Source of the DNA: Acidobacteriota bacterium
Lineage (GTDB): Bacteria; Aquificota; Aquificia; Aquificales; Aquificaceae
Direction of reading: 5' to 3'
DNA: 64,000 nucleotides
Assembly (NCBI GenBank): GCA_003696155.1
Contig: RFFP01000012.1
Coordinates: 1-64,000 of the forward strand
A program made the position numbers and the translations under genes. The notes under the pieces are model-generated. The model saw only the letters and a list, made by a program, of their open reading frames with translations, searched no databases and was not told where the DNA came from. Every line of letters starts with the position of its first letter. Within the stretch, counting starts at the first letter, position 1. Shown one piece after another: positions 1 through 64,000 of the stretch.

Positions 1-119
1 GCTAAAACCCTTTCCCTTTCTTCTTCTCTGGGAAGAAGCTCCTCAAGGAGCCTGTCAAATTCCTTTCTTATCCTCTCAATCTCCGCAAAAGGACTCCACA
101 GCATAAGTCCTCTCCTCAT
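1..119 (-). CDS. Hsp20/alpha-crystallin small heat-shock protein (N-terminal fragment)
   Basis: This is the first 39 codons of a minus-strand gene that runs off the left edge. The visible protein starts MRRGLMLWSPFAEIERIR and continues with a charged amphipathic stretch rich in Leu, Glu and Arg. That is the usual N-terminal arm of bacterial Hsp20 chaperones, which hold unfolding proteins in the cytoplasm. The alpha-crystallin domain itself lies outside the window, so the call rests on the N-terminus alone. A strong ribosome-binding site (GGAGGTGG) lies just upstream of the ATG at 119, and a good sigma-70 promoter sits at 154-182. Confidence 0.75.
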   Translation of the reverse strand, partial: MRRGLMLWSPFAEIERIRKEFDRLLEELLPREEERERVL

Positions 120-153
120 GGTTACCACCTCCTTTATAGGATTTATGTGAATA

Positions 154-182
154 AATTTAAGCCTTCTTATATAAGATGTCAA
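154..182 (-). promoter_or_regulatory. Sigma-70-type promoter of the Hsp20 gene
   Basis: On the minus strand, TTGACA (177-182) is followed after exactly 17 bp by TAAATT (154-159). This is a perfect -35 box with an acceptable -10 box. It overlaps the last codons of ubiX (stop at 179). The predicted transcript starts near 147, leaving a leader of roughly 28 nt that contains the GGAGGTGG ribosome-binding site. No CIRCE-like inverted repeat is visible. Confidence 0.6.
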
Positions 183-760
183 GGGTCATCTTCTCTCCAT
201 CTTCTGTAAAGGCTGTGTTCAATCCTAAGGCTATCAAGCACCTTACCCACCATAAAGTCTACAAGCTCTTCCATACTCTTTGGTCTATGATAAAAACCGG
301 GGCTTGCAGGCATAACCGTTGCACCAGCTTTTACCGCCCGGAGCATGTTTTCAAGGTGTATGGCGGAATAGGGCGCTTCCCTAACAAGGAGAAGAAGAGG
401 AACCCTTTCCTTAAGGGCAACCTCGCACACTCTGTGTATGAGGTTTTGGTTGGTGCCGTGAACAATATGAGCCAGGGTACTCATAGAGCATGGTGCAACT
501 ATTACCGCTCTGTAGCTTACGAGTCTTGAACCGCTGGCTATGGGGCTGTCAATCCTACCCTGGGGTATAAGGTTCACTCCCTCAAACTCCAAGAGTATGT
601 CTTCTTTTCTCTTCCCGAGCTCTTGCCAAAGGACGGTGAAACCGGAGGAGGATATGACAAGGTCTATTTTAAAACCCATGCTGTATAGGACTTCCAGAAG
701 CCTGTACCCGTATATGGCGCCGCTGGCACCAGTTATACAAAGGACTATCTTCTTGGACAT
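179..760 (-). CDS. ubiX: UbiX/Pad1-family flavin prenyltransferase
   Basis: The product is about 193 aa, normal for UbiX, which attaches a dimethylallyl group to FMN to make the prenylated-FMN cofactor of UbiD-type decarboxylases (quinone biosynthesis). The start KKIVLCITGASGAIYG is the family's FMN-binding loop. Near the C-terminus a proline-rich PASPGFYHRP segment matches the conserved prenyl-phosphate/FMN region. The ATG at 760 is preferred; a TTG two codons upstream (766) is also open. The gene is divergent from accC across only 38 bp. No ubiD is present in this window. Confidence 0.88.
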   Translation of the reverse strand: MSKKIVLCITGASGAIYGYRLLEVLYSMGFKIDLVISSSGFTVLWQELGKRKEDILLEFEGVNLIPQGRIDSPIASGSRLVSYRAVIVAPCSMSTLAHIVHGTNQNLIHRVCEVALKERVPLLLLVREAPYSAIHLENMLRAVKAGATVMPASPGFYHRPKSMEELVDFMVGKVLDSLRIEHSLYRRWREDDP

Positions 761-785
761 ATACAAAAGATAAACTCATAAAGTG

Positions 786-791
786 TAAAAT
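786..791 (+). promoter_or_regulatory. -10 element placed for a leaderless accC transcript
   Basis: TAAAAT ends 7 nt before the accC ATG at 799 and no Shine-Dalgarno sequence lies between them. A sigma-70 polymerase would start at about the A of the ATG. No convincing -35 box is seen. The 11-mer TAAAATAGTCT recurs on the minus strand just before glmU. Confidence 0.4.
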
Positions 792-798
792 AGTCTGA

Positions 799-2130
799 AT
801 GCAAAGCCTTCTTATTGCAAACAGGGGCGAGATAGCAGTAAGGGTCATAAGAACCTGTAAGGAGATGGGTTTAAAGACGATAGGCATATACTCGGAGGCA
901 GATAGCAACTCCCTGCATGTAAAGCTTGCGGACATGAGCTTATGCATAGGACCTGCAGAAGCTTCCAAAAGCTACCTTGACATACCGAGAATAATATCTG
1001 CCCTGGAGGTATCAGGCGGGGATGCGGTGCATCCGGGTTATGGCTTCCTTTCAGAAAACCCCAAGTTTGCAGAGATCGTAAGGGCGAGCGGTAAGGTGTT
1101 TGTGGGGCCATCGCCAGAGACGTTGGAGCTTATAGGGGACAAGATTAGGGCAAAGGAGGTTGCCCAAAGGGTAGGGCTTCCGCTGGTCCCGGGAAGCGAG
1201 GGTCCTGTGGACTTTCAGGGGGCCATAGAAGTGGCCAAGAAGGTAGGCTATCCCGTGGTGATAAAGGCGGCTGCGGGAGGTGGTGGTAGGGGAATAAGGG
1301 TAGTGCACAACGAAAAGGAGCTAAGGGAAAAGCTTCCTTTAGCCATGGAAGAGGCAAGGGTAGCCTTTGGGGACCCGAGGGTATACATAGAAAAGTACCT
1401 TATAAACCCAAAGCATATAGAGTTTCAGGTGCTGGCGGACAAGTACGGGAATGTTCTGGTATTGGGTGAAAGGGAGTGTTCTATACAGAGGAGACACCAA
1501 AAGCTTATAGAAGAGGCTCCAAGCATTAGCCTAAAGGAGGAAAAGAGGGAGCAGATGGAAAGGCTCGTAGCGGAGTTCTGTAAGGAGATAGGCTATGAGG
1601 GTGCGGGCACGGTAGAGTTCCTCATGGACGAGGATGAAAACTTCTACTTCATGGAGATGAACGGGCGTATCCAAGTAGAGCATCCTGTGACAGAGATGAT
1701 AACGGGGATAGACCTTATAGCATGGCAGATAAGGATAGCCATGGGTGAAAGGCTTGAAATAGGAGAAATAAATAGAAGAGGTTATGCCATTGAATGTAGG
1801 ATAAACGCGGAAGATCCCAACACCTTCTTACCATCACCGGGAAAGGTGGAAGAACTTTATATGCCTGGTGGCTTTGGTGTAAGGATAGATACCCACCTAT
1901 ACTGTGGCTATTCGGTGCCACCCTTTTACGACTCCTTGCTTGCCAAGTTAATATGCTGGGGTAGCACGAGAGATGAGGCTATAAAGAGATGCCTGAGAGC
2001 TCTGAACGAGTTTAACATCTCAGGGCAGGGACTTAAAACCAACGTGGAGTTTCATAAGAGGGTCCTCTCCTCAAGGGAGTTTCAGCAGGGCAAACATCAC
2101 ATAAAGTTTGTTGAGGAGCTACTCCTGTGA
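799..2130 (+). CDS. accC: Biotin carboxylase subunit of acetyl-CoA carboxylase
   Basis: This 443-aa ATP-grasp enzyme carboxylates biotin carried on its partner protein, feeding malonyl-CoA synthesis. It begins with the hallmark LLIANRGEIAVRVIRTC. The glycine loop KAAAGGGGRGIRV (around residue 160) and the catalytic/Mg region EMNGRIQVEHPVTE (around 290) are intact. Length matches AccC (about 450 aa). In Aquificaceae the paralogs pyruvate carboxylase A and 2-oxoglutarate carboxylase CfiB look very similar and are about 470 aa, so AccC is favoured by length but not proven. No biotin carrier gene is adjacent. The stop overlaps the GTG start of holB. Confidence 0.85.
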   Translation: MQSLLIANRGEIAVRVIRTCKEMGLKTIGIYSEADSNSLHVKLADMSLCIGPAEASKSYLDIPRIISALEVSGGDAVHPGYGFLSENPKFAEIVRASGKVFVGPSPETLELIGDKIRAKEVAQRVGLPLVPGSEGPVDFQGAIEVAKKVGYPVVIKAAAGGGGRGIRVVHNEKELREKLPLAMEEARVAFGDPRVYIEKYLINPKHIEFQVLADKYGNVLVLGERECSIQRRHQKLIEEAPSISLKEEKREQMERLVAEFCKEIGYEGAGTVEFLMDEDENFYFMEMNGRIQVEHPVTEMITGIDLIAWQIRIAMGERLEIGEINRRGYAIECRINAEDPNTFLPSPGKVEELYMPGGFGVRIDTHLYCGYSVPPFYDSLLAKLICWGSTRDEAIKRCLRALNEFNISGQGLKTNVEFHKRVLSSREFQQGKHHIKFVEELLL

Positions 2131-3071
2131 TACAGAGAAGGGTCAGAACTTTTCTTGAACGTATGATTAAACAGAAGAGGGTACCAGTCTCCCTACTCTT
2201 TTATGGGAAGGAGGGCGTGGGAAAAGGGAATGTAGCCTTTGAGTTTGCAAAGGCTCTTCTCTGCCTTAACAATCTATATCCACCCTGTGGTAATTGCTCT
2301 TCCTGTAGTCATATGGATGCTTTTAAGAAGGAACCAGAGGAAAACCTTGCCTATTACGGAGAGGACAAAAGGGGCAGGAAGGTTTTCATGTACCTCCAAG
2401 GAGAGCATCCAGATTTTATATACGTAAAGCCAGATAGGTCTGAGATAAAGATAGACCAGATTAGAGGAGTCAAAGAGTTCGTTTACCTAAGGCCGGCACT
2501 CTCGAGAAAAAAGGTTGTGCTGATTGAACCGGCGGACAGTATGAACCCCTTTTCACAGAATGCCCTCCTTAAGGTGCTAGAGGAACCCCCAGAGGATACC
2601 CATTTTGTACTCGTCTCCCACAACATAGATAAGGTGCTACCTACCATTAGGTCTAGGAGTTTTCTCCTTGAGTTTCCTCCACTTAGCCTTGAGGAAATAA
2701 AGAGCCTCACGGGTATAGATGACCCTTTTATACTGGAGTTCTCCGGGGGTAGTGTAAACATGGCTCTAAAGCTATACGAGGACAGAGAGATTCTTGAAGT
2801 CGCTTTAGATATACTGAGTGGGGATATTTTAAGACTTTACAGAAGGAGCTTTGAGATAGAAAAGTGGGACTACGACAGACAAGCCCTCCTTCTAAGGCTG
2901 CTTGAGATTCTGCTTCATAGAAAGGTTATAGAGGGTAAGGAGGAGCATAGACAAGCTCTTGACAGAGTGGTTTGGGGAATGGAATTTTTAAACAGGGGTA
3001 TAAGACTTAGTATTCTTATTTTTTATGTAGGCTTGATAGGAGGTGAAAAGGATGTTTTACATAAAGGCTAA
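2127..3071 (+). CDS. holB: DNA polymerase III delta' subunit
   Basis: The 314-aa protein belongs to the clamp-loader AAA+ family. A Walker A loop GKEGVGKG (residues 27-34) is followed by a four-cysteine zinc module (C46, C54, C57, C60) and an SRKKVVLIEPADSMN Walker B-like strand. The motif NALLKVLEEPPEDT is typical of delta'/DnaX, and TIRSRS is the sensor/SRC-like region. It starts with GTG overlapping the accC stop by 4 bp (GTGA), so translation is probably coupled. It overlaps the ricT-like gene by 20 bp. The holB-ricT neighbourhood is also seen in Firmicutes. Confidence 0.9.
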   Translation: MIQRRVRTFLERMIKQKRVPVSLLFYGKEGVGKGNVAFEFAKALLCLNNLYPPCGNCSSCSHMDAFKKEPEENLAYYGEDKRGRKVFMYLQGEHPDFIYVKPDRSEIKIDQIRGVKEFVYLRPALSRKKVVLIEPADSMNPFSQNALLKVLEEPPEDTHFVLVSHNIDKVLPTIRSRSFLLEFPPLSLEEIKSLTGIDDPFILEFSGGSVNMALKLYEDREILEVALDILSGDILRLYRRSFEIEKWDYDRQALLLRLLEILLHRKVIEGKEEHRQALDRVVWGMEFLNRGIRLSILIFYVGLIGGEKDVLHKG

Positions 3072-3921
3072 GTTTGAGGATACGAACAAAATACTTCAAG
3101 TTGAGGGCGTTTGGGAAGGGGATGTTAAGAGGGGGGATTTACTTGTGGTCAAGTCTGAGAAGGGTGAGGAGATAGTAAGGGTTATAGGACCCTCCAAGGA
3201 GCATTCCAGCTTGAGGGCCCTATTTCTCAGAAGGGCAAAGGGGGAGGACATAGAACGTATGAGGGAGAACGAACATATGGCAGGGGAGGCTATGGAAATA
3301 TGCAAGAGGAAGATAAAAGAGCATTCCCTGGACATGAAACTAATCAAAACCTACATACCCCTCGATAGGAGTAAGGTCTTCTTCTACTACTTATCCGAGC
3401 ACAGGGTAGATTTTAGAAACCTAGTCAAGGACCTGGCTAAGGTACTGAAGAAGAGGATAGAGATGAGACAGGTGGGTGTAAGGGACGCGGTTCAGATGCT
3501 TGGATGGATAGGTGGGTGTGGAGATCTACCCTGCTGTGTTAGATTCCAGGAAGAGTTTTCCTCCGTCTCTCTTAGAGACATAGAGGAGCAGAACCTCCCC
3601 CTGTCTCCGCAGAAGTTCACTGGCCCCTGTGGAAGGCTTATGTGCTGTCTTGTCTTTGAAAGGGACAACTACCTTATAAAAAGCATCTTTCCCGAGGTTA
3701 GCAGCGAGCTGTGTTTTGAAGGGGCTGTTTATAAGCTCCTTCATGTGGACCCACTCATGGGTAAGGTGTTGCTTCAAAGGGGTGATTCAAAAAGGGAGTT
3801 GGCATTGGAGGATCTGCTTCCAAAGGGGTATGAAAAAGCCCTTGAGCACTGTAGGAAGTGTGGAGGTTGTTGTAGGAGGAATACATTTGAGTATGAAATT
3901 ACTTCAGGAGTTGAGCAGTAG
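3052..3921 (+). CDS. PSP1/RicT (YaaT)-family iron-sulfur regulatory protein
   Basis: This protein of about 289 aa matches the PSP1/RicT family. Conserved cysteine clusters lie at about C156/C161/C162 and in GPCGRLMCCL (about C193/C198/C199). In Bacillus, RicT works with RicA and RicF, binds Fe-S clusters and helps RNase Y processing; the role outside Firmicutes is not established. The ATG at 3052 is chosen because AGGAGGTG is well spaced for it; an in-frame GTG at 3043 lies inside that ribosome-binding site. The C-terminus has an unusual extra CRKCGGCC cluster (about 268-275). Confidence 0.8.
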   Translation: MFYIKAKFEDTNKILQVEGVWEGDVKRGDLLVVKSEKGEEIVRVIGPSKEHSSLRALFLRRAKGEDIERMRENEHMAGEAMEICKRKIKEHSLDMKLIKTYIPLDRSKVFFYYLSEHRVDFRNLVKDLAKVLKKRIEMRQVGVRDAVQMLGWIGGCGDLPCCVRFQEEFSSVSLRDIEEQNLPLSPQKFTGPCGRLMCCLVFERDNYLIKSIFPEVSSELCFEGAVYKLLHVDPLMGKVLLQRGDSKRELALEDLLPKGYEKALEHCRKCGGCCRRNTFEYEITSGVEQ

Positions 3922-4690
3922 CCTTAACAGGCTTTTTCTATTCGAGCTCAAGGATGGTAACCGAATTGAGGCTGTCTTTTACAGAGGGGATACTTTGTGC
4001 ATCTCCACGCAGGTAGGTTGCGCTGTTGGGTGTAAGTTCTGCCTATCTGGCAGTGTTGGGCTCCTTAGAAACCTTAGCACCGAGGAAATATTCGGACAGT
4101 ACCAACTTCTCAAGGGCAGGATACCCATAAGAAGAATAGCTATAGCAGGCATTGGTGAGCCACTCATGAACCTTGAAAAGGTCCTTTCGGCCTTTTGGGA
4201 GTTTAAAAGGGCAGGGCTCAGGGTTTCCTTCTACACCACAGGATTTCCCTATGAAAACCTAAGGAAACTGCTCCATCTACCTCATAATGGAATTAGCTTG
4301 TCCATACATTCTCTCAGAGAAGATGTTAGGAAGTTTCTTTTACCCCATGGCGGCAGGCTGGAGAGGGTACTTCGGGTGCTCGAGGAGGAACTACCAAAGA
4401 TGAGCCCCAGAAGGAGAAAGAAGATAAGCCTTGCTTACTTGCTCATCAAAGGCTTTAACGACCTTGAGGAAGACATCCACCTTTTAGGAAATCTGGCAAA
4501 GGCTCTTAGGTTGAGCGTGACCCTCCTGAGATACAATCAGACCGTACCCTCCTTTGAAGATGTGGGAGACGAGCATTACCATAGACTCTTCCTTATGCTA
4601 AGGTCTATGGGAGTGAGGGTAACCCTTTCCACAAGGTTTAGAAGGGACGAGCTCGGTGGGTGTGGAAGACTGCTTGTAAACAGAGCTTAG
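3893..4690 (+). CDS. Short RlmN/Cfr-like radical SAM protein
   Basis: The protein of about 265 aa carries the radical SAM motif GCAVGCKFC (CxxxCxxC) after a TLCISTQV strand, then the SAM-binding segment GIGEPLMN. The C-terminal GGCGRLL matches the region of RlmN that holds the methyl-transfer cysteine. RlmN, which methylates A2503 of 23S rRNA and A37 of some tRNAs, is normally about 350 aa with an N-terminal helical domain; that domain is absent here. The reading frame is open back to 3716, but that part is antisense-like to ricT coding and shows no family features. A TTG at 3887 is better spaced from AGGAGG and may be the true start. Confidence 0.75.
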   Translation: MKLLQELSSSLNRLFLFELKDGNRIEAVFYRGDTLCISTQVGCAVGCKFCLSGSVGLLRNLSTEEIFGQYQLLKGRIPIRRIAIAGIGEPLMNLEKVLSAFWEFKRAGLRVSFYTTGFPYENLRKLLHLPHNGISLSIHSLREDVRKFLLPHGGRLERVLRVLEEELPKMSPRRRKKISLAYLLIKGFNDLEEDIHLLGNLAKALRLSVTLLRYNQTVPSFEDVGDEHYHRLFLMLRSMGVRVTLSTRFRRDELGGCGRLLVNRA

Positions 4691-5106
4691 AGGGTATTAA
4701 ACAGGTCCCTTATGATCTCCTCGTGTTTTTCCTCGCTGACCTCCTCCATATTTGCGGTGCAATAGAGGGGTATCACACGCACTTTTGCAACACCCTGTCT
4801 CACCATACCAAGCTTTTCTGCCGCAGACATGGAAAGGTCTATCACTCTACCTTTCTTGAAGGGTCCTTTGTCGGTAACTAGAACTACGACCTCCTTTCCA
4901 TTGTGAAGATTTCTAACAAGCAAATAGGAGTTTATGGGGAAGGTTTTAGAAGCTGCAGTATACTTGTACTTGTTAAACTTTTCACCTGAAGCGGTCTTTC
5001 TACCATGAAACTTGCCACCGTACCAGCTCGCATACCCTTCAACAGTCCTACACTCCTTTGCAAAAGCAATCGAGAGTAGCATAAAAACAAGTATTGTTAT
5101 CATCAT
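4687..5106 (-). CDS. RlpA-like double-psi beta-barrel protein
   Basis: This 139-aa exported protein has a signal peptide (residues 1-16, ending AFA) and one double-psi beta-barrel domain. Key segments are GYASWYGGKFHGRKTASGE, the typical RlpA core, and VTDKGPF followed by RVIDLSMSAA, which hold the catalytic Asp region. RlpA proteins are lytic transglycosylases or septal proteins acting on glycan strands in the periplasm; no SPOR domain is present here. Its TAA stop overlaps the TAG stop of the convergent RlmN-like gene. A GGGAG ribosome-binding site precedes the tandem ATG ATG start. Confidence 0.85.
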   Translation of the reverse strand: MMITILVFMLLSIAFAKECRTVEGYASWYGGKFHGRKTASGEKFNKYKYTAASKTFPINSYLLVRNLHNGKEVVVLVTDKGPFKKGRVIDLSMSAAEKLGMVRQGVAKVRVIPLYCTANMEEVSEEKHEEIIRDLFNTL

Positions 5107-5179
5107 GCTTTTACTCCCTTGTTAGTTATCCATGTTATATTTTAAAATATCCAATTCTTTATTTCAATTTTTCATAGTG

Positions 5180-5185
5180 TAAAAT
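5180..5185 (+). promoter_or_regulatory. -10 element placed for a leaderless acylphosphatase transcript
   Basis: TAAAAT, within the same AGTGTAAAAT context as before accC, ends 8 nt before the ATG at 5194. No Shine-Dalgarno sequence and no good -35 box are visible in the AT-rich 87-bp intergenic region. Confidence 0.35.
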
Positions 5186-5193
5186 TTTTCAAG

Positions 5194-5466
5194 ATGTTGG
5201 CCCTGAGGGTGTATATAAAAGGTATGGTTCAGGGTGTAGGCTTCAGAGCTTATACCAAAAGGCTTGCAAACAGCTACGGACTGTCAGGCTGGGTAAGGAA
5301 TTTACCCGATGGTGGTGTGGAGGTTTTTGTGCAGGGCGATAGGGATGTTGTGTGGGATTTTTTGAAAAGGTTGATGGAAGGACCGCCCATAGCAAGGGTG
5401 GAGGGAATGGAGATAAGAAAGGAGGTGTCCAAAGATGAAGAAAGGGATTTTGTTATTAAGTATTAG
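5194..5466 (+). CDS. acyP: Acylphosphatase
   Basis: This 90-aa protein has the complete acylphosphatase pattern: KGMVQGVGFRAYTKRLA with the phosphate-binding loop and catalytic Arg, then GLSGWVRNLPDGGVEVFVQG with the catalytic Asn. It hydrolyses acyl-phosphates such as acetyl- or carbamoyl-phosphate in the cytosol. Length and motif order are standard. The last 32 bp overlap the next gene, whose ribosome-binding site lies inside this one, so the two are coupled. Confidence 0.95.
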   Translation: MLALRVYIKGMVQGVGFRAYTKRLANSYGLSGWVRNLPDGGVEVFVQGDRDVVWDFLKRLMEGPPIARVEGMEIRKEVSKDEERDFVIKY

Positions 5467-6829
5467 TTTTACCTTAGGTTTTGCCATCGAATGTAAAAAC
5501 TACAGGGTTAGGGAAGGAGATACCCTGGAGAAGATAGCTAAAGCGCACAAGGTTAATGTAAAAGACCTTCTTTCCGCAAACAGGGGTCTCGACCCCAAAA
5601 GGTTAAAAGAGGGTAAAAGCATATGCATACCCACATCAAGGGCGGAAAAGAAGGAGAAAAAGGAGCAATCCTACAGTCTTTACGAGGTTAAGAAGGGAGG
5701 AAGGCTTGAGGATGTTTCAAAGGTTACGGGAATACCTCTTAAAGAGCTTCAAAAACTTAACCCCGAGCTTAAAGGCAAGTGGTTAGAACCTGGCACGAGC
5801 GTAAAGCTACCTCAAAGGACAACAGAGCAAAAGGAGAGAGCCCATTATGATTATTACACTGTAAGAAGAGGTGGAAAGCTGGAGCATGTGGCCAAGTCTA
5901 CCGGCATACCACTTAAGGAGCTTGAGAAGTTAAACCCACAGTTAAAGAACAAATGGCTATCTGAAGGTACTAAGGTGAAAGTTCCTAAAAGGGCTCAAGA
6001 AGAAGACAAGGCTTACCGCTTTTATACCATGAAGAGAGGTGGAACCTTAAAGCACGTATCAAAGACAACAGGCGTTCCCCTAAGGGAGCTTGAAAAGCTC
6101 AATCCTCACTTAAAGGGTAAGTGGTTATCTGAGGGTACTAAGGTAAAGATTCCAGATGAGAGAAAGGAAGGTGTGATAGAAGAGCCTTATGAAGTCTACA
6201 GGTTGAAAAAGGGTGGAAGGCTGGAGCACGTTGCAAAAAGAACGGGAGTTTCTCTAAAGGAGTTGGAAAGGCTAAATCCTAAGCTTAAAGGCAAGTTGCT
6301 GACAGCTGGCACAGAGGTAAGAATACCAAAGAGAGATATGGAAAGGAAGCAGGACATAAGGGTTGTGGAAAGATGGGAACAAAAGCAAGAGGAAGCCCCC
6401 TCCACCAAGGAAACAGGAAGGACAACCCCCCCTTCAGAGCAGAGAGAAGAAAAGATTACCACAGTTCCCAAGGATGTGGACCTTACGCTCCCAGTGGAAG
6501 GAAGGGCGTCTAAGGTTCAGAAGGGTGTAGAGATAAATGCCCCATGCTCAAGCCCAGTAAAGGCGGTAGATGGAGGCAGGGTAATATACAGCGGTGGTGA
6601 CCTTCAGGCCTACGGGAATATGGTAATAGTGGAGCATGAAAGCTTTATATCCTTGTACGCATACAACGAAGAGAATCTGGTTAGGCGTGGAGAGAGGGTT
6701 TCAAAAGGGCAGGTGATAGCCAAAGTAGGAAAGAAGAACAATACGGGAGAGTGCCTTCTCAGGTTTGAGCTAAGGAATAAGGAAGGCATACCCCTTGACC
6801 CAACCGAGTACTTTAAAGATTACCAGTGA
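5435..6829 (+). CDS. Exported five-LysM protein with degenerate LytM/M23 domain
   Basis: The 464-aa protein has a signal peptide (1-18) and five LysM peptidoglycan-binding modules (about 23-66, 82-126, 140-184, 196-240, 253-298). A low-complexity Glu/Thr linker follows, then a C-terminal M23 fold (about 352-460). Modules 2-5 are close copies and carry GG where LysM usually has GD. The M23 domain resembles NlpD/EnvC (AYGNMVIVEH, LYAYNEENLV). The zinc ligands are lost: the usual HLHFE reads LLRFE and the first His is missing. It is therefore probably a non-catalytic amidase activator for cell separation. A strong AAGGAGGTG site precedes the ATG. Confidence 0.85.
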   Translation: MKKGILLLSISFTLGFAIECKNYRVREGDTLEKIAKAHKVNVKDLLSANRGLDPKRLKEGKSICIPTSRAEKKEKKEQSYSLYEVKKGGRLEDVSKVTGIPLKELQKLNPELKGKWLEPGTSVKLPQRTTEQKERAHYDYYTVRRGGKLEHVAKSTGIPLKELEKLNPQLKNKWLSEGTKVKVPKRAQEEDKAYRFYTMKRGGTLKHVSKTTGVPLRELEKLNPHLKGKWLSEGTKVKIPDERKEGVIEEPYEVYRLKKGGRLEHVAKRTGVSLKELERLNPKLKGKLLTAGTEVRIPKRDMERKQDIRVVERWEQKQEEAPSTKETGRTTPPSEQREEKITTVPKDVDLTLPVEGRASKVQKGVEINAPCSSPVKAVDGGRVIYSGGDLQAYGNMVIVEHESFISLYAYNEENLVRRGERVSKGQVIAKVGKKNNTGECLLRFELRNKEGIPLDPTEYFKDYQ

Positions 6830-7439
6830 AGAGCCTGTCACCTATATCACCCACGCCAGGGACTATGTAGCCCATGGAGTTAAGGCTCTCGTCCACGCTT
6901 ATTACATACAGGTCCACATCCGGGTATTTCCTGCTTACCTCTTCGATCCCCTGTGGCGAAGCTACTATATGAAGACTCCTCACATGCCTAGGACCTAAGG
7001 CTCCTATTTCCTCCATAGCAAGCTGGAATGTGCCTCCTGTGGCAAGCATGGGGTCAAGCAGTATTACGTATCTGCCCTTTATATTTGGAAGTCTGCTGTA
7101 ATAGAGCTTTGAGATTAAACTTTTCTCATCCCTCTTTATGGCCAAAAAACCGGAGGATGCACCCGGTAAAGCCTTCAGCGCTCCGCTAAGCATAGGCAGC
7201 CCAGCCCTGAGTATGCAGACAAGCACTATGCTACCTTCGTCTATAAACTCAAAGTCTCCCTCCATAAGAGGGGTCCTTATCCTTCTAACATGCGTTGGAA
7301 GACCCTCCCCTAAGTAGGGCATACACATAAGGGAGATTTCCTCAACAAGGCACCTCAGTCTTTCTGATGGGGTTGATATATCTCTTATCGTGTTGAGTTT
7401 ATGTCTGATGAGCGGATTATCTATGAGTCTAAGACCCAT
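6813..7439 (-). CDS. upp: Uracil phosphoribosyltransferase
   Basis: The product is about 208 aa and makes UMP from uracil and PRPP. The PRPP-binding loop reads VILLDPMLATGGTF. The uracil-recognition C-terminus MGYIVPGVGDIGDRLFTG matches the canonical Upp end. The region ILRAGLPML is the usual flexible-loop neighbour. The ATG at 7439 is chosen because AAGGAG is well spaced; a TTG two codons upstream is less likely. The 3' end overlaps the LysM-M23 gene by 17 bp tail to tail. Confidence 0.96.
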   Translation of the reverse strand: MGLRLIDNPLIRHKLNTIRDISTPSERLRCLVEEISLMCMPYLGEGLPTHVRRIRTPLMEGDFEFIDEGSIVLVCILRAGLPMLSGALKALPGASSGFLAIKRDEKSLISKLYYSRLPNIKGRYVILLDPMLATGGTFQLAMEEIGALGPRHVRSLHIVASPQGIEEVSRKYPDVDLYVISVDESLNSMGYIVPGVGDIGDRLFTGNL

Positions 7440-7791
7440 CCACAAACTCCTTTATCCTTATAAAGGTTCCCTGCTCTCCCTTAAGTACCCTTTTAACGGT
7501 CCTCACCTCGTATATCTGGCTGTCATTTTTTATTACCTTTCCCCTTTCCAATATGTCCCATAAGCTCTTGAGCATGTTGTCTATGTCTCTTCTCCTGTGA
7601 TTGGGAAGTATGAGCTCCACATAGATAGAGAGCTTTCCTGTGATGGGCTCTCCCGAGTACTGCTGGCATATTTCCCAAAGGGCTCTCACTTCCCAGTTTT
7701 TTATCCTCGGTGGTTTGAACACCTTTCCTCCTCTCCTCCTTATGTACCTGTTGCTTTTCGGTACGGGAAGCATGGAAAGCCTCAGTTCCAC
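7429..7791 (-). CDS. RusA-family Holliday junction resolvase-like protein
   Basis: The core motif RRRDIDNMLKSLWDIL, followed by VIKNDSQI, carries the paired acidic residues of the RusA fold, which cuts four-way DNA junctions. Other members are of phage origin. Starting at the GTG at 7791 gives 120 aa, the usual RusA length, and a TAGTG junction with the upstream DUF4149 stop. An in-frame ATG at 7815 and further codons to 7872 are open but lack a ribosome-binding site. The end overlaps the upp start by 11 bp. No phage genes are nearby, so this looks like a resident repair gene. Confidence 0.82.
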   Translation of the reverse strand: MELRLSMLPVPKSNRYIRRRGGKVFKPPRIKNWEVRALWEICQQYSGEPITGKLSIYVELILPNHRRRDIDNMLKSLWDILERGKVIKNDSQIYEVRTVKRVLKGEQGTFIRIKEFVDGS

Positions 7792-8183
7792 TACTTTCTC
7801 ATTAGTACTATGCATAGCGTAAAGGTTATCAAAAGACTTAGGACGTTCATGGCCATGGATATGCCGTGCCATTTCATAAAAGCCTGGTAGTCTATAGTTT
7901 TTAAAGCGTCCGCTGTGGGTAATACGTAGAAGAGATGCACTCCATGAAGTAAGAGGTTAAAAAGGGCGAGTAAGGCTACGCCCTTTCCAAGTTTGTAGCC
8001 AAGGACTAAAGAGAAGAGAGAAATAACCAAACCTATGCTAAAGTACACCGGGAAGACCCTTTCTACCACCCTTCCCGCATCCTGCCTTTCAAGCACTCTG
8101 AAAAGGATAGGTGCTACGAAGAAGCTGAAAAAAGAACCAAGACCTAAGTAAAGGGAGTTTACAAAGAGAAGGAATTTAACCAT
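7791..8183 (-). CDS. DUF4149 (TMEM205-like) membrane protein
   Basis: This 130-aa integral membrane protein has four predicted helices (about 3-24, 43-63, 68-88, 108-127). The pattern fits the DUF4149/TMEM205 family of unknown function: APILFRVLER near the N-terminus and the MKWHGISMAMN segment before the last helix. It sits between dapA (8-bp overlap at its start) and rusA, and has an AAGGGG ribosome-binding site. No function can be assigned. Confidence 0.75.
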   Translation of the reverse strand: MVKFLLFVNSLYLGLGSFFSFFVAPILFRVLERQDAGRVVERVFPVYFSIGLVISLFSLVLGYKLGKGVALLALFNLLLHGVHLFYVLPTADALKTIDYQAFMKWHGISMAMNVLSLLITFTLCIVLMRK

Positions 8184-9069
8184 CGCCCCTTACCACGGGA
8201 AGGTTATAGCTCTTTAAAGTCTTTATGAGCCTTTTTTCGTTCTCGGGCTTCATACTGCAAAGGGGTAGTCTAAACTCCTTCTCACACATACCAAGGGCCC
8301 AGCATGCGGTCTTTACCGGTATGGGGTTTGTTTCTATAAATAGGACCTTAAAGAGCTCGTAAAGGTTATAGTGAAGCTCCATAGCCTTTTTAAAGTCACC
8401 CCTCAGCGCGCTTTCTACCATAGACTTTACTTCCCTCGGAACTATGTTGTTTGCCACCGATATAACTCCCTTCGCCCCCAGTACCATCATAGGTAATGTA
8501 AGAGAATCGTCACCAGAGAGTATGGTAAAGTTTTCACCGAGCAGTTTTCGTAGTTCCGATATCCTATCCATGTTGGGTGTGGACTCCTTTGAACCTAGGA
8601 TGTTAGGACAGTCGCTCACCAATCTGTATATGGTTTCCGGAGCTATCTCCACACCGGTGCGGGAAGGTATGTTGTAGAGGATTATGGGTATATCCACCTC
8701 ATCCGCTATGGTCTTAAAGTGCTGATATAGACCCTCTTGGGTTGGCTTATTGTAGTAGGGAACAACAAGCAGGCAAGCGTCCGCACCGACCCTCTTGGCA
8801 TGGGATGTGAGCTCTAACGCTTCGTGGGTTGCGTTGGCACCTGTACCTGCAATGACCTTTATCCTTCCCTTTGCATGCTTTACCGCATGCTCAACAACCC
8901 TCTCGTGCTCTTCAAAGGTTAAGGTTGGGGACTCTCCGGTAGTTCCACATACCAGTATGGCGTCGGTGTGGTTGTTTACATGAAAGTCTATAAGGTTTTC
9001 AAGGGCTTGCCAGTCTACTTCACCGTCCTTAAAGGGTGTAATTAGGGCAACTATAGAACCTTGAAACAT
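8176..9069 (-). CDS. dapA: 4-hydroxy-tetrahydrodipicolinate synthase
   Basis: The 297-aa enzyme condenses pyruvate with aspartate semialdehyde in the first committed step of lysine and diaminopimelate synthesis. It has the full signature: GTTGESPTL, the YNIPSRTGVEI tyrosine region, and the Schiff-base lysine in LGSKESTPNM. Its length is standard. It heads a minus-strand run through DUF4149, rusA and upp. The -10 box lies 6 nt before the ATG and there is no Shine-Dalgarno sequence, suggesting a leaderless message. Confidence 0.97.
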   Translation of the reverse strand: MFQGSIVALITPFKDGEVDWQALENLIDFHVNNHTDAILVCGTTGESPTLTFEEHERVVEHAVKHAKGRIKVIAGTGANATHEALELTSHAKRVGADACLLVVPYYNKPTQEGLYQHFKTIADEVDIPIILYNIPSRTGVEIAPETIYRLVSDCPNILGSKESTPNMDRISELRKLLGENFTILSGDDSLTLPMMVLGAKGVISVANNIVPREVKSMVESALRGDFKKAMELHYNLYELFKVLFIETNPIPVKTACWALGMCEKEFRLPLCSMKPENEKRLIKTLKSYNLPVVRGDG

Positions 9070-9075
9070 GGGAAA

Positions 9076-9081
9076 ATTATA
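9076..9081 (-). promoter_or_regulatory. -10 element placed for a leaderless dapA transcript
   Basis: On the minus strand a perfect TATAAT preceded by TGT (an extended -10) ends 6 nt before the dapA ATG at 9069. The 6 nt between are TTTCCC, so no ribosome-binding site is present. This is one of the clearest examples of the pattern in the window. Confidence 0.55.
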
Positions 9082-9105
9082 ACATCAAGGGCAAAGTAGC
9101 TCTAC

Positions 9106-10449
9106 TTAGAGGCTCTCTATTGCCCACTTTAAGGTATTCAAAACGTGGTCCATTTCCTCCAGTCCGATAACGAGTGGCATCATAAGAACCATCACATCCC
9201 CAAGAGGCCTCAAAAACACTCCCCTTTCCCTGCACTTGTAAGCTACCTTAAAGCCCGTCCTTTCACCGTAGGGAAACCTCTCTCCAGTTTTTTTGTCCTT
9301 AACCAGTTCTATGCCTGCCATAAACCCCAGCTGTCTTACGTCTCCCACATGGGGAAGCCCCCAAAACTCCTCAAGCCTCCTGTTAAGATGTTCTATCTTG
9401 GGACTCAGATTCTCCAAGGTCTTCTCTTCCTCAAAGACCTCAAGGTTTGCAAGGGCTACTGCACAGGCTAGGTTGTTGCCCGTGTAGGTATGCCCATGGT
9501 AGAAGTGTTTAAGCTCACCAAATTCCCCCAAAAAGGCATTAAAGACCTCATCGGTGGTGAGGGTCGCAGCCAAGGGCATATATCCTCCCGTTATGCCCTT
9601 ACCAAGGCACATAAAATCTGGGCTCACCCCCTCCTGTTCACAGTAGAACATGCTTCCTGTCCTTCCAAAACCCGTAGCAACCTCATCGACGATAAGAAGA
9701 ACCCCATACCTTTTTGTGAGCTCCCTTACACCCCTTAAAAAGCCCCTTGGGAAGGGTAGCATGCCCGCCGCAGCCTGAATGCCCGCCTCAAGGCTAACGG
9801 CCACAACCTCCTCACTCCTCTGTTTGAGGAAATTTTCAAGCTCATAAAGGAGCTCCTCATTACACTCCTCACAGAGCTTTCCATACCTCTCTTTACAGAA
9901 GAGATAGGGAGAAGGAAGCTTTATGGTCTCAAAAAGAAGGTCTTTATAAGTGCCATGAAAAAGGTCTATTCCCCCAAGGCTTACCGCACCCAAAGTATCG
10001 CCATGATAGGCTTCCGAAAGGGTTATAAAGACCCTTCTCCTTTCTCCTCTGTTCCTCCAGTACTGATAGGCAAGTTTTATGGCGATCTCCACAGCCTCCG
10101 CTCCATCCTCAGAGTAGAAGACCTTATTTAGCCCCATTGGTGCTATGTCTACGAGTCTTTTGGCAAGCATTATGGCCGGTACGTTGGAGCTACCAAGGGT
10201 TGTAGTGTGGGCTACCTTACTGAGCTGTTCTACTATGGCTTTGTTCAGCTTGGGGTGGTTGTGTCCGTGGATGTTGCACCAGAGGGAGGATATGGCATCT
10301 ATAAACCTTCTGCCCTTGATGTCATAGAGGTACACCCCTTCCCCCCTTTCAAATATTAAATTTTCCTCTTCCCTATAAACCTTCATCTGGGTAAAAGGAT
10401 GCCAAAAGTACTCCTTATCCCAACCTTCCAAGGTTTGGTGGTCAATCAT
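9106..10449 (-). CDS. bioA: Adenosylmethionine-8-amino-7-oxononanoate aminotransferase
   Basis: The 447-aa class III PLP aminotransferase converts KAPA to DAPA in biotin synthesis. The N-terminal WHPFTQM and SSLWCNIHGH motifs are BioA-specific. The PLP lysine is in CLGKGITGGYMPLAAT, preceded by IVDEVATGFGRTG. The start overlaps the rsmI stop by 8 bp. Other bio genes are not adjacent, but accC and birA elsewhere in this window use the product. Confidence 0.95.
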   Translation of the reverse strand: MIDHQTLEGWDKEYFWHPFTQMKVYREEENLIFERGEGVYLYDIKGRRFIDAISSLWCNIHGHNHPKLNKAIVEQLSKVAHTTTLGSSNVPAIMLAKRLVDIAPMGLNKVFYSEDGAEAVEIAIKLAYQYWRNRGERRRVFITLSEAYHGDTLGAVSLGGIDLFHGTYKDLLFETIKLPSPYLFCKERYGKLCEECNEELLYELENFLKQRSEEVVAVSLEAGIQAAAGMLPFPRGFLRGVRELTKRYGVLLIVDEVATGFGRTGSMFYCEQEGVSPDFMCLGKGITGGYMPLAATLTTDEVFNAFLGEFGELKHFYHGHTYTGNNLACAVALANLEVFEEEKTLENLSPKIEHLNRRLEEFWGLPHVGDVRQLGFMAGIELVKDKKTGERFPYGERTGFKVAYKCRERGVFLRPLGDVMVLMMPLVIGLEEMDHVLNTLKWAIESL

Positions 10450-11119
10450 CTTTTGGCCTCCAAAGAAGAACCACCTCCCCCTTTATCTCACCTCTTCTTT
10501 CCAGTTCCTGTATAACCTCCCCGAGCCTACCCCTTAAATACTCCTCATGTATTTTGGTCAGCTCCCTTGCCACGCAAATGGGAAGGTCCTCACCGTAAAC
10601 CTTGACCATAGTATGAAGGCTCTTTAGGAGTCTATTGGGAGACTCAAAGGCTACAAAGGTAGTATTTTTAAAGTGTTTCAGCTCTTCAAAAAAACCCTCA
10701 AGCCCCTTCCTGGGTAGAAAGCCAAGGAAGGTAAACCTATCCGTCGGAAGCCCCGAGCCCACAAGCGCAGTCAGAACCGCACTGGGCCCGGGCACCACCT
10801 CAACTGGTATGTTCTTTTCTATGCATGCCTTTATCAACCTATAGCCTGGGTCCGATATGGAGGGCGTTCCAGCGTCGGTCACCAGAGCCACATCCTCCCT
10901 TTCTAATAGCTTGAGTATCTTAGGCACTTGCACGCTCTCCTTGGGCTCATAATACGAAAGTAGCTTTTTACCTTCTATCTTGTAATGGTTTAAGAGTATG
11001 CTCGTCCTTCTTGTGTCCTCACAGGCTATAAAGTTTACCTCCTTGAGCACATCAAGAGCCCTAAGGGTTATATCCTTTAGATTGCCGATAGGGGTTGCAA
11101 CCACATAAAGCTTTCCCAT
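10442..11119 (-). CDS. rsmI: 16S rRNA (cytidine1402-2'-O)-methyltransferase
   Basis: The 225-aa tetrapyrrole-methylase-fold protein begins LYVVATPIGNLKDITLRAL and carries ACEDTRRT and VTDAGTPSISDPGYRL, the RsmI hallmarks, with VPGPSAVLTAL as the SAM-binding turn. It methylates the 2'-OH of C1402 in the 16S rRNA decoding centre. It is shorter than the E. coli enzyme (286 aa) because the C-terminal extension is missing, which is common in compact genomes. It lies one nucleotide downstream of the Usp gene. Confidence 0.95.
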   Translation of the reverse strand: MGKLYVVATPIGNLKDITLRALDVLKEVNFIACEDTRRTSILLNHYKIEGKKLLSYYEPKESVQVPKILKLLEREDVALVTDAGTPSISDPGYRLIKACIEKNIPVEVVPGPSAVLTALVGSGLPTDRFTFLGFLPRKGLEGFFEELKHFKNTTFVAFESPNRLLKSLHTMVKVYGEDLPICVARELTKIHEEYLRGRLGEVIQELERRGEIKGEVVLLWRPKDD

Positions 11120-11120
11120 C

Positions 11121-14283
<3,163 letters not shown>

Positions 14284-14289
14284 TTAAAG

Positions 14290-14365
14290 CACCCCCAGCG
14301 GGATTCGAACCCGCGATCTCCGCCTTGAAAGGGCGGTGTCCTGGACCTGGCTAGACGATGGGGGC
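14290..14365 (-). tRNA. tRNA-Glu (anticodon UUC)
   Basis: The 76-nt cloverleaf has acceptor GCCCCCA pairing with TGGGGGT (a terminal G-U pair) and discriminator G. The anticodon stem CCGCC/GGCGG encloses loop CTTTCAA, and the T arm is GCGGGTTCGAATCCCGC. CCA is not encoded. It is transcribed from a near-perfect promoter at 14379-14407 and may read through into gyrB, 18 nt downstream. Confidence 0.97.
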
Positions 14366-14378
14366 TAAACCTTTTACT

Positions 14379-14407
14379 ATTATAGCCTTCTCCTTGCACG
14401 CTGTCAA
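14379..14407 (-). promoter_or_regulatory. Consensus sigma-70 promoter for tRNA-Glu
   Basis: TTGACA (14402-14407) and TATAAT (14379-14384) are both perfect and are separated by 17 bp on the minus strand. It is the strongest promoter in the window. It overlaps the bpsA stop (14404), so the tRNA (and possibly gyrB) is uncoupled from bpsA. The -10 box ends 13 nt before the mature tRNA 5' end. Confidence 0.85.
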
Positions 14408-15471
14408 GTAGTTGAGCCCTCCTCGTCAAGGTAAAAAACCTCATCCCCTATGGGCTCGTTCCATCTTTTAAAGCCCGGTAGAGCCTCAACCCTATACCAG
14501 GCAGACCTATACCAAACACCCTTTGGGTTTCTCCTCACCGGCGCTATCTCGGCCGCCTTTGTTTCAGGATGGTAGTCCCAAGTTATGTAGGCGTTGAAGT
14601 CCTGAACTATGTCTGTTATGGCCACTCCAAACTCTGTGGTAAGGGATACCTGGAAGTCCCTCCATCTAAAGACCGAGGAGTCTCTGAGAGTTAGCCCAAA
14701 GTACCCCACACCACCCTCTTCTCTGAGTGTGGCTATGCCTCTGCCTATGAAGGCTCTAAAAGCTGGCAGGGTCTCTGGAGGGTCGGATACGAAAACATCG
14801 TACCTGCCTAGTACCTCTTCTGGGAAGGGGTTTCTAAGGTCCCATACCTTAGCTTCTGCGTTGTCTATACCTAGCTCTTTAAAAATTCTGTTGTCAAATT
14901 CTATAAGCCTTTTGTCTATGTCTATTACCAAGACGCTCCTTGCCTTTCTTGATAAGGCAACGGCAAGACCTGTCAGATCGTCCTCTGCACCCAACACTAA
15001 TATGTCCTTGTTTCTCAGGTCACCCCTTGAATCCATGAAGAGGACCCTGGAAACGGTGGTCTCTGGCGTCACAGAGCCTTGGTCGTAGTCCCTTATAGCC
15101 CTGGGTCTGTCCTTGGTTACCTGAAGAAACTCCCTGTAAAAGTCTATGTCCGTATAGAAGGGTATGCCTCTGCCTTCGCAAGCCTGGCACACATATTCAA
15201 CATAAGGCTCTATCCCTAGTTCACGTACAAGGTCAAGCCCTTTCTGAGAGAGCCTTATGTTCTCCTCATCGTCTATAAAGGCATAACCTCTTTCTATTAA
15301 TGTCCTTACTATGCCAGAGGCTGCGGGCACGGGCAGGTCTGCCATATCTACAATTTCCCAGAAGTCTCCGCTCCTTAAAAGGGCAGAGAAGACACGCTCC
15401 ACGCTCTTCTTATATACACGCACACCGCCAATTTCCTTTGCCCTTGTTGCAAGCTCTACAAGGATGTTCAA
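14404..15471 (-). CDS. bpsA: N4-bis(aminopropyl)spermidine synthase (branched-chain polyamine synthase)
   Basis: The product is about 355 aa, close to the archaeal BpsA length. It has an N-terminal winged-helix region (about 1-95), then an aminopropyltransferase fold. That fold carries an acidic GAEDDLTGLAVAL nucleotide loop (GDDD-like) and SDPPETL, matching the DPPET active-site motif. BpsA adds aminopropyl groups to spermidine to make quaternary branched polyamines that stabilise DNA and RNA at high temperature. The TTG at 15471 is chosen because GGAGGTG is ideally spaced; codons upstream to 15522 have no ribosome-binding site. Confidence 0.88.
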   Translation of the reverse strand: MNILVELATRAKEIGGVRVYKKSVERVFSALLRSGDFWEIVDMADLPVPAASGIVRTLIERGYAFIDDEENIRLSQKGLDLVRELGIEPYVEYVCQACEGRGIPFYTDIDFYREFLQVTKDRPRAIRDYDQGSVTPETTVSRVLFMDSRGDLRNKDILVLGAEDDLTGLAVALSRKARSVLVIDIDKRLIEFDNRIFKELGIDNAEAKVWDLRNPFPEEVLGRYDVFVSDPPETLPAFRAFIGRGIATLREEGGVGYFGLTLRDSSVFRWRDFQVSLTTEFGVAITDIVQDFNAYITWDYHPETKAAEIAPVRRNPKGVWYRSAWYRVEALPGFKRWNEPIGDEVFYLDEEGSTT

Positions 15472-15505
15472 TTTACACCTCCGGAAGCTTAAGATAGATA
15501 AAGTT

Positions 15506-15517
15506 TTATAATTATAA
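15506..15517. promoter_or_regulatory. Palindromic, potentially bidirectional -10 region
   Basis: TTATAATTATAA is a perfect 12-bp palindrome between the divergent bpsA (minus) and the plus-strand orphan gene at 15535. It offers TATAAT or TATAAC on both strands, so one melted region could fire both ways. Both genes have good ribosome-binding sites (GGAGGTG for bpsA, AAAGGAGA for the plus gene). Confidence 0.5.
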
Positions 15518-15534
15518 CACAAAAGGAGACTAAC

Positions 15535-16203
15535 ATGGATTTGCAGGCTTTTACAAAGTCCGATTCCCTAAGCCTTGAAGGGCTTATGGAGAATAAACCC
15601 GATCTCTTTGAACCCTTCAAAAGCTGGGAGGAACTAAAACCAACTTTTAGCCTCCATACTACGGGGGACTGCCTTCTTATAAGAGCTCACATAGAGGATG
15701 GTGACTTTGAGAAGCTCCTCGGAATATTTCAAAGCAAAGAGGAAGCCATGGGTGCCTTCCTGACCTTGGCTATGGAGTACGGATGGGAAGAGGTGCCAAA
15801 GGGCTACTGTGTATACCATGCCCAGGAAGAGGGGGGAAGGCTGATAGCGGGCATAAAGCTGGGGGATAAGGTCCAGCTCTATGAGCAGACTAACCTTGAG
15901 GAGATGGTCCAGGCTATGGTGAGAGTGTCGAGGATAGTTGTTTACTCCTCAGAAGTGCTGACGTACATAAAGGACATCTATCCCGAGGTGGACAGCAAAG
16001 CCTATGTGATAGCTAGGGAGATAGCCAAAAGGGTTGGAAGGGCACCGGAGATAGAAGAGCTTGCCAAAATATACGGTCTGAGCGTACAGAGGCTTGAGGA
16101 GAAGCTTGAACTTATAGACAAGCTTTTAGAGAACCCTATCAGGCTACCCTGGGGTGAGGTGGAGCTTCCTCATTACAGCCTTCCCCTTGGAGCCTGTCAA
16201 TGA
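15535..16203 (+). CDS. Conserved-looking protein of unknown function with C-terminal HTH-like segment
   Basis: I do not recognise a family for this 222-aa protein. Residues 1-145 look like a mixed alpha/beta domain. Residues about 146-185 (AREIAKRVGRAPEIEELA, then a GLSVQRLEEKLEL-type helix) resemble sigma-70 region 3, as found in sigma factors and anti-sigma partners. It has a clear AAAGGAGA ribosome-binding site. It is divergent from bpsA across a palindromic promoter and overlaps hisG tail to tail by 65 bp. A regulatory role is only a guess. Confidence 0.7.
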   Translation: MDLQAFTKSDSLSLEGLMENKPDLFEPFKSWEELKPTFSLHTTGDCLLIRAHIEDGDFEKLLGIFQSKEEAMGAFLTLAMEYGWEEVPKGYCVYHAQEEGGRLIAGIKLGDKVQLYEQTNLEEMVQAMVRVSRIVVYSSEVLTYIKDIYPEVDSKAYVIAREIAKRVGRAPEIEELAKIYGLSVQRLEEKLELIDKLLENPIRLPWGEVELPHYSLPLGACQ

Positions 16204-16789
16204 TCTCCAGAATCTCTCTGCGCATATTCCTATAGCTTGCCTTGTTGCAAACGAGCGTGGCCGTTGATGTGGCTATCTCTTCCATAACCACCAAGTTGTT
16301 TTCCTTTAGTGTCCTTCCTGTCTGCACCAGGTCCACTATAAAGTCTGAAAGCCCTATAAGTGGTGCAAGCTCTACGGAACCGCTTAGGGGCACCACCTTA
16401 CACTTTATAGCTCTTTCGCCAAAGAAATCCAAGGCTATGTTTGGGTACTTGGTAGCCACCCTAAGGTAGGAGCTCTTCCTGTAGAGATCTTTATTTTCTT
16501 CCTTTCCAGCCACCACTATCCTGCAAAAGCCTATACCAAGGTCATAAAGGGTGTATAAGTCTGGTTTTCTCTCCATAAGCACGTCCCTACCCACCACCCC
16601 AAGGTCTGCAACCCCGTTTTCCACGTATACGGGCACATCGAAGGGCTTTACAAGAAAGAACTCAAAGCTTCCAGCCATTATGCTCAGTTTCCTTCCCTCC
16701 TCCAGTCTCTCCTCTAAGAGACCTTTTTTTAAAAGGAGTTCCACACTTTCCTCAAAGAGCCTACCCTTTGGCAGAGCTATGCGAAGCAT
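16139..16789 (-). CDS. hisG: ATP phosphoribosyltransferase, short form
   Basis: The 216-aa enzyme joins ATP and PRPP in the first step of histidine synthesis. It begins MLRIALPKGRLFEESVELL, carries GVADLGVVGRDVL, and has the PRPP loop DLVQTGRTLKENNL. Its length marks the short HisG_S form, which lacks the regulatory C-terminal domain and normally needs HisZ (not seen here). The 3' 65 bp overlap the convergent orphan gene. The -10 box lies 6 nt from the ATG with no ribosome-binding site. Confidence 0.95.
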   Translation of the reverse strand: MLRIALPKGRLFEESVELLLKKGLLEERLEEGRKLSIMAGSFEFFLVKPFDVPVYVENGVADLGVVGRDVLMERKPDLYTLYDLGIGFCRIVVAGKEENKDLYRKSSYLRVATKYPNIALDFFGERAIKCKVVPLSGSVELAPLIGLSDFIVDLVQTGRTLKENNLVVMEEIATSTATLVCNKASYRNMRREILEIIDRLQGEGCNEEAPPHPRVA

Positions 16790-16795
16790 GGTTAT

Positions 16796-16801
16796 AGTAT
16801 A
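16796..16801 (-). promoter_or_regulatory. -10 element placed for a leaderless hisG transcript
   Basis: TATACT on the minus strand ends 6 nt before the hisG ATG (16789). The intervening ATAACC gives no Shine-Dalgarno sequence. It lies in the 15-bp gap after birA. Confidence 0.4.
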
Positions 16802-16804
16802 CCC

Positions 16805-17494
16805 TTACTTCATAAACAACCTAAGGCTTATATCCCCTACCGTAAAATTCCTCTCTCCCTCGTGGGTGATAAGTACTAGGCTTCCATCTGTTGCAAGACC
16901 CTTAAGTATGCCTACGACTGGTTTTGGGGTGTAGAGCACCACCTCTTGGTCCTTGTAGAGAAGTATGCTCTCTATGTGCTCTTTAAAAGCTCTAAAGCCA
17001 TCCCTTTTAAGAAGGTCCAAAGCTCCAGCCAAAGAGTCAAAAAGCTCTAAAAGCACATCAACCTCTCTGTAGGTTTTTCCTGAGACCACGCTTAAGGATA
17101 CCGCCTCCAGCTCCCCTGGGAACTCCTTCTGGTTTAGATTGAGTCCTATGCCGACGTAGAGCCTGTCCTTTGAGCTTTCACACAGCACTCCACACACCTT
17201 TTTACCCATAAGATAGAGGTCGTTGACCCATTTTATGGCTGGCTTTAGCCCCTCTTTCCTGAGGTACTCACCTACGGCGTAGGCCACAACAAGGGGAACA
17301 CAATCCTCATCCTTAAAACCCCTATTTAAAGAAAAGCTAAAGTAAAGCCCACCAGCTTCAGAGTGCCAGCGCCTTCCCATACGCCCCCTTCCCGACCTCT
17401 GCCTTCTAGCAACCACCACGCTATGTGGAGGTAGGCCCTTTATAAGGTTCTGTGTTGAGCCTGTCTCCTCAAGCCATAGGAGCCTTTCAAACAT
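16805..17494 (-). CDS. birA: Biotin--[acetyl-CoA-carboxylase] ligase
   Basis: The 229-aa enzyme activates biotin as biotinyl-AMP and transfers it to carboxylase carrier proteins. The biotinyl-AMP loop reads SGRGRMGRRWHSEAGGLYFS, followed by AIKWVNDLYLMGKKVCGVL. It lacks the N-terminal DNA-binding domain of E. coli BirA, so it should not act as a repressor. It starts 8 bp inside the end of hydA and is therefore the last gene of the hydrogenase operon. Confidence 0.94.
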   Translation of the reverse strand: MFERLLWLEETGSTQNLIKGLPPHSVVVARRQRSGRGRMGRRWHSEAGGLYFSFSLNRGFKDEDCVPLVVAYAVGEYLRKEGLKPAIKWVNDLYLMGKKVCGVLCESSKDRLYVGIGLNLNQKEFPGELEAVSLSVVSGKTYREVDVLLELFDSLAGALDLLKRDGFRAFKEHIESILLYKDQEVVLYTPKPVVGILKGLATDGSLVLITHEGERNFTVGDISLRLFMK

Positions 17495-18752
17495 GAACCT
17501 TCACTTTCAAAAAGTGGGTTGCACAGGATATGCAGGGGTCAAAGTTCCTTATCATGGGCTCTGCTCCTTCTAATATCTTTCTCTCCGTGAGTTCATCAAG
17601 GCTTTCAATAAACCTTATAAGGCTTAGCTCCATAGCTCTTTGGTTTTGAGATGTCGGCGGCACTATGTCCGCGTAGGTTATTTTTCCTTCAGGGCTAAAG
17701 CGGTAATGGTGCCATAAAACACCCCTTGGTGCCTCCGTGGCGCCGTAACCTTCCCCCTCCCTTGGTAAGAAGTCCACCTTTGTTCTTTCGGGCTTTGTAT
17801 AGTTTTCTACCAGGTTTATTGCTCTCTCAAGGGCGTGGACCACCTCTACCATCCTAACCAAGAGGCTCTTATAAGGGTTGTTCATTGGAGGTTCCAGGCC
17901 CAGCTCCCTTGCCAAGTCAAGCGCCATGGGTGAAAGCTTTTCATAGGCGTTGTTGAACCTAGCCAGAGGTCCTACTAGGTAAGCCTTTCCCTTTCTTGTA
18001 AGCCCATGCTTGGCATTGGAGTAAGCAACTTCCGTTTCCATAAAGTGTTCCTTAAACTCCTCAGCCCTTATGGTCTTACCCTCAAAGTGTAGCTCTCTAC
18101 CCATTACCGGGTATTCCTCCTCAACGAGGGAGAGGTAAGGAAGCTCCAGCTCAAAGCTTGGAAAGTTCAAAGGTTTTAGCCTTTTAGATGCCCAAAGGCT
18201 CTTTTCTAAGGCCTCTTCTAGGTCTTCTTTAAGACCCTCCAGGGTCTCCGGGAGCCCACTAAAACCCCCAGCCTGAAGGGAGACGGGGTGAGATGTTCTA
18301 CCACCCAGAAGTTGTATTATGAGACTTCCGGCCCTCTTTATATCCATGCCGGCGAGCACGAGCTCCCTATCCATTTTGGAAAGCTCAATTACAGAAGGAA
18401 CACGGTAAAAGTCAGGAAGGTGGAGAAAGAACACATGGAGCGCATGGCTCTGAATCCACTCACCGCAGTACATGAGCCTTCTTATTCTTTCAATATCTTC
18501 AGGGACCTGAACACCGAAGGCGTCCTCTATAGCTAGGACCCCACTCATCTGATAGGCCACGGGGCATATACCGCATATTCTTGAGGTTATGTCCGGTATG
18601 ACATGGTAGGGTTTGCCCCTTAAGATGCCCTCTATAAACCTGGGTGGCTCGTATATGCGGAGCTTTAGCTCCTCAACCCTCCCATCCTTTAAACGGACCT
18701 CTAAGCCTCCTTCACCCTCAACCCTTGTTAGGGCCTCTATGTTCACCTTCAT
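17487..18752 (-). CDS. hydA: Group 3b NiFe-hydrogenase large (alpha) subunit
   Basis: The 421-aa subunit binds the NiFe active site. The N-terminal ligand motif is RICGIC (C60, C63) and the C-terminal one is DPCISCATH (C407, C410, H413). Only eight residues follow His413, which would be the processed tail. Group 3b enzymes are cytoplasmic, NAD(P)-linked and bidirectional, and were described in Pyrococcus as sulfhydrogenases. hydA overlaps hydD by 4 bp (ATGA). No hyp maturation or endopeptidase genes are in the window. Confidence 0.93.
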   Translation of the reverse strand: MKVNIEALTRVEGEGGLEVRLKDGRVEELKLRIYEPPRFIEGILRGKPYHVIPDITSRICGICPVAYQMSGVLAIEDAFGVQVPEDIERIRRLMYCGEWIQSHALHVFFLHLPDFYRVPSVIELSKMDRELVLAGMDIKRAGSLIIQLLGGRTSHPVSLQAGGFSGLPETLEGLKEDLEEALEKSLWASKRLKPLNFPSFELELPYLSLVEEEYPVMGRELHFEGKTIRAEEFKEHFMETEVAYSNAKHGLTRKGKAYLVGPLARFNNAYEKLSPMALDLARELGLEPPMNNPYKSLLVRMVEVVHALERAINLVENYTKPERTKVDFLPREGEGYGATEAPRGVLWHHYRFSPEGKITYADIVPPTSQNQRAMELSLIRFIESLDELTERKILEGAEPMIRNFDPCISCATHFLKVKVHV

Positions 18753-19495
18753 AGCATAACCCTTATGTTTGGATTGTAGGCATTAAAGCCAAGCCTTAAG
18801 AGCTCCTTTATATTTTCCGAGGGCATCAGCCCCTTATAGCCTTCTAAAAGTGCCTCAAGGTTTGGTTTTTCAACGGGTCCGTAGCATCCATAACAGCCCC
18901 TTCCGTAGGATGGGCAGAGGGCTCCACAGCCTGCCACCGTTATGGGCCCAAGACATACCTGCCTGTGGGCTACAACCACACAGGTATTTAGCTTTCTCTT
19001 ACACTCTAGGCATAGAGGATAGGAGGGTAGGTTTGGGCTTTTGTTGTAAAGGTGGGAGAGAAGTATCTCCCTAAGGGCATCCTTGCTTATTGGGCATCCC
19101 CTAACTTCCAGGTCCACCTTTACAAAGTCCGATAGGGGTCTTGAAAGCCTACTTATCCCGTAGCCGAGGGGCTTCTCGTAAACCCTCCTAAAGAGCTCTT
19201 CAAAGTTCTCGTAGTTCCTTGCGGACTGTATACCGCCGGAGACTGCACAGGCTCCTATTGCCACAAGGTACTTAGAGCTTTCCCTTATCCTTACTATCCT
19301 CTCCTCTTCATCATGTGTTGATATAGAGCCCTCTACAAAGGCTATGTCAAACCTTTCCCATCTGTTTTCCGAGCTTGCCTCCAAAAAGTACTCTATTTGA
19401 AACCTCTCCGAAAGCTCAAGGAGCTCCCTTTCCAGCTCAAAAAAGGCAAGCTGACAACCATCGCATGAGGAAAACTTGAAGACCCCTACCTTCAT
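18749..19495 (-). CDS. hydD: Group 3b NiFe-hydrogenase small (delta) subunit
   Basis: The 248-aa subunit has the proximal cluster signature FSSCDGCQLAF (C12, C15), GACAVSGGI and RGCPIS. It also has a ferredoxin-like CLECKRKLNTC segment and a distal GCGALCPSYGRGCYGC motif, giving three Fe-S clusters. It passes electrons between the NiFe site and HydG/HydB. A GGAGGT site precedes the ATG, which overlaps the hydG stop by 4 bp. Confidence 0.93.
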   Translation of the reverse strand: MKVGVFKFSSCDGCQLAFFELERELLELSERFQIEYFLEASSENRWERFDIAFVEGSISTHDEEERIVRIRESSKYLVAIGACAVSGGIQSARNYENFEELFRRVYEKPLGYGISRLSRPLSDFVKVDLEVRGCPISKDALREILLSHLYNKSPNLPSYPLCLECKRKLNTCVVVAHRQVCLGPITVAGCGALCPSYGRGCYGCYGPVEKPNLEALLEGYKGLMPSENIKELLRLGFNAYNPNIRVML

Positions 19496-20292
19496 ACCTC
19501 CTTCCTCTCAAAGTACTCTCTTATAAGGTCGTACCTAAATATGGGACCATCCTTGCAGACAAAGTAAGGTCCAATCATACAGTGTCCACAGGTGCCAAGG
19601 GAACACTTCATATGCCTCTCTAAGGATGCGTATATGTTATACACCTTTATACCCTTATTTTCCAAAAGGCTCACGCAGGCCTTTACCATGGGGTCTGGTC
19701 CGCACGTGAACACGACCGTGTCCTCTTTGAGTTCTATTTCCCTAAGTAGGTCTGTTACAAGGCCCACCCTGCCATTCCATCTTGGATCTGGCCTCTCAAG
19801 GGTTATGTAAAACTCAGAATAGCTATGCCAGTGTTCGTAAAGATATCTGTAAAGAAGACTGTGGTAATCCTTTGAACCGTAGATGTGGATAAGCCTCTTT
19901 ATGTGATGAGTCTTTGCCTGCTCAAAGACCCATCTTGTGGCTGCAAGGCCAAGACCTCCTGAGATTATGAGAAGCTCTCCCTTGTGAGCCCTCTCAATAT
20001 CCCAGGTGTTGCCATAGGGACCCCTGTAGTAAAGGATTTCTCCCTCTTTCAGCTCGTCTATGTGTCTTGTGACGTCTCCTACAGCCCTGACCGTATGGAC
20101 CAGATATTCCCCTTCCATGCTTGCTATAGTTATGGGTGCCTCACCCATGCCAAAGGCGTAGAGCATGTTATACTGACCTGGCCTTGCCTGCTCTTCCGTC
20201 TCTATGTAAAAGGTGTAGATATTTTCCGTCTCCTTTATGACCTTGGCAACTCTTCCCCGCCTAAGGGCATATGGGTTTTCAAGCTTGAACAA
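19492..20292 (-). CDS. hydG: Group 3b NiFe-hydrogenase FAD/NAD(P)-binding (gamma) subunit
   Basis: The 266-aa flavoprotein is of the ferredoxin-NADP reductase type: RPGQYNMLYAFGMGEAPITI (FAD), ISGGLGLAATRWVFEQ (NAD(P)), and TCGPDPMVKA. A C-terminal cysteine cluster, CSLGTCGHC plus a distal Cys, binds a [2Fe-2S] centre. It exchanges electrons with NAD(P)H. The start is TTG with an AGGAGGTGA ribosome-binding site; the first 14 bp overlap hydB. This symbol is the sulfhydrogenase subunit, not the FeFe-hydrogenase maturase of the same name. Confidence 0.92.
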   Translation of the reverse strand: MFKLENPYALRRGRVAKVIKETENIYTFYIETEEQARPGQYNMLYAFGMGEAPITIASMEGEYLVHTVRAVGDVTRHIDELKEGEILYYRGPYGNTWDIERAHKGELLIISGGLGLAATRWVFEQAKTHHIKRLIHIYGSKDYHSLLYRYLYEHWHSYSEFYITLERPDPRWNGRVGLVTDLLREIELKEDTVVFTCGPDPMVKACVSLLENKGIKVYNIYASLERHMKCSLGTCGHCMIGPYFVCKDGPIFRYDLIREYFERKEV

Positions 20293-21382
20293 TCCTTCTC
20301 ACCTCCTGCCTCACATCTATCCCTACAGGACACCAGGTTATACATCTGCCACATCCCACACAGCCGTAAGTCCCAAACTGGTCAACCCAATAGGCAAACT
20401 TGTGCATGAGCCACTGCCTATATCTTGAGTGTATGCTCTGCCTGAGGTTAAAGCGGTGCAGGGTTGCAAAGGACGGACTAAAGCACGAATCCCAGGCTCT
20501 CACCCTGTAGCTTTCCGAAAGGCCGTTTTTTTCCACCATATCAAAGCAAAAACAGGTGGGGCAGACCTGCGTGCAGTTTGTACAGGCAAGACACCTTTTC
20601 CCAACTGGTTCCCAATAGGTCTCATCCATCCTCCCATAAAGCCTCTCCCTTGCCTCTTGCCTATGAAAATCCTTTTGCATCATGCCCTCTGTCCTTTTTA
20701 TGATGTTCTCCTTTTCCTGCAGATGCCTTTCTTCAGCCCTCCTCTTTTTCAAGGGACCTATGACCTCCCTGCCCTCTTCTGAACCTACCTGAAGGAGAAA
20801 ACCCTCTTTTAGCTCTGTCAGCAAAAGGTCATAACCTCCCCTAACCTCAGGCCCCGTTCCCATAGTTGTGCAAAAGCACGTACTCGTTGCATAGGAGCAG
20901 TTTACCCCTACTGTAAAGAGGTTATCCCTAAGGCTTTTGTAGTAAGGGTCTGGTTTTGGGTTGTTCTTTATAAAGACCCTATCAAGCACTTCAAGAGCCC
21001 ACAGGTCGCACGCCCGCACGTCAAAAAGGCATAACCTCTCCCCATTGGGCATGGTGTAATCAAAGAGGAGCTCCGAACTCTGTTTGACAACCCTCATCAA
21101 CGGAAGTTCAGGGGGGTGCAGAAGTTCCTTTAACGAGTTAACAGGATGGGTGTAAGTAAAATAGCCCTCTTCTTTCTTGAGTTCATAGTAGCCCGGTAGC
21201 TCTATATTCCTGTAGCCTAGAGCAAGCTCCCCGAAGGAGCTTGTGGGCATGTATCTTATGACGCCATCCTTCACCTTAGGAGCCCATACCCTGTACCTTT
21301 GGGACAGAATCCCAAAGAGCTCTACAAGACTGTCAAGGTCTATTAGGTAGTTTGAACCTTCGTCTTCTCCCTTGACCTCCAT
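20279..21382 (-). CDS. hydB: Group 3b NiFe-hydrogenase iron-sulfur (beta) subunit
   Basis: The 367-aa protein has two [4Fe-4S] binding sites near the C-terminus, [15 protein letters not shown] and [13 protein letters not shown]. Further conserved cysteines appear in [16 protein letters not shown]. It matches the anaerobic sulfite reductase A/sulfhydrogenase beta family. It is the first gene of hydBGDA-birA. The ATG at 21382 lies inside prfB (40-bp overlap) with a good GGAGG site; no separate promoter is obvious, so transcription may come from the prfB promoter. Confidence 0.91.
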
Positions 21383-22461
21383 CTGAGAGCCTCCTCTATG
21401 AATATGTCTATATCCCCATCCATAACGCTTTCTACGTTGCCCACCTCCACACCTGTCCTCAGGTCCTTAACCATCTGGTAGGGTTGGAATACGTAAGACC
21501 TTATTTGATGACCCCATCCTATATCCGTCTTTTCACCCTCTAAGGACCTCTTTTTCTCCTCGAGCTTTTGAAGTTCAAGCTGGTAGAGCTTTGCCTTTAG
21601 GAGCTCTAGGGCTTTAAGCCTGTTCTGGAGCTGGGATCTCTCCTGCTGGCATGAAACAACTATGCCCGTTGGCTTGTGTCTGAGCCTTACCGCCGTGTCC
21701 GTCTTGTTTACGTACTGACCTCCTGCCCCGCTGGCTCTAAAGGTTTCCATCTCTATATCCTCCTCCCTTATCTCTATCCTTATGTCCTCGTCTATCTGAG
21801 GCATAACGCTGACGGAGGCAAAGGATGTGTGCCTTCTTGCGTTGGCATCGAAGGGAGAAATCCTAACGAGCCTGTGCACTCCCTGCTCTCCCTTTAGGTA
21901 CCCATAGGCGTAAGGACCCTTTATAAGTATGGTTGCACTTCTTATCCCAGCCACATCATCTGGGTTTATGTCCACAAGCTCAACATCATAACCGTGCCTT
22001 TCAGCCCACCTTCTGTACATGCGCAGAAGCATATCAGACCAATCGCATGCTTCCACACCACCAGCACCTGCCTGTACCGTTAGGAAAGCGTTCTTCTGGT
22101 CCATCTCTTCAGAGAGAAAGGCCATCACCTCTAGCTCTTTGAGAGGTCCTTCTACTGTCTTTAGCTCCTCGGAAAGCAGGTTTATAGTATCAAAGTCTTC
22201 CTCCGGGGTAGCCTCCAAAAGTTCCTCCACATCCTCCAATGTCCTCTCTATTTTACTTATAAGCTCCACCTTCTCTGTCAGCCACTTCCTCCTCTGGGTC
22301 AGACTCTTTGCCCTTTCCTGGTCCTCCCATATGTTCCCCTCGGACATAATACGGTCTATCTCCTTTAGCTCTTCTCTCATAGCCTCGGGGTTAAGGGTCA
22401 GCCTTACACCCTCGTATTTCTCCTTTAGCTCTTCTAACTTTTCCTTGACCTCTATAAGCAT
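21343..22461 (-). CDS. prfB: Peptide chain release factor 2
   Basis: The product is about 372 aa. RF2 identity is shown by the tripeptide anticodon SPF in [16 protein letters not shown] and by the catalytic GGQ in [12 protein letters not shown]. It terminates translation at UGA and UAA. The gene is one continuous frame, without the programmed +1 frameshift common in other bacteria. The ATG at 22461 fits RF2 alignments best; ATGs at 22494 and upstream would overlap the divergent rimI start. AT-rich TATATT 8 nt upstream suggests another leaderless start. Confidence 0.95.
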
Positions 22462-22492
22462 AAGATTTAAATATAAGACATCAAACGTAGCC

Positions 22493-22978
22493 ATGATGAA
22501 CATAAGGGAGATGAGACCCGAAGATATAGATCAGGTCCTAAGGATAAACGAGGAGTGCTTTACCACAGACGCATGGAGTAGAAAGGCCTTTGAAAGGGAG
22601 TTTGAGCTTGATTACTCTTATCCCTTTGTTCTGGAGGAGGATGGTAAGATTATGGGCTATGCGGTGGTTTGGAAGGTCTTAGACGATGTGAGCATAATGT
22701 CCTTTGCCATAGATAGAAGCCTTTGGGGTAAGGGGTACGGCAAGAGGCTTCTTAGTTTTATTATTGAATATTTTAAAGGTGAGGCAAAGAGTATAACCTT
22801 GGATGTTAGAAGGTCAAACCTCAGAGCTATAAGGCTTTACAAGTCTATGGGCTTTAAGATAGTTGCCGAAAGGCCAAGGTACTACTCCGACGGTGAGAAT
22901 GCCTTTCAGATGGGTCTTGAGCTGGAGGAAAGGGATGCTACAGATAAGGGGAAGACCTTTAAGGCTTCTGCTCAGTGA
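22493..22978 (+). CDS. rimI: RimI-like GNAT N-acetyltransferase
   Basis: The product is about 161 aa. It has a GNAT fold with the acetyl-CoA loop [14 protein letters not shown] (Q/RxxGxG/A) and [17 protein letters not shown], typical of RimI-type protein N-terminal acetyltransferases (ribosomal S18 or, in archaea, general). The frame is open to 22019 on the plus strand, but that part is the antisense of prfB. It is divergent from prfB with about 31 bp between starts, and its end overlaps hpt by 44 bp. Confidence 0.85.
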
Positions 22979-23462
22979 GGAGAGGATAAAAAGCAGAGTA
23001 AAAGAGCTCTCGAGAGAAATAGAGGAGCATTTTGGAGAGCCCTTCTTGGTGGTTGGCCTTTTAAAGGGTGCCTTCATATTCACCGCAGACCTTGTTAGAA
23101 GCCTTAGTATCCCCGTACAGATAGACTTTATGTGGGTTTCCAGCTACGGCTCCTCTCAGGAGAGCTCCGGACACGTGAAGGTCATAAAGGACCTGGATAC
23201 AGACTTAGAGGACAGAAGGTTGCTTCTTGTTGACGACATACTTGACACAGGTTATACCCTGAGGGAAGTATATAAACTCTTGAAGTTAAAGGGTGCCACA
23301 GAGATAAGGACTTGCGTTCTTTTGGACAAGAGGGAGAGGAGAAAGGTTTCCTTTGATGCGGACTATGTGGGTTTTGAAGTTCCAAATCTCTTTCTTGTGG
23401 GCTACGGTCTTGACTGGGACGAGGAGGGAAGAAACCTGAGGGGAATTTATGCGGTAGAGTAG
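22935..23462 (+). CDS. hpt: Hypoxanthine phosphoribosyltransferase
   Basis: The enzyme of about 175 aa salvages hypoxanthine/guanine with PRPP. The PRPP motif LLLVDDILDTGYTL is exact. The flexible-loop region SSYGSSQESSGHVKV and the VGYGLDWDEEGRNL C-terminal segment match HPRT. The ATG at 22935 has GGAGG at ideal spacing. The end overlaps pncA tail to tail by 16 bp. Confidence 0.95.
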   Translation: MLQIRGRPLRLLLSEERIKSRVKELSREIEEHFGEPFLVVGLLKGAFIFTADLVRSLSIPVQIDFMWVSSYGSSQESSGHVKVIKDLDTDLEDRRLLLVDDILDTGYTLREVYKLLKLKGATEIRTCVLLDKRERRKVSFDADYVGFEVPNLFLVGYGLDWDEEGRNLRGIYAVE

Positions 23463-24040
23463 AGGTCTGAAAGGCTTATTGCAACTGCACCGACAGAGAG
23501 CATCTCTTCTATTGCCCTCTCTGAGTCTCCCGGGTTTACGTCCACACCCTTTATAGCATCTAGGAGCAGAAAGGCGAAGTATCCAAGATTCAAGGCACCA
23601 AGGAGGGTGTTTTTAACACAGTAGTCGGTGGCCACACCACCTATGAAAACCCTTCTTATTCCCCTTTCCTTCAGTAAGCTGTCTAAGATGGTTCCTTGAA
23701 AGCCAGAATAGGCATCAAAGTCCCTGCTTGTGCCCTTTGAGATTATAAAGCGGTTATCATGAGGTATGTAAAGCTCTTCGTGGAACCTTGCCCCCTCTGT
23801 GTTTTGAACGCAGTGAGGTGGCCAAAGGCCACCCTGAGCCTTAAAGGATATATGGTCTTCTGGGTGCCAGTCCCTTGTAAAGTAGACAGGAAGACCTTTT
23901 GAGGAGAAAAGCCCTATGTATTCATTTAGAGCTGGGACAACCTTGTCTCCTTCGGGAACGGGCAGAGCACCGCCTGGCATAAAATCCTTCTGAACGTCCA
24001 CAACTATAAGGGCATCGTGAGGCATAAGCTTTACCCTCAT
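23447..24040 (-). CDS. pncA: Nicotinamidase (isochorismatase family)
   Basis: The 197-aa enzyme converts nicotinamide to nicotinate in NAD salvage. Catalytic D15 is in ALIVVDVQKDF. Metal ligands lie in TRDWHPEDHISF, the lysine is in IISKGTSRDFDAYSGF, and the nucleophilic cysteine is in GGVATDYCVKNT. All are intact. It is divergent from pgk; the overlapping TATAATA region at 24047-24053 could serve both, with 7 nt between TATTAT and this ATG. Confidence 0.94.
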   Translation of the reverse strand: MRVKLMPHDALIVVDVQKDFMPGGALPVPEGDKVVPALNEYIGLFSSKGLPVYFTRDWHPEDHISFKAQGGLWPPHCVQNTEGARFHEELYIPHDNRFIISKGTSRDFDAYSGFQGTILDSLLKERGIRRVFIGGVATDYCVKNTLLGALNLGYFAFLLLDAIKGVDVNPGDSERAIEEMLSVGAVAISLSDLYSTA

Positions 24041-24046
24041 CCCCTT

Positions 24047-24053
24047 TATAATA
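24047..24053. promoter_or_regulatory. Shared divergent -10 region for pgk and pncA
   Basis: On the plus strand TATAAT (24047-24052) lies about 30 nt before pgk, leaving a short leader with a GGGAGGA ribosome-binding site. On the minus strand TATTAT (24048-24053) lies 7 nt before the pncA ATG. The two -10 boxes are almost superimposed. Confidence 0.5.
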
Positions 24054-24081
24054 TATACCTAGACCAAAATGGGAGGACACC

Positions 24082-25272
24082 ATGCCCTTCAGAAAAAAAA
24101 CCCTAAGAGATGTGGATGTAAGAAACAAGAGGGTCCTTGTCAGGGTGGACTTTAACGTGCCCATGGATGAGTTTGGGAACATTGAGGACGACACGAGAAT
24201 AAAGGCTAGCTTACCAACCATAGAGTATCTTTTGGATGCCAATGCGAAAATAATTCTCATGTCCCATCTTGGTAGGCCAGAGGGAAAGGACAGTAAATAC
24301 AGTCTCGCCCCAGTGGCTAAGAGGCTTTCAAGGTACATAGGGAAAGAGGTAAAGATGGCTTCAGAGTGTATAGGAGAGGAGGTGGAGAAAGATGTTGAAA
24401 GGCTATACGGTGGAGAGGTTCTCCTTCTTGAGAACCTAAGATTTCATAAGGGTGAGGAAAATAAGGACGAAAACTTTGCAAGAGCGTTGGCAAAGCTTGG
24501 AGAGGTTTATGTAAGCGATGCCTTTGGCACATGCCACAGAAAGCACTCCTCCGTTTACCTTGTTCCCCAGCTTCTCAAACCTGCCGTTATGGGCTTTCTT
24601 TTGGAAAAGGAGATAAGCTATTTTGAAAAAGCCATGGTAAACCCACAGAGGCCCGTAGTTGCAATAATAGGTGGCGCCAAGGTGTCCTCAAAGCTTGGCA
24701 TAATAAAGAACCTCCTCAAAAGGGTAGACAAGATGTTCATAGGGGGTGCCATGGCCTTCACCTTCATAAAGGCCATGGGCTATGGAGTAGGGAGTTCCCT
24801 CGTTGAAGAACAGCTTTTAGAGACTGCGGGGGATGTGCTGGAAGTTGCAAAAAAGCTTGACGTTAAGCTCTACCTTCCCATAGACTTTGTAGTAGGCAGG
24901 GAAATCTCAGACAACACGCCCACCAAGGTTGTACCATGGCAGGAGATACCCGAGGGTTGGATGGGTCTCGATATAGGTCCTGTGTCTGTCAGCCTTCTTA
25001 GGGAGATAGTGGGAGATGCCCAGACCATAATCTGGAATGGTCCTATGGGGGTATTTGAACTGGACAGGTTCAAGGATGGCACTTACGAGACTGCAAAGCT
25101 TCTTGCCAGCTCTTCTGCCCTAACCATAGCCGGGGGCGGAGATACGGACCATGCCATACACAGGGCAGGTGTTTATAACGCCATAGACTTTGTTTCCACT
25201 GGTGGAGGAGCCTTTCTTGAGCTACTTGAGAACAGCACTCTACCGTGCATAGAAGTGCTTGACGATGCATAA
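24082..25272 (+). CDS. pgk: Phosphoglycerate kinase
   Basis: The 396-aa enzyme interconverts 1,3-bisphosphoglycerate and 3-phosphoglycerate (gluconeogenic here, in an autotroph). It has RVLVRVDFNVPMDE, LMSHLGRPEG, and YVSDAFGTCHRKHSS. It also has AIIGGAKVSSKLGII and the C-terminal GGGDTDHAI, all textbook Pgk. Its length is standard. It overlaps the following phosphatase gene by 8 bp. Confidence 0.98.
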   Translation: MPFRKKTLRDVDVRNKRVLVRVDFNVPMDEFGNIEDDTRIKASLPTIEYLLDANAKIILMSHLGRPEGKDSKYSLAPVAKRLSRYIGKEVKMASECIGEEVEKDVERLYGGEVLLLENLRFHKGEENKDENFARALAKLGEVYVSDAFGTCHRKHSSVYLVPQLLKPAVMGFLLEKEISYFEKAMVNPQRPVVAIIGGAKVSSKLGIIKNLLKRVDKMFIGGAMAFTFIKAMGYGVGSSLVEEQLLETAGDVLEVAKKLDVKLYLPIDFVVGREISDNTPTKVVPWQEIPEGWMGLDIGPVSVSLLREIVGDAQTIIWNGPMGVFELDRFKDGTYETAKLLASSSALTIAGGGDTDHAIHRAGVYNAIDFVSTGGGAFLELLENSTLPCIEVLDDA

Positions 25273-26044
25273 TCAAGAGCTCTTCCTAAGGGTAGCAAAG
25301 GAATCCAGCCTCATAGGTGGGCTTGTGCTAAAGGAGTTTTATCAGAGGCTTAGTCAAGAGCAGGTGATGGAGAAGGGGGAAAAGGACGTTTACAGCCTTG
25401 CGGACAAGACATCAGAGGAGAGGATAAGGAGCTACATACTCAAAAACTTTCCGGACCATAGGGTGGTTGGTGAAGAGGATGGGGGCTCTGCAGAGGGTGA
25501 TTACGTATGGTATATAGACCCTTTGGATGGGACCAAAAATTATATAGCGGGCTTTCCCATTTTCGGCACCTCTGTGGGCCTTCTCTATAGGGGAGAGCCT
25601 TTGGTGGGTGCGGTTTACCTTCCCTTCTTTGACAGTCTTTACTGGGCTATGAAGGGGGGCGGTGCCTATAAGAACGGAAGGCGTATATGGATAAGGGAAA
25701 AGGAAGGCTTAAAGCAGTGCTTTGTAGCTTACGGCTATCCATCAAGAGCCAAGAGAGACCTAGATAGCTACTGGAGAATCTTTAAAGAGGTCTTTGACAA
25801 GGTTGGAGCCATGAGAAGACCGGGAGCGGCTGCAGTTGACCTCTGCTTTCTTGCGGAAGGTGTGTTTGACGGGCTTTTGGAGTTTGAGCTAAACCCCTGG
25901 GATGTGGTGGCTGGAACTTTGATAGCCCAAGAGGCAGGTGCTAGGGTATCCCTTAGCAAGGGCTTTTCCATGGGCACGGACGTCTATGCTGGCAACAGCC
26001 TCTGTTTTCCCTTCATAGAGCAAATAATTAAACAAAACCTTTAG
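25265..26044 (+). CDS. Inositol monophosphatase-family phosphatase
   Basis: The product is about 259 aa. Metal-binding motifs are complete: GEEDGG, DPLDGTKNYIAGFP, and NPWDVVAGTLIAQEAGA. Family members dephosphorylate inositol-1-phosphate, fructose-1,6-bisphosphate or PAP; in thermophiles dual IMPase/FBPase activity is common. Its coupling to pgk makes a fructose-1,6-bisphosphatase role in gluconeogenesis plausible but unproven. The ATG at 25265 overlaps the pgk stop. Confidence 0.88.
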   Translation: MHNQELFLRVAKESSLIGGLVLKEFYQRLSQEQVMEKGEKDVYSLADKTSEERIRSYILKNFPDHRVVGEEDGGSAEGDYVWYIDPLDGTKNYIAGFPIFGTSVGLLYRGEPLVGAVYLPFFDSLYWAMKGGGAYKNGRRIWIREKEGLKQCFVAYGYPSRAKRDLDSYWRIFKEVFDKVGAMRRPGAAAVDLCFLAEGVFDGLLEFELNPWDVVAGTLIAQEAGARVSLSKGFSMGTDVYAGNSLCFPFIEQIIKQNL

Positions 26045-26051
26045 AAGGGTT

Positions 26052-26057
26052 TAAAAT
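26052..26057 (+). promoter_or_regulatory. -10 element placed for a leaderless Usp transcript
   Basis: TAAAAT ends 6 nt before the ATG at 26064, separated by TTTCTC. No Shine-Dalgarno sequence is present in the 19-bp gap after the phosphatase gene. Confidence 0.4.
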
Positions 26058-26063
26058 TTTCTC

Positions 26064-26942
26064 ATGGACCTTTTGGTGCCCGTAGACTTCACAGAGATAA
26101 CCAACCCTCTGCTCCGAATTGCCAAGACCCTCGGAGAAGCCCATAAGGCTTGTATATATCTACTTCATACCATCTCACCTGTTTTATACCTACCCTACCC
26201 AGAGAGCTTTGGTATGAGCGTGGTAGACCTAGAACTCCTTGCACAGCTGCAAAGGGCAAAGGAAGCAGAGGCGAAGGAAAAGCTCAAAGGGCTTGCGAAG
26301 TTTCTCGAGCCCCTAAAAGTGGAGCTCTTTGTTGAGATTGGAGACCCTGCAGAGAGCATACTGGAAAAGGAAAAACTTGCAGACCTTATCCTAATGGGTA
26401 GCCACAGGAAAGGGCTAGTGGAGAGGATTTTGGTAGGCTCTACCACCGAGAAGGTGGTAAAGTATACAAAAAAGCCTGTGCTTATTGTAAAGGGAAGGGA
26501 GCCGGAGAGCTTTAAAAACATACTAGTTTGCTACGACTTTTCAGAGCATGCTCAAAGGGCGTTGGACTTTACCCTAGACCTTTTTTCCCCCTTTAATCCC
26601 AAGTTTACCCTACTCCACATAGAGGAGACCATAGAGCTCCCCCTGATAGAAGGTCTAAGGGACGTGGTGAGCCAACGCTACAGAGAGGAGAAGCTCAAGC
26701 ATCTTGATGAGCTCAGAAAGAACCTCACGGATAGAGGTTTCTCTACAGAGTGCATAGTCTATGAGGCTAAGTCCCCAGCTGAAGGGATAAGGGATTTCCT
26801 GAAGAATAGGCAGGATGTAGACCTTGTAATTTTAGGCAGTAGAGGGCTATCCGGGCTTAAGAGGGTCCTATTGGGCACTACCTCTTCCGAGCTTATCAAA
26901 AGCCTTGACCTTCCTATGCTTATTCACAGGAGCTTTCAATGA
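26064..26942 (+). CDS. Tandem-domain universal stress protein (UspA family)
   Basis: The 292-aa protein has two Usp folds (about 1-145 and 150-292). ATP-binding loops are LMGSHRKGLVERILVGSTTE in the first half and LGSRGLSGLKRVLLGTTSSE in the second, both of the G-2x-G-9x-G(S/T) type. It overlaps the TPR gene by ATGA. It is distinct in sequence from the Usp at 11121, so the two are not a recent duplication. Confidence 0.9.
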   Translation: MDLLVPVDFTEITNPLLRIAKTLGEAHKACIYLLHTISPVLYLPYPESFGMSVVDLELLAQLQRAKEAEAKEKLKGLAKFLEPLKVELFVEIGDPAESILEKEKLADLILMGSHRKGLVERILVGSTTEKVVKYTKKPVLIVKGREPESFKNILVCYDFSEHAQRALDFTLDLFSPFNPKFTLLHIEETIELPLIEGLRDVVSQRYREEKLKHLDELRKNLTDRGFSTECIVYEAKSPAEGIRDFLKNRQDVDLVILGSRGLSGLKRVLLGTTSSELIKSLDLPMLIHRSFQ

Positions 26943-28573
26943 TCCCGATTATCTTTCTTTTTCTCTTTTCCCTCGCTTTTGCATACAACCCTTACATAGA
27001 TTACTTCCTGTGTAGGTATTATCAGGACTCTGCTCCAGTAAAGGCAGAAGCATACTGTCTTAGAGCTCTTGAAAGAGCTCCATCCCCCACCCTTTACGTG
27101 GACGCCATAAGATTGGAGTTAAAATTAAAAAGGTTTGAAAAGGCTCTGGACCTAGCCAACGCATTTAAGAATAGCTATCCAAAACTCCCCGAGCCCTATC
27201 TTACACTGCACAGCGTATACTCCATGAGGAGGGAGTTTGATAAAGCTGCTACTGTTCTTGAGGAGGGTTATTTAAAAAACCCCGACTCTAGAGAGCTCAT
27301 AGCCTTTCTGGCAGAAGAGTATCTAAAAAGGAACAGCACAGAAAAGGCAAAGCCGCTCATAGAGAAGCTTGCCAATATGAACCCAGATAATCCTCTGCCC
27401 CACTTTATGCTGGCTAAGATAGCCCTTCTTGAGGGCAAGCAGGAAGAGGCTATAGTGCACCTTGAGAGGTCTTTAAACATAAAGCCACTTTTTGAGGCGG
27501 GCTTTGTCACACTAGGTGGCATATACGAGCAGAGGGGGGAGTACTCAAAGGCTGAGGGTTTATACAAGGACATTCTAAAACAGGACCCAAACAACAGGGT
27601 AGCTATGGAAAGGCTTGCATACCTGTATACACTTGTTGGAAGGTACGAAGAAGCAAGGGAACTGTATAAAAGGCTTTATCAAACGTACCCGGAGGATAAT
27701 TACCTATATCAGTACAGTATCCTACTCCTAAGGGGTGGTTATACAAAAGAGGCTAGGGAGGTCCTTGAAAAACTGCATCTAAATAACCCAGAGAACATTG
27801 ACATAGCTTACACCTATGCCCTCACACTGGAGGCGGACGGGCATATGGAAAAGGCTCTATCTATATACGAAAACTTACACAAAAGGTTGGGTGACAATCC
27901 AAAGGTCATGGAGAGGTTAGCCAGCATACACATACAGAAAAAGGAATACAAAAAGGCTGAAGAAGTCCTAAAGAGAGCACTATCAGCTGAACCGAACAAC
28001 TACCAACTAAACCTCTTGATGGCAAACCTCATGCATGATATGGGAAGGGACGATCAGTCAGTGCAATATGCGGAAAAGGCAATAGCTTTAGACCCAAGGG
28101 ATTACAGAGGCTACTTTGTAAGGGCAATAGCCTTGGATAGCCTTGGCAAGATAGTATCTGCAGAGGAAAGCCTAAGAAAAGCCATACAGCTGAAACCAGA
28201 GGACCCAGAGCTTTACAACCACCTTGGTTATTCCCTACTTCTTTGGTATGAAGACAAGAGGATTGATGAGGCAGAGGGTTTTATAAAAAAGGCGCTGGAA
28301 AAAGACCCAGAAAACCCAGCTTACATAGATAGCATGGCATGGGTTCTTTATTACAGGGGAAATTACAAGGGGGCTTACGAACTCTTGGAAAAGGCTCTCG
28401 AAAGGGAAAAGGAAGATCCGGTTATCCATGAGCACATGGGGGATGTGCTATCCAAGCTGGGTAGAGAGGAAGAGGCGCAGAGGTATTACAAAAAAGCTTA
28501 TGATCTTCTTCTCTCTGGAAAGAGGGGAGAACCCAACCAAAAGGAGAGGCTCCATAAAAAGCTAAAAAGGTGA
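26939..28573 (+). CDS. Exported tetratricopeptide-repeat protein
   Basis: The 544-aa protein has an N-terminal hydrophobic signal (1-15, ending AFA) and is then built almost entirely of about 13-15 TPR units to residue 525. Repeated A-A-Y/F-L-P spacings such as GEYSKAEGLYKDILKQDPNN show this. The C-terminus is basic. TPR arrays are protein-binding scaffolds; periplasmic ones often assist outer-membrane assembly or polysaccharide export. Coupled starts link it to the Usp gene before and the LptF/G-like gene after. The partner is unknown. Confidence 0.85.
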   Translation: MIPIIFLFLFSLAFAYNPYIDYFLCRYYQDSAPVKAEAYCLRALERAPSPTLYVDAIRLELKLKRFEKALDLANAFKNSYPKLPEPYLTLHSVYSMRREFDKAATVLEEGYLKNPDSRELIAFLAEEYLKRNSTEKAKPLIEKLANMNPDNPLPHFMLAKIALLEGKQEEAIVHLERSLNIKPLFEAGFVTLGGIYEQRGEYSKAEGLYKDILKQDPNNRVAMERLAYLYTLVGRYEEARELYKRLYQTYPEDNYLYQYSILLLRGGYTKEAREVLEKLHLNNPENIDIAYTYALTLEADGHMEKALSIYENLHKRLGDNPKVMERLASIHIQKKEYKKAEEVLKRALSAEPNNYQLNLLMANLMHDMGRDDQSVQYAEKAIALDPRDYRGYFVRAIALDSLGKIVSAEESLRKAIQLKPEDPELYNHLGYSLLLWYEDKRIDEAEGFIKKALEKDPENPAYIDSMAWVLYYRGNYKGAYELLEKALEREKEDPVIHEHMGDVLSKLGREEEAQRYYKKAYDLLLSGKRGEPNQKERLHKKLKR

Positions 28574-29418
28574 TGCTCTTTCTCCGGTTCTCTTGGAGGT
28601 TTATAAGACTTGGATTTTTTATAAGCCTTTTATTTACCTTTCTTCTTTTCATAGTTCAGCTTGTCAGGCTTGACCAGATACTTTTGAGGCTCCCCCTCTA
28701 TGACTCTCTTCCTTTCCTCTTCCTTTGGAACTTTTACTACTTTTCCTACTTTTTACCCACCGCCCTTTTTATATCTTACAGTTTTACCCTCTTTGAGTTT
28801 AAAGAGAGCAGAAAGCTTCACATAGCTCAATCCTTTGGGGTTAGCCCCAAAAATTTCTACATAAGGAGCCTGCTTTACTGTTTGCCCATTATCCTATCTC
28901 TTTTCGTATCATCCCTTTTAGTAAAGGAAGAGGACATAGGCAATCTTAGAAGACAGCTCAGCCTTAAGTACTACACCTTGATGGTTACCTCCGTGCCACC
29001 TGGGACCTTTCATAGCATCGACCAGCTGATCCTTTATGTTGAGAGAAGAGAGGGTAAGTTTTTAGAGGGTGTTTTCTTCAGATACCCTGAAGGTGTGGTA
29101 GTAGCCAGGAGGGCTTTCGTTGAGGGAGAGAGCATAGTTTTTGAAGGTGGGTCTGTGGTGACCTTTAAAGAAGGTAAGACCTACACAACGGAGTTCAAAA
29201 GACATAGGTTAAGCCTTGCAGGAAGTATGGGGAGGGAGAAAAATAAAAATAAATCTACAGCAATAGGAATCTTAAACTCCTCATCTCTCCCTATGCTTCT
29301 TTTCCTTGGTTACCTTATCTCAAAAAGGGTGGAGCATCACCAAAGACTTTACTATACTATCGGCATAGCCTCTGTATTTTATCAAGCCTTCCTGGTGCTC
29401 TTAAAGCAATCCCTTTAG
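28570..29418 (+). CDS. Short LptF/LptG (YjgP/YjgQ)-family permease-like protein
   Basis: The 282-aa membrane protein has helices near 10-32, 45-70, 95-116 and 240-280, with a periplasmic beta-rich domain between. RKLHIAQSFGVSPKNFYIRS matches the cytoplasmic coupling region of LptF/LptG, which pull lipopolysaccharide out of the inner membrane with the ATPase LptB. It is shorter than the usual 350-390 aa and has no LptB or second permease beside it. The start is GTG (28570) or ATG (28573), overlapping the TPR stop. Confidence 0.72.
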   Translation: MMLFLRFSWRFIRLGFFISLLFTFLLFIVQLVRLDQILLRLPLYDSLPFLFLWNFYYFSYFLPTALFISYSFTLFEFKESRKLHIAQSFGVSPKNFYIRSLLYCLPIILSLFVSSLLVKEEDIGNLRRQLSLKYYTLMVTSVPPGTFHSIDQLILYVERREGKFLEGVFFRYPEGVVVARRAFVEGESIVFEGGSVVTFKEGKTYTTEFKRHRLSLAGSMGREKNKNKSTAIGILNSSSLPMLLFLGYLISKRVEHHQRLYYTIGIASVFYQAFLVLLKQSL

Positions 29419-29430
29419 CATGCATTAAGC

Positions 29431-30258
29431 CTACAGTGAAAGAGAAGGAGGAAGCTCCCATAAAGTAGAAGAAGTAACCTTTTGGGGGCTCTGCCCCAAC
29501 CTCTTCACCGTAAGTGTCCTTCTGAGTATGTCCCTATCTCCTTCAATCCTTTCAATTCTAGCAGAGGCAGAGCCTATAACAAACTTCAGCTCCATTCTTA
29601 TAGGTAGGTCTGTGCTCTCATCTATCCAAAGAATCCATTTACCCTTTGGTTTTAGTAGTCCCTTTGTTTCTATATTAGGCTGTACCTCAACCACCCTTGT
29701 GTTGAAGATACCAGCAGGAGTTTTTAAGGTCTCCCTACCAACCACTGCGTAGGGAAGCCAATACTCTCTGTCATCGTAGAACATCTTCACCGTACCCTTG
29801 TCCTTTACGGTACTCTCTCGGTAGAGTATAAGACTCGCTGTGTATGGGTCCACAAAGCCCTTGTAATCGTAGAGCTTTTCCTCCTGTCTTTCTACTTCTT
29901 CTGTCAGCCCCTTGTACTTAACCTCGATTACCCTTATCTTCCCGTTGTTAAAGATATACTCTTGGTACCTTTTAAACTCCCCTTCCTCTTGATAGTATAC
30001 AAAATGCTTCGGCTCAAGGAGCTTAAGATCTATTTTGGCACTCCCTCTGTTGTAAACCCTTTTCACAAGCTTACCTATGTTTATGGTCCTCACCCAGCTC
30101 TCTGTGTGGAGAATTTCTCTCTCTTCCCTATAGTTTATGCAAGTTTCAGCTACTGGCATGAAGAAAAGATATGCCCTGTAGCATGCCTTTAGCTCGCCGG
30201 CTTTAGATAAAAGCACGTATGTTAGAAGGATTGTAAGGACCTTAATTGCTCTACCCAA
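29431..30258 (-). CDS. DUF3108 domain protein, exported
   Basis: The 275-aa protein has a signal sequence (about 1-20) and a beta-rich body. The pattern DPYTASLILYRE, then YWLPYAVVGRETLKTPAGIF, VQPN and WIDESTDLPIRMELK, is typical of DUF3108, a periplasmic/outer-membrane-associated domain of unknown function. It overlaps the small TPR gene by 37 bp and is the last gene of the PDO-TPR-DUF3108 operon. Confidence 0.8.
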   Translation of the reverse strand: MGRAIKVLTILLTYVLLSKAGELKACYRAYLFFMPVAETCINYREEREILHTESWVRTINIGKLVKRVYNRGSAKIDLKLLEPKHFVYYQEEGEFKRYQEYIFNNGKIRVIEVKYKGLTEEVERQEEKLYDYKGFVDPYTASLILYRESTVKDKGTVKMFYDDREYWLPYAVVGRETLKTPAGIFNTRVVEVQPNIETKGLLKPKGKWILWIDESTDLPIRMELKFVIGSASARIERIEGDRDILRRTLTVKRLGQSPQKVTSSTLWELPPSLSL

Positions 30259-30545
30259 GACCTAAACTCCTCCGCCATAGAGGGATGGTTATACTTAATC
30301 GCCTTTTGAATACCCTCCTCCAAAACCCTTATAGCCTTTTCATAATCCCCGAGCTCTTCGTAGCACTTGGCTAAGGTTCTATAGCCAGCGCCCTCATCTT
30401 CTTTAAGGGAGAGATAGGTTTCCATATGCTTTATGGTGTTTTCATAATCTCCAAGCTTGTAGTATTCGAGGGCTAGGGAGTAATGAACCATTGGATTGTT
30501 CGGAGATTTCTCAAGTAGACCTTTAAAGTATTCAAGCCTATCCAT
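30222..30545 (-). CDS. Small TPR protein
   Basis: The 107-aa cytoplasmic protein consists of about two to three TPR units. The first is VHYSLALEYYKLGDYENTIKHM and the second YRTLAKCYEELGDYEKAIRVLE. It has no signal peptide. It overlaps PDO by 8 bp and DUF3108 by 37 bp, so it should be made with both. Probably an adaptor; no function can be named. Confidence 0.8.
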   Translation of the reverse strand: MDRLEYFKGLLEKSPNNPMVHYSLALEYYKLGDYENTIKHMETYLSLKEDEGAGYRTLAKCYEELGDYEKAIRVLEEGIQKAIKYNHPSMAEEFRSWVEQLRSLQSF

Positions 30546-31206
30546 TTTCCTTCCTCATCTTCTCGTATGCAGATATCACATAGCCTAAGAAGTTGTTCTC
30601 CGGTTGTGCACCAACAAACTCAGCTACACCCCTGTTTATAACTATCTTAGGCACGCCTACCACTTGGAACTGCTGTGCAAGGTCCATGTTCTCGCTGGCA
30701 TCAACTATGAGAGCTTTTATATAGTCGCTTGCTATGGCAAAGTTCATGGCCGTTATTGCAGCGGCAGGGCAATAACCACAAGAGGTGGTTACAAAGACCA
30801 TTATCTCTATAGGTAGGTCTATGGACTTTAACATTTCTACTGTCTTTTCAGAAAGCTTTGGCTCTCTCTTAGAGACTTGCACCACACCCTGGACAAGGGT
30901 AGTAAATTCTAGTCCAGCGGGAAGTCCTATGTAACGAATGCCATAGTCCCTATCCCCCTCTATAACTATGGTAGGCACCCTTTCTACACCATAAGAGCTG
31001 GCCACCTCCCTGTCTATAATAGGGGAGTATATATCTAGCTTTATCTTGTCAGGTTCCACTTCAGCCAGCTCCTTCAGTAGGTCCTCCGCTATCTGGCAGG
31101 TTTCACATCCTATTGCTTGAGAGAAGAGCTTTAGCCTTACTGGTTGAACAAGCTCCTTGGAAAATATGTCCTTAAGCTGTGTTCTCACATCAAGGTTTAA
31201 AAGCAT
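30538..31206 (-). CDS. Glutaredoxin-like protein disulfide oxidoreductase (PDO)
   Basis: The 222-aa protein has two thioredoxin folds, with active sites GCETCQ (about C34/C37) and SCGYCP (about C143/C146). It also carries the two cis-proline strands RVPTIVI and GVPKIVI. Such PDOs are found in hyperthermophilic archaea and Aquificales, where they form and shuffle intracellular disulfides that stabilise proteins. It has an AAGGAGGA ribosome-binding site and a TATAAT (31228-31233) close to the divergent SDR promoter. Confidence 0.93.
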   Translation of the reverse strand: MLLNLDVRTQLKDIFSKELVQPVRLKLFSQAIGCETCQIAEDLLKELAEVEPDKIKLDIYSPIIDREVASSYGVERVPTIVIEGDRDYGIRYIGLPAGLEFTTLVQGVVQVSKREPKLSEKTVEMLKSIDLPIEIMVFVTTSCGYCPAAAITAMNFAIASDYIKALIVDASENMDLAQQFQVVGVPKIVINRGVAEFVGAQPENNFLGYVISAYEKMRKENG

Positions 31207-31227
31207 AGGTTCCTCCTTAAGGGCTTA

Positions 31228-31242
31228 ATTATATTCTAAAAT
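31228..31242. promoter_or_regulatory. Divergent -10 boxes for PDO and the SDR gene
   Basis: Minus-strand TATAAT (31228-31233) serves PDO and plus-strand TAAAAT (31237-31242) serves the SDR gene at 31253. PDO has a Shine-Dalgarno sequence; the SDR gene has none and only 10 nt between its -10 box and the ATG. Confidence 0.45.
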
Positions 31243-31252
31243 ATAAGCCGCC

Positions 31253-31939
31253 ATGAGTAAAAGAGCTATCGTAACAGGTGGTAGCAAGGGCATAGGAAGG
31301 GCTATAGTGGAGAGGCTGTTGAGGGATGGCTGGAGCGTATGCACATGTTCTAGAAGTGAAGAAGGCCTCAGGCTTATGTGGGAAGAGCTCGAAAGACCGG
31401 GAAACCTCTTCTATAGAGCTTGTAATGTGGAAGATAAAAGGTCTGCCAGGGAATTTGTAAACTTCTGCGTTGAAAAGCTTGGGAAGATTGACCTACTTGT
31501 AAACAATGCAGCTATGCTTGGAGAGAGAAAACCAATAGAAGACTACACAGAAGAGGTATGGGATGAGGTTATAAGAGTTAACATTAACGGCCTTTTCTAC
31601 ATAACCAAATATGCACTCCCTTATGTGGAAAGGGGTGGCGTTATAGTGAACATGTCCTCGGGTGCTGGGAAAAGGCCCGCACCTTACTGGGGAGCTTATG
31701 CTGTTTCCAAGTTCGGTGTAGAGGGATTTAGCATGCTTCTTGCGGAGGAGCTAAGGAGAAAAGACATAAGAGTTTACGCGCTAAATCCTGGTGCTACAAG
31801 GACAAGAATGAGAGCGCAAGCTTACCCACAAGAGGATCCAACCAAGCTAAAACCCGCATATTTGGTAGCTGACTTTCTAATAAAACTTATAAACTCAAAC
31901 ACACCGAGCGGTTCTTCTGTAGATTATAATAGCATTTAG
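31253..31939 (+). CDS. Short-chain dehydrogenase/reductase
   Basis: The 228-aa NAD(P)-dependent oxidoreductase has the cofactor loop TGGSKGIGRAI, the NNAA motif, catalytic Ser in MSSGAG and the YAVSK catalytic pair, followed by NPGATRTRM. These assign the classical SDR family, but the substrate cannot be told from sequence. Its stop is immediately followed, with no gap, by the ATG of the GGDEF-EAL gene. Confidence 0.9.
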   Translation: MSKRAIVTGGSKGIGRAIVERLLRDGWSVCTCSRSEEGLRLMWEELERPGNLFYRACNVEDKRSAREFVNFCVEKLGKIDLLVNNAAMLGERKPIEDYTEEVWDEVIRVNINGLFYITKYALPYVERGGVIVNMSSGAGKRPAPYWGAYAVSKFGVEGFSMLLAEELRRKDIRVYALNPGATRTRMRAQAYPQEDPTKLKPAYLVADFLIKLINSNTPSGSSVDYNSI

Positions 31940-34891
31940 ATGTACAGGAACATAGGTTTACTCCTTCTCTTTGGGGGGGCTCTGGGGGTTTTGCTTTCTT
32001 ATATTTACAGGGATCTTCTTGTGCTTGATAAAACAAGCTTTGCCTTTTGGATAGCTACCCTTAGAATAGGCTCGTTTGCCCTTTTGACCTTTCTAACCGT
32101 GTCTATTTTCTCTCTAGGTTCAAGATTGGTGCCTAAGAGGCTGTATATCCTCGCTCTCCTTCTTATACCCGCTCTCATACCTGATCTATTTCACATACTT
32201 TCCTTCGTGTTTTTCCCAGACTTTATAACAAAGAACACAAGGGACAAGGTTGCATATTTGTTTTTACTATCAAGAAGCTTTTTATTACTAGCCTTCTTTA
32301 TATCTGTTTTTTATAGGGAATCTTTCTTTAAGGAGAGGCTATTAACCCTTGCCTGCAAACTGCTATCCTTGTTGTCACTGGTTCTATCCCTGGGCATAGT
32401 GTTTTTCTATCATAAGCTGCCTAAGCTCTTTGTTGAGGGATATGGCACACCTTGGCATAGGGATTTCTTCGAATACTTTAGCTCAGCCCTTATGCTGTAC
32501 CTTGCTTACCGCGCAGGCAAATACAACCTGATGGGAGAAAAGGCCTCTTGGCTTATGGTGTCTGCCTTTGGCTTGCTTGCCCTCTCCTCAATTAGCCTAG
32601 CCCTCTATGAGAACTTCTTTGATTTTCAAATTGTGCTCTCCTCAGCTTACAGGCTTGCTGCCTACAGCCTCATAGTGTTCTCTGTTTTGTACCTGTTTGT
32701 AAGAGAGGAAAACCTTGGAGTTATAGACGCATCTAGGGATATTCTAATCGCCCTTATAAGAACAAAACCCAGCTGGGAAGAAGGCGTGATTTATATGCCC
32801 CTTCGTATAAACACCTCTTATGTAAGCTCTATGTATCTCTATGAACTTGATAGCTATAGACTGATTGCGCAGGTTTACTTTGATGAAAAAGAAGAGCCAC
32901 CAAAGCTGGATATAAGGTACAAAGCCAAGCTTGCCAAAGAGCTCGTCGGTCAGTTCTTTGACAGGGATTACCATTACCTTATACAAGAAAATTATCTGTT
33001 GGTTACACGTTTAAGGACTGGCAATCTTGAAAATCCGCTTGTAAAGCTACACATACTTAACTTAGCGAGGCTAGTCTTAGGATACTTACTTAACTGGATA
33101 TACTTTGATAGGATCGTAAACGAGAAGTCAAGGGAACTACAGAGACTTTATCTATTGCTTGAAACATCTGAGTACGCAACCCAGGCTTATAACAATATAG
33201 ATACCTTCTCAAAACAGGTGCTTGAAAGGCTCGATCAAACGCTCCACATGGATGGAAGCCTTTTCTACATTTGGAACAAAAATGCAGACCTACCCGAAAG
33301 GGTGGTTTTCTCAACAAACTTTCTTAAAAACTTTCCAGAAGAGAACATTTATAAGTATGCTCATGAGTTAATAGAAGATAGGGACACTTACGGCATAAGG
33401 GGCAGAAGTATGTTCTGCAAGTTTGAAAGCAGCTCCTATCAGGCTGGCGTAATTGGTTTTAGAAAGGAAAAGGACTTTGATAAAGAAGAGCTTCTATTTT
33501 TAAAGACGGTAAGCAATCAGCTTTTCCACGTTATTAGACTAATGAAGATAATAGAGGACCTTGAAAAAGCTCAGGAGAGCGTAAAATTTCTCTCCGAATA
33601 CGACCCTTTAACCATGCTTTACAACAGGAGGACCTTCGAGGAGGCTCTTGCAGAGGAGATAGATAGAGCTGATAGGTTTGGAGAACAACTATGCATACTT
33701 TTTATAGACGTAGACAACTTTAAAGTTATAAACGACACCTATGGCCACCACATTGGAGATATGGTCTTAAAGAGTGTGGCACAGAGGCTAAAAAATAGTA
33801 TAAGGCATCTTGATACAGCTGGAAGGCTCGGTGGTGATGAGTTTGGTGTAATAGCGCCTAAGGTAGGCAAAAATCTGGCCCTCTATATAGCGGAAAGGCT
33901 CAAAAGAAGCGTGGAGGATAATCCTGTAAACCTTGGGGAGTACCGCATACCGGTCAGTGTAAGCGTAGGGGCTATATGTTATCCTGAAGACACAGGCTCC
34001 AAAGAAGACATACTCTTTCTTGGGGAGGCTCTTATCCTTATGGCAAAGAGGGAGGGAAAGGGGAAAATAAAACTTCTGGAACAAGAAGTTAAGGAGTTTT
34101 ACTCCTCAATAAGAAAGTTAGAAAAGGATATTATGGAGGCTATAGATAAGAGAAACGTGGAAGTGCACCTGCAGGAGATTGTGGATTTAGCAAGTGGGGA
34201 GCTTTTAGCTTTTGAGGCTTTGATGAGGCTAAGGGTGAATGACGAGATAATTCCACCATATATGTTTATCGAATTGGCAGAGGAGTTTGGCGTTATCAAG
34301 AAGCTTGACCTTGCGCTGATTGAAAAGCTGATGTCCCTTTTAAGGCATCCAGACAGTTCCTTCTGTGCTTTTATAAACCTATCGCCCCTTGATATAGATG
34401 AGTCCTTTGTTAGAGATGTAAGGGCTATCGTGGGAAGCTTTGGCATTGACCCATCGAGGATAGTCTTTGAGCTAACAGAAAGAAAGGCTATAGAGGATAT
34501 AAACAGGGTTATAAACTTTGTTAAGGAGCTAAAGAATGCCGGCTTTAGGTTTGCCATAGATGACTTTGGCTCTGGATATTCCTCCTTCTTATATCTTAAG
34601 TACATACCCGTTGACTTTCTAAAGATTGAGGGAGAATTTATAAAAAGTATAAAAAGATCCGAGGTTGACCGAGCCTTTGTGAAGAGCATGGTGGAGATTG
34701 CAAAAACTCTCAACATAAAAACCATTGCAGAGTTTGTGGAAGATGTAGAGATAGTGGACATGCTTATGAAGATAGGTGTGGATTACGCCCAGGGCTACTA
34801 CATAGGCAAACCAGAACCCGCTGAGGAAAAGCTCAGACGCTTTTTCTCCAGAGGAGAAAGCCAAGAGCCTGAAGGGAAGCATTCACAATAA
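31940..34891 (+). CDS. Membrane GGDEF-EAL cyclic-di-GMP protein
   Basis: The 983-aa protein has about eight N-terminal membrane helices (1-255, a possible 7TM-type sensor), a GAF-like region (about 410-540), a GGDEF domain and a C-terminal EAL domain. GGDEF is intact at 631-635, with an RxxD product-inhibition site (RHLD) just before. EAL is intact at 759-761, with downstream DDFGSGYSS. Both cyclase and phosphodiesterase activities are therefore possible. It overlaps the convergent DUF1461 gene by 59 bp. Confidence 0.93.
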   Translation: MYRNIGLLLLFGGALGVLLSYIYRDLLVLDKTSFAFWIATLRIGSFALLTFLTVSIFSLGSRLVPKRLYILALLLIPALIPDLFHILSFVFFPDFITKNTRDKVAYLFLLSRSFLLLAFFISVFYRESFFKERLLTLACKLLSLLSLVLSLGIVFFYHKLPKLFVEGYGTPWHRDFFEYFSSALMLYLAYRAGKYNLMGEKASWLMVSAFGLLALSSISLALYENFFDFQIVLSSAYRLAAYSLIVFSVLYLFVREENLGVIDASRDILIALIRTKPSWEEGVIYMPLRINTSYVSSMYLYELDSYRLIAQVYFDEKEEPPKLDIRYKAKLAKELVGQFFDRDYHYLIQENYLLVTRLRTGNLENPLVKLHILNLARLVLGYLLNWIYFDRIVNEKSRELQRLYLLLETSEYATQAYNNIDTFSKQVLERLDQTLHMDGSLFYIWNKNADLPERVVFSTNFLKNFPEENIYKYAHELIEDRDTYGIRGRSMFCKFESSSYQAGVIGFRKEKDFDKEELLFLKTVSNQLFHVIRLMKIIEDLEKAQESVKFLSEYDPLTMLYNRRTFEEALAEEIDRADRFGEQLCILFIDVDNFKVINDTYGHHIGDMVLKSVAQRLKNSIRHLDTAGRLGGDEFGVIAPKVGKNLALYIAERLKRSVEDNPVNLGEYRIPVSVSVGAICYPEDTGSKEDILFLGEALILMAKREGKGKIKLLEQEVKEFYSSIRKLEKDIMEAIDKRNVEVHLQEIVDLASGELLAFEALMRLRVNDEIIPPYMFIELAEEFGVIKKLDLALIEKLMSLLRHPDSSFCAFINLSPLDIDESFVRDVRAIVGSFGIDPSRIVFELTERKAIEDINRVINFVKELKNAGFRFAIDDFGSGYSSFLYLKYIPVDFLKIEGEFIKSIKRSEVDRAFVKSMVEIAKTLNIKTIAEFVEDVEIVDMLMKIGVDYAQGYYIGKPEPAEEKLRRFFSRGESQEPEGKHSQ

Positions 34892-35453
34892 ACACCCCCA
34901 AAGCCGTATAAACAGTTGCCCAAAACCAGAAGTCCATAGGATAAACCCTTAGAAGCATATCCTCCTCTCTAAACCTCCAGGAATAGGGGTCAAAAAATAG
35001 GTTGTGGAAGGCTTCAAATATCCACTCGTAGCTAACAATAGAAGCAAAAAGCACGAACAGGGCAAAGCCTTCAAGAAGAAGACCGCCAGATATAAGAACC
35101 ATGCCCCTTTCCTTCCAACCCCTTAGCCTAAGGAAAATAAAGAACCAAAAGGGTAAGGCTATGTATAGAAAGGTGAAGAACAGGGAAAGAAGGCTTTTCA
35201 CATCTTCCATGTGTTTTATCTCCCTCTGATTGAAGAGACCGCTTTGAACAAATTCCCTCATACCCTCCTCAGAAAGCACAGACCTAAGTCCAAGCTTTGC
35301 TATACTTAGCCTTACCTCATAGGACATTGGGTCGGGTGGAAGTTCAATCCTTGAATATAGAAATTCCACAAAAGGCTCGCTAAAGGCGAGCCTTATAGAA
35401 AGAATGACCAATAAAGAAGGGTAAAGAAGTGAGAGGAGAACCCTTTTCCACAT
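34833..35453 (-). CDS. DUF1461 (TIGR01906-type) integral membrane protein
   Basis: The 206-aa protein has four or five membrane helices (about 6-24, 88-112, 120-142, 172-195). The segment EAFHNLFFDPYSWRF, followed by LRVYPMDFWF, is the DUF1461/TIGR01906 signature. The function is unknown. It lies 18 bp downstream of the cytochrome gene on the same strand, with no clear ribosome-binding site, so it may be poorly translated or coupled. Confidence 0.78.
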   Translation of the reverse strand: MWKRVLLSLLYPSLLVILSIRLAFSEPFVEFLYSRIELPPDPMSYEVRLSIAKLGLRSVLSEEGMREFVQSGLFNQREIKHMEDVKSLLSLFFTFLYIALPFWFFIFLRLRGWKERGMVLISGGLLLEGFALFVLFASIVSYEWIFEAFHNLFFDPYSWRFREEDMLLRVYPMDFWFWATVYTALGVFIVNASLQALGFLLWRKSV

Positions 35454-35471
35454 ATAGAGAGTTTACCACTT

Positions 35472-36440
35472 TCAGTATCCTCTCTGCGCCGTCTGACCCG
35501 CATGGCAGGCTATACAGGACTTCTGACCCCCAACGACCTTAACAAGCCCAAAGCTCTCCGCTATAAGCTGGTGTTTGGCGTGAACGCTCTCTAAGGGTTT
35601 GAACTTCCTAACCTGAGGCACGTTTATACCCTGATGGCACTGATAGCATGTAAACATAGCATCCTTAAAGAGGCTAATGGCCTTCTCCTTGTCTCCAGCC
35701 TCTATGGCTTTTGGAAGCTCGTTGTAAAGTATGTTGTTCCTACGTCTGACAACTGCCTTCAGATCCTCCCCCCATTGGGCAACCATAGGACCTGCAAGGG
35801 CCATGTTCTTACCGCAGGCGGAAAGACCCATAGGGCTCCTTATCAGGCTCAGGGCTGAAGCGAACTCTCCCTTCTCTATCAGTCCCCTGAGCGTAACGAA
35901 AGCAAAAAAGGTTTTATAGGCTCCAGCTTTGAAGTTAAGCCTTACATCCGCCAGGTATCCACCCGCTTGAAGCACCTGTTCCTTGTTGGCGCCACCGACA
36001 ACCATGATATTTTTTCCATCCTTTTGAAGGACTTTAATTGTAGGCTTTTCAAAGGACAGACCCAACTCTTTAACTATGTCGTTGTTAGTTCCTACAACTA
36101 TAAGGTTTTGATAGCTTAGCTCCTTTAGCCTCTTATCGCTTACCAAGAGGGGTGGTATGCGTGACTGTCTTACGTCCTCAGCGGTAAAACCTATGTCTTC
36201 TGTCCACTGCCCAAGGTAAAAGGCAACCTTGCCAGCTATTGCCACCACTTCAGGGTCTTCAGACGTTCCGTAAACAATAAGAAGGTAGGGGACTGTGGCA
36301 TCTTTTACCACAGCAGGAGTTCCTGTCCATACCTCGCCGTAGGTCACATAGGGAAAGGTCCTATCCCCAAGGGGTGGGTCTATGAGAGGTTGGGCAACAG
36401 ATGAACCTGCCAAGAGTGTGAGCCACACAAACCTTTTCAT
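35472..36440 (-). CDS. Exported diheme c-type cytochrome with N-terminal S-layer-like domain
   Basis: The 322-aa protein has a signal peptide (1-16). An alpha/beta domain (about 45-165) with NLIVVGTNNDIVKEL and IMVVGGANKEQVLQAGGYL resembles the C-terminal domain of archaeal S-layer proteins. A helical region follows, then two heme sites CYQCH (C265, C268, H269) and CIACH (C309, C312, H313). It should sit in the periplasm and carry electrons. I know no standard family with this combination. It has a strong AAGGAGGTG ribosome-binding site and is preceded by the 33-bp repeated element. Confidence 0.82.
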   Translation of the reverse strand: MKRFVWLTLLAGSSVAQPLIDPPLGDRTFPYVTYGEVWTGTPAVVKDATVPYLLIVYGTSEDPEVVAIAGKVAFYLGQWTEDIGFTAEDVRQSRIPPLLVSDKRLKELSYQNLIVVGTNNDIVKELGLSFEKPTIKVLQKDGKNIMVVGGANKEQVLQAGGYLADVRLNFKAGAYKTFFAFVTLRGLIEKGEFASALSLIRSPMGLSACGKNMALAGPMVAQWGEDLKAVVRRRNNILYNELPKAIEAGDKEKAISLFKDAMFTCYQCHQGINVPQVRKFKPLESVHAKHQLIAESFGLVKVVGGQKSCIACHAGQTAQRGY

Positions 36441-36512
36441 ACCTTCACCTCCTTTTTGTGAGATTTTAGCTTTTACCCTCCCCCTTCGCTAAAAATTTTT
36501 CTTATAGTGGGC

Positions 36513-36545
36513 ATTAGAGGGCTTTATTTAAGCTTTTTCGCATAC
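36513..36545 (-). repeat. 33-bp conserved upstream element, copy 1
   Basis: This stretch matches 47498-47530 at 27 of 33 positions, including the uninterrupted core GGCTTTATTTAAG (plus-strand reading) and a terminal GCATA. It lies 72 bp upstream of the cytochrome gene on the minus strand. Copy 2 lies 80 bp upstream of the FCSD-like gene on the same strand. It is outside any gene and is a probable regulator-binding or promoter-associated element. Confidence 0.55.
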
Positions 36546-36552
36546 TCTTAAA

Positions 36553-36625
36553 TCGGGGTGAGGGGACTTGAACCCCTGACCTTCGGCTCCCGAAGCCGAC
36601 GCTCTGCCACCTGAGCCACACCCCG
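36553..36625 (-). tRNA. tRNA-Pro (anticodon CGG)
   Basis: The 73-nt cloverleaf has acceptor CGGGGTG pairing with CACCCCG and discriminator A. Anticodon stem TCGGC/GCCGA encloses loop TTCGGGA, and the T arm is AGGGGTTCAAGTCCCCT. Its 5' end is directly next to the mtaD stop codon (36626-36628) with no promoter between, so it is probably cut out of the mtaD transcript by RNase P. CCA is not encoded. Confidence 0.96.
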
Positions 36626-37921
36626 TTATTGAAAAAGTCTATGCACCATGTAAGACCTTATCCTCTCTTTCCACTTCTTTGCTGTGTAGAGCACTTCTCC
36701 CTCGTCAAGGGTTTTGAGCTCACCCTTCTCCATAAGTACCCTGCCTCTGCATATTACCGTGTCTATGTCTGAAGACTTGGCCGAGTAGACAAACTGAGAG
36801 AGGGGGTCATAGAGGGGTTGAAAATGGGGCTTTTCCGGGTTTACAAGGATTAGGTCCGCCTCATAACCTTCCTCAATCTTTCCAGCATTTATGCCCACAG
36901 CACTAAAGCCCTTAAAGGTGGCTATCTCGAGGGCAGTCCTTGCATCCATAGCTTTTGCGTCAAGGTTCGTCCCTTTCTGAAGCTTCACCATGGTTGAGAG
37001 TTCTTCTATCATGTCTAGGTTGTCGTTGGAAGCGGGTCCATCGGTGCCAAGGCAGACGTATATACCCCTCTTTATGTAATCCCTTATAGGTGCTATACCC
37101 GATGCGAGCTTTAGGTTGCTCTCTGGACAGTGTAACACCTTTGCACCGCTCTCTTTTATCAGCTCCCTTTCCTCTTCCGTGGTCCACACCACATGGGCCA
37201 TCAAGAGCCTCTCAGACAGGAGCCCTAAACTTTGTAAGTGTTCTATGGGTCTCTTACCAAACTCCTCTAAAGACCTCTCCACTTCATCCTGAGTCTCTGC
37301 GATGTGCGTATGTATGTAGACTTCCTCTTCAAGGGCAATCTCAAGGACCTTTTTCAGCGTCTGTGGGGAACAGGTGTAGACCGCATGAGGGCAGAGCACA
37401 GGGAAAAGTAGCTCTCTTCCTTTGAATTCCCTTATGAAACCCCTCGCCCTACTTAGGTACTCCTGAGGAGTCTTTGCCACCTTTGTTGGGAAGTCTAACA
37501 CTCCGAAGCCAAGCCCAGCCCTTATGCCAGCCTTTTCTGCCACCTGCGCCACGCTCTCCTCAAAGAAGTACATATCCATAAAAAGGGTAGTTCCGGACTT
37601 TATGGCCTCCGCTATACCGATGAGGGCTCCATCCCTCACAAACTCGGGGGATACAAACTCACCCTCAAGCACCCATATGACCCTCTGAAGCCACTCCATG
37701 AGAGGCAAGTCGCTACCTATTCCCCTCAGAAGGCTCATGGATATGTGGGTGTGCATGTTGGCAAAGGACGGAAAGAGGAGCATACCCCTTGCATCCAACG
37801 TCTCCTTAGCCTCACCCTCAAGCCTTTCTCCCATCTTAGCTATCTTTCCATCCTTTATACCAACATCCAAAACTTTCCCCTTCTCCACCACGTAGGCGGA
37901 CCTTATAAGAAGGTCAAACAT
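36626..37921 (-). CDS. mtaD: 5-methylthioadenosine/S-adenosylhomocysteine deaminase
   Basis: The 431-aa amidohydrolase has metal-binding FANMHTHISMSLLRGIGSDLPLMEWL, the loop segment CPHAVYTCS, HTHIAETQDEVE, and LGTDGPASNDNLDM. These are the signatures of the MTA/SAH deaminase subgroup, which works with SAM-derived by-products. Polyamine synthesis (for example by bpsA here) makes MTA, so a link is plausible. TATAAT ends 7 nt before the ATG, with only a weak AAGG between. Confidence 0.9.
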   Translation of the reverse strand: MFDLLIRSAYVVEKGKVLDVGIKDGKIAKMGERLEGEAKETLDARGMLLFPSFANMHTHISMSLLRGIGSDLPLMEWLQRVIWVLEGEFVSPEFVRDGALIGIAEAIKSGTTLFMDMYFFEESVAQVAEKAGIRAGLGFGVLDFPTKVAKTPQEYLSRARGFIREFKGRELLFPVLCPHAVYTCSPQTLKKVLEIALEEEVYIHTHIAETQDEVERSLEEFGKRPIEHLQSLGLLSERLLMAHVVWTTEEERELIKESGAKVLHCPESNLKLASGIAPIRDYIKRGIYVCLGTDGPASNDNLDMIEELSTMVKLQKGTNLDAKAMDARTALEIATFKGFSAVGINAGKIEEGYEADLILVNPEKPHFQPLYDPLSQFVYSAKSSDIDTVICRGRVLMEKGELKTLDEGEVLYTAKKWKERIRSYMVHRLFQ

Positions 37922-37927
37922 GCCTTA

Positions 37928-37934
37928 TATTATA
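37928..37934. promoter_or_regulatory. Shared divergent -10 region for mtaD and the zinc-ribbon gene
   Basis: Minus-strand TATAAT (37929-37934) ends 7 nt before the mtaD ATG (37921). Plus-strand TATTAT (37928-37933) ends 6 nt before a GTG at 37940, in frame with the zinc-ribbon protein. Both messages would be leaderless and share the same melted region. Confidence 0.5.
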
Positions 37935-37939
37935 TCCCT

Positions 37940-38644
37940 GTGGACTTAGGAAAAATAAAAGGTATGCTTGAGCTTCAAAGACTGGAGATAGAAGCGGAAA
38001 ACCTTAAAAGCTCCTTAGAGAAACTTAAAGAGCAGGAGAGGAGTTTTCTGCACAAACTTGAAGCTATAGAGAGAGAAAGAGATGAAATACTGAAGAAAAG
38101 GGAACTCATACAAAAGGAGATAAGAGAACACAGGGAGCATATAGAGGAGTGTAAGAAGAATATAAAGAAGACAGAGGAAAGGCTAAACATGGTAAAAAAA
38201 GCCGAAGAGTACAAGGCCCTCCTCAGGGAAAAGGCAAGGCACGAAGATTGCGTCATAAAGCTTACAGAGAGACTTAAAGGGCTTGAGCTGGAGTTAAAGA
38301 GCATGGACATAGAAGGAATTAAGGAAAAATACGGAAAGCTTATACAGGAGGTGGAAGAGGAGATATCCGATATTAGATACTCACAGGCAAGGTTGGGAAA
38401 TAGGCTCGGTGAATTGGAAAAAAGGCTTGAAAACTTCAAACTCTCTCTGCGTGAAGGGGTGCTTAAAGAGTACGAAAATCTAAAGAGGAAATACGGCCTT
38501 CCTTTTATAGTGCCTGTAGACGCCTACGGCGTGTGTGAAAACTGCGGAACAAAACTTCCTTCTGCACTTTATTCAAAGGTCATAGAGGGTGGTATTGTTT
38601 CCTGTCCCTCCTGCGGTAGACTGCTCTATCATGAAGAAGCTTAA
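37940..38644 (+). CDS. Coiled-coil protein with C-terminal C4 zinc ribbon
   Basis: The product is about 234 aa. Residues 8-180 form a long antiparallel coiled coil rich in Glu, Lys and Leu. The C-terminus has CENCG and CPSCGRLL, a C4 zinc ribbon. This architecture is the widespread YbgI-neighbour/DUF164 (C4-type zinc ribbon) family, of poorly defined function in secretion or rRNA/nucleic-acid binding. The start is GTG 37940 if leaderless; an ATG at 37964 is the alternative. The end overlaps rodA by 14 bp. Confidence 0.8.
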   Translation: MDLGKIKGMLELQRLEIEAENLKSSLEKLKEQERSFLHKLEAIERERDEILKKRELIQKEIREHREHIEECKKNIKKTEERLNMVKKAEEYKALLREKARHEDCVIKLTERLKGLELELKSMDIEGIKEKYGKLIQEVEEEISDIRYSQARLGNRLGELEKRLENFKLSLREGVLKEYENLKRKYGLPFIVPVDAYGVCENCGTKLPSALYSKVIEGGIVSCPSCGRLLYHEEA

Positions 38645-39737
38645 GGTTTTAATTTTAGATTATGATCCTATCCTTTGGGTGAGCCTTCTTATACTGAGCC
38701 TTCTTGGACTGCTTGGTGTTTACAGTGCCACGTACAAGGGTGGCACATCACCCCTCTTTTTTAAACAGCTCATCTATCTACTTGTAGGGTGGTTTGTAAT
38801 AGCTCTACTTTCGAGGTTCAACTTTAGAGTTCTGCTTGACATGGCACCCGGTATATACCTGTTTAACCTCTTCCTTCTGACGCTTGTGCCCATAGTAGGC
38901 AAGACAGTGTACGGAGCCAAAAGGTGGCTTGACCTAGGACCTGTTAGCCTTCAACCCTCAGAACTTATGAAGTTTTCCCTGCTTCTATTTCTTGTTTATA
39001 CCTTTAGCCATGCAAGAAGGCTATGGAGTAAGGAGGTTTTTGTTGGACTATTTTCCTTGACCGTTCCCTTTTTCCTTACACTAAAACAACCAGACCTTGG
39101 TACAGCGCTAACCTTTATCCTCATTTTTGCTGTTGTCCTCTTCCTATGGGGTCTCAAGGTCCTATACTTTATCCTTGCGGGCATAAGCCTTTTGGCGTCT
39201 GCACCCCTGCTTTGGCACCTACTCAAAGACTACCAGAAGGAGCGTATCCTCGCAGTGATAGACCCTTACAGCGATTATCAAGGTAGTGGCTATCAGCTCA
39301 TACAGTCGGTTATAGCCGTTGGTTCGGGGGGCATGTTTGGTAAGGGCTTCCTGCAGGGCACCCAGTCCCATCTGCTCTTTCTACCGGAAAAGCACACAGA
39401 CTTTATCTTTTCCGTTATATCGGAGGAGTGGGGTTTAATGGGCAGCTTTATACTTGTTTCTGTCTTCTTTCTTATCTTTTATGGAGTCCTTAAATACTCT
39501 CTCCTTTCTACAGACCACGCGGAGAGGCTTTTTCTAGGAGCTCTGGGCACACTCTGGATTTTTCAGGTTTCTGTAAACTTCCTTATGACCATGGGACTTA
39601 TGCCCGTTGTTGGCATGCCCCTCCCCTTTGTAAGCTATGGTGGCAGTGCCATACTGACCTTTTCCCTTCTTCTTGGCACCGCCCTATCCATCATAAGAGA
39701 GCAAAGAAACAGGTCTATAAGGTTTGAACATGGTTGA
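38631..39737 (+). CDS. rodA: Rod-shape peptidoglycan glycosyltransferase RodA
   Basis: The product is about 368 aa with ten membrane helices and belongs to the SEDS family. RLDLGPVSLQPSE-like (here WLDLGPVSLQPSELMKF), KQPDLGTAL, and GSGGMFGKGFLQGTQ match RodA rather than FtsW. So do LPEKHTDFIFSVISEEWG and GMPLPFVSYGGSA. It polymerises lipid II for cell elongation with a partner PBP2, which is not in the window. It overlaps the zinc-ribbon gene at its start and hemW at its end (8 bp). Confidence 0.93.
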   Translation: MKKLKVLILDYDPILWVSLLILSLLGLLGVYSATYKGGTSPLFFKQLIYLLVGWFVIALLSRFNFRVLLDMAPGIYLFNLFLLTLVPIVGKTVYGAKRWLDLGPVSLQPSELMKFSLLLFLVYTFSHARRLWSKEVFVGLFSLTVPFFLTLKQPDLGTALTFILIFAVVLFLWGLKVLYFILAGISLLASAPLLWHLLKDYQKERILAVIDPYSDYQGSGYQLIQSVIAVGSGGMFGKGFLQGTQSHLLFLPEKHTDFIFSVISEEWGLMGSFILVSVFFLIFYGVLKYSLLSTDHAERLFLGALGTLWIFQVSVNFLMTMGLMPVVGMPLPFVSYGGSAILTFSLLLGTALSIIREQRNRSIRFEHG

Positions 39738-40833
39738 ATCTCTCTACATTCACATCCCCTTCTGTAGCTACAAGTGCCCTTACTGTGATTTTTTATCCCT
39801 TGTTAACCCGCATATAGACCACTGGTCCTACTTGGAGCTTCTTTTAAGGGAGCTGGAGCTCTATCAAGACATTGAAATAGAGCCAAAGACCCTTTACCTT
39901 GGTGGAGGAACGCCTTCCCTCATCAGTCCCAAGCTCTACAAGAGGTTTTTAGAGGAAATGAGTAAGAGAGTAAACCTCTCGAGCGTTGAGGAGGTAACCA
40001 TAGAGTGCAACCCTGAAAACTACAGCTTTGATGACCTTCTTATGCTCCTGAGGGACATAGGCTTCAACAGAATAAGCTTTGGTGTGCAGAGCCTAAGGGA
40101 GGAGGGACTTAGGGCTTTAGGAAGGGCCCACAGCCCAGAGGATGCCCTAAGAGCTATAGAGCTTGCCCACAGGGCGGGCTTTGAGAACATAAACGCAGAC
40201 TTTATCTTCGGCTATCATGGACAGACGCTCTCCGATTTAGAACTGGAGCTCAAGCTTTTAGATGAACTGCCCCTTATGCATCTTTCCTTCTATCTTCTGA
40301 CACCCTATGAAGATACGCAGATAGGGAAGCTCTATAGTATGGGCCTTCTAAACTTGCCGGACGGTGATACGGTAGCGGATATGTACGAGCTCGTATGTGA
40401 AAGGCTTGAAGCCCTTGGCTATGAACATTACGAGATTTCCAACTTTGCAAGACCGGGATTCAGATGCAAGCACAACCTTGTCTACTGGGACCACAGGGAA
40501 TTTTTGGGTCTTGGTGTATCCTCTTGGAGCTTTATAGGGAGCGTGCGCTTTGGGAACACTAGAAACCTTCAAATCTACACAAATGCGCTCAAGGAGGGTA
40601 GGAGACCAGTAGAGTACGGAGAAGTCCTGTATGGAGAGGAGGCTTACTACGATTACCTTTTTGTAAAGCTGAGAACCAAGGATGGAGTTAGACTAGAGGA
40701 ACTACCTCCCTTACCCGAAGATATATTGCACCTCTTTGAGATTGAAGGGGAAAGGGCAAGGCTCAGCAGAAGGGGTATGCTCCTGTTTAACGAGGTTATG
40801 CTAAGGTTGAGGGATAGTATATTAAAAGTATGA
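39730..40833 (+). CDS. hemW: HemW-like radical SAM heme chaperone
   Basis: The product is about 367 aa. It opens YIHIPFCSYKCPYCDF, with the CxxxCxxC radical SAM motif, then YLGGGTPSLIS, ECNPENYS, and NRISFGVQS. It lacks the extra cysteine after the motif that marks true coproporphyrinogen oxidase HemN, so heme binding and delivery (HemW) is more likely. It is coupled by overlaps to rodA and the M48 gene. Confidence 0.88.
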   Translation: MVESLYIHIPFCSYKCPYCDFLSLVNPHIDHWSYLELLLRELELYQDIEIEPKTLYLGGGTPSLISPKLYKRFLEEMSKRVNLSSVEEVTIECNPENYSFDDLLMLLRDIGFNRISFGVQSLREEGLRALGRAHSPEDALRAIELAHRAGFENINADFIFGYHGQTLSDLELELKLLDELPLMHLSFYLLTPYEDTQIGKLYSMGLLNLPDGDTVADMYELVCERLEALGYEHYEISNFARPGFRCKHNLVYWDHREFLGLGVSSWSFIGSVRFGNTRNLQIYTNALKEGRRPVEYGEVLYGEEAYYDYLFVKLRTKDGVRLEELPPLPEDILHLFEIEGERARLSRRGMLLFNEVMLRLRDSILKV

Positions 40834-42077
40834 AGAGACTCCTCTTAGTATTGCTTTTTTTCCTCTTTGGATGCGCGGAAGCAAGAAGGCCCTTTTTGAA
40901 CCTGCTTCCAGAGGAGAAGGAGATAGAGATAGGAAGGAGTTACATCCCATATGCCATAGAGGAGATGGACGGGCTCTATCCAGACAGGTGGGTTCAGGAC
41001 TACGTTAAAAGAGTTGGTTCCTCCTTGGCTAAACACTCAGATAGAAAGCTTCCCTACGGCTTTTATGTGGTCAACTCCTCTAAGGTAAACGCCTTTGCCC
41101 TGCCAGGTGGTCCTATCTTTATAACCAGGGGATTGCTTCTTAGACTCAACTCGGAGAGTGAGCTTGCAGGCGTACTTGCCCACGAGCTTGGGCATATAAA
41201 CGCAAGGCATCACGCCAGGTTTCTCGAAAAGCAGTTTGGGATAAGTCTTTTACTTAATATCGGAGCCCTTCTCTTGGGGGACAAACCTTATGGGCAGGCA
41301 CTTCTTCAGTTTGGTCAGATTGGCGGGGCGCTGTTAGCTTTAAAGTTTAGCAGGGACCAGGAAAGAGAGGCAGACAGCTATGCTCTGGTATACACCTACA
41401 AAAGTGGCTATGACCCTATGGGTATAGTCAAGGTCTTTGAGACCTTCAAAGCTATGGAGAAGACAAGGCCACCAGAGTGGCTCTCCACACACCCCCTGCC
41501 CGAAACAAGAATAAGGGACGTTAGGGAGCAGATAGAGAGGTTAAGACCATCTGGTAGCTTTATAACGGACACAGAGGACTTTCCAAGGCTAAAGGGGAGG
41601 CTAAAGGCCACTCAGGAGTCTTTTGAAGAGTTTGACAGAGGGAAGGTGGCCTTTTCAAGGAAAAATTACACAGCAGCTACGGAGCACTTCAGAAGGGCTG
41701 TGGAGCTCCACAATGAGAACTACGTTGCCAGAGCTTACCTTTCCTACCTTCTTGGGAGGGCTGGAAGGCTGGAGGAAGCTCAGAGGCATGCGGACATAGC
41801 CCTTCGAACTATGGATGGTGTTTTTCTAACAAGGTATGTGCACGGATACGTGAGCTTTCTATCCGGGAGGTGTGAGCAGGGGGTGAAAAGCCTTGAGGGT
41901 GCCAAATCTCTTATTCCAGACTATGCGGATACCTACTACTATCTGGGAAGGTGTTACGAAGCCCTTGGGCAGAGGTCAAAGGCGGTAGATAACTACAGGA
42001 CGGCCATAGAACTTTCAAAGGGAAAAGCTGAGTGGGAAGGTGATGCAAGGGAAAGGCTTAGAAGACTTGGTATATGA
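40830..42077 (+). CDS. M48-family metalloprotease lipoprotein with TPR domain (BepA-like)
   Basis: The 415-aa protein has a lipobox-like signal LFGC (Cys15). Its peptidase domain has the zinc motif AHELGHINARHH, and the third ligand is in READSYAL. It is followed by STHPLPETRIRDV and C-terminal TPRs (about 260-410). This matches BepA/YfgC, a periplasmic protease-chaperone that checks outer-membrane protein (LptD) assembly. It overlaps hemW by ATGA. Confidence 0.9.
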   Translation: MKRLLLVLLFFLFGCAEARRPFLNLLPEEKEIEIGRSYIPYAIEEMDGLYPDRWVQDYVKRVGSSLAKHSDRKLPYGFYVVNSSKVNAFALPGGPIFITRGLLLRLNSESELAGVLAHELGHINARHHARFLEKQFGISLLLNIGALLLGDKPYGQALLQFGQIGGALLALKFSRDQEREADSYALVYTYKSGYDPMGIVKVFETFKAMEKTRPPEWLSTHPLPETRIRDVREQIERLRPSGSFITDTEDFPRLKGRLKATQESFEEFDRGKVAFSRKNYTAATEHFRRAVELHNENYVARAYLSYLLGRAGRLEEAQRHADIALRTMDGVFLTRYVHGYVSFLSGRCEQGVKSLEGAKSLIPDYADTYYYLGRCYEALGQRSKAVDNYRTAIELSKGKAEWEGDARERLRRLGI

Positions 42078-42083
42078 TAGAAT
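42078..42083 (+). promoter_or_regulatory. -10 element placed for a leaderless argJ transcript
   Basis: TAGAAT ends 6 nt before the argJ ATG at 42090 (spacer TTTTCC). It lies directly after the stop codon of the M48 gene. No Shine-Dalgarno sequence is present. Confidence 0.35.
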
Positions 42084-42089
42084 TTTTCC

Positions 42090-43220
42090 ATGGAAATACT
42101 GATGGGCATCGGAAGGGCGGGGCTCAAGAGCGGAAACAAGCCTGATATCTTGGTCGTTTTATTTCCTCACACCTGCCAGGCTTCTTTTCTTTTTACCAAT
42201 AACCACTTCAAATCTGCAAGCGTCCTTTATTCTCAAAAGGTTTTCAAGGGAAAGGTAAGGGCACTGGTAATAAACAGCGGTAATGCCAACTGCGGTGTAG
42301 GAAGGGAAGGATTGCTTCATGCAGAGCTTATGGCAAAGAAGGTGGCGGAAATGCTTGAGATAGATGAAGATGAGGTCCTTGTGTTCTCTACAGGTGTAAT
42401 AGGGAAACCCCTTCCTATAAGCAGTGTCCTAGATGCCATAGAGGATGCCTGTAAACTTATAGAGCCTCTTGACCTAAAGAGGGCAAGCGAGGTCATATCT
42501 ACCACGGACAACTTTCCAAAGTACGACTTTGTACGCAAGGGAAGGTTAGAAGTTTTAGGTTTCGCCAAGGGTGCGGGTATGATACATCCCAACATGGGTA
42601 CTATGCTCGCCTTTATATTTACCAACGCAGACCTTGACGGAGCAAGCCTTGAAGAGCTTCACAGGGAGGTAAACGAGGGAACCTTTAACTCCATAAGCGT
42701 AGATGGGTGCACTAGCACCAACGATAGCTTTGGTCTTATAAGCTTGGGAAGGATAAGGGAAGATCTGGAATCGGTCAGGCAGGCTGTAGAAGAGGTATCC
42801 TTGAGCCTTGCCAAAAAGATTGTAGAGGATGGGGAGGGTGCTACTAGGGTTATAAAAGTAATGGTAAAGCATGCCTCCCTTCAGCTTAAGGCTAAGATGA
42901 TAGCGGAAAAGGTAGCAACTTCAAACCTTGTAAAAACGGCGGTCTTTGGAAAAGACCCCAACTGGGGAAGGATCGTGGCCGCAGTGGGTTCTACACCCTT
43001 CCCAATAGATCAGTTCAAGCTAAAAGTTCACATAGGAAACCACCTTATCTACGACGGGAAGGTCCATCCAAGGGCTTTGGAAGGAGCAAAAAAGTATATG
43101 GAAGAAAGCACAGAAGTAGAGATAGTTATAGACCTCATGGAAGGTAAGGAGAGCTGGACCTATTATGCGTCAGACCTGACCTATCAATATATAAGGATAA
43201 ACGCGGAGTACACCACTTGA
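42090..43220 (+). CDS. argJ: Glutamate N-acetyltransferase / amino-acid acetyltransferase
   Basis: The 376-aa proenzyme recycles acetyl groups between N-acetylornithine and glutamate in arginine synthesis. The autocleavage site with nucleophilic Thr lies in FAKGAGMIHPNMGTMLAF. AFGKDPNWGR-like VFGKDPNWGRIVAAVG and the C-terminal NAEYTT are typical. Whether it is mono- or bifunctional cannot be told from sequence. Confidence 0.95.
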   Translation: MEILMGIGRAGLKSGNKPDILVVLFPHTCQASFLFTNNHFKSASVLYSQKVFKGKVRALVINSGNANCGVGREGLLHAELMAKKVAEMLEIDEDEVLVFSTGVIGKPLPISSVLDAIEDACKLIEPLDLKRASEVISTTDNFPKYDFVRKGRLEVLGFAKGAGMIHPNMGTMLAFIFTNADLDGASLEELHREVNEGTFNSISVDGCTSTNDSFGLISLGRIREDLESVRQAVEEVSLSLAKKIVEDGEGATRVIKVMVKHASLQLKAKMIAEKVATSNLVKTAVFGKDPNWGRIVAAVGSTPFPIDQFKLKVHIGNHLIYDGKVHPRALEGAKKYMEESTEVEIVIDLMEGKESWTYYASDLTYQYIRINAEYTT

Positions 43221-43239
43221 AAGGCAAAGTGTGTACGCT

Positions 43240-43245
43240 AAATTA
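43240..43245 (+). promoter_or_regulatory. -10 element placed for a leaderless tlpA-like transcript
   Basis: TAAATT ends 7 nt before the ATG at 43253 (spacer AGTTAGAC without its last base). No ribosome-binding site is visible in the 32-bp gap after argJ. Confidence 0.35.
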
Positions 43246-43252
43246 GTTAGAC

Positions 43253-43762
43253 ATGGTTAGGTTTTTACCCTACGTCCTTGCCAGTTTGCTCTTTTTCATG
43301 GTTCTGTTCTTAGGATTAAACAGAAGGGAAGAGGGTGGGCTATCCACCTACAAACCTTCTGTAGAGCTTCCAGACCTTAGGTTTACCACTGTTGATGGTA
43401 GGGAGCTAAAGCTTTCAGAGCTCAAAGGGAAAGTGGTGCTAGTAAACTTCTGGGCAACTTGGTGCCCACCTTGTAAGGAGGAGATGCCCATCTTTGAGAG
43501 GGAGTACAGAAGGTGCAAGGAAAAGGGTTTTGAGGTGCTAGCAGTTAATATGGACAGTTCGGAGGGAGCCCTCAAAAGGTTTCTTGAAGAAAACAGCTAT
43601 TCCTTCACCATAGTCAAGCCTGTAGGAGATCTAGAAAGAGAAGTCAAACTGATGGGCTTTCCCACATCTTACCTTTTAGGCAAGGATGGCAAAGTACACA
43701 GGATAAGGCTTGGTATATACAGGGAGCTGGAGGTGGACCTTAAGGAGCTTCTTGGTTGCTGA
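43253..43762 (+). CDS. TlpA/ResA-like membrane-anchored thioredoxin
   Basis: The 169-aa protein has an N-terminal membrane anchor (about 4-22) and a periplasmic thioredoxin fold with active site NFWATWCPPCKEEMP and cis-proline GFPTSYLL. Such proteins reduce apocytochrome c cysteines or keep periplasmic thiols reduced. Several c-type heme and cysteine-rich exported proteins are coded nearby, which fits a cytochrome-maturation role. Confidence 0.9.
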   Translation: MVRFLPYVLASLLFFMVLFLGLNRREEGGLSTYKPSVELPDLRFTTVDGRELKLSELKGKVVLVNFWATWCPPCKEEMPIFEREYRRCKEKGFEVLAVNMDSSEGALKRFLEENSYSFTIVKPVGDLEREVKLMGFPTSYLLGKDGKVHRIRLGIYRELEVDLKELLGC

Positions 43763-43764
43763 AA

Positions 43765-43773
43765 TGCTATAAT
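43765..43773 (+). promoter_or_regulatory. Extended -10 promoter for rpmI
   Basis: TGCTATAAT is a perfect extended -10 element. It lies 21 nt before the rpmI ATG, leaving a short leader that contains GGAGGT. In contrast to the leaderless set, this gene has both a leader and a Shine-Dalgarno sequence. Confidence 0.6.
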
Positions 43774-43794
43774 AGTAAGCCTTGGAGGTAAAAG

Positions 43795-43998
43795 ATGGCA
43801 AAGGTTAAGATGAAGACTAACAGGTCTGCAAAAAAGAGGTTTAAGATAACTGCCACGGGTAAGATAAAGAGGCAAAGGGCCGGTGGAGCTCACTACAATA
43901 CTAAAAAGGCAAAGGACAGAAAGAGAAGGCTGAGAAAGGCAACCCTTGCCCATCCCAGCTGGGAGGACAAGGTAAAGGGCATGTTAAAGGAGTTTTAG
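43795..43998 (+). CDS. rpmI: Ribosomal protein L35
   Basis: The 67-aa very basic protein carries KMKTNRSAKKRFKITATGKIKR, cut here only for length, and ends in a conserved helix. It is L35 by pattern and size. It usually lies between infC and rplT, but neither is next to it here. It ends 4 bp inside the convergent FCSD-like gene. Confidence 0.95.
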   Translation: MAKVKMKTNRSAKKRFKITATGKIKRQRAGGAHYNTKKAKDRKRRLRKATLAHPSWEDKVKGMLKEF

Positions 43999-45251
43999 CC
44001 AAAGAGGTCTCTCCAGAGGCCCCTTGCCCACTCCTCATACCTTCTTGCAGTACTTTCCTTCCTCTGATTGTCTTCTCTATGTGTAGGTATAAAGCGTTTG
44101 GAGACCGCATCATAGCGGAAGGCTGTCTCTGTCATGATTGCTTCCCTGTCGCTTACCATGGCATAGCATATCATCTGAAGAAACTCCTCTTTGATCTCCT
44201 TACCCCTTAATCTGGCGTTTATAAGCTTTGCGACAAGTTTACCTTCTGAGTGTGCAGCATATCCGCTTTTAGGAAGATAGCTCTGGCTGGCATCACCTAT
44301 GACAAAGACGTTCCTCACTGAAGTTTCGAAGGTAAGGGGGTTTACCTCTACCCACTTCTGCCCCTTCTTAAGAAGCCCAGCATCCTCTAGGAGGGAGCTT
44401 GCCTTCATGGGCGGTATTATGTTGGCAATTTCGTACTTAAAGTTTCCATGAGAGGTACTCACCACTTTTTTATGCACATCTACATCCCTCACCTGTGCGG
44501 AGGTTACATAGGTGGCTATATCCTTGTACAGATCGTAGTAAGCGGTCAAAAAGCCTTCAGAATTTACGGGTGGCCTTTCGTTGGCGTCTATGAAGTATAT
44601 GTGGGCTTTTAACTTGTCCCTCTTTATCATGCTTGCTATGAGGGCAGCCCTTTCATATGGTGCTGGTGGACACCTGTAAGGGGGTGTGGGAACGGTTATG
44701 ACAATGTCACCACCTTCAAAATCCTCTATCAGCCTCTTTAAGTATATGTGTTCCGAGCCCGGTTTGAAGGCCGGCGGATTGAAAACGAGAGAATCCCTAT
44801 AAAAAGGCTTATCTTCTATATCGTAGTCTATACCCGGTGACAGGACCAGATAGTCGTAAGCTATGTATCCTGAAGAGGTCCTCACCACCCTTTTATCCAG
44901 CTCCACTCCCAGCACCTTGTCATTTACAAACCTTATATCGTACTTTGCCTCGAGCACGTTGTAGGAGAAGCAAAGAGGAGTCAGCTCCATAAGCCCAGCA
45001 AGGAAGTGGTTAGACATGGGGCAGGACATGAAGAAGGGCCTCTCCTCTATGAGGACCACATCTAAACCTGGATTCTCCTTCTTCAGGTATTTGGCGGTGG
45101 TAACACCACCGTAGCCCCCACCTACTATAACCACCTGAGCCTTTTGCCTCTTAGGAGCTTTTGTGTAGGCAAGAAGAGGAGCGGAAAGACTCAGGGCAGA
45201 GACACCGACTAAAAACTCCCTTCTGTCAACACCTGATGACTTCTTTGACAT
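43995..45251 (-). CDS. Flavocytochrome c sulfide dehydrogenase-like flavoprotein, Tat-exported (FCSD-like 1)
   Basis: The 418-aa FAD protein has a Tat signal (DRREFLVG) and the FAD loop VIVGGGYGGVTTAKYL. The redox-active disulfide cysteines are C194 (YRCPPAPYERA) and C362 (ICYAMV). All are expected of FccB/SoxF-type sulfide dehydrogenases that oxidise sulfide in the periplasm. The usual cytochrome partner FccA is absent; instead the gene overlaps a Rieske gene by 26 bp. It is a paralog of the gene at 46089. Confidence 0.87.
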   Translation of the reverse strand: MSKKSSGVDRREFLVGVSALSLSAPLLAYTKAPKRQKAQVVIVGGGYGGVTTAKYLKKENPGLDVVLIEERPFFMSCPMSNHFLAGLMELTPLCFSYNVLEAKYDIRFVNDKVLGVELDKRVVRTSSGYIAYDYLVLSPGIDYDIEDKPFYRDSLVFNPPAFKPGSEHIYLKRLIEDFEGGDIVITVPTPPYRCPPAPYERAALIASMIKRDKLKAHIYFIDANERPPVNSEGFLTAYYDLYKDIATYVTSAQVRDVDVHKKVVSTSHGNFKYEIANIIPPMKASSLLEDAGLLKKGQKWVEVNPLTFETSVRNVFVIGDASQSYLPKSGYAAHSEGKLVAKLINARLRGKEIKEEFLQMICYAMVSDREAIMTETAFRYDAVSKRFIPTHREDNQRKESTARRYEEWARGLWRDLFG

Positions 45252-45945
45252 ATTTTTCCACCTCCATGACTGTACATTTATCCACAGGCTCCTTTGCCTT
45301 CGCCGTTGAACCGTACTGTTGTCTTAGGTCTGCTCTGTAGGTTTCAAAAAACTGGCTAAACTGGTCTTTACCCAAGACCCCTATGGCGTAAAAGCCGTCC
45401 TTTTCTTCCTGAAGCACTATAGTAGCTAAGGGTGCCTCCGCAGGTCCATCGATGACGGAGGCTCCTTTCTTGGGGTCGTAAAGAGCAAGGTGGGCACAGC
45501 ACTGTATTATGCCAGCTTTTTTTGTAGTGTCTGAGGGTTTATCGGGTGGATAGTAGTTTATAAAAGAGTAGCCTTTGGTAGGATAGCTCCACTGGTGGGC
45601 ACATATGGCCGAATAGGCAACTATGCTCTTCTTTGAGCCCACACCACCGGGCCACTTGTAGGACTTTCCGTCCTTGAGGGAAATGTCCTGAGCAGGTATT
45701 TCCTCGTTCAGGTTTAGAAGGTAGCAAGGTGTAGCAACGTGTGGGTAGAAGAATATGTAAGTCTCGTGAGGCTTTAGGTCGCTCTCCTTAAGGGGTGAGC
45801 CATCTTCCTTTATGAGCAAAGCCCTCTTATAAGCCTGGAACATGCTGTCCTTTTGCTGGGCTAAAACCTCTGAAAAGACCTTGGCATCTACCATGGAAGC
45901 TACTGCAATGGTAGTGCATGTCTTTATAAAGCTTCTCCTGTCCAT
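45226..45945 (-). CDS. Tat-exported Rieske [2Fe-2S] protein
   Basis: The 239-aa protein has a Tat signal (DRRSFIK). Its Rieske ligands are C115/H117 (ICAHQW) and C149/H152 (QCCAHLALYD). The two extra cysteines that form a disulfide in bc1-type Rieske proteins are not in their usual places (CAHQWS; CCAH). Two more cysteines lie near the C-terminus (about 223 and 239). It could accept electrons from the FCSD-like flavoprotein encoded right after it. An exact sigma-54 promoter match lies upstream. Confidence 0.87.
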   Translation of the reverse strand: MDRRSFIKTCTTIAVASMVDAKVFSEVLAQQKDSMFQAYKRALLIKEDGSPLKESDLKPHETYIFFYPHVATPCYLLNLNEEIPAQDISLKDGKSYKWPGGVGSKKSIVAYSAICAHQWSYPTKGYSFINYYPPDKPSDTTKKAGIIQCCAHLALYDPKKGASVIDGPAEAPLATIVLQEEKDGFYAIGVLGKDQFSQFFETYRADLRQQYGSTAKAKEPVDKCTVMEVEKYVKEVIRC

Positions 45946-45978
45946 CTTTCCTACCTCTTAGCTTTTTTCAATTTTATT

Positions 45979-45995
45979 AGCAAAGTTCGTGCCAA
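45979..45995 (-). promoter_or_regulatory. Sigma-54 (RpoN) promoter for the Rieske-FCSD operon
   Basis: On the minus strand TTGGCACGAACTTTGCT matches the consensus YTGGCACGrNNNTTGCW at every defined base, with the GG and GC doublets 12 nt apart as required. The predicted start is near 45968, leaving a leader of about 23 nt with an AGGTAGGAAAG ribosome-binding site before the ATG at 45945. Confidence 0.75.
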
Positions 45996-46043
45996 AGAAG
46001 GACACACCTTAAACAAGCCCCAGCAAATCCCTTGTCTGAAGTT

Positions 46044-46064
46044 TGTTGCAACAGAAGATGCAAC
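46044..46064. promoter_or_regulatory. Inverted repeat, possible enhancer-binding site upstream of the sigma-54 promoter
   Basis: TGTTGCAACA (46044-46053) is a perfect palindrome, and GTTGCA (46045-46050) is repeated inverted as TGCAAC at 46059-46064. It lies about 75-95 bp upstream of the predicted sigma-54 start, where activators usually bind. Confidence 0.4.
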
Positions 46065-46081
46065 GCGGGGCTTAGCCCCGC
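46065..46081. terminator. GC-rich hairpin after the FCSD-like 2 gene
   Basis: GCGGGGC and GCCCCGC pair perfectly around a TTA loop. It sits 7 bp past the stop of the 46089 gene. There is no T-run after it on either strand, so it may be a weak terminator or an RNA-stability hairpin rather than a classic intrinsic terminator. Confidence 0.4.
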
Positions 46082-46088
46082 CAGAGTA

Positions 46089-47417
46089 TCACGAGAACAT
46101 GTCCTTATACATAGCCCTCGCCCATTCGTAAGTTGCCTTTGCCAAAGCCTGGGACCTTTCGTTTATGGTCCTTGGACTCGGTAATATCTTGTTTTCCTTT
46201 TCGTCGTGTCTGTAGGTTACGCTTATGACTATGGCCTCCTGAGGTGTGCCGTTCACCATAGAGTAGCAGACGTTCTCAGGCATACCGGGTTTTATAGGCT
46301 TGCCAGCTATCCTGCTTGCAATAACCTTGGCGACTACTTTACCCTGTGAGTTTGCCATGTGCCCGCTCTTTGGATAGGGTGTGCCAAGGGCGGGGGATAT
46401 GACGTCTCCTACAAGAAAGACGTTAGGATCTGCCTTTGCCTGGAAGGTCAGAGGGTCTTGGTCTGCCCATCCTGTGGGGGCTCCCTCTGGGTTCTTTGCT
46501 ATCAGGTCTGCCATCCAAACAAGCTCTCCAGCTTGTTGGGGCGGGACTAAGTTAGCATCTGCGAACTTAAAGTCTCCTGCGGTGGTCTTTATAACCTTTT
46601 TAACTGGGTCTACTTCTTTTATCGTTGCGTTTGGTACATATTCTATGATGCCAAGGTAAACTTGTTCAAAGGCCGTTCTGAAGCCTGGTCCCTTTGGTGC
46701 TATGTCTCCCTTGGGGTCGAGAACTATAACCCTTCCCTTTACCTTGTTTCTTTTAAAGACCTCAGCTATCATACAAGCCCTTTCGTAGGGTGCGGGCGGA
46801 CATCTGTATGCACCTGGTGGCACAGTTATTATAAAATCGCCCTCCTCAAACTCGTTTATCTTCCTCTTAAGGGCTAGGTGTTCTGAGCCGGGTATAAAGG
46901 CCGCCGGATATTTGGTCTTTGCAATCCTTGCAAGTTCCTTATCGTCCTTAAACCATGCTGCATAGTTGTAGCGTATACCTGGTGCAAGTACAAGATAGTT
47001 GTACTCTATGTATCCGTTAGGTGTGTAGACCCTTTTCTTTTCCCTATCTATACCTATCACAGCTTGATTTATAAACCTGTAGCCGTACTTTGCAGCAGGT
47101 TGGTTGTAATCGTGGGATATAAAATCAAGGGAAACCATGTCTGCAAGCCACTCGTTGGATATGGGGCAGGAGAAGAAGTTTGGCCTTTTTTCAATTAGAA
47201 TGACCTCTATGTTTGGGTCTTCCTTCTTCAGGTATTTGGCAACGGTTAGACCGCCCCATCCACCACCGCACACCACAACCCTGTTGCCCTTTGGTGGCGG
47301 AAGCATGGCTTCCATCTTTACAACCCTCTCTGCTGCTGCGAGCACTGGCTTAGAAGACAGCCCAATAGCTAATGCCCCCACGCCTGCAGATTTGATTAGG
47401 TCCCTTCTTGTTACCAT
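46089..47417 (-). CDS. Flavocytochrome c sulfide dehydrogenase-like flavoprotein, Tat-exported (FCSD-like 2)
   Basis: The 442-aa paralog of the 43995 gene has a Tat signal (TRRDLIKS), FAD loop VVVCGGGWGGLTVAKYL, and active-site cysteines C206 (AYRCPPAPYERACM) and C384 (NVCYSMV). It has its own good promoter (47447-47476). It is separated from the Rieske gene by 143 bp containing hairpins and a sigma-54 site, so the two paralogs appear to be regulated separately. Confidence 0.87.
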   Translation of the reverse strand: MVTRRDLIKSAGVGALAIGLSSKPVLAAAERVVKMEAMLPPPKGNRVVVCGGGWGGLTVAKYLKKEDPNIEVILIEKRPNFFSCPISNEWLADMVSLDFISHDYNQPAAKYGYRFINQAVIGIDREKKRVYTPNGYIEYNYLVLAPGIRYNYAAWFKDDKELARIAKTKYPAAFIPGSEHLALKRKINEFEEGDFIITVPPGAYRCPPAPYERACMIAEVFKRNKVKGRVIVLDPKGDIAPKGPGFRTAFEQVYLGIIEYVPNATIKEVDPVKKVIKTTAGDFKFADANLVPPQQAGELVWMADLIAKNPEGAPTGWADQDPLTFQAKADPNVFLVGDVISPALGTPYPKSGHMANSQGKVVAKVIASRIAGKPIKPGMPENVCYSMVNGTPQEAIVISVTYRHDEKENKILPSPRTINERSQALAKATYEWARAMYKDMFS

Positions 47418-47446
47418 GTTATACCTCCCTAAAAGGTTTGCTTAAA

Positions 47447-47476
47447 ATCATATTTCTATAGGTGCAGGGCTGTCAA
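47447..47476 (-). promoter_or_regulatory. Sigma-70 promoter of FCSD-like 2
   Basis: TTGACA (47471-47476) and TATGAT (47447-47452) are spaced by 18 bp on the minus strand. The 33-bp repeated element ends 21 bp upstream of the -35 box, in the place of an activator site. Confidence 0.6.
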
Positions 47477-47497
47477 TTAAGATATGCTTAACCTCTT

Positions 47498-47530
47498 ATT
47501 AGAAGGCTTTATTTAAGTATATTAGCATAT
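47498..47530 (-). repeat. 33-bp conserved upstream element, copy 2
   Basis: This is 27/33 identical to 36513-36545. It lies 80 bp upstream of FCSD-like 2 and about 90 bp from ilvB on the other strand. The left part (AGAAGGCTT, 47501-47509) is also repeated inverted as AAGCCTTCT at 47535-47543, which copy 1 does not show. Confidence 0.55.
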
Positions 47531-47619
47531 ACAGAAGCCTTCTTAGGGCTCTCTTTTAATTCTTCCTTAATACTGCGCCTATATTATATACTTTAATCCT
47601 GTCTTTAGGAGGTTTTAGA

Positions 47620-49374
47620 ATGTTGAGAAAAGGCGCGGACATTGTAATAGAGGCTCTGAAAGAAGAGGGTGTGGAGGTTTTATTTGGACACCCGGGCGGT
47701 GCCATAATGGAAGTGTACGATGCCCTATACAGGGATGGCGGTATAAGGCATATACTGGCAAGGCACGAGCAGGGTGCGGGACACATGGCAGAGGGCTACG
47801 CCAAGGCTACTGGAAAGGTTGGTGTGGCCATGTCCACCTCGGGACCGGGTGCCACCAATCTAGTGACCGCTATAGCGGATGCCTACATGGATTCTGTCCC
47901 GGTGGTTTTCATCACCGGGCAGGTGCCTACCCACCTTATAGGTAACGATGCCTTTCAAGAGGTTGACATAGTTGGTATAACCAGACCCATAACAAAGCAT
48001 AACTTTCTCGTAAAGAGGATAGAAGACCTGCCCCTCATAATAAGACAGGCCTTTTACATAGCGAGAACAGGAAGACCTGGACCAGTTCTCGTGGACATAC
48101 CCAAGGATATAACCCAGAAGTTAAGCGACGTACCCATACCCTCCCTAGAGGAGGTTAAGGAATCCCTTCCGGGCTACAAACCCCATACAGAGGGTAACAT
48201 ACAGCAGATAAAGAGGGCAGGAAAGCTTATAATGGAGGCTAAAAGACCTGTTCTTTACGTGGGTGGGGGTGCGGTTCAGTCTGAAGCTCAGAGGGAGCTT
48301 GTGGAGCTTGCGGAACTTATGAAGGTGCCAGTAACAACTACCAACATGGGCAAGGGTGCTTTTCCCGAGCTCCATCCTTTAGCCCTGCACATGCTTGGTA
48401 TGCATGGAACCTACTACGCTAACATGGCAGTTTACAACTGTGACCTTCTTATAGCTGTGGGTGCTCGTTTTGATGATAGGGTCACAGGTAAGGTGGAGGA
48501 GTTCGCCCCACAGGCAAAGATAATCCACATAGACATAGACCCCGCATCTATCTCCAAAAACATAGTGGTGGATGTGCCCATAGTGGGTGATGTGAAGATA
48601 GTGCTCAGAAAGCTGATAGATGAGATAAGGAAAGAGGGAGCAAAGATAATCTTCCCAGAAGATAGAAGGGAATGGATTGAACAGATAGAAAGGTGGAAAA
48701 AGCTTAAGCCCTTAACCTATAAAAACTCAACCGATATCATAAAGCCCCAGTTTGTTATAGAGCAGATCTACGAGGCTACAAAGGGGGAAGCTATAATATC
48801 CACGGGTGTGGGACAGCATCAGATGTGGTCTGCCATGTTCTACAAGTACTCCTTCCCGAGGCAGTTTATAAACTCGGGCGGGCTTGGAACCATGGGCTTT
48901 GGCTTTCCTGCGGGCATAGGAGCAAAGATTGGAAGACCGGAGAAGGAGGTATTTGTGATAGACGGGGATGGGTCCTTTATGATGACCATGCAGGAGCTTA
49001 TAACCGCAGTGCAGTACAAGGTTCCTGTAAAGGTGGCTATAATAAACAACGGATACCTTGGAATGGTGCGCCAGTGGCAGGAACTCTTCTACGAAAGAAG
49101 GTACTCCGAGGTGGACCTAAGCGTACAGCCAGACTTTGTAAAGCTTGCACAGGCCTGTGGTGCTGTAGGCTTTAGGGCGGAAAAGCCCTCGGAGGTGAGA
49201 GAAATCATAGAGGAGGCTCTAAAGGTTCAGGACAAACCTGTCATAATGGACTTTCATGTAGACAGGGAGGAAAACGTCCTTCCCATGGTGCCCGCTGGCA
49301 AATCTTATAAGGATATGATACTGGAGGATGGTAAGAAGGCTGTGGAGGCTGAGACCATGTACTTAGTAGGATAA
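47620..49374 (+). CDS. ilvB: Acetolactate synthase large subunit
   Basis: The 584-aa TPP enzyme makes acetolactate or acetohydroxybutyrate for valine, leucine and isoleucine. The catalytic glutamate lies in [30 protein letters not shown] is a conserved motif, and the TPP motif runs from [10 protein letters not shown] to [16 protein letters not shown]. It has a TAGGAGGTTTTAG ribosome-binding site and AT-rich TATATTATATAC about 35 bp upstream. The upstream leader shows no attenuator-like peptide that I can find. Confidence 0.97.
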
Positions 49375-49384
49375 GGAGGAAGAG

Positions 49385-49960
49385 ATGAGCGATACGGTGG
49401 GAAGTGCCCAGATAAGCACGGTAAAATCACCCCTTTTCAGAGAGGTAAGGAAGGGTGAAGTCAGAAGACACATAATAACCCTTACGGTTAGGAACGAGCT
49501 TGGAGTCCTTGCACGCATTGCCACCCTCATAGCGGGCAAAGGATACAACATAGAGGGGCTTTCAGTTGGAGAAACCCACGAGAAGGGCATTTCACGCATG
49601 ACCTTGGAGGTGATAGGCGACGATGTGATAATAGACCAGGTGGTAAAGCAGCTCCGGAAGCTCATAGATACGTTGAAGGTAAAGGACCTTACCGACACAC
49701 CCCATGTGGAAAGAGAGCTCGCCTTAGTTAAAGTTCACACGGCCACACCCAGAGCAAGGGACGAAGTCCTAAGGCTCACGGAGATCTTCAGGGGGCGTAT
49801 AGTGGACGTTTCTTCCGACACCTACACCATAGAGATTACAGGCACGGATGACAAGATAAATGCCTTTTTGGAGCTCTTAAAACCCTTTGGGATAAAGGAG
49901 ATGGCAAGGACGGGCAAGGTTGCCCTAAGGAGGGAAGGAGCGGGACAGGAAGAGGATTAA
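49385..49960 (+). CDS. ilvN: Acetolactate synthase regulatory small subunit
   Basis: The 191-aa protein has an N-terminal ACT domain (about 27-105), with HIITLTVRNELGVLARIATLIAGKGYNIEGL cut short here: NELGVLARIA and RGYNIESL-like GYNIEGL. A second domain has LVKVHT and GRIVDVSSDT. It binds valine to feed back on IlvB. The first 25 residues are an unusual Thr/Ser-rich extension. AGGAGGAAGAG is the ribosome-binding site. Confidence 0.95.
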   Translation: MSDTVGSAQISTVKSPLFREVRKGEVRRHIITLTVRNELGVLARIATLIAGKGYNIEGLSVGETHEKGISRMTLEVIGDDVIIDQVVKQLRKLIDTLKVKDLTDTPHVERELALVKVHTATPRARDEVLRLTEIFRGRIVDVSSDTYTIEITGTDDKINAFLELLKPFGIKEMARTGKVALRREGAGQEED

Positions 49961-49970
49961 GGAGGTAAAC

Positions 49971-51422
49971 ATGGAAGTTAATTCTTTAAGATTTGAACCA
50001 CTTGAGATAAGAGAACCTTTAGGCATACTGCTTTACGAGGATGACTGGCAGAACCTGGACTTTTTGGGAAGTTTGAAAGACAACATCAAAAGGCTTGCGG
50101 ATGCGGAGGGCTTTAAGGGCAAAGAGGAAAGCCTTCTAAAGCTCTCCCTCATTCATGGAGATAATGTCAGGAGCTTTTACCTTTTGGGTCTGGGAAAAAG
50201 GGAAAGGGCAAACGTGGACAGCTACAGAACAGCCTCCGCCCTCGTGGCAAAGAGGGCACAGAAGGACGGAGCTAAAAGCCTCTACTTATACGCGGGAAGC
50301 TTAGACTACAAGCTTAGCAAGGCTATAACCGAAGGAGCCATCTTAGGGGTTTACAGGTTTGACAAGTACAAAACAAAGAAGGAAGAGGATGATAAGAAGA
50401 ACCTTCAGGAGCTCTTTATCTACGGTGGTGATGAGGAGGGAATAAGGGTTGGAAAGATACTTGCGCAGGCGCAAAACTTCACTAGGGACATAGTAAACGA
50501 GCCGGGTAACGTTATAAACCCTGTAACTCTGGCAGAGCTTGCTCAGAGGCTCGCTCAGGAGTATGGGCTCCAGTGTAAAGTTTACGATGAGAAGGAGATA
50601 CAAAATATGGGCATGAACGCCCTTTGGAGTGTGGGTAAGGGCTCATCCACTCCACCCAGGTTTGTGCATATAACCTACAGACCCGAGGGGGAGCCAAAGG
50701 AAAGGATAGCCCTTGTGGGCAAGGGGCTTACCTTTGACAGCGGTGGTCTTAACATAAAGACGGGTGACTATATGAGGACCATGAAGATGGACAAGTCGGG
50801 AGCCTGTGCGGTGCTCGGAATAATGAAAGCTATAGCCCAGTTAAAGCCTCAGGTGGAAGTACACGCCATCTTTGGAGCTGCGGAAAACATGCCAAGCGGA
50901 ACTGCCTACAGACCCGATGACATAATTAGGGCTATGAACGGCAAGACCATAGAGATTGACAACACGGATGCAGAGGGAAGGGTTACGTTGGCAGATGCTC
51001 TATCCTACGCCTCAAACCTAGGGGTTTCAAGAATCATAGATATGGCGACCCTTACGGGTGCCTGTATGGTAGCTCTAGGGGAGTACACCGCCGGTCTCTT
51101 CACCAACGATGAGGAGTTTGGTGAGGAGCTCCTCTCACTTTCAAAGGAGACGGGTGAAAGGATGTGGAAGTTGCCCATGGACGACAAAAGGTTGAGGGAA
51201 AAGATAAGGAAAGGGGATGGAGACCTTTTAAACTCAGGTGGTAGGTACGGTGGCGCCATTACTGCAGCCATGTTCTTAGAGGAGTTTGTAGGCGAGGGTA
51301 TAAAGTGGGTGCACTTGGATATAGCAGGTCCAGCCCATCTAAGGGAGGAGTTTTCCTACTACTCCAAGGGTGGAACGGGCTTTGGTGTAAGGACCTGTGT
51401 GGAGTACATACTTAAGCTATGA
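49971..51422 (+). CDS. pepA: Leucyl aminopeptidase (M17)
   Basis: The 483-aa enzyme has the metal-binding C-terminal domain with KGLTFDSGGLNIK, GAAENMPSGTAYRPDD, and the NTDAEGRVTLADAL signature. It removes N-terminal residues from peptides in the cytosol as a hexamer. It has an AAGGAGGTAAAC ribosome-binding site, and its stop overlaps the next gene by ATGA. Confidence 0.96.
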   Translation: MEVNSLRFEPLEIREPLGILLYEDDWQNLDFLGSLKDNIKRLADAEGFKGKEESLLKLSLIHGDNVRSFYLLGLGKRERANVDSYRTASALVAKRAQKDGAKSLYLYAGSLDYKLSKAITEGAILGVYRFDKYKTKKEEDDKKNLQELFIYGGDEEGIRVGKILAQAQNFTRDIVNEPGNVINPVTLAELAQRLAQEYGLQCKVYDEKEIQNMGMNALWSVGKGSSTPPRFVHITYRPEGEPKERIALVGKGLTFDSGGLNIKTGDYMRTMKMDKSGACAVLGIMKAIAQLKPQVEVHAIFGAAENMPSGTAYRPDDIIRAMNGKTIEIDNTDAEGRVTLADALSYASNLGVSRIIDMATLTGACMVALGEYTAGLFTNDEEFGEELLSLSKETGERMWKLPMDDKRLREKIRKGDGDLLNSGGRYGGAITAAMFLEEFVGEGIKWVHLDIAGPAHLREEFSYYSKGGTGFGVRTCVEYILKL

Positions 51423-52792
51423 GGGTAGTAATAGTTGGAAATGGACCCGCCGCGGCGAGCGCCATAGAAGCCTTTAGAAAGGTGGACAAAGAGTCGGACA
51501 TTGTAGTGCTGACTGATGAAGAGTTCCCTACTTATGCTCCCAACTGTATGGAAAACGTCATAAGGGGAGATATATCCGATGAAGCCCTCTTCTACAAGGG
51601 AGGCTTTGACTTCTATGAAAGGCACAATGTAGACATAAGGTTAAAAAGAGAGGTTGTAGCCATAGACAACAAGAGAAAAACCGTCGTGGTTAAGGGTGGG
51701 GAAGAAGTGGCTTACGACAAGTGTCTTCTGGCTGCTGGGGCATATTCCTTTATTCCTCCCATACCCGGTGTGGAACTAATCGGTGTTACCACCGCAAAGA
51801 ACCTTTACGATGCCAAGAGGATAAGGGACTGGGTGATATCGGGCAGGGTAAGGAGTGCGGTTATAGTTGGGGCTGGGCCTATAGGTGTAGAGGATGCGGA
51901 GACTTTGAGGCATATGGGACTTGAGGTGCACGTGGTTGAGTTTTTTGACAGGGTACTTCCAAGGATGCTAGACAAGTTCATGTCCGAGAGGTACCAAAAA
52001 CCTTTAGAAGAGGAGGGTATAAACTTCCATCTTAACCATCAGGTCGTCGCAATACATGGGGAAGATGGATGGGTTGAGGCTGTTGAGATAAGGCCGAACG
52101 GCACAGACAGGAGCAAGTTTATAAGGGCGGATATGGTTATACTCTCTACTGGGGTAAGACCACGCATTAACATAGTTGCGGACACGGACATAAGGCTACA
52201 CATAGACGAGGCAACAGGAAGGGTCGTAGGTGGAGTGCTGGTAAACGATTACATGCAGACATCAGACCCAGACGTTTATGCCGCAGGGGACATATGCTCT
52301 GGTCTGGATGCCTGGGGCAACCACAGATGGATAGCCCTTTTCCCACCAGCCCAACAAGGTGGAGCAATAGCAGGGTTTAACATGGCAGGGCTTAAGGTAA
52401 AAAATCCAGGCCTTGTGGATTACAACGCGGTCAAAACTAGGTCGGTGGTCGCTGGAAGTGGTGGTATATTTGAGGGTTCAGAGGAATCCTTCAGCTTTGA
52501 GTGGGAAAACAAGCTGGTAAAGGTCTTTTTAAAGGATGGATGCGTTTGCGGCTATCAGTTTGTGGGCTTGCCAAGAAAATACACACCTAACGTTAGGAAC
52601 AGGTTTATCAGCGGAAGTTGGCAGGAGGGGTTCTTTGAGGATAAGGGTATAGGCCTGGAGGCAAGCGGTGTTCTCTTTCACAGCTTTATCAGGTTCAGAG
52701 ATAGGGTTTTGAAGGATAGCCTCATAAAGGCCATAAAGTCCGGTATGCTGAGGGCGCTCTCCAATCCAAAGTTTGAGGTCCCTATTTTCTGA
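51419..52792 (+). CDS. FAD-dependent pyridine nucleotide-disulfide oxidoreductase
   Basis: The 457-aa protein has the FAD loop VIVGNGPAAASA, the NAD(P) loop VIVGAGPIGVEDAE, and the FAD-ribityl motif VYAAGDICSG. It belongs to the class that includes CoA-disulfide reductase, NADH oxidase and the NADH subunit of nitrite reductase. The cysteine in PNCMEN sits close to, but not in, the usual redox-Cys motif, so the substrate is unclear. It is co-expressed with pepA and overlaps the convergent diguanylate cyclase gene by 11 bp. Confidence 0.8.
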   Translation: MRVVIVGNGPAAASAIEAFRKVDKESDIVVLTDEEFPTYAPNCMENVIRGDISDEALFYKGGFDFYERHNVDIRLKREVVAIDNKRKTVVVKGGEEVAYDKCLLAAGAYSFIPPIPGVELIGVTTAKNLYDAKRIRDWVISGRVRSAVIVGAGPIGVEDAETLRHMGLEVHVVEFFDRVLPRMLDKFMSERYQKPLEEEGINFHLNHQVVAIHGEDGWVEAVEIRPNGTDRSKFIRADMVILSTGVRPRINIVADTDIRLHIDEATGRVVGGVLVNDYMQTSDPDVYAAGDICSGLDAWGNHRWIALFPPAQQGGAIAGFNMAGLKVKNPGLVDYNAVKTRSVVAGSGGIFEGSEESFSFEWENKLVKVFLKDGCVCGYQFVGLPRKYTPNVRNRFISGSWQEGFFEDKGIGLEASGVLFHSFIRFRDRVLKDSLIKAIKSGMLRALSNPKFEVPIF

Positions 52793-54239
52793 CTTCGTAT
52801 ACCTCTATCCTGTTCCTTCCCATCTCTTTAGCCCTATAGAGGGCTTCGTCTGACCTTCTGAGCAGTTCATCTATACTTTCTACACCGTCAACGTAGGAGG
52901 CAATTCCACCGCTCACAGTTGCCCTTATCTCCTGACCTTGGTATACTATTCTGCTATTTTCAAGCTCATTTCTAAGCCTCTCTCCAACTATCTTGGCCTG
53001 TTCTAGGTCGGTGTTGGGCATGAGAAGGGCAAACTCCTCACCACCCAGCCTTGCTGGTAAGTCAGACTGTCTTATATTTTTTCTCAGTATGTCAGCAAAA
53101 CTCTTCAAAACTATATCACCAGCTTCGTGTCCGTAGGTGTCGTTTATTACCTTGAAGTGGTCAAGGTCAATTATCAAGATGGACATGGGAATTTTATATC
53201 TCTTCGAATTTTCAAGCACCAGGTTTGCGTGATCAAAGAAAAACCTCCTATTTGGAAGATTGGTGAGTGGGTCATAGTAAGCGAGCTTTTCTAGTTCCTT
53301 ATTCTTTATCTCAAGTTCATCAAAGGCGTCCCGTAGGTTTGATGCCATACTGTAAACACTCTGCTTGAGCTCTTCTACCTCATCCTTCCATCTATCTCTT
53401 AGCTTTTCAATCTTTTGTAGCACGGAAAAATCTCTTTTTTCTATAGCTAATGTGATGTTTTTCAAGAGGATAACCCTTTCTATAAGGTTAGAAGCCACTC
53501 TGAAAAGAAGATAGGATGCAAAAAGATAAATAAGAATAGAGTATATAACCAGTGTGATGAGAGTTATATACGTTTCTTTGTATATATATGAGATTTCCTT
53601 AGAAAGTACAATCTTACCTATGGATAAACCTCTGTTGTCAACTATAGGGGCTTCTACCAATATGTATCTTCTTGTCAAACCCCCATACACAGAGTAGCCC
53701 CTTATATCAATCGGTAGAGCCAGCATATCATTGTTTGAAAATCTATCTATAACCTTGTCGCTTACTACCATTTTATCTTTCATAAACATGTCCAGTTCAT
53801 TTACTGGAATGACATCGCTTATAAAGTCACGTTGGTAGTAAACTATCCAGTCAACACTTAGAAACTCTCTCAATGCACTCAAAACCTCATATACGGATAC
53901 ACCTACGAAGTAGCAACTCTCTGAGAACTGTTTGTTTAGACCATAATAGGTATTACTCACAGCCAATCTGTAGTAACTATTGGATAAACATCCCTTCTTA
54001 TCATCTTCCACTTTGAAGTATACGTATTTTCCATTTTCTGGTATGCTTGGTAAGAATTTAATTATCTCTTCTTCTCGTTTCAGAAGTTTCTTGTAGCTCT
54101 CATATATGAGGTTATAGGTTTCTATTACTCTGCTTTCTGTCGTCCTGGAAAATACAGCATAGAGGACAAAGACAGATATTATGAAGGTTATTGTTAGTGA
54201 AGACAGAAAGCTGAAAAGCACCTGCCTTTTTATTGACAT
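52782..54239 (-). CDS. Membrane-bound diguanylate cyclase (GGDEF)
   Basis: The 485-aa protein has a first helix (about 8-30), a periplasmic sensor domain (31-225), a second helix (about 226-250), a HAMP-like linker, and a C-terminal GGDEF domain. The active site is GGEEF (399-403), with an RxxD inhibitory site (RQSD, 390-393). It should make cyclic-di-GMP in response to an outside signal. The pair with the GGDEF-EAL protein at 31940 suggests active c-di-GMP signalling. Confidence 0.92.
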   Translation of the reverse strand: MSIKRQVLFSFLSSLTITFIISVFVLYAVFSRTTESRVIETYNLIYESYKKLLKREEEIIKFLPSIPENGKYVYFKVEDDKKGCLSNSYYRLAVSNTYYGLNKQFSESCYFVGVSVYEVLSALREFLSVDWIVYYQRDFISDVIPVNELDMFMKDKMVVSDKVIDRFSNNDMLALPIDIRGYSVYGGLTRRYILVEAPIVDNRGLSIGKIVLSKEISYIYKETYITLITLVIYSILIYLFASYLLFRVASNLIERVILLKNITLAIEKRDFSVLQKIEKLRDRWKDEVEELKQSVYSMASNLRDAFDELEIKNKELEKLAYYDPLTNLPNRRFFFDHANLVLENSKRYKIPMSILIIDLDHFKVINDTYGHEAGDIVLKSFADILRKNIRQSDLPARLGGEEFALLMPNTDLEQAKIVGERLRNELENSRIVYQGQEIRATVSGGIASYVDGVESIDELLRRSDEALYRAKEMGRNRIEVYEVRK

Positions 54240-54241
54240 AG

Positions 54242-55207
54242 TTATGGCTTGTAGGCCCTTTCAGAGAGTTTTTCACAGAGTTCTAAAGCTTTCAGTGCTG
54301 AGGTCTCATCCGCTATGCCCTTCCACGCAATATCATAGGCAACGCCATGGTCTGGAGAGGTCCTTACGAAGGGAATACCCAGAGTGAGGTTCACACCGTC
54401 CCTGAAGGATAGCATCTTGAAAGGTATAAGCCCCTGGTCATGGTACATGCTCATGTATAGGTCAAAGCTCGTGCTTATAAAGGCACTATCGGGAGAAAGT
54501 GGTCCATCAACCTTATAACCCTCTGACTTTAACTCTTCCACAGCAGGCATTATTTCTTTTATGTCCTCGTCGCCTATTGCTCCTCCGTCTCCTGCATGGG
54601 GATTGAGTCCTAGCACTCCTAAGGTTGGTTCGTATCCAAAGAGCCTTTCATATTCTCTTACAGCAAGCTTTGCCTTGCTAAGTATATGTTCCTTTTTAAC
54701 TTTCTCAGGCACTTCTCTTAGGGGTATATGGGTAGTGAGGGGTATAACCCTTATCCTTTCGGAGTACATAAGCATGGCATAGTCTCTAACGTTGCAAGCC
54801 CTTGCGATAAACTCTGTCTGGCCCTCGTAGGAGAAACCCGCCAATTTGGCCCAGAACTTGTTTATGGGCATGGTAAGGAGTCCCTGGACCTTTCCATAAA
54901 CTGCATCTACTACTGCCCTTCCTAAGTAGGCAACCGCAACCTTACCCGAGGTTAGAGAGGGTAGAGGCCTTTCCACATCGCATATGTCAAGGTCTGCTAT
55001 ATAGACCCCTGGGTACTTTACCTCTTCTACGGTGTACACCTCTTCCATCGGAAGGCTTATGGAGAGCTCCCTTGATATTTCACCCATTATCTTTTTCTCT
55101 CCGTATATGATGTAAGCCCTTTGTGGGTCAAAACTCTTGGATATCTTAAGTATAAGCTCTGGTCCTATGCCTGCTGGGTCTCCTATAGTTATACCAATCT
55201 TAAGCAT
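54242..55207 (-). CDS. pdxA: 4-hydroxythreonine-4-phosphate dehydrogenase
   Basis: The 321-aa enzyme acts in pyridoxal-phosphate synthesis (DXP-dependent route). GITIGDPAGIGPEL opens the protein. Metal-binding histidines are in LTTHIPLREV, LGLNPHAGDGG and MYHDQGLIPFK. Its length is standard. It is divergent from purS with only 18 bp between the start codons. Confidence 0.96.
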   Translation of the reverse strand: MLKIGITIGDPAGIGPELILKISKSFDPQRAYIIYGEKKIMGEISRELSISLPMEEVYTVEEVKYPGVYIADLDICDVERPLPSLTSGKVAVAYLGRAVVDAVYGKVQGLLTMPINKFWAKLAGFSYEGQTEFIARACNVRDYAMLMYSERIRVIPLTTHIPLREVPEKVKKEHILSKAKLAVREYERLFGYEPTLGVLGLNPHAGDGGAIGDEDIKEIMPAVEELKSEGYKVDGPLSPDSAFISTSFDLYMSMYHDQGLIPFKMLSFRDGVNLTLGIPFVRTSPDHGVAYDIAWKGIADETSALKALELCEKLSERAYKP

Positions 55208-55209
55208 GC

Positions 55210-55215
55210 TATACT
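55210..55215 (+). promoter_or_regulatory. Extended -10 promoter of purS
   Basis: TGCTATACT (TGn plus TATACT) lies in the 18-bp gap after the divergent pdxA start. It ends 10 nt before the purS ATG at 55226, with no Shine-Dalgarno sequence. Any -35 contact would fall inside pdxA. Confidence 0.4.
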
Positions 55216-55225
55216 AAATATTACC

Positions 55226-55438
55226 ATGAAGGTAAAAGTTCTTATCCTTCCAAGAAAAGGTCTTCTTGACCCAGAAGGTCGTGCGGTAAAGGAGATGCTT
55301 TTGGAAAATGGCTTTAGCGTCAGAGATGTGAGGGTTGGAAAGCTTGTAGAGCTTGAAGTTGAGGAAGATACAGACGTAAAAGCTATAGCGGAAAGGTTTT
55401 TGGTAAACCCCCTGGTTGAGGAGTACATTATAGAATGA
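55226..55438 (+). CDS. purS: Phosphoribosylformylglycinamidine synthase subunit PurS
   Basis: The 70-aa protein is the small structural subunit that joins PurL and PurQ in the FGAM synthase complex. ILPRKGLLDPEGRAV and a NPLVEEYIIE-type end are typical. It is translated with purQ (4-bp ATGA overlap). The frame is open to 55121 but that part is pdxA antisense. Confidence 0.93.
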   Translation: MKVKVLILPRKGLLDPEGRAVKEMLLENGFSVRDVRVGKLVELEVEEDTDVKAIAERFLVNPLVEEYIIE

Positions 55439-56115
55439 GGTTCGCCGTCTGCGTATTCCCTGGTTCTAACTGCGACTACGATACCTATTACGTTATAAGG
55501 GACGTACTGGGGAAGGATGTTAGCTTTGTGGATTATACAGTGGGCAAACTCCATGGTTATGACTGTGTGGTTGTTCCTGGAGGCTTCTCCTTCGGAGACT
55601 ATCTTAGAGCTGGGGTCATTGCCAGCAAAACCCCCCTTGGCAATGCCATCGCCGAGTTTGCTCATAGGGGTGGATTAGTGCTAGGTATATGCAACGGTTT
55701 CCAGATACTCACCGAGCTGCACCTTCTACCCGGGGCACTCCTTAAGAACAAGAACAGAAGGTTTCTGTGCAAAGATGTTTACTTGAGGGTTGAGAACAAC
55801 TCACTGCTTTTCACAAGAAAGTTTGAGAGAGGGGATGTTATAAAACTTCCTATTGCACACGGTGAGGGTAGATACTATGTGCCAGAAGAGGAGCTAAGGC
55901 TTATGGAAGAGAGGGGGCAGGTGGTCTTGAGGTATTGCGATGAAGATGGGCAGACTACAGAGGAATCCAACCCTAACGGTTCAGTTTCCAACATAGCGGG
56001 GGTATGCAACAGAGGGGGTAACGTCTTCGGTCTTATGCCCCATCCTGAAAGGGCTTCCGAAGACCTGCTTGGTTATCATCATGGCATAATATTCTGGCAT
56101 TCCCTCATAAGTTAG
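55435..56115 (+). CDS. purQ: Phosphoribosylformylglycinamidine synthase subunit PurQ
   Basis: The 226-aa glutaminase has the catalytic nucleophile elbow VLGICNGFQIL (Cys) and LMPHPERA with His and Glu of the triad, plus CVVVPGGFSFGDYLRAG. It supplies ammonia to PurL, which is not in the window. Confidence 0.96.
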   Translation: MRFAVCVFPGSNCDYDTYYVIRDVLGKDVSFVDYTVGKLHGYDCVVVPGGFSFGDYLRAGVIASKTPLGNAIAEFAHRGGLVLGICNGFQILTELHLLPGALLKNKNRRFLCKDVYLRVENNSLLFTRKFERGDVIKLPIAHGEGRYYVPEEELRLMEERGQVVLRYCDEDGQTTEESNPNGSVSNIAGVCNRGGNVFGLMPHPERASEDLLGYHHGIIFWHSLIS

Positions 56116-56118
56116 GGC

Positions 56119-56124
56119 TATAAT
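56119..56124 (+). promoter_or_regulatory. -10 element placed for a leaderless mlaD-like transcript
   Basis: A perfect TATAAT starts 3 bp after the purQ stop and ends 6 nt before the ATG at 56131 (spacer TTAAGC). No Shine-Dalgarno sequence is present. Confidence 0.5.
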
Positions 56125-56130
56125 TTAAGC

Positions 56131-57660
56131 ATGGGTCTTTCCAATGAGGTAAAGCTTGGCTTCTTGGTAACCCTTTTTGCTCTTGGCTTTGCCTTCATTG
56201 TACTAACCTTCGGAGAAATACCCCTGCTTAGACCTAGGGCCAAGACCTACAAGGTCTACTTTGACGATGTGGCAGGGCTCAGCGTAGGTGCGGAGGTGAG
56301 GGTTGCTGGTATAAAAGGTGGAAGGGTTAGAGAGCTACACTTAAAGGATGGTAAGGTGGAGGTTGTTTTTGAGATAGAGAAGGAGATACCCCTATATAGG
56401 GATGCTATAGCTCAGATAGGTACCCTCGGGCTAATGGGTGATAAGTACCTTTCCCTGTATCCGGGAAACCCCCAGAGCGGTCTCTTAGAGGAAGGTAGTA
56501 TAGTTGAAAAAAACCTGGGCTATTCAGACACGGACAAGCTTGTGAGGGAAATGACCGCCCTTTCCGAAAACATGAAGTTGATGGCTGAAAGTCTGAACCT
56601 TGTCATAACGGAAAACAGAGAGGACCTAAGACGTGTTATAAAAAACCTTGAGCTACTCACCTACAACCTGAACCTGATGGCGGAGGAAAACAGAGATGCC
56701 CTAAGGGGTGCGATACTTAATGTGAACTTGCTGGCAAAGAACTTAAACGCTACCCTCCCCCAAACAATAGCCTCCATAGAGAGACTTGCAAAAGACCTCG
56801 ATGCCTTAGCTGTCGAAAACAGAGAGGATATAAGGGTCACAGTACGCAACCTCAGAGAACTTAGCTCTGAGCTGAAGACCACCCTTCCAGAGCTTTCTAG
56901 AAACCTCAACTCCTTAGTAGTAGAGAACAGACAGGATATAAAGACCACAGCATCAAACCTCTCGGAGCTTACACAGAAGTTAAACACTATAATCTCTAAG
57001 ATAGAGAGGGGAGAGGGGACCATAGGTAAGCTAGTGCATGATGAGGAGCTCTACAGAGGTTTTGCTTCTGGGGTTAGGGCCTTATCAAAGACGGGTGAGG
57101 TTGCGGAGAGAACGAATCTTTACATAGGTTTCAGAGGAGAGTTCTACAGGGCGGGCGACTCAAAGGGCATATTAACCCTAAAGCTACAACCTGATAAGGA
57201 AAAGTACTATTTTCTTGAGGTGGTAGGTGACTCAAGGGGAAGGGTTTATAAGGAGGAGATTCTACCAAACCAATACATAGTAAGGAAAGAATTTAAGCCC
57301 GAGGTGACCCTTCAGTATGCCCGTATATTCCCCGTACTTTCGGACAAGCTCCTGGTTCTTAGAGGAGGTTTGAAAGAGTCCACCGGGGGCGTAGGTGCAG
57401 ACCTTATATACTCTGAGAGGCTCAGCTTTACAACGGACCTATGGGATTTTGGTAGAAGGGATAGACCTCAGGATAAGGACCTCAAACCCAACCTTCAGGT
57501 CGGGGTTAACTACAATCTTAGAGGTCCCTTATACATAAGAGCTGGTGGTGATGACCTCCTCAACAATAGGTTAAGAGGTATCTTTGGCGGTATAGGTTTG
57601 ATGTTTACAGACAATGACCTAAAATACCTTCTTGGAGGCCTTAGGTTGCCCTTGCCTTAA
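56131..57660 (+). CDS. MlaD/MCE-family lipid transport protein with long helical region and beta-rich C-terminus
   Basis: The 509-aa protein has an N-terminal anchor (about 8-28) and one MCE domain (about 36-115: VYFDDVAGLSVGAEVRVAGI, IGTLGLMGDKYL). A helical region follows (about 130-315) with four ENRxDxR/AL-type motifs at about 161, 186, 229 and 265. The C-terminus from about 330 alternates short beta-like stretches with Gly and aromatic residues, ending in LRLPLP. MCE proteins ferry lipids between membranes; no mlaE or mlaF permease genes are next to it. Typical MlaD is about 180 aa. Confidence 0.85.
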   Translation: MGLSNEVKLGFLVTLFALGFAFIVLTFGEIPLLRPRAKTYKVYFDDVAGLSVGAEVRVAGIKGGRVRELHLKDGKVEVVFEIEKEIPLYRDAIAQIGTLGLMGDKYLSLYPGNPQSGLLEEGSIVEKNLGYSDTDKLVREMTALSENMKLMAESLNLVITENREDLRRVIKNLELLTYNLNLMAEENRDALRGAILNVNLLAKNLNATLPQTIASIERLAKDLDALAVENREDIRVTVRNLRELSSELKTTLPELSRNLNSLVVENRQDIKTTASNLSELTQKLNTIISKIERGEGTIGKLVHDEELYRGFASGVRALSKTGEVAERTNLYIGFRGEFYRAGDSKGILTLKLQPDKEKYYFLEVVGDSRGRVYKEEILPNQYIVRKEFKPEVTLQYARIFPVLSDKLLVLRGGLKESTGGVGADLIYSERLSFTTDLWDFGRRDRPQDKDLKPNLQVGVNYNLRGPLYIRAGGDDLLNNRLRGIFGGIGLMFTDNDLKYLLGGLRLPLP

Positions 57661-57669
57661 AGGAAATTT

Positions 57670-57683
57670 AGATAAATTTATCT
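57670..57683. promoter_or_regulatory. Perfect 14-bp palindrome upstream of the M29-Crp operon
   Basis: AGATAAATTTATCT is an exact palindrome, 11 bp before the M29 ATG at 57695. The inside can read TAAATT as a -10 box on either strand. It could be the operator of the Crp/Fnr protein encoded downstream or a bidirectional promoter core. Confidence 0.35.
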
Positions 57684-57694
57684 CATAAGTGGCC

Positions 57695-58771
57695 ATGTTT
57701 GAAGAGGGAATTTATAGGATTTATAAGACAAATATGAACTTAAAAGAGGAAGAGAGTCTACTTTTATTGACCGATAGAGAAAAGCATTACCTTGTGGAGC
57801 TTATGGAGGATTTTATAAATGTGGCTTACAGTATAACCCAGAAGGTAAGGTATTGTATATATCCCTCTTTGAAGATGCACGGTGAGGAGCCACCAGAGGA
57901 GGTATGGAGAGTTGCCTTTGGTGATAAGGCGGTAGATGAGCTTAAGAAAGCTCAGCTTTTCCATAAGGTGCTGTCAAAAGATAGCTACTCAGAGGATGAT
58001 GTAATAGAAGTTATAAGGAATTATGCTAAGGATGTGCCCCATGTGGTTGTTGCCTTTCCTTACTACTCCACGACCCATACCCTTTTTAGAAAGCTATTGA
58101 CCAAGGTCTTCGGTTGTAGATATGCTTCTATGCCCCTTTTTGAGCCTCAGATGTTTGAAGGTCCTATGGATGTGGACTGGAATCAGGTGGCCAGCATAAG
58201 CATAGACCTTGCGGACATACTTACAGAGGGAGAATGGGTTCATATAAAGGCAGAAGGAACGCAGTTGGAGTTTTCCATAAAGGATAGGGAAGGCATAGCA
58301 GATACTGGGCTGTTTTATCAGAAAGGTCAGTACGGAAACCTACCCGCAGGGGAGGCCTTTATAGCTCCCGTTGAAGGCTCTGCTTTTGGTAAGCTAACCA
58401 TAACCTACAGTCCAGACAGGAAGCTTGAAAGCCCCTTAGTTCTCAAGTTTAGAGATGGAGCGGTGGAAAGCGTAGAGGGCTTTGACACTTATAGGCGTAC
58501 CTTGGAGGATGTCTTTAAAAGGCATGACAATGCCAGGCTCCTTGCAGAGTTCGGTGTTGGGACCAATCCAATGGCGAAAAGACCTGACAACATCCTGGAG
58601 GCTGAAAAGATAATGGGCACTATACACCTTGCCATAGGGGACAACCATACCTTCGGCGGTACAAACAGGGTACCTTTTCATACCGATTATGTAGTTTTTG
58701 AACCAGAAGTAACCATAGGAGGTAGAGGATGGCAAAAGAAGCTTTTAGAGAAGGGAAGGCTCAGGATATAA
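57695..58771 (+). CDS. M29-family aminopeptidase-like protein
   Basis: The product is about 358 aa. NLPAGEAFIAPVEGSAFGKL, AEFGVGTNPMA, IHLAIGDNHTFGGTN and FHTDYVV are the metal-site regions of thermophilic M29 aminopeptidases (aminopeptidase T). The Glu and His/Asp ligands look intact. A GTG two codons upstream is the alternative start. It overlaps the Crp/Fnr gene by 43 bp. Confidence 0.85.
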   Translation: MFEEGIYRIYKTNMNLKEEESLLLLTDREKHYLVELMEDFINVAYSITQKVRYCIYPSLKMHGEEPPEEVWRVAFGDKAVDELKKAQLFHKVLSKDSYSEDDVIEVIRNYAKDVPHVVVAFPYYSTTHTLFRKLLTKVFGCRYASMPLFEPQMFEGPMDVDWNQVASISIDLADILTEGEWVHIKAEGTQLEFSIKDREGIADTGLFYQKGQYGNLPAGEAFIAPVEGSAFGKLTITYSPDRKLESPLVLKFRDGAVESVEGFDTYRRTLEDVFKRHDNARLLAEFGVGTNPMAKRPDNILEAEKIMGTIHLAIGDNHTFGGTNRVPFHTDYVVFEPEVTIGGRGWQKKLLEKGRLRI

Positions 58772-59448
58772 AGGCGGACCTTCTAAAGAGGGTCCATCTG
58801 TTTGAAGACCTAACGGAGGATGAGCTACAGGAGGCGGTCAGATATATGCAGATTAGAGACTTTAGACGTAACGAATATCTATTCTTTGAGGAGGAGGGTG
58901 AACCCGGGGTTTATATACTCATAGACGGTCTTATAAAGCTTCTGAAGGAAACCCACGATGCTAAGATAGTTATAGTAAGGCTCGTTTACCCCGGGGACAT
59001 CTTCGGATGGATTGAATGGGGGAAAAAGGCTCCCAGAAACACATACACCGCAAAGGCGATAATGGAAAGTCGAACCTTGTACATATCCAACAAGGACTTT
59101 ATAAACCTAGCTATAAAACAACCCGCAATAGCTATAAAAATGACCTGTGAGGCTACAGCTACGCTTATAAACACCTATGAAACCCTGAAGAGTATAGCCG
59201 GTGGTAAAGTAGAGGAAAGGATAGCTAAGGTTCTACTGGAAATAGCGGATAGGATAGGTAAGAAGTATAACGATGTTATCATTATAGAAGCACCGCTGAC
59301 CAGACTGGACATAGCGGAGATGACAGGTACCACCGTTGAGACCACCATAAGGGTTATGAGTAAATGGAAAAAGGGCGGGATTATAAATACGGAGAGAGGG
59401 TACATAGAGATAATAAAAAGAAGGGAGTTGGAAAAGCTTGCAGTATGA
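58729..59448 (+). CDS. Crp/Fnr-family transcriptional regulator
   Basis: The 239-aa protein has an effector-binding beta-barrel (about 25-135), a long dimer helix, and a C-terminal winged HTH (about 165-235). The recognition helix region is TRLDIAEMTGTTVETTIRVMSKW. No Fe-S cysteines like those of Fnr are present. The ligand pocket lacks the clear cAMP signature, so the signal is unknown. A good AGGAGGTAGAGG ribosome-binding site precedes the ATG. Its stop overlaps the tRNA-Lys gene by 3 nt. Confidence 0.9.
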   Translation: MAKEAFREGKAQDIKADLLKRVHLFEDLTEDELQEAVRYMQIRDFRRNEYLFFEEEGEPGVYILIDGLIKLLKETHDAKIVIVRLVYPGDIFGWIEWGKKAPRNTYTAKAIMESRTLYISNKDFINLAIKQPAIAIKMTCEATATLINTYETLKSIAGGKVEERIAKVLLEIADRIGKKYNDVIIIEAPLTRLDIAEMTGTTVETTIRVMSKWKKGGIINTERGYIEIIKRRELEKLAV

Positions 59449-59518
59449 GCCGGGCGGGAGTCGAACCCGCGACCCACGGATTAAAAGTCCGTTGCTCTGC
59501 CGACTGAGCTACCGGCTC
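59446..59518 (-). tRNA. tRNA-Lys (anticodon UUU)
   Basis: The 73-nt cloverleaf has acceptor GAGCCGG/CCGGCTC and discriminator A. Anticodon stem ACGGA/TCCGT encloses loop CTTTTAA, and the T arm is GCGGGTTCGACTCCCGC. CCA is not encoded. It has its own promoter (59531-59559) and is convergent to, and overlaps by 3 nt, the Crp/Fnr stop codon. Confidence 0.97.
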
Positions 59519-59530
59519 TTGAAGAGAGAA

Positions 59531-59559
59531 ATTATATAACACTTAATACTATCCATCAA
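59531..59559 (-). promoter_or_regulatory. Sigma-70 promoter of tRNA-Lys
   Basis: TTGATG (59554-59559) and a perfect TATAAT (59531-59536) are separated by 17 bp on the minus strand. The -35 box overlaps the last codons of glmU. The -10 box ends 12 nt before the mature tRNA. Confidence 0.75.
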
Positions 59560-60937
59560 GTAGCTTCTCTTTCCCTTTGCCTTTTATTATTTTCAGCTTA
59601 GGTCTCGTTATGGCAAGGCCTCCATCTTCAACATCCTTTGTTATGACAGAACCTCCCGCAATATAAGAGTAGGCCCCAAGCTTTATGGGTGCTACTATGA
59701 GAGAGTTGCTACCTATAAAGGCACCTTCCCCCACAGAGCTTTTATATTTTCTCTTTCCATCAAAGTTTGCAAAAACCACGCCCGCACCCACGTTGACCCT
59801 GTCAGCAAGCTCCGCATCGCCTATGTAAGCAAGGTGCTTTGCTTTAACATCCTTACCAATGTTAGACTTCTTAACCTCAACAAAGTTTCCCACATGACTC
59901 CCCTCTCCTATAACAGCCCCATCCCTGACGTGAGCAAAGGGACCAACAACGGCACCCTGCTTTATGTGGGAGTTTCTTATGACAGAGTAGGGCTCTACAA
60001 TGGCACCCTCTTCTATGGTAGAGTTTTCTACCACACCACCCTTTCCTATGATTACTCCCCTACCTATCTTAGTTTTACCTCTCAGCATCACATCGGGGTA
60101 TACCTCCACCTCACCCTCAAAAACCACGTCCGGCTCTATCCACACACTTTCAGGCTGATGTATGGTATTACCCTTTAAAGCCCATTCTTGAAGTAATCTT
60201 AGTCTAATGACGTTCTCCGCCACCGCCAGGTCCCATCGGGTATTTACACCGAGAACTTCTGTAGGGTCTTCGGCCACAAAGGTTCTCACATCGTACCCTT
60301 TCTCGTACATGAGCCTGAAAACTTCTGTAAGATAGACCTCTCCCGTTATTTGACTTGGATTAACCATGAAGAGGGTTTCAAGGAGATGAGGACAGTAGAA
60401 AAGGTACACACCTGCGTTTACCTCCCTTATTGTCTTCTCCTCAGGGCCTGCATCTTTCTCCTCCACTATTCCTACAACCCTTCCCCTTTGGTCCTTCAGG
60501 ACTCTACCGTAGCCCGTAGGATCGGGTAGCTCGCATGTAAGGATGAGGCCGCTTAGCTTACTTCCCTCATACTCTTCCACGAGTTTGGAAAATCTTAGCA
60601 TGCTCTTAAGCGTCTGTGAGCTTACAAGAGGGGAGTCACCGTTCAACACAAACAGATATCCGTCATAGTCCCTCCAGAAGTCCACTGCGGACAGCACCGC
60701 ATCCCCTGTGCCGCCCTTTGGGTTTGACTGATAAAAGTATAGGATTTGATTGCCTATGATGTTTTTTACCTCTTCTGCTCCATGGCCTACGACCATGGCT
60801 GTACCCTCGGTTTCAACCTCTTTTAGAACTCTCAAAACATACCAGACCATGGGCTTTCCCAATATGGGGTAAAGTACCTTGGGTTTTTGGCCTTTAAACC
60901 TCGTCCCTAAGCCTGCTGCAAGTATAAGTGCGCGCAT
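59549..60937 (-). CDS. glmU: Bifunctional UDP-N-acetylglucosamine pyrophosphorylase / glucosamine-1-phosphate acetyltransferase
   Basis: The 462-aa enzyme makes UDP-GlcNAc for peptidoglycan and lipid A. The N-terminal half has ALILAAGLGTRFKGQKPKVL and the uridylyl site. The C-terminal half is a left-handed beta-helix of hexapeptide repeats with the acetyltransferase region KHLAYIGDAELADRVNVGAG. It lies 12 bp after lpxA, which uses the product; its own -10 box suggests separate transcription too. Confidence 0.96.
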   Translation of the reverse strand: MRALILAAGLGTRFKGQKPKVLYPILGKPMVWYVLRVLKEVETEGTAMVVGHGAEEVKNIIGNQILYFYQSNPKGGTGDAVLSAVDFWRDYDGYLFVLNGDSPLVSSQTLKSMLRFSKLVEEYEGSKLSGLILTCELPDPTGYGRVLKDQRGRVVGIVEEKDAGPEEKTIREVNAGVYLFYCPHLLETLFMVNPSQITGEVYLTEVFRLMYEKGYDVRTFVAEDPTEVLGVNTRWDLAVAENVIRLRLLQEWALKGNTIHQPESVWIEPDVVFEGEVEVYPDVMLRGKTKIGRGVIIGKGGVVENSTIEEGAIVEPYSVIRNSHIKQGAVVGPFAHVRDGAVIGEGSHVGNFVEVKKSNIGKDVKAKHLAYIGDAELADRVNVGAGVVFANFDGKRKYKSSVGEGAFIGSNSLIVAPIKLGAYSYIAGGSVITKDVEDGGLAITRPKLKIIKGKGKEKLLDG

Positions 60938-60943
60938 GAGACT

Positions 60944-60949
60944 ATTTTA
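60944..60949 (-). promoter_or_regulatory. -10 element placed for a leaderless glmU transcript
   Basis: Minus-strand TAAAAT ends 6 nt before the glmU ATG (60937). With the following bases it repeats the 11-mer TAAAATAGTCT seen before accC. No Shine-Dalgarno sequence is present. Confidence 0.4.
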
Positions 60950-61744
60950 TCATCGGTGCCTTCCTGCGTCCCTTGCCACCCCCCTCTTGGAGCTCTGTAT
61001 AAACTCTACAAGCTTTCTCACAGCTTCGTGATGTCCAAAGTCTTTTATAACAAGCTCTATAGCATCCTTCTTGAGCATTCCGCTTCGGAAAAGTAGTTTA
61101 TAGGCCCTCTTTATACTGTTTATTACCTCATTTGAAAAACCCTTTCTCTCCAACCCTACGGTGTTTATACCGTAAAGATGGGCATGCTGTCCAGAGGCCC
61201 TAGTATAAGGAGGGATATCTAGGGATACGCCAGAGAGTCCACCTACCATGGCGTAAGCCCCAACACGTGCCCACTGATGTACAGCGGACAGCCCACCTAT
61301 AAAGGCATATTCACCGACTTCCACGTGACCACCGAGGGTGGCACAGTTGGCCATTATAACACCCCTCCTTACAACGCAGTCGTGAGCAACGTGGGAGTAT
61401 GCCATAAGCATAACCTCGTCCTCTATTACGGTTTTCATCTTATCTAGGGCTGTCCCCCTATGCACGGTCACATATTCCCTTAGTATGACTCTGTTGCCTA
61501 TAATTACTTCACTCTCTTCACCTTTGTACCTAAGATGCTGAGGCTCTTCTCCTATGATAGCCCCATCGTATATCTTACAATCTTCACCTATGCGTACACG
61601 ACCTCTTATGGAAACCCTTGCCCCTATTTTAGTATTATTGCCTATGCTAACCCTCCCTTCTAGGACTGTATAGGGACCCACCTCCACATCCTCTCCAAAC
61701 TCCACATCTCCCTTTATTATGACCGTTGGATGGACCTTTACCAT
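60950..61744 (-). CDS. lpxA: UDP-N-acetylglucosamine acyltransferase
   Basis: The 264-aa left-handed beta-helix enzyme starts lipid A synthesis by acylating UDP-GlcNAc. The catalytic histidine is in MAYSHVAHDCVV. HRGTALDKMKTVIEDEV, ANCATLGGHVEVGE and the C-terminal SIKRAYKLLFRSGM are LpxA-typical. It shows that the organism has a lipopolysaccharide outer membrane. The start overlaps the CinA-like gene by 7 bp, with a GGGAGGT ribosome-binding site. Confidence 0.96.
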   Translation of the reverse strand: MVKVHPTVIIKGDVEFGEDVEVGPYTVLEGRVSIGNNTKIGARVSIRGRVRIGEDCKIYDGAIIGEEPQHLRYKGEESEVIIGNRVILREYVTVHRGTALDKMKTVIEDEVMLMAYSHVAHDCVVRRGVIMANCATLGGHVEVGEYAFIGGLSAVHQWARVGAYAMVGGLSGVSLDIPPYTRASGQHAHLYGINTVGLERKGFSNEVINSIKRAYKLLFRSGMLKKDAIELVIKDFGHHEAVRKLVEFIQSSKRGVARDAGRHR

Positions 61745-62367
61745 TGCAACCTCCCTAAGAGGTATCTTCTCAAAATTTCAAGAGCCCACTGGGTTGCTTT
61801 AAAGCGGTTTTCGTTTCTATCCCCCTGCAGAAGGACCTTCTTGACTAAAACTTCCTTGTCTGTAGCCAAACCTATGTATGTGAGCCCTACGGGTTTGTCC
61901 TTAGTTCCCCCACTGGGACCTGATATACCAGTTATGGCAAGGGTTATATCTGCGTCCGTCTCTTCCAATGCGCCCAGTGCCATCTGTCTGCATACTTCTT
62001 CAGACACAGCTCCGTACTTTCCGAGGGCTTCCTCCCCCACACTTAGAAGCTTGGTTTTCAGTTCGTTGGCGTATACCACAAAACCGCCAATAAAATATTC
62101 CGATGCTCCGGGAACGTTCACTATCCTTGCAGAGAGGAGTCCACCGGAACAACTCTCCGCAACAGCGAGCTTTATTCCCCTCTCTTTTAACATCCTTCCC
62201 ACAACAGCCTCAAGCTCATCCCTTCCTACGGTGTAAACAAAATCCCCATATCTATCCAAGAAGGCCTTGAGCTCATCCTCCCTATTAAAGAAAAGGTCTA
62301 CACCACCAGTCCAAACTCTGTGAGCATAGGCTTGAAAACCTTCCTCAAGTCCGAAGGTTCTAACCAT
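61738..62367 (-). CDS. CinA-like nicotinamide-nucleotide amidase (PncC domain) lacking the usual N-terminal domain
   Basis: The product is about 209 aa. The C-terminal PncC/CinA domain carries AVAESCSGGLLSARIVNVPGAS and ITGISGPSGGT with the catalytic Ser and Lys region. It opens with MVRTFGLEEG, the linker seen in the middle of full CinA. The usual N-terminal MocF/MoaB-like domain (about 170 aa) is absent. PncC hydrolyses NMN in NAD recycling. The ATG at 62367 has an AAGGAGAG ribosome-binding site; an ATG at 62412 overlapping the upstream stop is the alternative. Confidence 0.82.
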   Translation of the reverse strand: MVRTFGLEEGFQAYAHRVWTGGVDLFFNREDELKAFLDRYGDFVYTVGRDELEAVVGRMLKERGIKLAVAESCSGGLLSARIVNVPGASEYFIGGFVVYANELKTKLLSVGEEALGKYGAVSEEVCRQMALGALEETDADITLAITGISGPSGGTKDKPVGLTYIGLATDKEVLVKKVLLQGDRNENRFKATQWALEILRRYLLGRLQW

Positions 62368-62408
62368 TATCTCTCCTTGCTTGTCTTTGTATTCGCACAG
62401 CCCAACAA

Positions 62409-63995
62409 TCATCTCAGTGTCTCATATCTGTTGCATGGGTCCTTATGTAGGTTGCCCACTCTTACACCTGGGTCAAAGGGTTGATACTCCTCGTATTCGG
62501 AGGATATAAAAATCACGCCCTCCGCCACATTTTTTGTAATGCTTATATGTATATCCCTTTCGTTTATACTGACACTATCCTTCAGCCCTAGATCCCTTGC
62601 TGTCCTTGGGTTTATGTATGCCCTTTGGAATCTCTCCATATCATGGGTCCAAGGGTTCCAATGACCCATATCCTCCACAAGACCGCTATCCGTATACAGG
62701 TAGAGCTCAGACTTAGGATGGTCCTTAGGTTCGTACTTTAAGGACTCAACCTTCGGTAGGTTAATCCTAACACCCTCCTCTTTGCCCTTTAGCTCCTCAA
62801 GTTCTATACCATACTCTTGGAGAAAAGAATAGAGGTTGACCTCTTTCCTATAAACCTCCGACAGCACATGATAGGGGTTGTATATACCCTCCTCCGGCCT
62901 TAGGGTTTGTGGAGAGTAAAGGAGAAAGCCAAAACCATGTCTGTAGTTTATAAACTCCCTTTCATGAAAGAGAGTAGCACCAAAAACCAAATTAGAGTGG
63001 TGGGCTGTCACATTTGGGAAGGTCTGAAAGCTAACGATAAACTTATCCTCCATCAACCTTAGGTGTTCATCGCTCAGATACCTGAAAAGGTTTCCAATTA
63101 CCACAAGGTTATCAAACTCCTCAAGCCTGTTGAAAAACTCTCTAAGCTCCTTAGCAGGAAAGGGCATAAGGTCACCTACCAGGCTGTAATTTACAGAGAA
63201 CTTCCGACTTATCTGCGACAGTGCATATAGGAGAGCTCCCCTAAAAGGAGAGAGGAGCAGGTGACTACCGATGAGAAGGAGAGAACCCCTGAGCAGGAAG
63301 AACCACCTCTTGACGGATTCTGCATCACCCTCAGCTTTCTCAGGGCTGATAACTTGGTATAAGAAGTTAACCATAAGATCAGGCTTAAGGACAAGCCTCT
63401 GCTTTGCCTTTGCGCATAGGGTTTCATAGCGTGAAGATAGGCAGAAGAGGTAAGCACCCTTCTCTATGGCATCCACTATCCAACGTGTGGACATAACTTC
63501 AGAAAATACGGGCTCTGCGTCTATGGAAAGTATAAACCTTGCATCCTTCCATTCTGTAAAATTCACAGTAGAGGGAAGAAAGTCCACCACAGGGGCATCG
63601 ACGAAGAGTTCATCGGACAAAGACCGTGCGAGCAGATACTCTTCTAAACCCGCCTGCCTACCCAATAGAAAGGCAGTTTTACCAACGCTTAATTTATCCC
63701 TTAGTATGCTTATGGCGATTGAATGGTCTATTTCCCTAAAGCCCTCTCCTTCCCTGAGGAATATACCCTTAAGTCTAAGGGAGTTACCGGGGAGCTCTTG
63801 AATGTAGGTTATGCCCTTGGTACAAAGACTGCCCATACCCCTTGGGTCTGAGGGATTGCCGTAAAGGTCTACTATTTTGTTATCCTTAAGATAGATTATG
63901 TATCCACAACCACAACCACAACCTGCGCATAGCCCTACTCTTTCCCTATCGAAGTCTTTAGCAGAAAGAGGAACATTGGTAGCTTCTAATCCCAT
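62409..63995 (-). CDS. Compact molybdopterin oxidoreductase-like protein with N-terminal [4Fe-4S] site
   Basis: The 528-aa protein has an N-terminal cluster site C23, C26, C30 and C58 (CxxCxxxC, then GSLCTKG), followed by domains like the Mo/W-bisMGD superfamily. The C-terminal domain has NPWTHDMERFQRAYINPRTARDLGL, the last molybdopterin-binding barrel. It is much shorter than formate dehydrogenase or nitrate reductase (700-1200 aa). No Tat signal is visible. The ATG at 63995 lies 6 bp from the window edge, so it could start further upstream. The substrate is unknown. Confidence 0.75.
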   Translation of the reverse strand: MGLEATNVPLSAKDFDRERVGLCAGCGCGCGYIIYLKDNKIVDLYGNPSDPRGMGSLCTKGITYIQELPGNSLRLKGIFLREGEGFREIDHSIAISILRDKLSVGKTAFLLGRQAGLEEYLLARSLSDELFVDAPVVDFLPSTVNFTEWKDARFILSIDAEPVFSEVMSTRWIVDAIEKGAYLFCLSSRYETLCAKAKQRLVLKPDLMVNFLYQVISPEKAEGDAESVKRWFFLLRGSLLLIGSHLLLSPFRGALLYALSQISRKFSVNYSLVGDLMPFPAKELREFFNRLEEFDNLVVIGNLFRYLSDEHLRLMEDKFIVSFQTFPNVTAHHSNLVFGATLFHEREFINYRHGFGFLLYSPQTLRPEEGIYNPYHVLSEVYRKEVNLYSFLQEYGIELEELKGKEEGVRINLPKVESLKYEPKDHPKSELYLYTDSGLVEDMGHWNPWTHDMERFQRAYINPRTARDLGLKDSVSINERDIHISITKNVAEGVIFISSEYEEYQPFDPGVRVGNLHKDPCNRYETLR

Positions 63996-64000
63996 GCAAT

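Follow-up and report, generated by a model that had tools for sequence, protein, structure and literature searches.

Our analysis suggests that the gene beside bpsA in an Aquificaceae genome may encode an acidic, non-catalytic adaptor with a DnaQ-like fold and an ACT-like N-terminal domain, and that it would have a promoter in common with bpsA through an economy specific to its lineage. We regard this overall reading as evenly balanced between right and wrong. The earlier lead, a regulator of branched polyamines resembling a sigma factor, was weak; the one that takes its place can be tested, a nuclease-fold protein that has apparently lost catalysis. The gene is kept at differing genomic sites across a single thermophile family. 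Should the reading be confirmed, the protein would define a pseudo-exonuclease family that has no name in current libraries.

The window is the whole stretch of DNA that was analysed, 64,000 nucleotides long. The gene and its neighbors are located in it as follows.

14404 to 15471, minus strand: bpsA, branched-chain polyamine synthase (Pfam BpsA_C, 332.6 bits, E 1.6e-99).
15535 to 16203, plus strand: the gene, an ORF with an ATG start encoding a 222-aa acidic two-domain protein (pI 4.76); 48 of the 136 phylum genomes have a relative.
16139 to 16789, minus strand: hisG, named by eye from the sequence, convergent with the gene and overlapping its 3' end by 65 bp.

The 222-aa ORF is a real gene, as the preliminary description had stated. 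Its ATG is preceded by GGAG at 15525-15528. The gene and bpsA are divergent and separated by 63 bp. The start codon of bpsA is TTG at 15471, with GGAGG at 15478-15482 ahead of it. In the region of overlap with hisG (16139-16203), we observed that the alignment reaches only residue 200 in other loci of the genus with HisG (L002, L003, L004 and L006).

No Pfam or NCBIfam family matched the protein above its curated cut-off. Across 25 members of the family only weak matches were found, the best having E values of 0.0011 in Pfam, 0.0092 in NCBIfam and 0.0013 in PHROGs. A search of solved structures by sequence returned two chance-level rows, and a literature search found no paper on the protein among the publications retrieved. 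A resemblance to NCBIfam PRK00809 (E 0.054) was considered and rejected; in the protein's own genome, the search led only to another place, in a 78-aa frame (E 0.0105). Alignment A1 has 25 rows representing 24 different proteins, L002 and L049 (both genome G010) being identical. Alignment A2 comprises the window and 24 of the 26 named loci, with the fragments L055 and L073 left out.

AlphaFold2 modelled the protein from 25 sequences with a pLDDT of 94.6 and a pTM of 0.87. Two domains are predicted.

15535 to 15795, plus strand, codons 1-87: predicted N-terminal ferredoxin-like (ACT-like) alpha/beta domain, from a model of residues 1-92 alone.
15796 to 16200, plus strand, codons 88-222: predicted exonuclease fold of the DnaQ-like / RNase H-like type, in which the ExoI acids are not conserved where expected, from AlphaFold2 and VIA-align.

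Structural comparison with VIA-align aligned residues 87-216 with the DnaQ domain 8h18 (Z 10.0, rmsd 3.5, 122 residues aligned). The DnaQ domain 8h2f gave 121 aligned residues, and DNA polymerases gave Z values of 9.4-8.6. We take the polymerase matches to cover their exonuclease region. All 50 matches listed are DnaQ domains or DNA polymerases. From residue 91 the elements of the model follow the order E-E-E-H-E-H-(short H)-E-H-H-H, which is the order in DnaQ. Modelled in full, the protein is predicted to have a DnaQ-like domain behind a ferredoxin-like domain, which speaks against the sigma-like helix-turn-helix that had been proposed for it. The predicted fold of residues 88-222 is shared, at Z 10.0-8.6, with the DnaQ-like DEDD 3'-5' exonucleases (8h18, 8h2f and the exonuclease domains of family-B polymerases). 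Unlike them, the protein has no conserved D or E at the expected ExoI positions, has no sequence-profile support and carries an extra N-terminal ferredoxin-like domain.

Other comparisons were negative. Foldseek yielded nothing at E <= 0.001, and none of its 50 matches listed is a DnaQ domain. Many of these are cores of HIV integrase, likewise an RNase H-like fold. When the family was compared by hhalign with two exonuclease families of the phylum, RNase_T (30 proteins) gave a probability of 3.7% and PolB_exo2 (26 proteins) 0.5%; the RNase_T score was beaten by one of 100 shuffles. The RNase_T and PolB_exo2 profiles recognized each other at 92.9%, in a comparison confined to these two families. 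Global hhalign with the C-terminal domain alone gave no useful alignment. It is the predicted fold alone that suggests kinship with exonucleases. Descent from the N-terminal-plus-exonuclease module of a family-B polymerase was also considered and set aside; VIA-align matches spanning residues 2-222 add few residues over those starting from 88-90.

The N-terminal domain modelled alone (residues 1-92) reached a pLDDT of 92.9. Among its VIA-align matches, designed ferredoxin folds and ACT domains predominate, other ferredoxin-like folds also occur, and the best Z is 6.4. The likeness lies in the order of strands and helices, whereas no ACT family matched the protein by sequence. The domain could be a ligand sensor that binds a small metabolite, with a degenerate C-terminal domain relaying the signal to a partner. 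The presence of ACT domains of Rel, SerB, aspartate kinase and TyrR among the matches, an identity that we partly presume, is consistent with such a role. However, Z values of at most 6.4 may reflect a common arrangement alone, and conservation along the protein is lowest over residues 1-55 (mean 0.45). We consider the ligand sensor unlikely.

In the C-terminal domain, the register of the catalytic positions was inferred from the order of the elements. In this register, the ExoI motif DxE was not found in the first strand in the 25 members. Where its D and E are expected, position 95 is H in all 25 and position 97 is acidic in 8. The likely ExoII and ExoIII positions, also read from the element order, are T143, present in 25 of 25, and 193, which is hydrophobic (L, F or V). 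The conserved DEDD catalytic acids appear to be lost. The active site may be different or shifted. The residues invariant in the 25 members include E81, E85, H95, E122, T143, K146, D147 and D153. An active nuclease or other hydrolase with an RNase H-like fold might use some of them (H95, E122, D147 and D153, not DEDD) in an altered or shifted metal site. The predicted DnaQ-like fold and the several invariant polar residues would fit such an enzyme, as would the residue at position 99, where the first strand ends: it is D or E in 20 members. However, the expected ExoI positions hold no conserved D or E, and the protein is acidic; activity of this kind seems unlikely to us. The same genome has RNase_T-type exonucleases in two places, plus a PolB_exo2-like one, all active-looking and belonging to the superfamily of this fold. 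Locus L165 (G000:C2:5780-6187) is a PolB_exo2/RNase_H_2-type exonuclease in a 358-aa frame, in which the motifs FDVET, YNGEGFD and YNAKDA are apparently intact.

The family is acidic throughout, with pI values of 4.49-5.04 in 25 of 25 members. The median pI is 9.05 for the RNase_T/DnaQ proteins of the phylum (n=30) and 5.99 for PolB_exo2 (n=26; 26 of 30 loci gave an ORF with the required motif). For 11 proteins of the window, the gene's product among them, it is 5.70. The acidity is unusual, and the contrast with PolB_exo2 is smaller than that with RNase_T.

These observations are consistent with the following mechanism. The protein would have two parts, a ferredoxin-like (ACT-like) domain at the N terminus and, behind it, a DnaQ-like 3'-5' exonuclease fold that has apparently lost its catalytic acids. 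It would most likely be a non-catalytic adaptor that works by binding another protein. This step, taken by itself, is put forward tentatively, at less than an even chance. DnaQ-type domains in polymerases bind partners from nucleic-acid metabolism, and the partner here could come from nucleic-acid metabolism as well. The N-terminal domain might serve as a sensor or dimerization module. The link with bpsA would come from one lineage's bidirectional promoter of the symmetric kind and not from a polyamine-specific circuit. A more speculative possibility is that the Aquificaceae have a new family of strongly acidic, catalytically dead proteins with an exonuclease fold and an ACT-like sensor ahead of it. 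Such proteins might mimic nucleic acids or serve as decoys, or might replace a proofreading-type subunit without cleaving, and would tune the enzymes of replication or RNA decay in thermophiles. We think this improbable.

The adaptor reading must also accommodate a local likeness to sigma factors, which lies in the following stretch.

15997 to 16125, plus strand, codons 155-197: the greater part of the stretch resembling sigma-70 region 3, within the last helices of the predicted DnaQ-like domain.

The likeness of a C-terminal segment to sigma-70 region 3 had prompted the idea of a regulator with a helix-turn-helix. Pfam Sigma70_r3 (PF04539) matches residues 159-193 with E 0.0011 and 19.5 bits, below its gathering score of 25.3, and is matched by 5 of 25 members at E <= 1. 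NCBIfam sigma models gave weak matches in a few members (best E 0.0092), and in the window's protein this match is confined to residues 159-192. By hhalign, the family profile matched that of 30 long sigma factors from the phylum at 55.8% over 46 columns (residues 155-204). This match scored 40.2; the reversed family scored 25.0, and none of 100 column shuffles exceeded 23.1. Because it beats 100 of 100 shuffles, the local sequence similarity is real, and this part of the earlier claim stands. It extends over about 46 residues.

The predicted structure suggests a different context for these residues. In the model, helices are located at 159-167, 173-179 and 187-196, all inside the alignment with DnaQ. 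Since 122 of the 130 residues of 87-216 align to DnaQ, most of the sigma-like helices must belong to the predicted DnaQ-like fold. The median net charge per 100 aa is 0.0 for the stretch 155-197 and +11.6 for RpoD region 3, which could be extracted from 24 of the 30 sigma loci. No Pfam model of sigma region 2 or 4 is among the families matched by the 25 members at E <= 1. Unlike sigma-70 region 3, the stretch is thus below the cut-off, embedded in another predicted fold, neutral and without other sigma regions found. The predicted structure speaks against a sigma or helix-turn-helix domain.

A profile search of 136 genomes of the phylum found matches in 52 at E <= 0.1. Four with E values of 0.06-0.07, short and in frames of 314-1128 aa (G024, G040, G100 and G133), were left out of the count, which gives the 48 genomes with relatives. 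All 48 are among the 64 genomes of family f1, the window's own family. The 26 named loci comprise 22 assigned to Aquificaceae, Hydrogenobacter, Thermocrinis or Hydrogenobaculum and four to Aquificota only. In the searches made, the sequences place the gene in Aquificaceae only. The four genomes of genus g3 (G015, G024, G031 and G087), three of them 99% complete, contain no convincing relative, so the gene seems dispensable there. A first match in G015 (E 4.6e-4) was rejected; its frame resembles seryl-tRNA synthetase by eye and is absent from the profile search. Phage or plasmid origin was rejected likewise. No relative was found in plasmids or in viral contigs (28 pattern matches, none confirmed), and a search for similar folds in BFVD produced no match at E <= 0.001. 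The relative at L012 (genome G002) apparently has no Shine-Dalgarno and ATG region and contains an in-frame TAA. It seems to be a decaying copy or an assembly error.

The preliminary description had tied the gene to thermophile-specific polyamine production through its neighbor, and had asked whether the neighborhood is conserved in other Aquificota. We found that bpsA adjoins the gene in 13 of the 48 genomes, namely all 12 gene-bearing genomes of g1, the window's genus, and the sole g5 genome. In the other 35 adjacency was not seen, although it may have been missed near contig ends (e.g. G075). In G081, bpsA is 7.5 kb from the gene on the same contig. In G062, G074 and G075 the gene is present and no bpsA was found in the assembly. 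Outside the bpsA-linked genera, the neighbors named by eye are rlpA-like, smpB-holB-like, nadB-like and pgpA-like. bpsA itself is found in 126 of the 136 genomes and in all 30 genera, including families without a convincing relative of the gene. In the tree, g1 and g5 cluster with support 85/82, so the bpsA link may have a single origin in the ancestor of the two. The g5 branch is long and its placement is therefore unsure. An older link may also have been lost elsewhere. The adjacency in two clustered genera, the wide occurrence of bpsA and the recurrence of the palindrome core in the genome described below argue against the polyamine link.

A DNA-binding regulator, with its sigma-region-3-like helices on promoter DNA and controlling both bpsA and itself from the common promoter, would account for the shuffle-proof similarity, the hhalign and NCBIfam matches to sigma factors and the divergent arrangement in 12 of 12 genus loci, but is very unlikely given the predicted fold covering those helices, an acidic family in which the stretch is neutral, in contrast to the basic region 3 of RpoD, the lack of Pfam sigma region 2 or 4 matches and the 35 gene-bearing genomes in which bpsA adjacency was not seen.

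The adaptor reading instead attributes the arrangement to the promoter, which is presumed to contain these elements.

15506 to 15517, no strand assigned: the 12-bp palindrome TTATAATTATAA, whose core (15507-15516) is two overlapping head-to-head TATAAT boxes.
15507 to 15512, plus strand: TATAAT box presumed to be the -10 of the gene; all 12 genus loci retain it.
15511 to 15521, minus strand: presumed extended -10 of bpsA (TGTGN TATAAT in the minus-strand reading).

The perfect palindrome reported earlier is exact. Located between the ORF and bpsA, it is the sole match to TTATAATTATAA in the window at one mismatch or fewer, where shuffles gave a mean expectation of 0.17. Among the 12 genus loci (the window and L002-L012), the full 12-mer is present in the window alone, and the inner 10-mer TATAATTATA is exact in 10. 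The 10-mer is self-complementary, so TATAAT can be read on both strands with a two-base overlap. The two exceptions, L009 and L011, keep the gene-side TATAAT and have an altered bpsA-side box. One base ahead of that box, a TG is conserved in 12 of 12 loci. We take this TG with the box toward bpsA to be what is termed an "extended -10". In genus g5 the divergent arrangement with bpsA is retained and the palindrome is not. A consensus scan of 15000-17000, which requires two hexamers, found no sigma-70-type promoter. The claim of a common palindromic promoter is thus borne out for conservation of the 10-mer within the genus and not for the full 12-mer; from its sequence, we infer that the palindrome may drive both genes. 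In this genome, sharing a conserved palindromic promoter says little about whether two genes are functionally linked.

Symmetric bidirectional promoters were reportedly treated by Warman and colleagues in Nature Microbiology in 2021. The palindrome resembles this class in having a self-complementary -10 common to divergent genes, TATAATTATA at 15507-15516. No difference is apparent, the present case being known from sequence. Passages of Warman et al. (2026; PMC12825309) describe -10 symmetry as permitting divergent transcription. The palindrome looks like an ordinary symmetric bidirectional promoter of this published class.

The 10-mer TATAATTATA occurs 13 times in this genome, compared to twice for a reversed control pattern. 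At 10 of the 13 copies, ORFs of at least 90 aa or tRNAs start within 200 bp on both sides, as a raw count. By its sequence context, TATAATTATA is a recurrent promoter-like element of this genome. Several of the copies (loci L230-L242) have an ATG or GTG 2-8 bp past the 10-mer without a Shine-Dalgarno sequence. At L234, L238, L240 and L242 such start codons, again 2-8 bp off and without Shine-Dalgarno, are found on both sides. This suggests leaderless mRNAs running both ways from a single -10.

Follow-up and report, generated by a model that had tools for sequence, protein, structure and literature searches.

Sigma-54 regulation has been little studied outside Proteobacteria. In Cupriavidus and Acinetobacter, the genes for sulfide oxidation are reported to be under the sigma-54 activator FisR (Li et al. 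2017, cited in PMC7315123). The TspS-TspR system of Acidithiobacillus caldus likewise couples sigma-54 activation to sulfur metabolism, acting on the sox sulfur-oxidation cluster through the palindromic UAS TGTCCCAAATGGGACA (PMC6335251). For Aquifex aeolicus, NtrC4 (Batchelor 2008, cited in PMC3162934) and the NifA-like AQ_218 (Studholme 2000, cited in PMC12316311) have been reported.

Here we analyse a 64,000-nt stretch of DNA (the window) from the genome G000, a member of the hot-spring Aquificaceae, a deep-branching, hydrogen- and sulfur-oxidising lineage. The locus of interest comprises a Rieske gene flanked by two genes for flavocytochrome c sulfide dehydrogenase-like flavoproteins, FCSD1 upstream and FCSD2 downstream (Table 1). 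Our preferred reading, which we hold to be highly probable, is that Rieske and FCSD2 have a working sigma-54 promoter. A PAS-type enhancer-binding protein (EBP) encoded on contig C34 would act on this promoter from the 46045-46064 palindrome, and would also activate its own operon. A testable circuit is thereby obtained from sequence alone: a promoter, a putative binding site, an activator gene and two target operons.

The sigma-54 promoter and its surroundings

Read on the minus strand, 45995-45979 is TTGGCACGAACTTTGCT, i.e., TTGGCACG-AACT-TTGCT. The first-pass annotation had taken this element for an exact RpoN promoter, and it indeed shows no mismatch to YTGGCACGrNNNTTGCW; both the -24 TGGCAC and the -12 TTGC are present and their GG and GC are 12 bp apart. 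Within the window it is the sole match at up to two mismatches, with about 1.6 two-mismatch matches expected by chance. Genome-wide scoring in G000 (1.47 Mb) relied on pattern searches, in which exact YTGGCACGN4TTGCW returned two sites, the present one and C32:12160, directly preceding lpxC (gene named by eye). Allowing up to two mismatches gave 75 genome sites versus 52 with a reversed-pattern control, an only moderate excess, so that mismatch sites are mostly noise and exact matches and positions carry the weight. Other one-mismatch sites, which fall within genes such as rplE and tatC (named by eye) or at their borders, were dismissed. In a scan with a promoter matrix derived from the DUF2173 promoters of other genera (see below), the Rieske site scored 22.4 bits and the next window position 13.7, the fixed columns being overweighted since the training sites were chosen by pattern. 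An Rfam search of 45500-47700 returned no match.

Table 1. Features of the Rieske-FCSD locus (window coordinates) and of the activator operon (contig coordinates)
Feature	Coordinates	Strand	Remarks
sigma-54 promoter, -24 (TTGGCACG) and -12 (TTGCT)	45979..45995	(-)	Exact consensus; 7 sister species; matrix rank 1
GTTGCATCTTCTGTTGCAAC, putative UAS of PAS-type activator	46045..46064	(-)	Centre about -87 relative to predicted start; only exact copy in the genome; motif recurs at activator operon
GC-rich stem-loop GCGGGGC-TAA-GCCCCGC, just past FCSD1	46065..46081	(-)	Fold; similar hairpin at same place in sister species
Rieske 2Fe-2S protein, 239 aa	45226..45945	(-)	Tat-type signal (MDRRSFIK); C-x-H...C-x2-H cluster motif
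FCSD2, flavocytochrome c sulfide dehydrogenase-like flavoprotein, 418 aa	43995..45251	(-)	PF21706 3.2e-24; PF09242
FCSD1, second FCSD-like flavoprotein, 442 aa, upstream of sigma-54 promoter	46089..47417	(-)	PF21706 6e-29
sigma-70 type promoter of FCSD1, TTGACA-18-TATGAT	47447..47476	(-)	11/12 matches; conserved in most of the genus
PAS activator operon DUF2173-DUF2173-SCP2-EBP	G000 C34:11599-14480		Outside the window
PAS-PAS-AAA+-Fis activator gene	G000 C34:12915-14480

Given the -12 GC at 45981/45980, transcription is predicted to start at 45968, which would leave a 23-nt leader to the Rieske ATG at 45945, containing AGAGGTAGG (45958-45950). The distance of about 23 nt that had been ascribed to the element itself fits this predicted leader; the element ends 33 nt before the ATG.

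The inverted repeat (core 46063-46047) had been proposed as a typical activator site. As expected of such a site, it is conserved, and its motif appears again at one other operon, which itself encodes an EBP. A UAS matrix scan, with the same overweighting of fixed columns, ranked 46065 second in the window. A third half-site (AACA), present in sister species, is not kept in the window species. Folded together with the adjoining UAS repeat, the stem-loop reaches -23.2 kcal/mol (z -4.6); as it has no T-run, it probably directs processing or stops transcription only in part, unlike a classic terminator.

In the Rieske protein, a distant relative of SoxL2, SoxF and arsenite-oxidase AioB, a long loop separates the cluster motifs; its structure prediction (8 homologs) had a mean pLDDT of 35. 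The Rieske and FCSD2 genes have 26 nt in common, so that both are expected on the same transcript. Tat-type signals were read by eye on FCSD1 and FCSD2, and in both PF21706 lies well above its cut-off and PF09242 above it, barely so in FCSD2. No partner cytochrome c subunit was found among the ORFs neighbouring FCSD1 and FCSD2; the Rieske gene occupies that place.

The proposal that a sulfide-dehydrogenase-like/Rieske operon is under RpoN is supported for the downstream FCSD2 but not for the upstream FCSD1, which has its own conserved sigma-70 promoter. The cell would therefore most likely make FCSD1 constitutively and add Rieske plus FCSD2 on demand, upon a signal. A CTTAAATAAG-like element upstream of the FCSD1 promoter (window 47447-47560; L257-L264 equivalents) is kept across the genus and may be recognised by another regulator.

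A search of 61 relatives recovered a Rieske ortholog from 36. Within the window's genus, eight species carry the promoter (G000, G004, G006, G007, G009, G010, G012, G013), and it is absent in G001, G002, G003, G005 and G008. The same order precedes the Rieske gene in all eight: a GC-rich hairpin after the FCSD1 stop, the TTGCAACA..TGTTGCAA palindrome and TGG(C/T)A-N6-TTGC, the remaining spacer having diverged. TGG[CT]A-N6-TTGC is found in 8/8 of these species versus 0.2-0.6% of shuffled 150-bp leaders, although the species are related and were chosen for carrying the element and so do not count as eight independent trials. The resolution of the Rieske protein tree is too poor to date gain or loss of the promoter. 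A TTGGCAC just before the Rieske ATG in two g12 species (G046, G031) was rejected as a promoter, as the transcription start would coincide with the ribosome-binding site or lie beyond it, and no palindrome is seen there.

Could the exact match be fortuitous? Transcription from FCSD1 would then read through into Rieske and FCSD2, and both hairpin and palindrome would be RNA processing signals. The FCSD1 sigma-70 promoter is strong and conserved, the hairpin after FCSD1 lacks a T-run, and several species have the Rieske gene directly after FCSD1 with no promoter between. Yet the -24/-12 element has been retained along with the palindrome, at a distance of 51-53 bp, within diverged intergenic DNA, and the same pair stands before another operon; we thus regard a chance match as very improbable. 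Some read-through from FCSD1 may well occur besides the sigma-54 start.

Sigma-54 machinery and the PAS-type activator

It had been suggested that the genome be searched for rpoN and NtrC-type activators. G000 has one intact rpoN gene on C32 (376 aa, RpoN box ARRTVAKYRK) and three intact EBP genes, on C6, C34 and C32. The sigma-54 of the window's genus is short (358-376 aa; G000 C32:159232-160362, L044:733-1863; L050), and Pfam does not recognise region I, the activator-interacting domain, in rpoN of this genus but does so in that of G016 and G030. The loss of region I from Pfam detection raises the question of how the sigma-54 of this genus still depends on activators.

The C6 EBP is GAF-type and NifA-like. 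The C32 EBP is receiver-type and its best structural relative is 3DZD, which we take to be A. aeolicus NtrC4; in A. aeolicus, lpxC has been reported as an NtrC4 target. A fourth EBP, NtrC-type, has decayed into pieces (C25:143647-144080, L034/L035); an intact gene for an OmpR-type response regulator adjoins it. A one-mismatch sigma-54 site precedes a nifH-like gene, with a TGT-N10-ACA site upstream. This gene and its promoter are seen at two contig ends that share sequence (C8:5829 / C2:12377; L005, L004). The genome appears to encode nitrogen fixation.

The third EBP, on C34, has the AAA+ sigma-54 interaction domain (PF00158, 230 bits), a PF02954 Fis-type HTH and the GAFTGA motif. Of 25 activators compared, 24 keep cysteines 43, 50, 53 and 80 of the first PAS domain, and the remaining sequence lacks its N-terminal part; in the second PAS domain, C151 and C188 are retained by nearly all homologs. 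In relatives, the first ATG of the operon lies about 38 nt downstream of a -24/-12 promoter, with a TTGCAACA-N1/2-TGTTGCAACA site farther up; in G000 this palindrome is degenerate (GTTGCAACATTGATGCGACA). The proposed search for further copies of the inverted repeat thus found, besides the single exact copy in G000, the motif before the activator operon in genomes of the genus and in other genera.

Among relatives, the constant operon is DUF2173-DUF2173-(cytochrome c)-SCP2-EBP, the small cytochrome c gene being present in several species. In 10 genomes of the genus and in several other genera, the first DUF2173 gene is preceded by the palindrome and the -24/-12 element; the arrangement extends to other Aquificaceae genera and, in a weaker form, to G024 of another family. 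In G006 the DUF2173-SCP2 genes keep promoter and site and the EBP gene is located elsewhere, and in G008, whose Rieske gene has no palindrome, a palindrome copy precedes a gene cluster ending in a PAS-type EBP. The DUF2173-DUF2173-SCP2 set is tandemly duplicated upstream of the activator operon in G004 and G008 (L154, L158). The G016 activator gene (C1:56399-57958; L235) is interrupted within its AAA+ domain by a single in-frame TAG, either a nonsense mutation or a sequencing error, and the palindrome and promoter of its DUF2173 operon are kept.

Extent of the proposed regulon

The composite pattern TGTTGCA-N46-76-TGGCA-N6-TTGC was searched in 64 family genomes with its reversal as a control. 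It gave 25 matches, all 25 at a DUF2173 operon or a Rieske gene, and none with the reversed pattern; as the pattern fixes 16 bases, only well-kept sites were counted and weaker targets are possible. Direct reading identified 24 of the 25 as DUF2173 or Rieske leaders, and the last (G070) is a DUF2173 gene with a disturbed start codon. The gap between palindrome and promoter is 51-53 bp at Rieske and 71-76 bp at most DUF2173 leaders (52 in G016, 50 in G071). The two gap classes differ by about 21 bp, around two helical turns, so that the helical face is kept, as expected of an activator facing the polymerase. In the mechanism we propose, a signal would act on the N-terminal PAS domain with its four conserved cysteines, and the AAA+ ring, bound at the TTGCAACA..TGTTGCAA sites, would contact the sigma-54 polymerase across either gap through its GAFTGA loop and open the promoter.

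Promoter, palindrome, rpoN, activator gene and the sharing of promoter plus palindrome at exactly two loci were computed directly, and from them we infer binding of the activator at the palindrome and activation from there. Because the Rieske gene shares promoter and palindrome with the operon of the Cys-rich PAS EBP, this protein, and not NifA or NtrC4, is the likely activator of the Rieske promoter. A real sigma-54 promoter driven by another activator, be it the NtrC4-like C32 protein, the NifA-like C6 protein or an orphan, would draw on the intact C32 and C6 genes and on the ability of EBPs to work at non-cognate sites. The palindrome, however, recurs only at the operon of the PAS activator; regarding the presumed targets of the other two, it is absent from the lpxC leader and was not seen in the stretch of the nifH leader examined, and we consider such an activator improbable. 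A one-to-one pairing is likely, in which the NifA-like protein would serve nifH, the NtrC4-like protein lpxC, and the PAS EBP its own operon plus Rieske-FCSD2.

The Rieske promoter was not seen in any genome that lacks the activator gene, and G003 and G005 have neither. G008 and G002 (the latter with an activator fragment) have the activator and no Rieske promoter, which makes the link lineage-specific. Rieske and FCSD2 appear to have joined an older regulon, that of the DUF2173 operon, in one genus.

Candidate signals and comparison with known systems

From gene content and the PAS cysteines only, our best guess for the signal is redox state or a zero-valent or reduced sulfur cue, read by the four conserved cysteines, which would suit a persulfide switch or a site for a metal or Fe-S cluster. 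The G006 activator gene directly follows genes for a SorAB-like sulfite dehydrogenase (named by eye), and two Sulfolobaceae are reported to induce a DUF2173 protein strongly when grown on sulfur (PMC11323534). Taken together with the cysteines, these observations make sulfur or redox control of the regulon likely.

A variant that concerns the signal only, and is compatible with activation by the PAS EBP, would have the four PAS cysteines hold a metal or an Fe-S cluster that senses O2 or redox, in place of the reaction of sulfane sulfur with cysteine that has been proposed for FisR. Four conserved cysteines in the first PAS domain are enough for a cluster, and the small cytochrome c gene in several DUF2173 operons agrees with it; the FCSD genes, the SorAB-like genes and the induction of DUF2173 on sulfur point to sulfur at least equally, and we give this variant slightly less than an even chance. 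More speculatively, and to our mind rather doubtful, this may be an ancient Aquificota regulon in which the PAS activator reads zero-valent sulfur (or redox) via the four-cysteine site, DUF2173 (roadblock-like) and SCP2 belong to a sensing or sulfur-carrying chain, and Rieske-FCSD2 is an electron outlet added in one genus. If true, DUF2173, a protein of unknown function, would gain a role.

No earlier description of a DUF2173/Rieske regulon was found in a limited literature search, and the present one offers a first regulatory context for DUF2173 and for the Aquificaceae Rieske/FCSD cluster. FisR resembles the PAS activator in being a sigma-54 EBP whose N-terminal domain is regulatory, and it switches on sulfide-oxidising genes, but it targets sqr and persulfide dioxygenase genes, whereas the targets here are Rieske and FCSD2. 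The neighbours of the PAS activator are DUF2173, SCP2 and cytochrome c genes, not the sqr/persulfide dioxygenase neighbourhood of the FisR type, and we know of no DUF2173 or SCP2 partners of FisR. The cysteine spacing also seems to differ, with 53, 64 and 71 in FisR against 43, 50, 53 and 80 here. TspS-TspR shares the sigma-54 activator, the sulfur-oxidation cluster and a palindromic UAS; it is, however, a two-component system that controls sox from another UAS. NtrC4 and the NifA-like protein of A. aeolicus belong to the same phylum and use the same sigma-54 machinery, and both have counterparts in G000, but they differ from the PAS activator in their sensor domains and, as far as known, in their sites and targets. 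The kind of system is the familiar sigma-54/EBP circuit; what the present analysis adds is the proposed regulon with its likely activator, the putative site, the second and older target and the placement of FCSD1 outside the sigma-54 unit.
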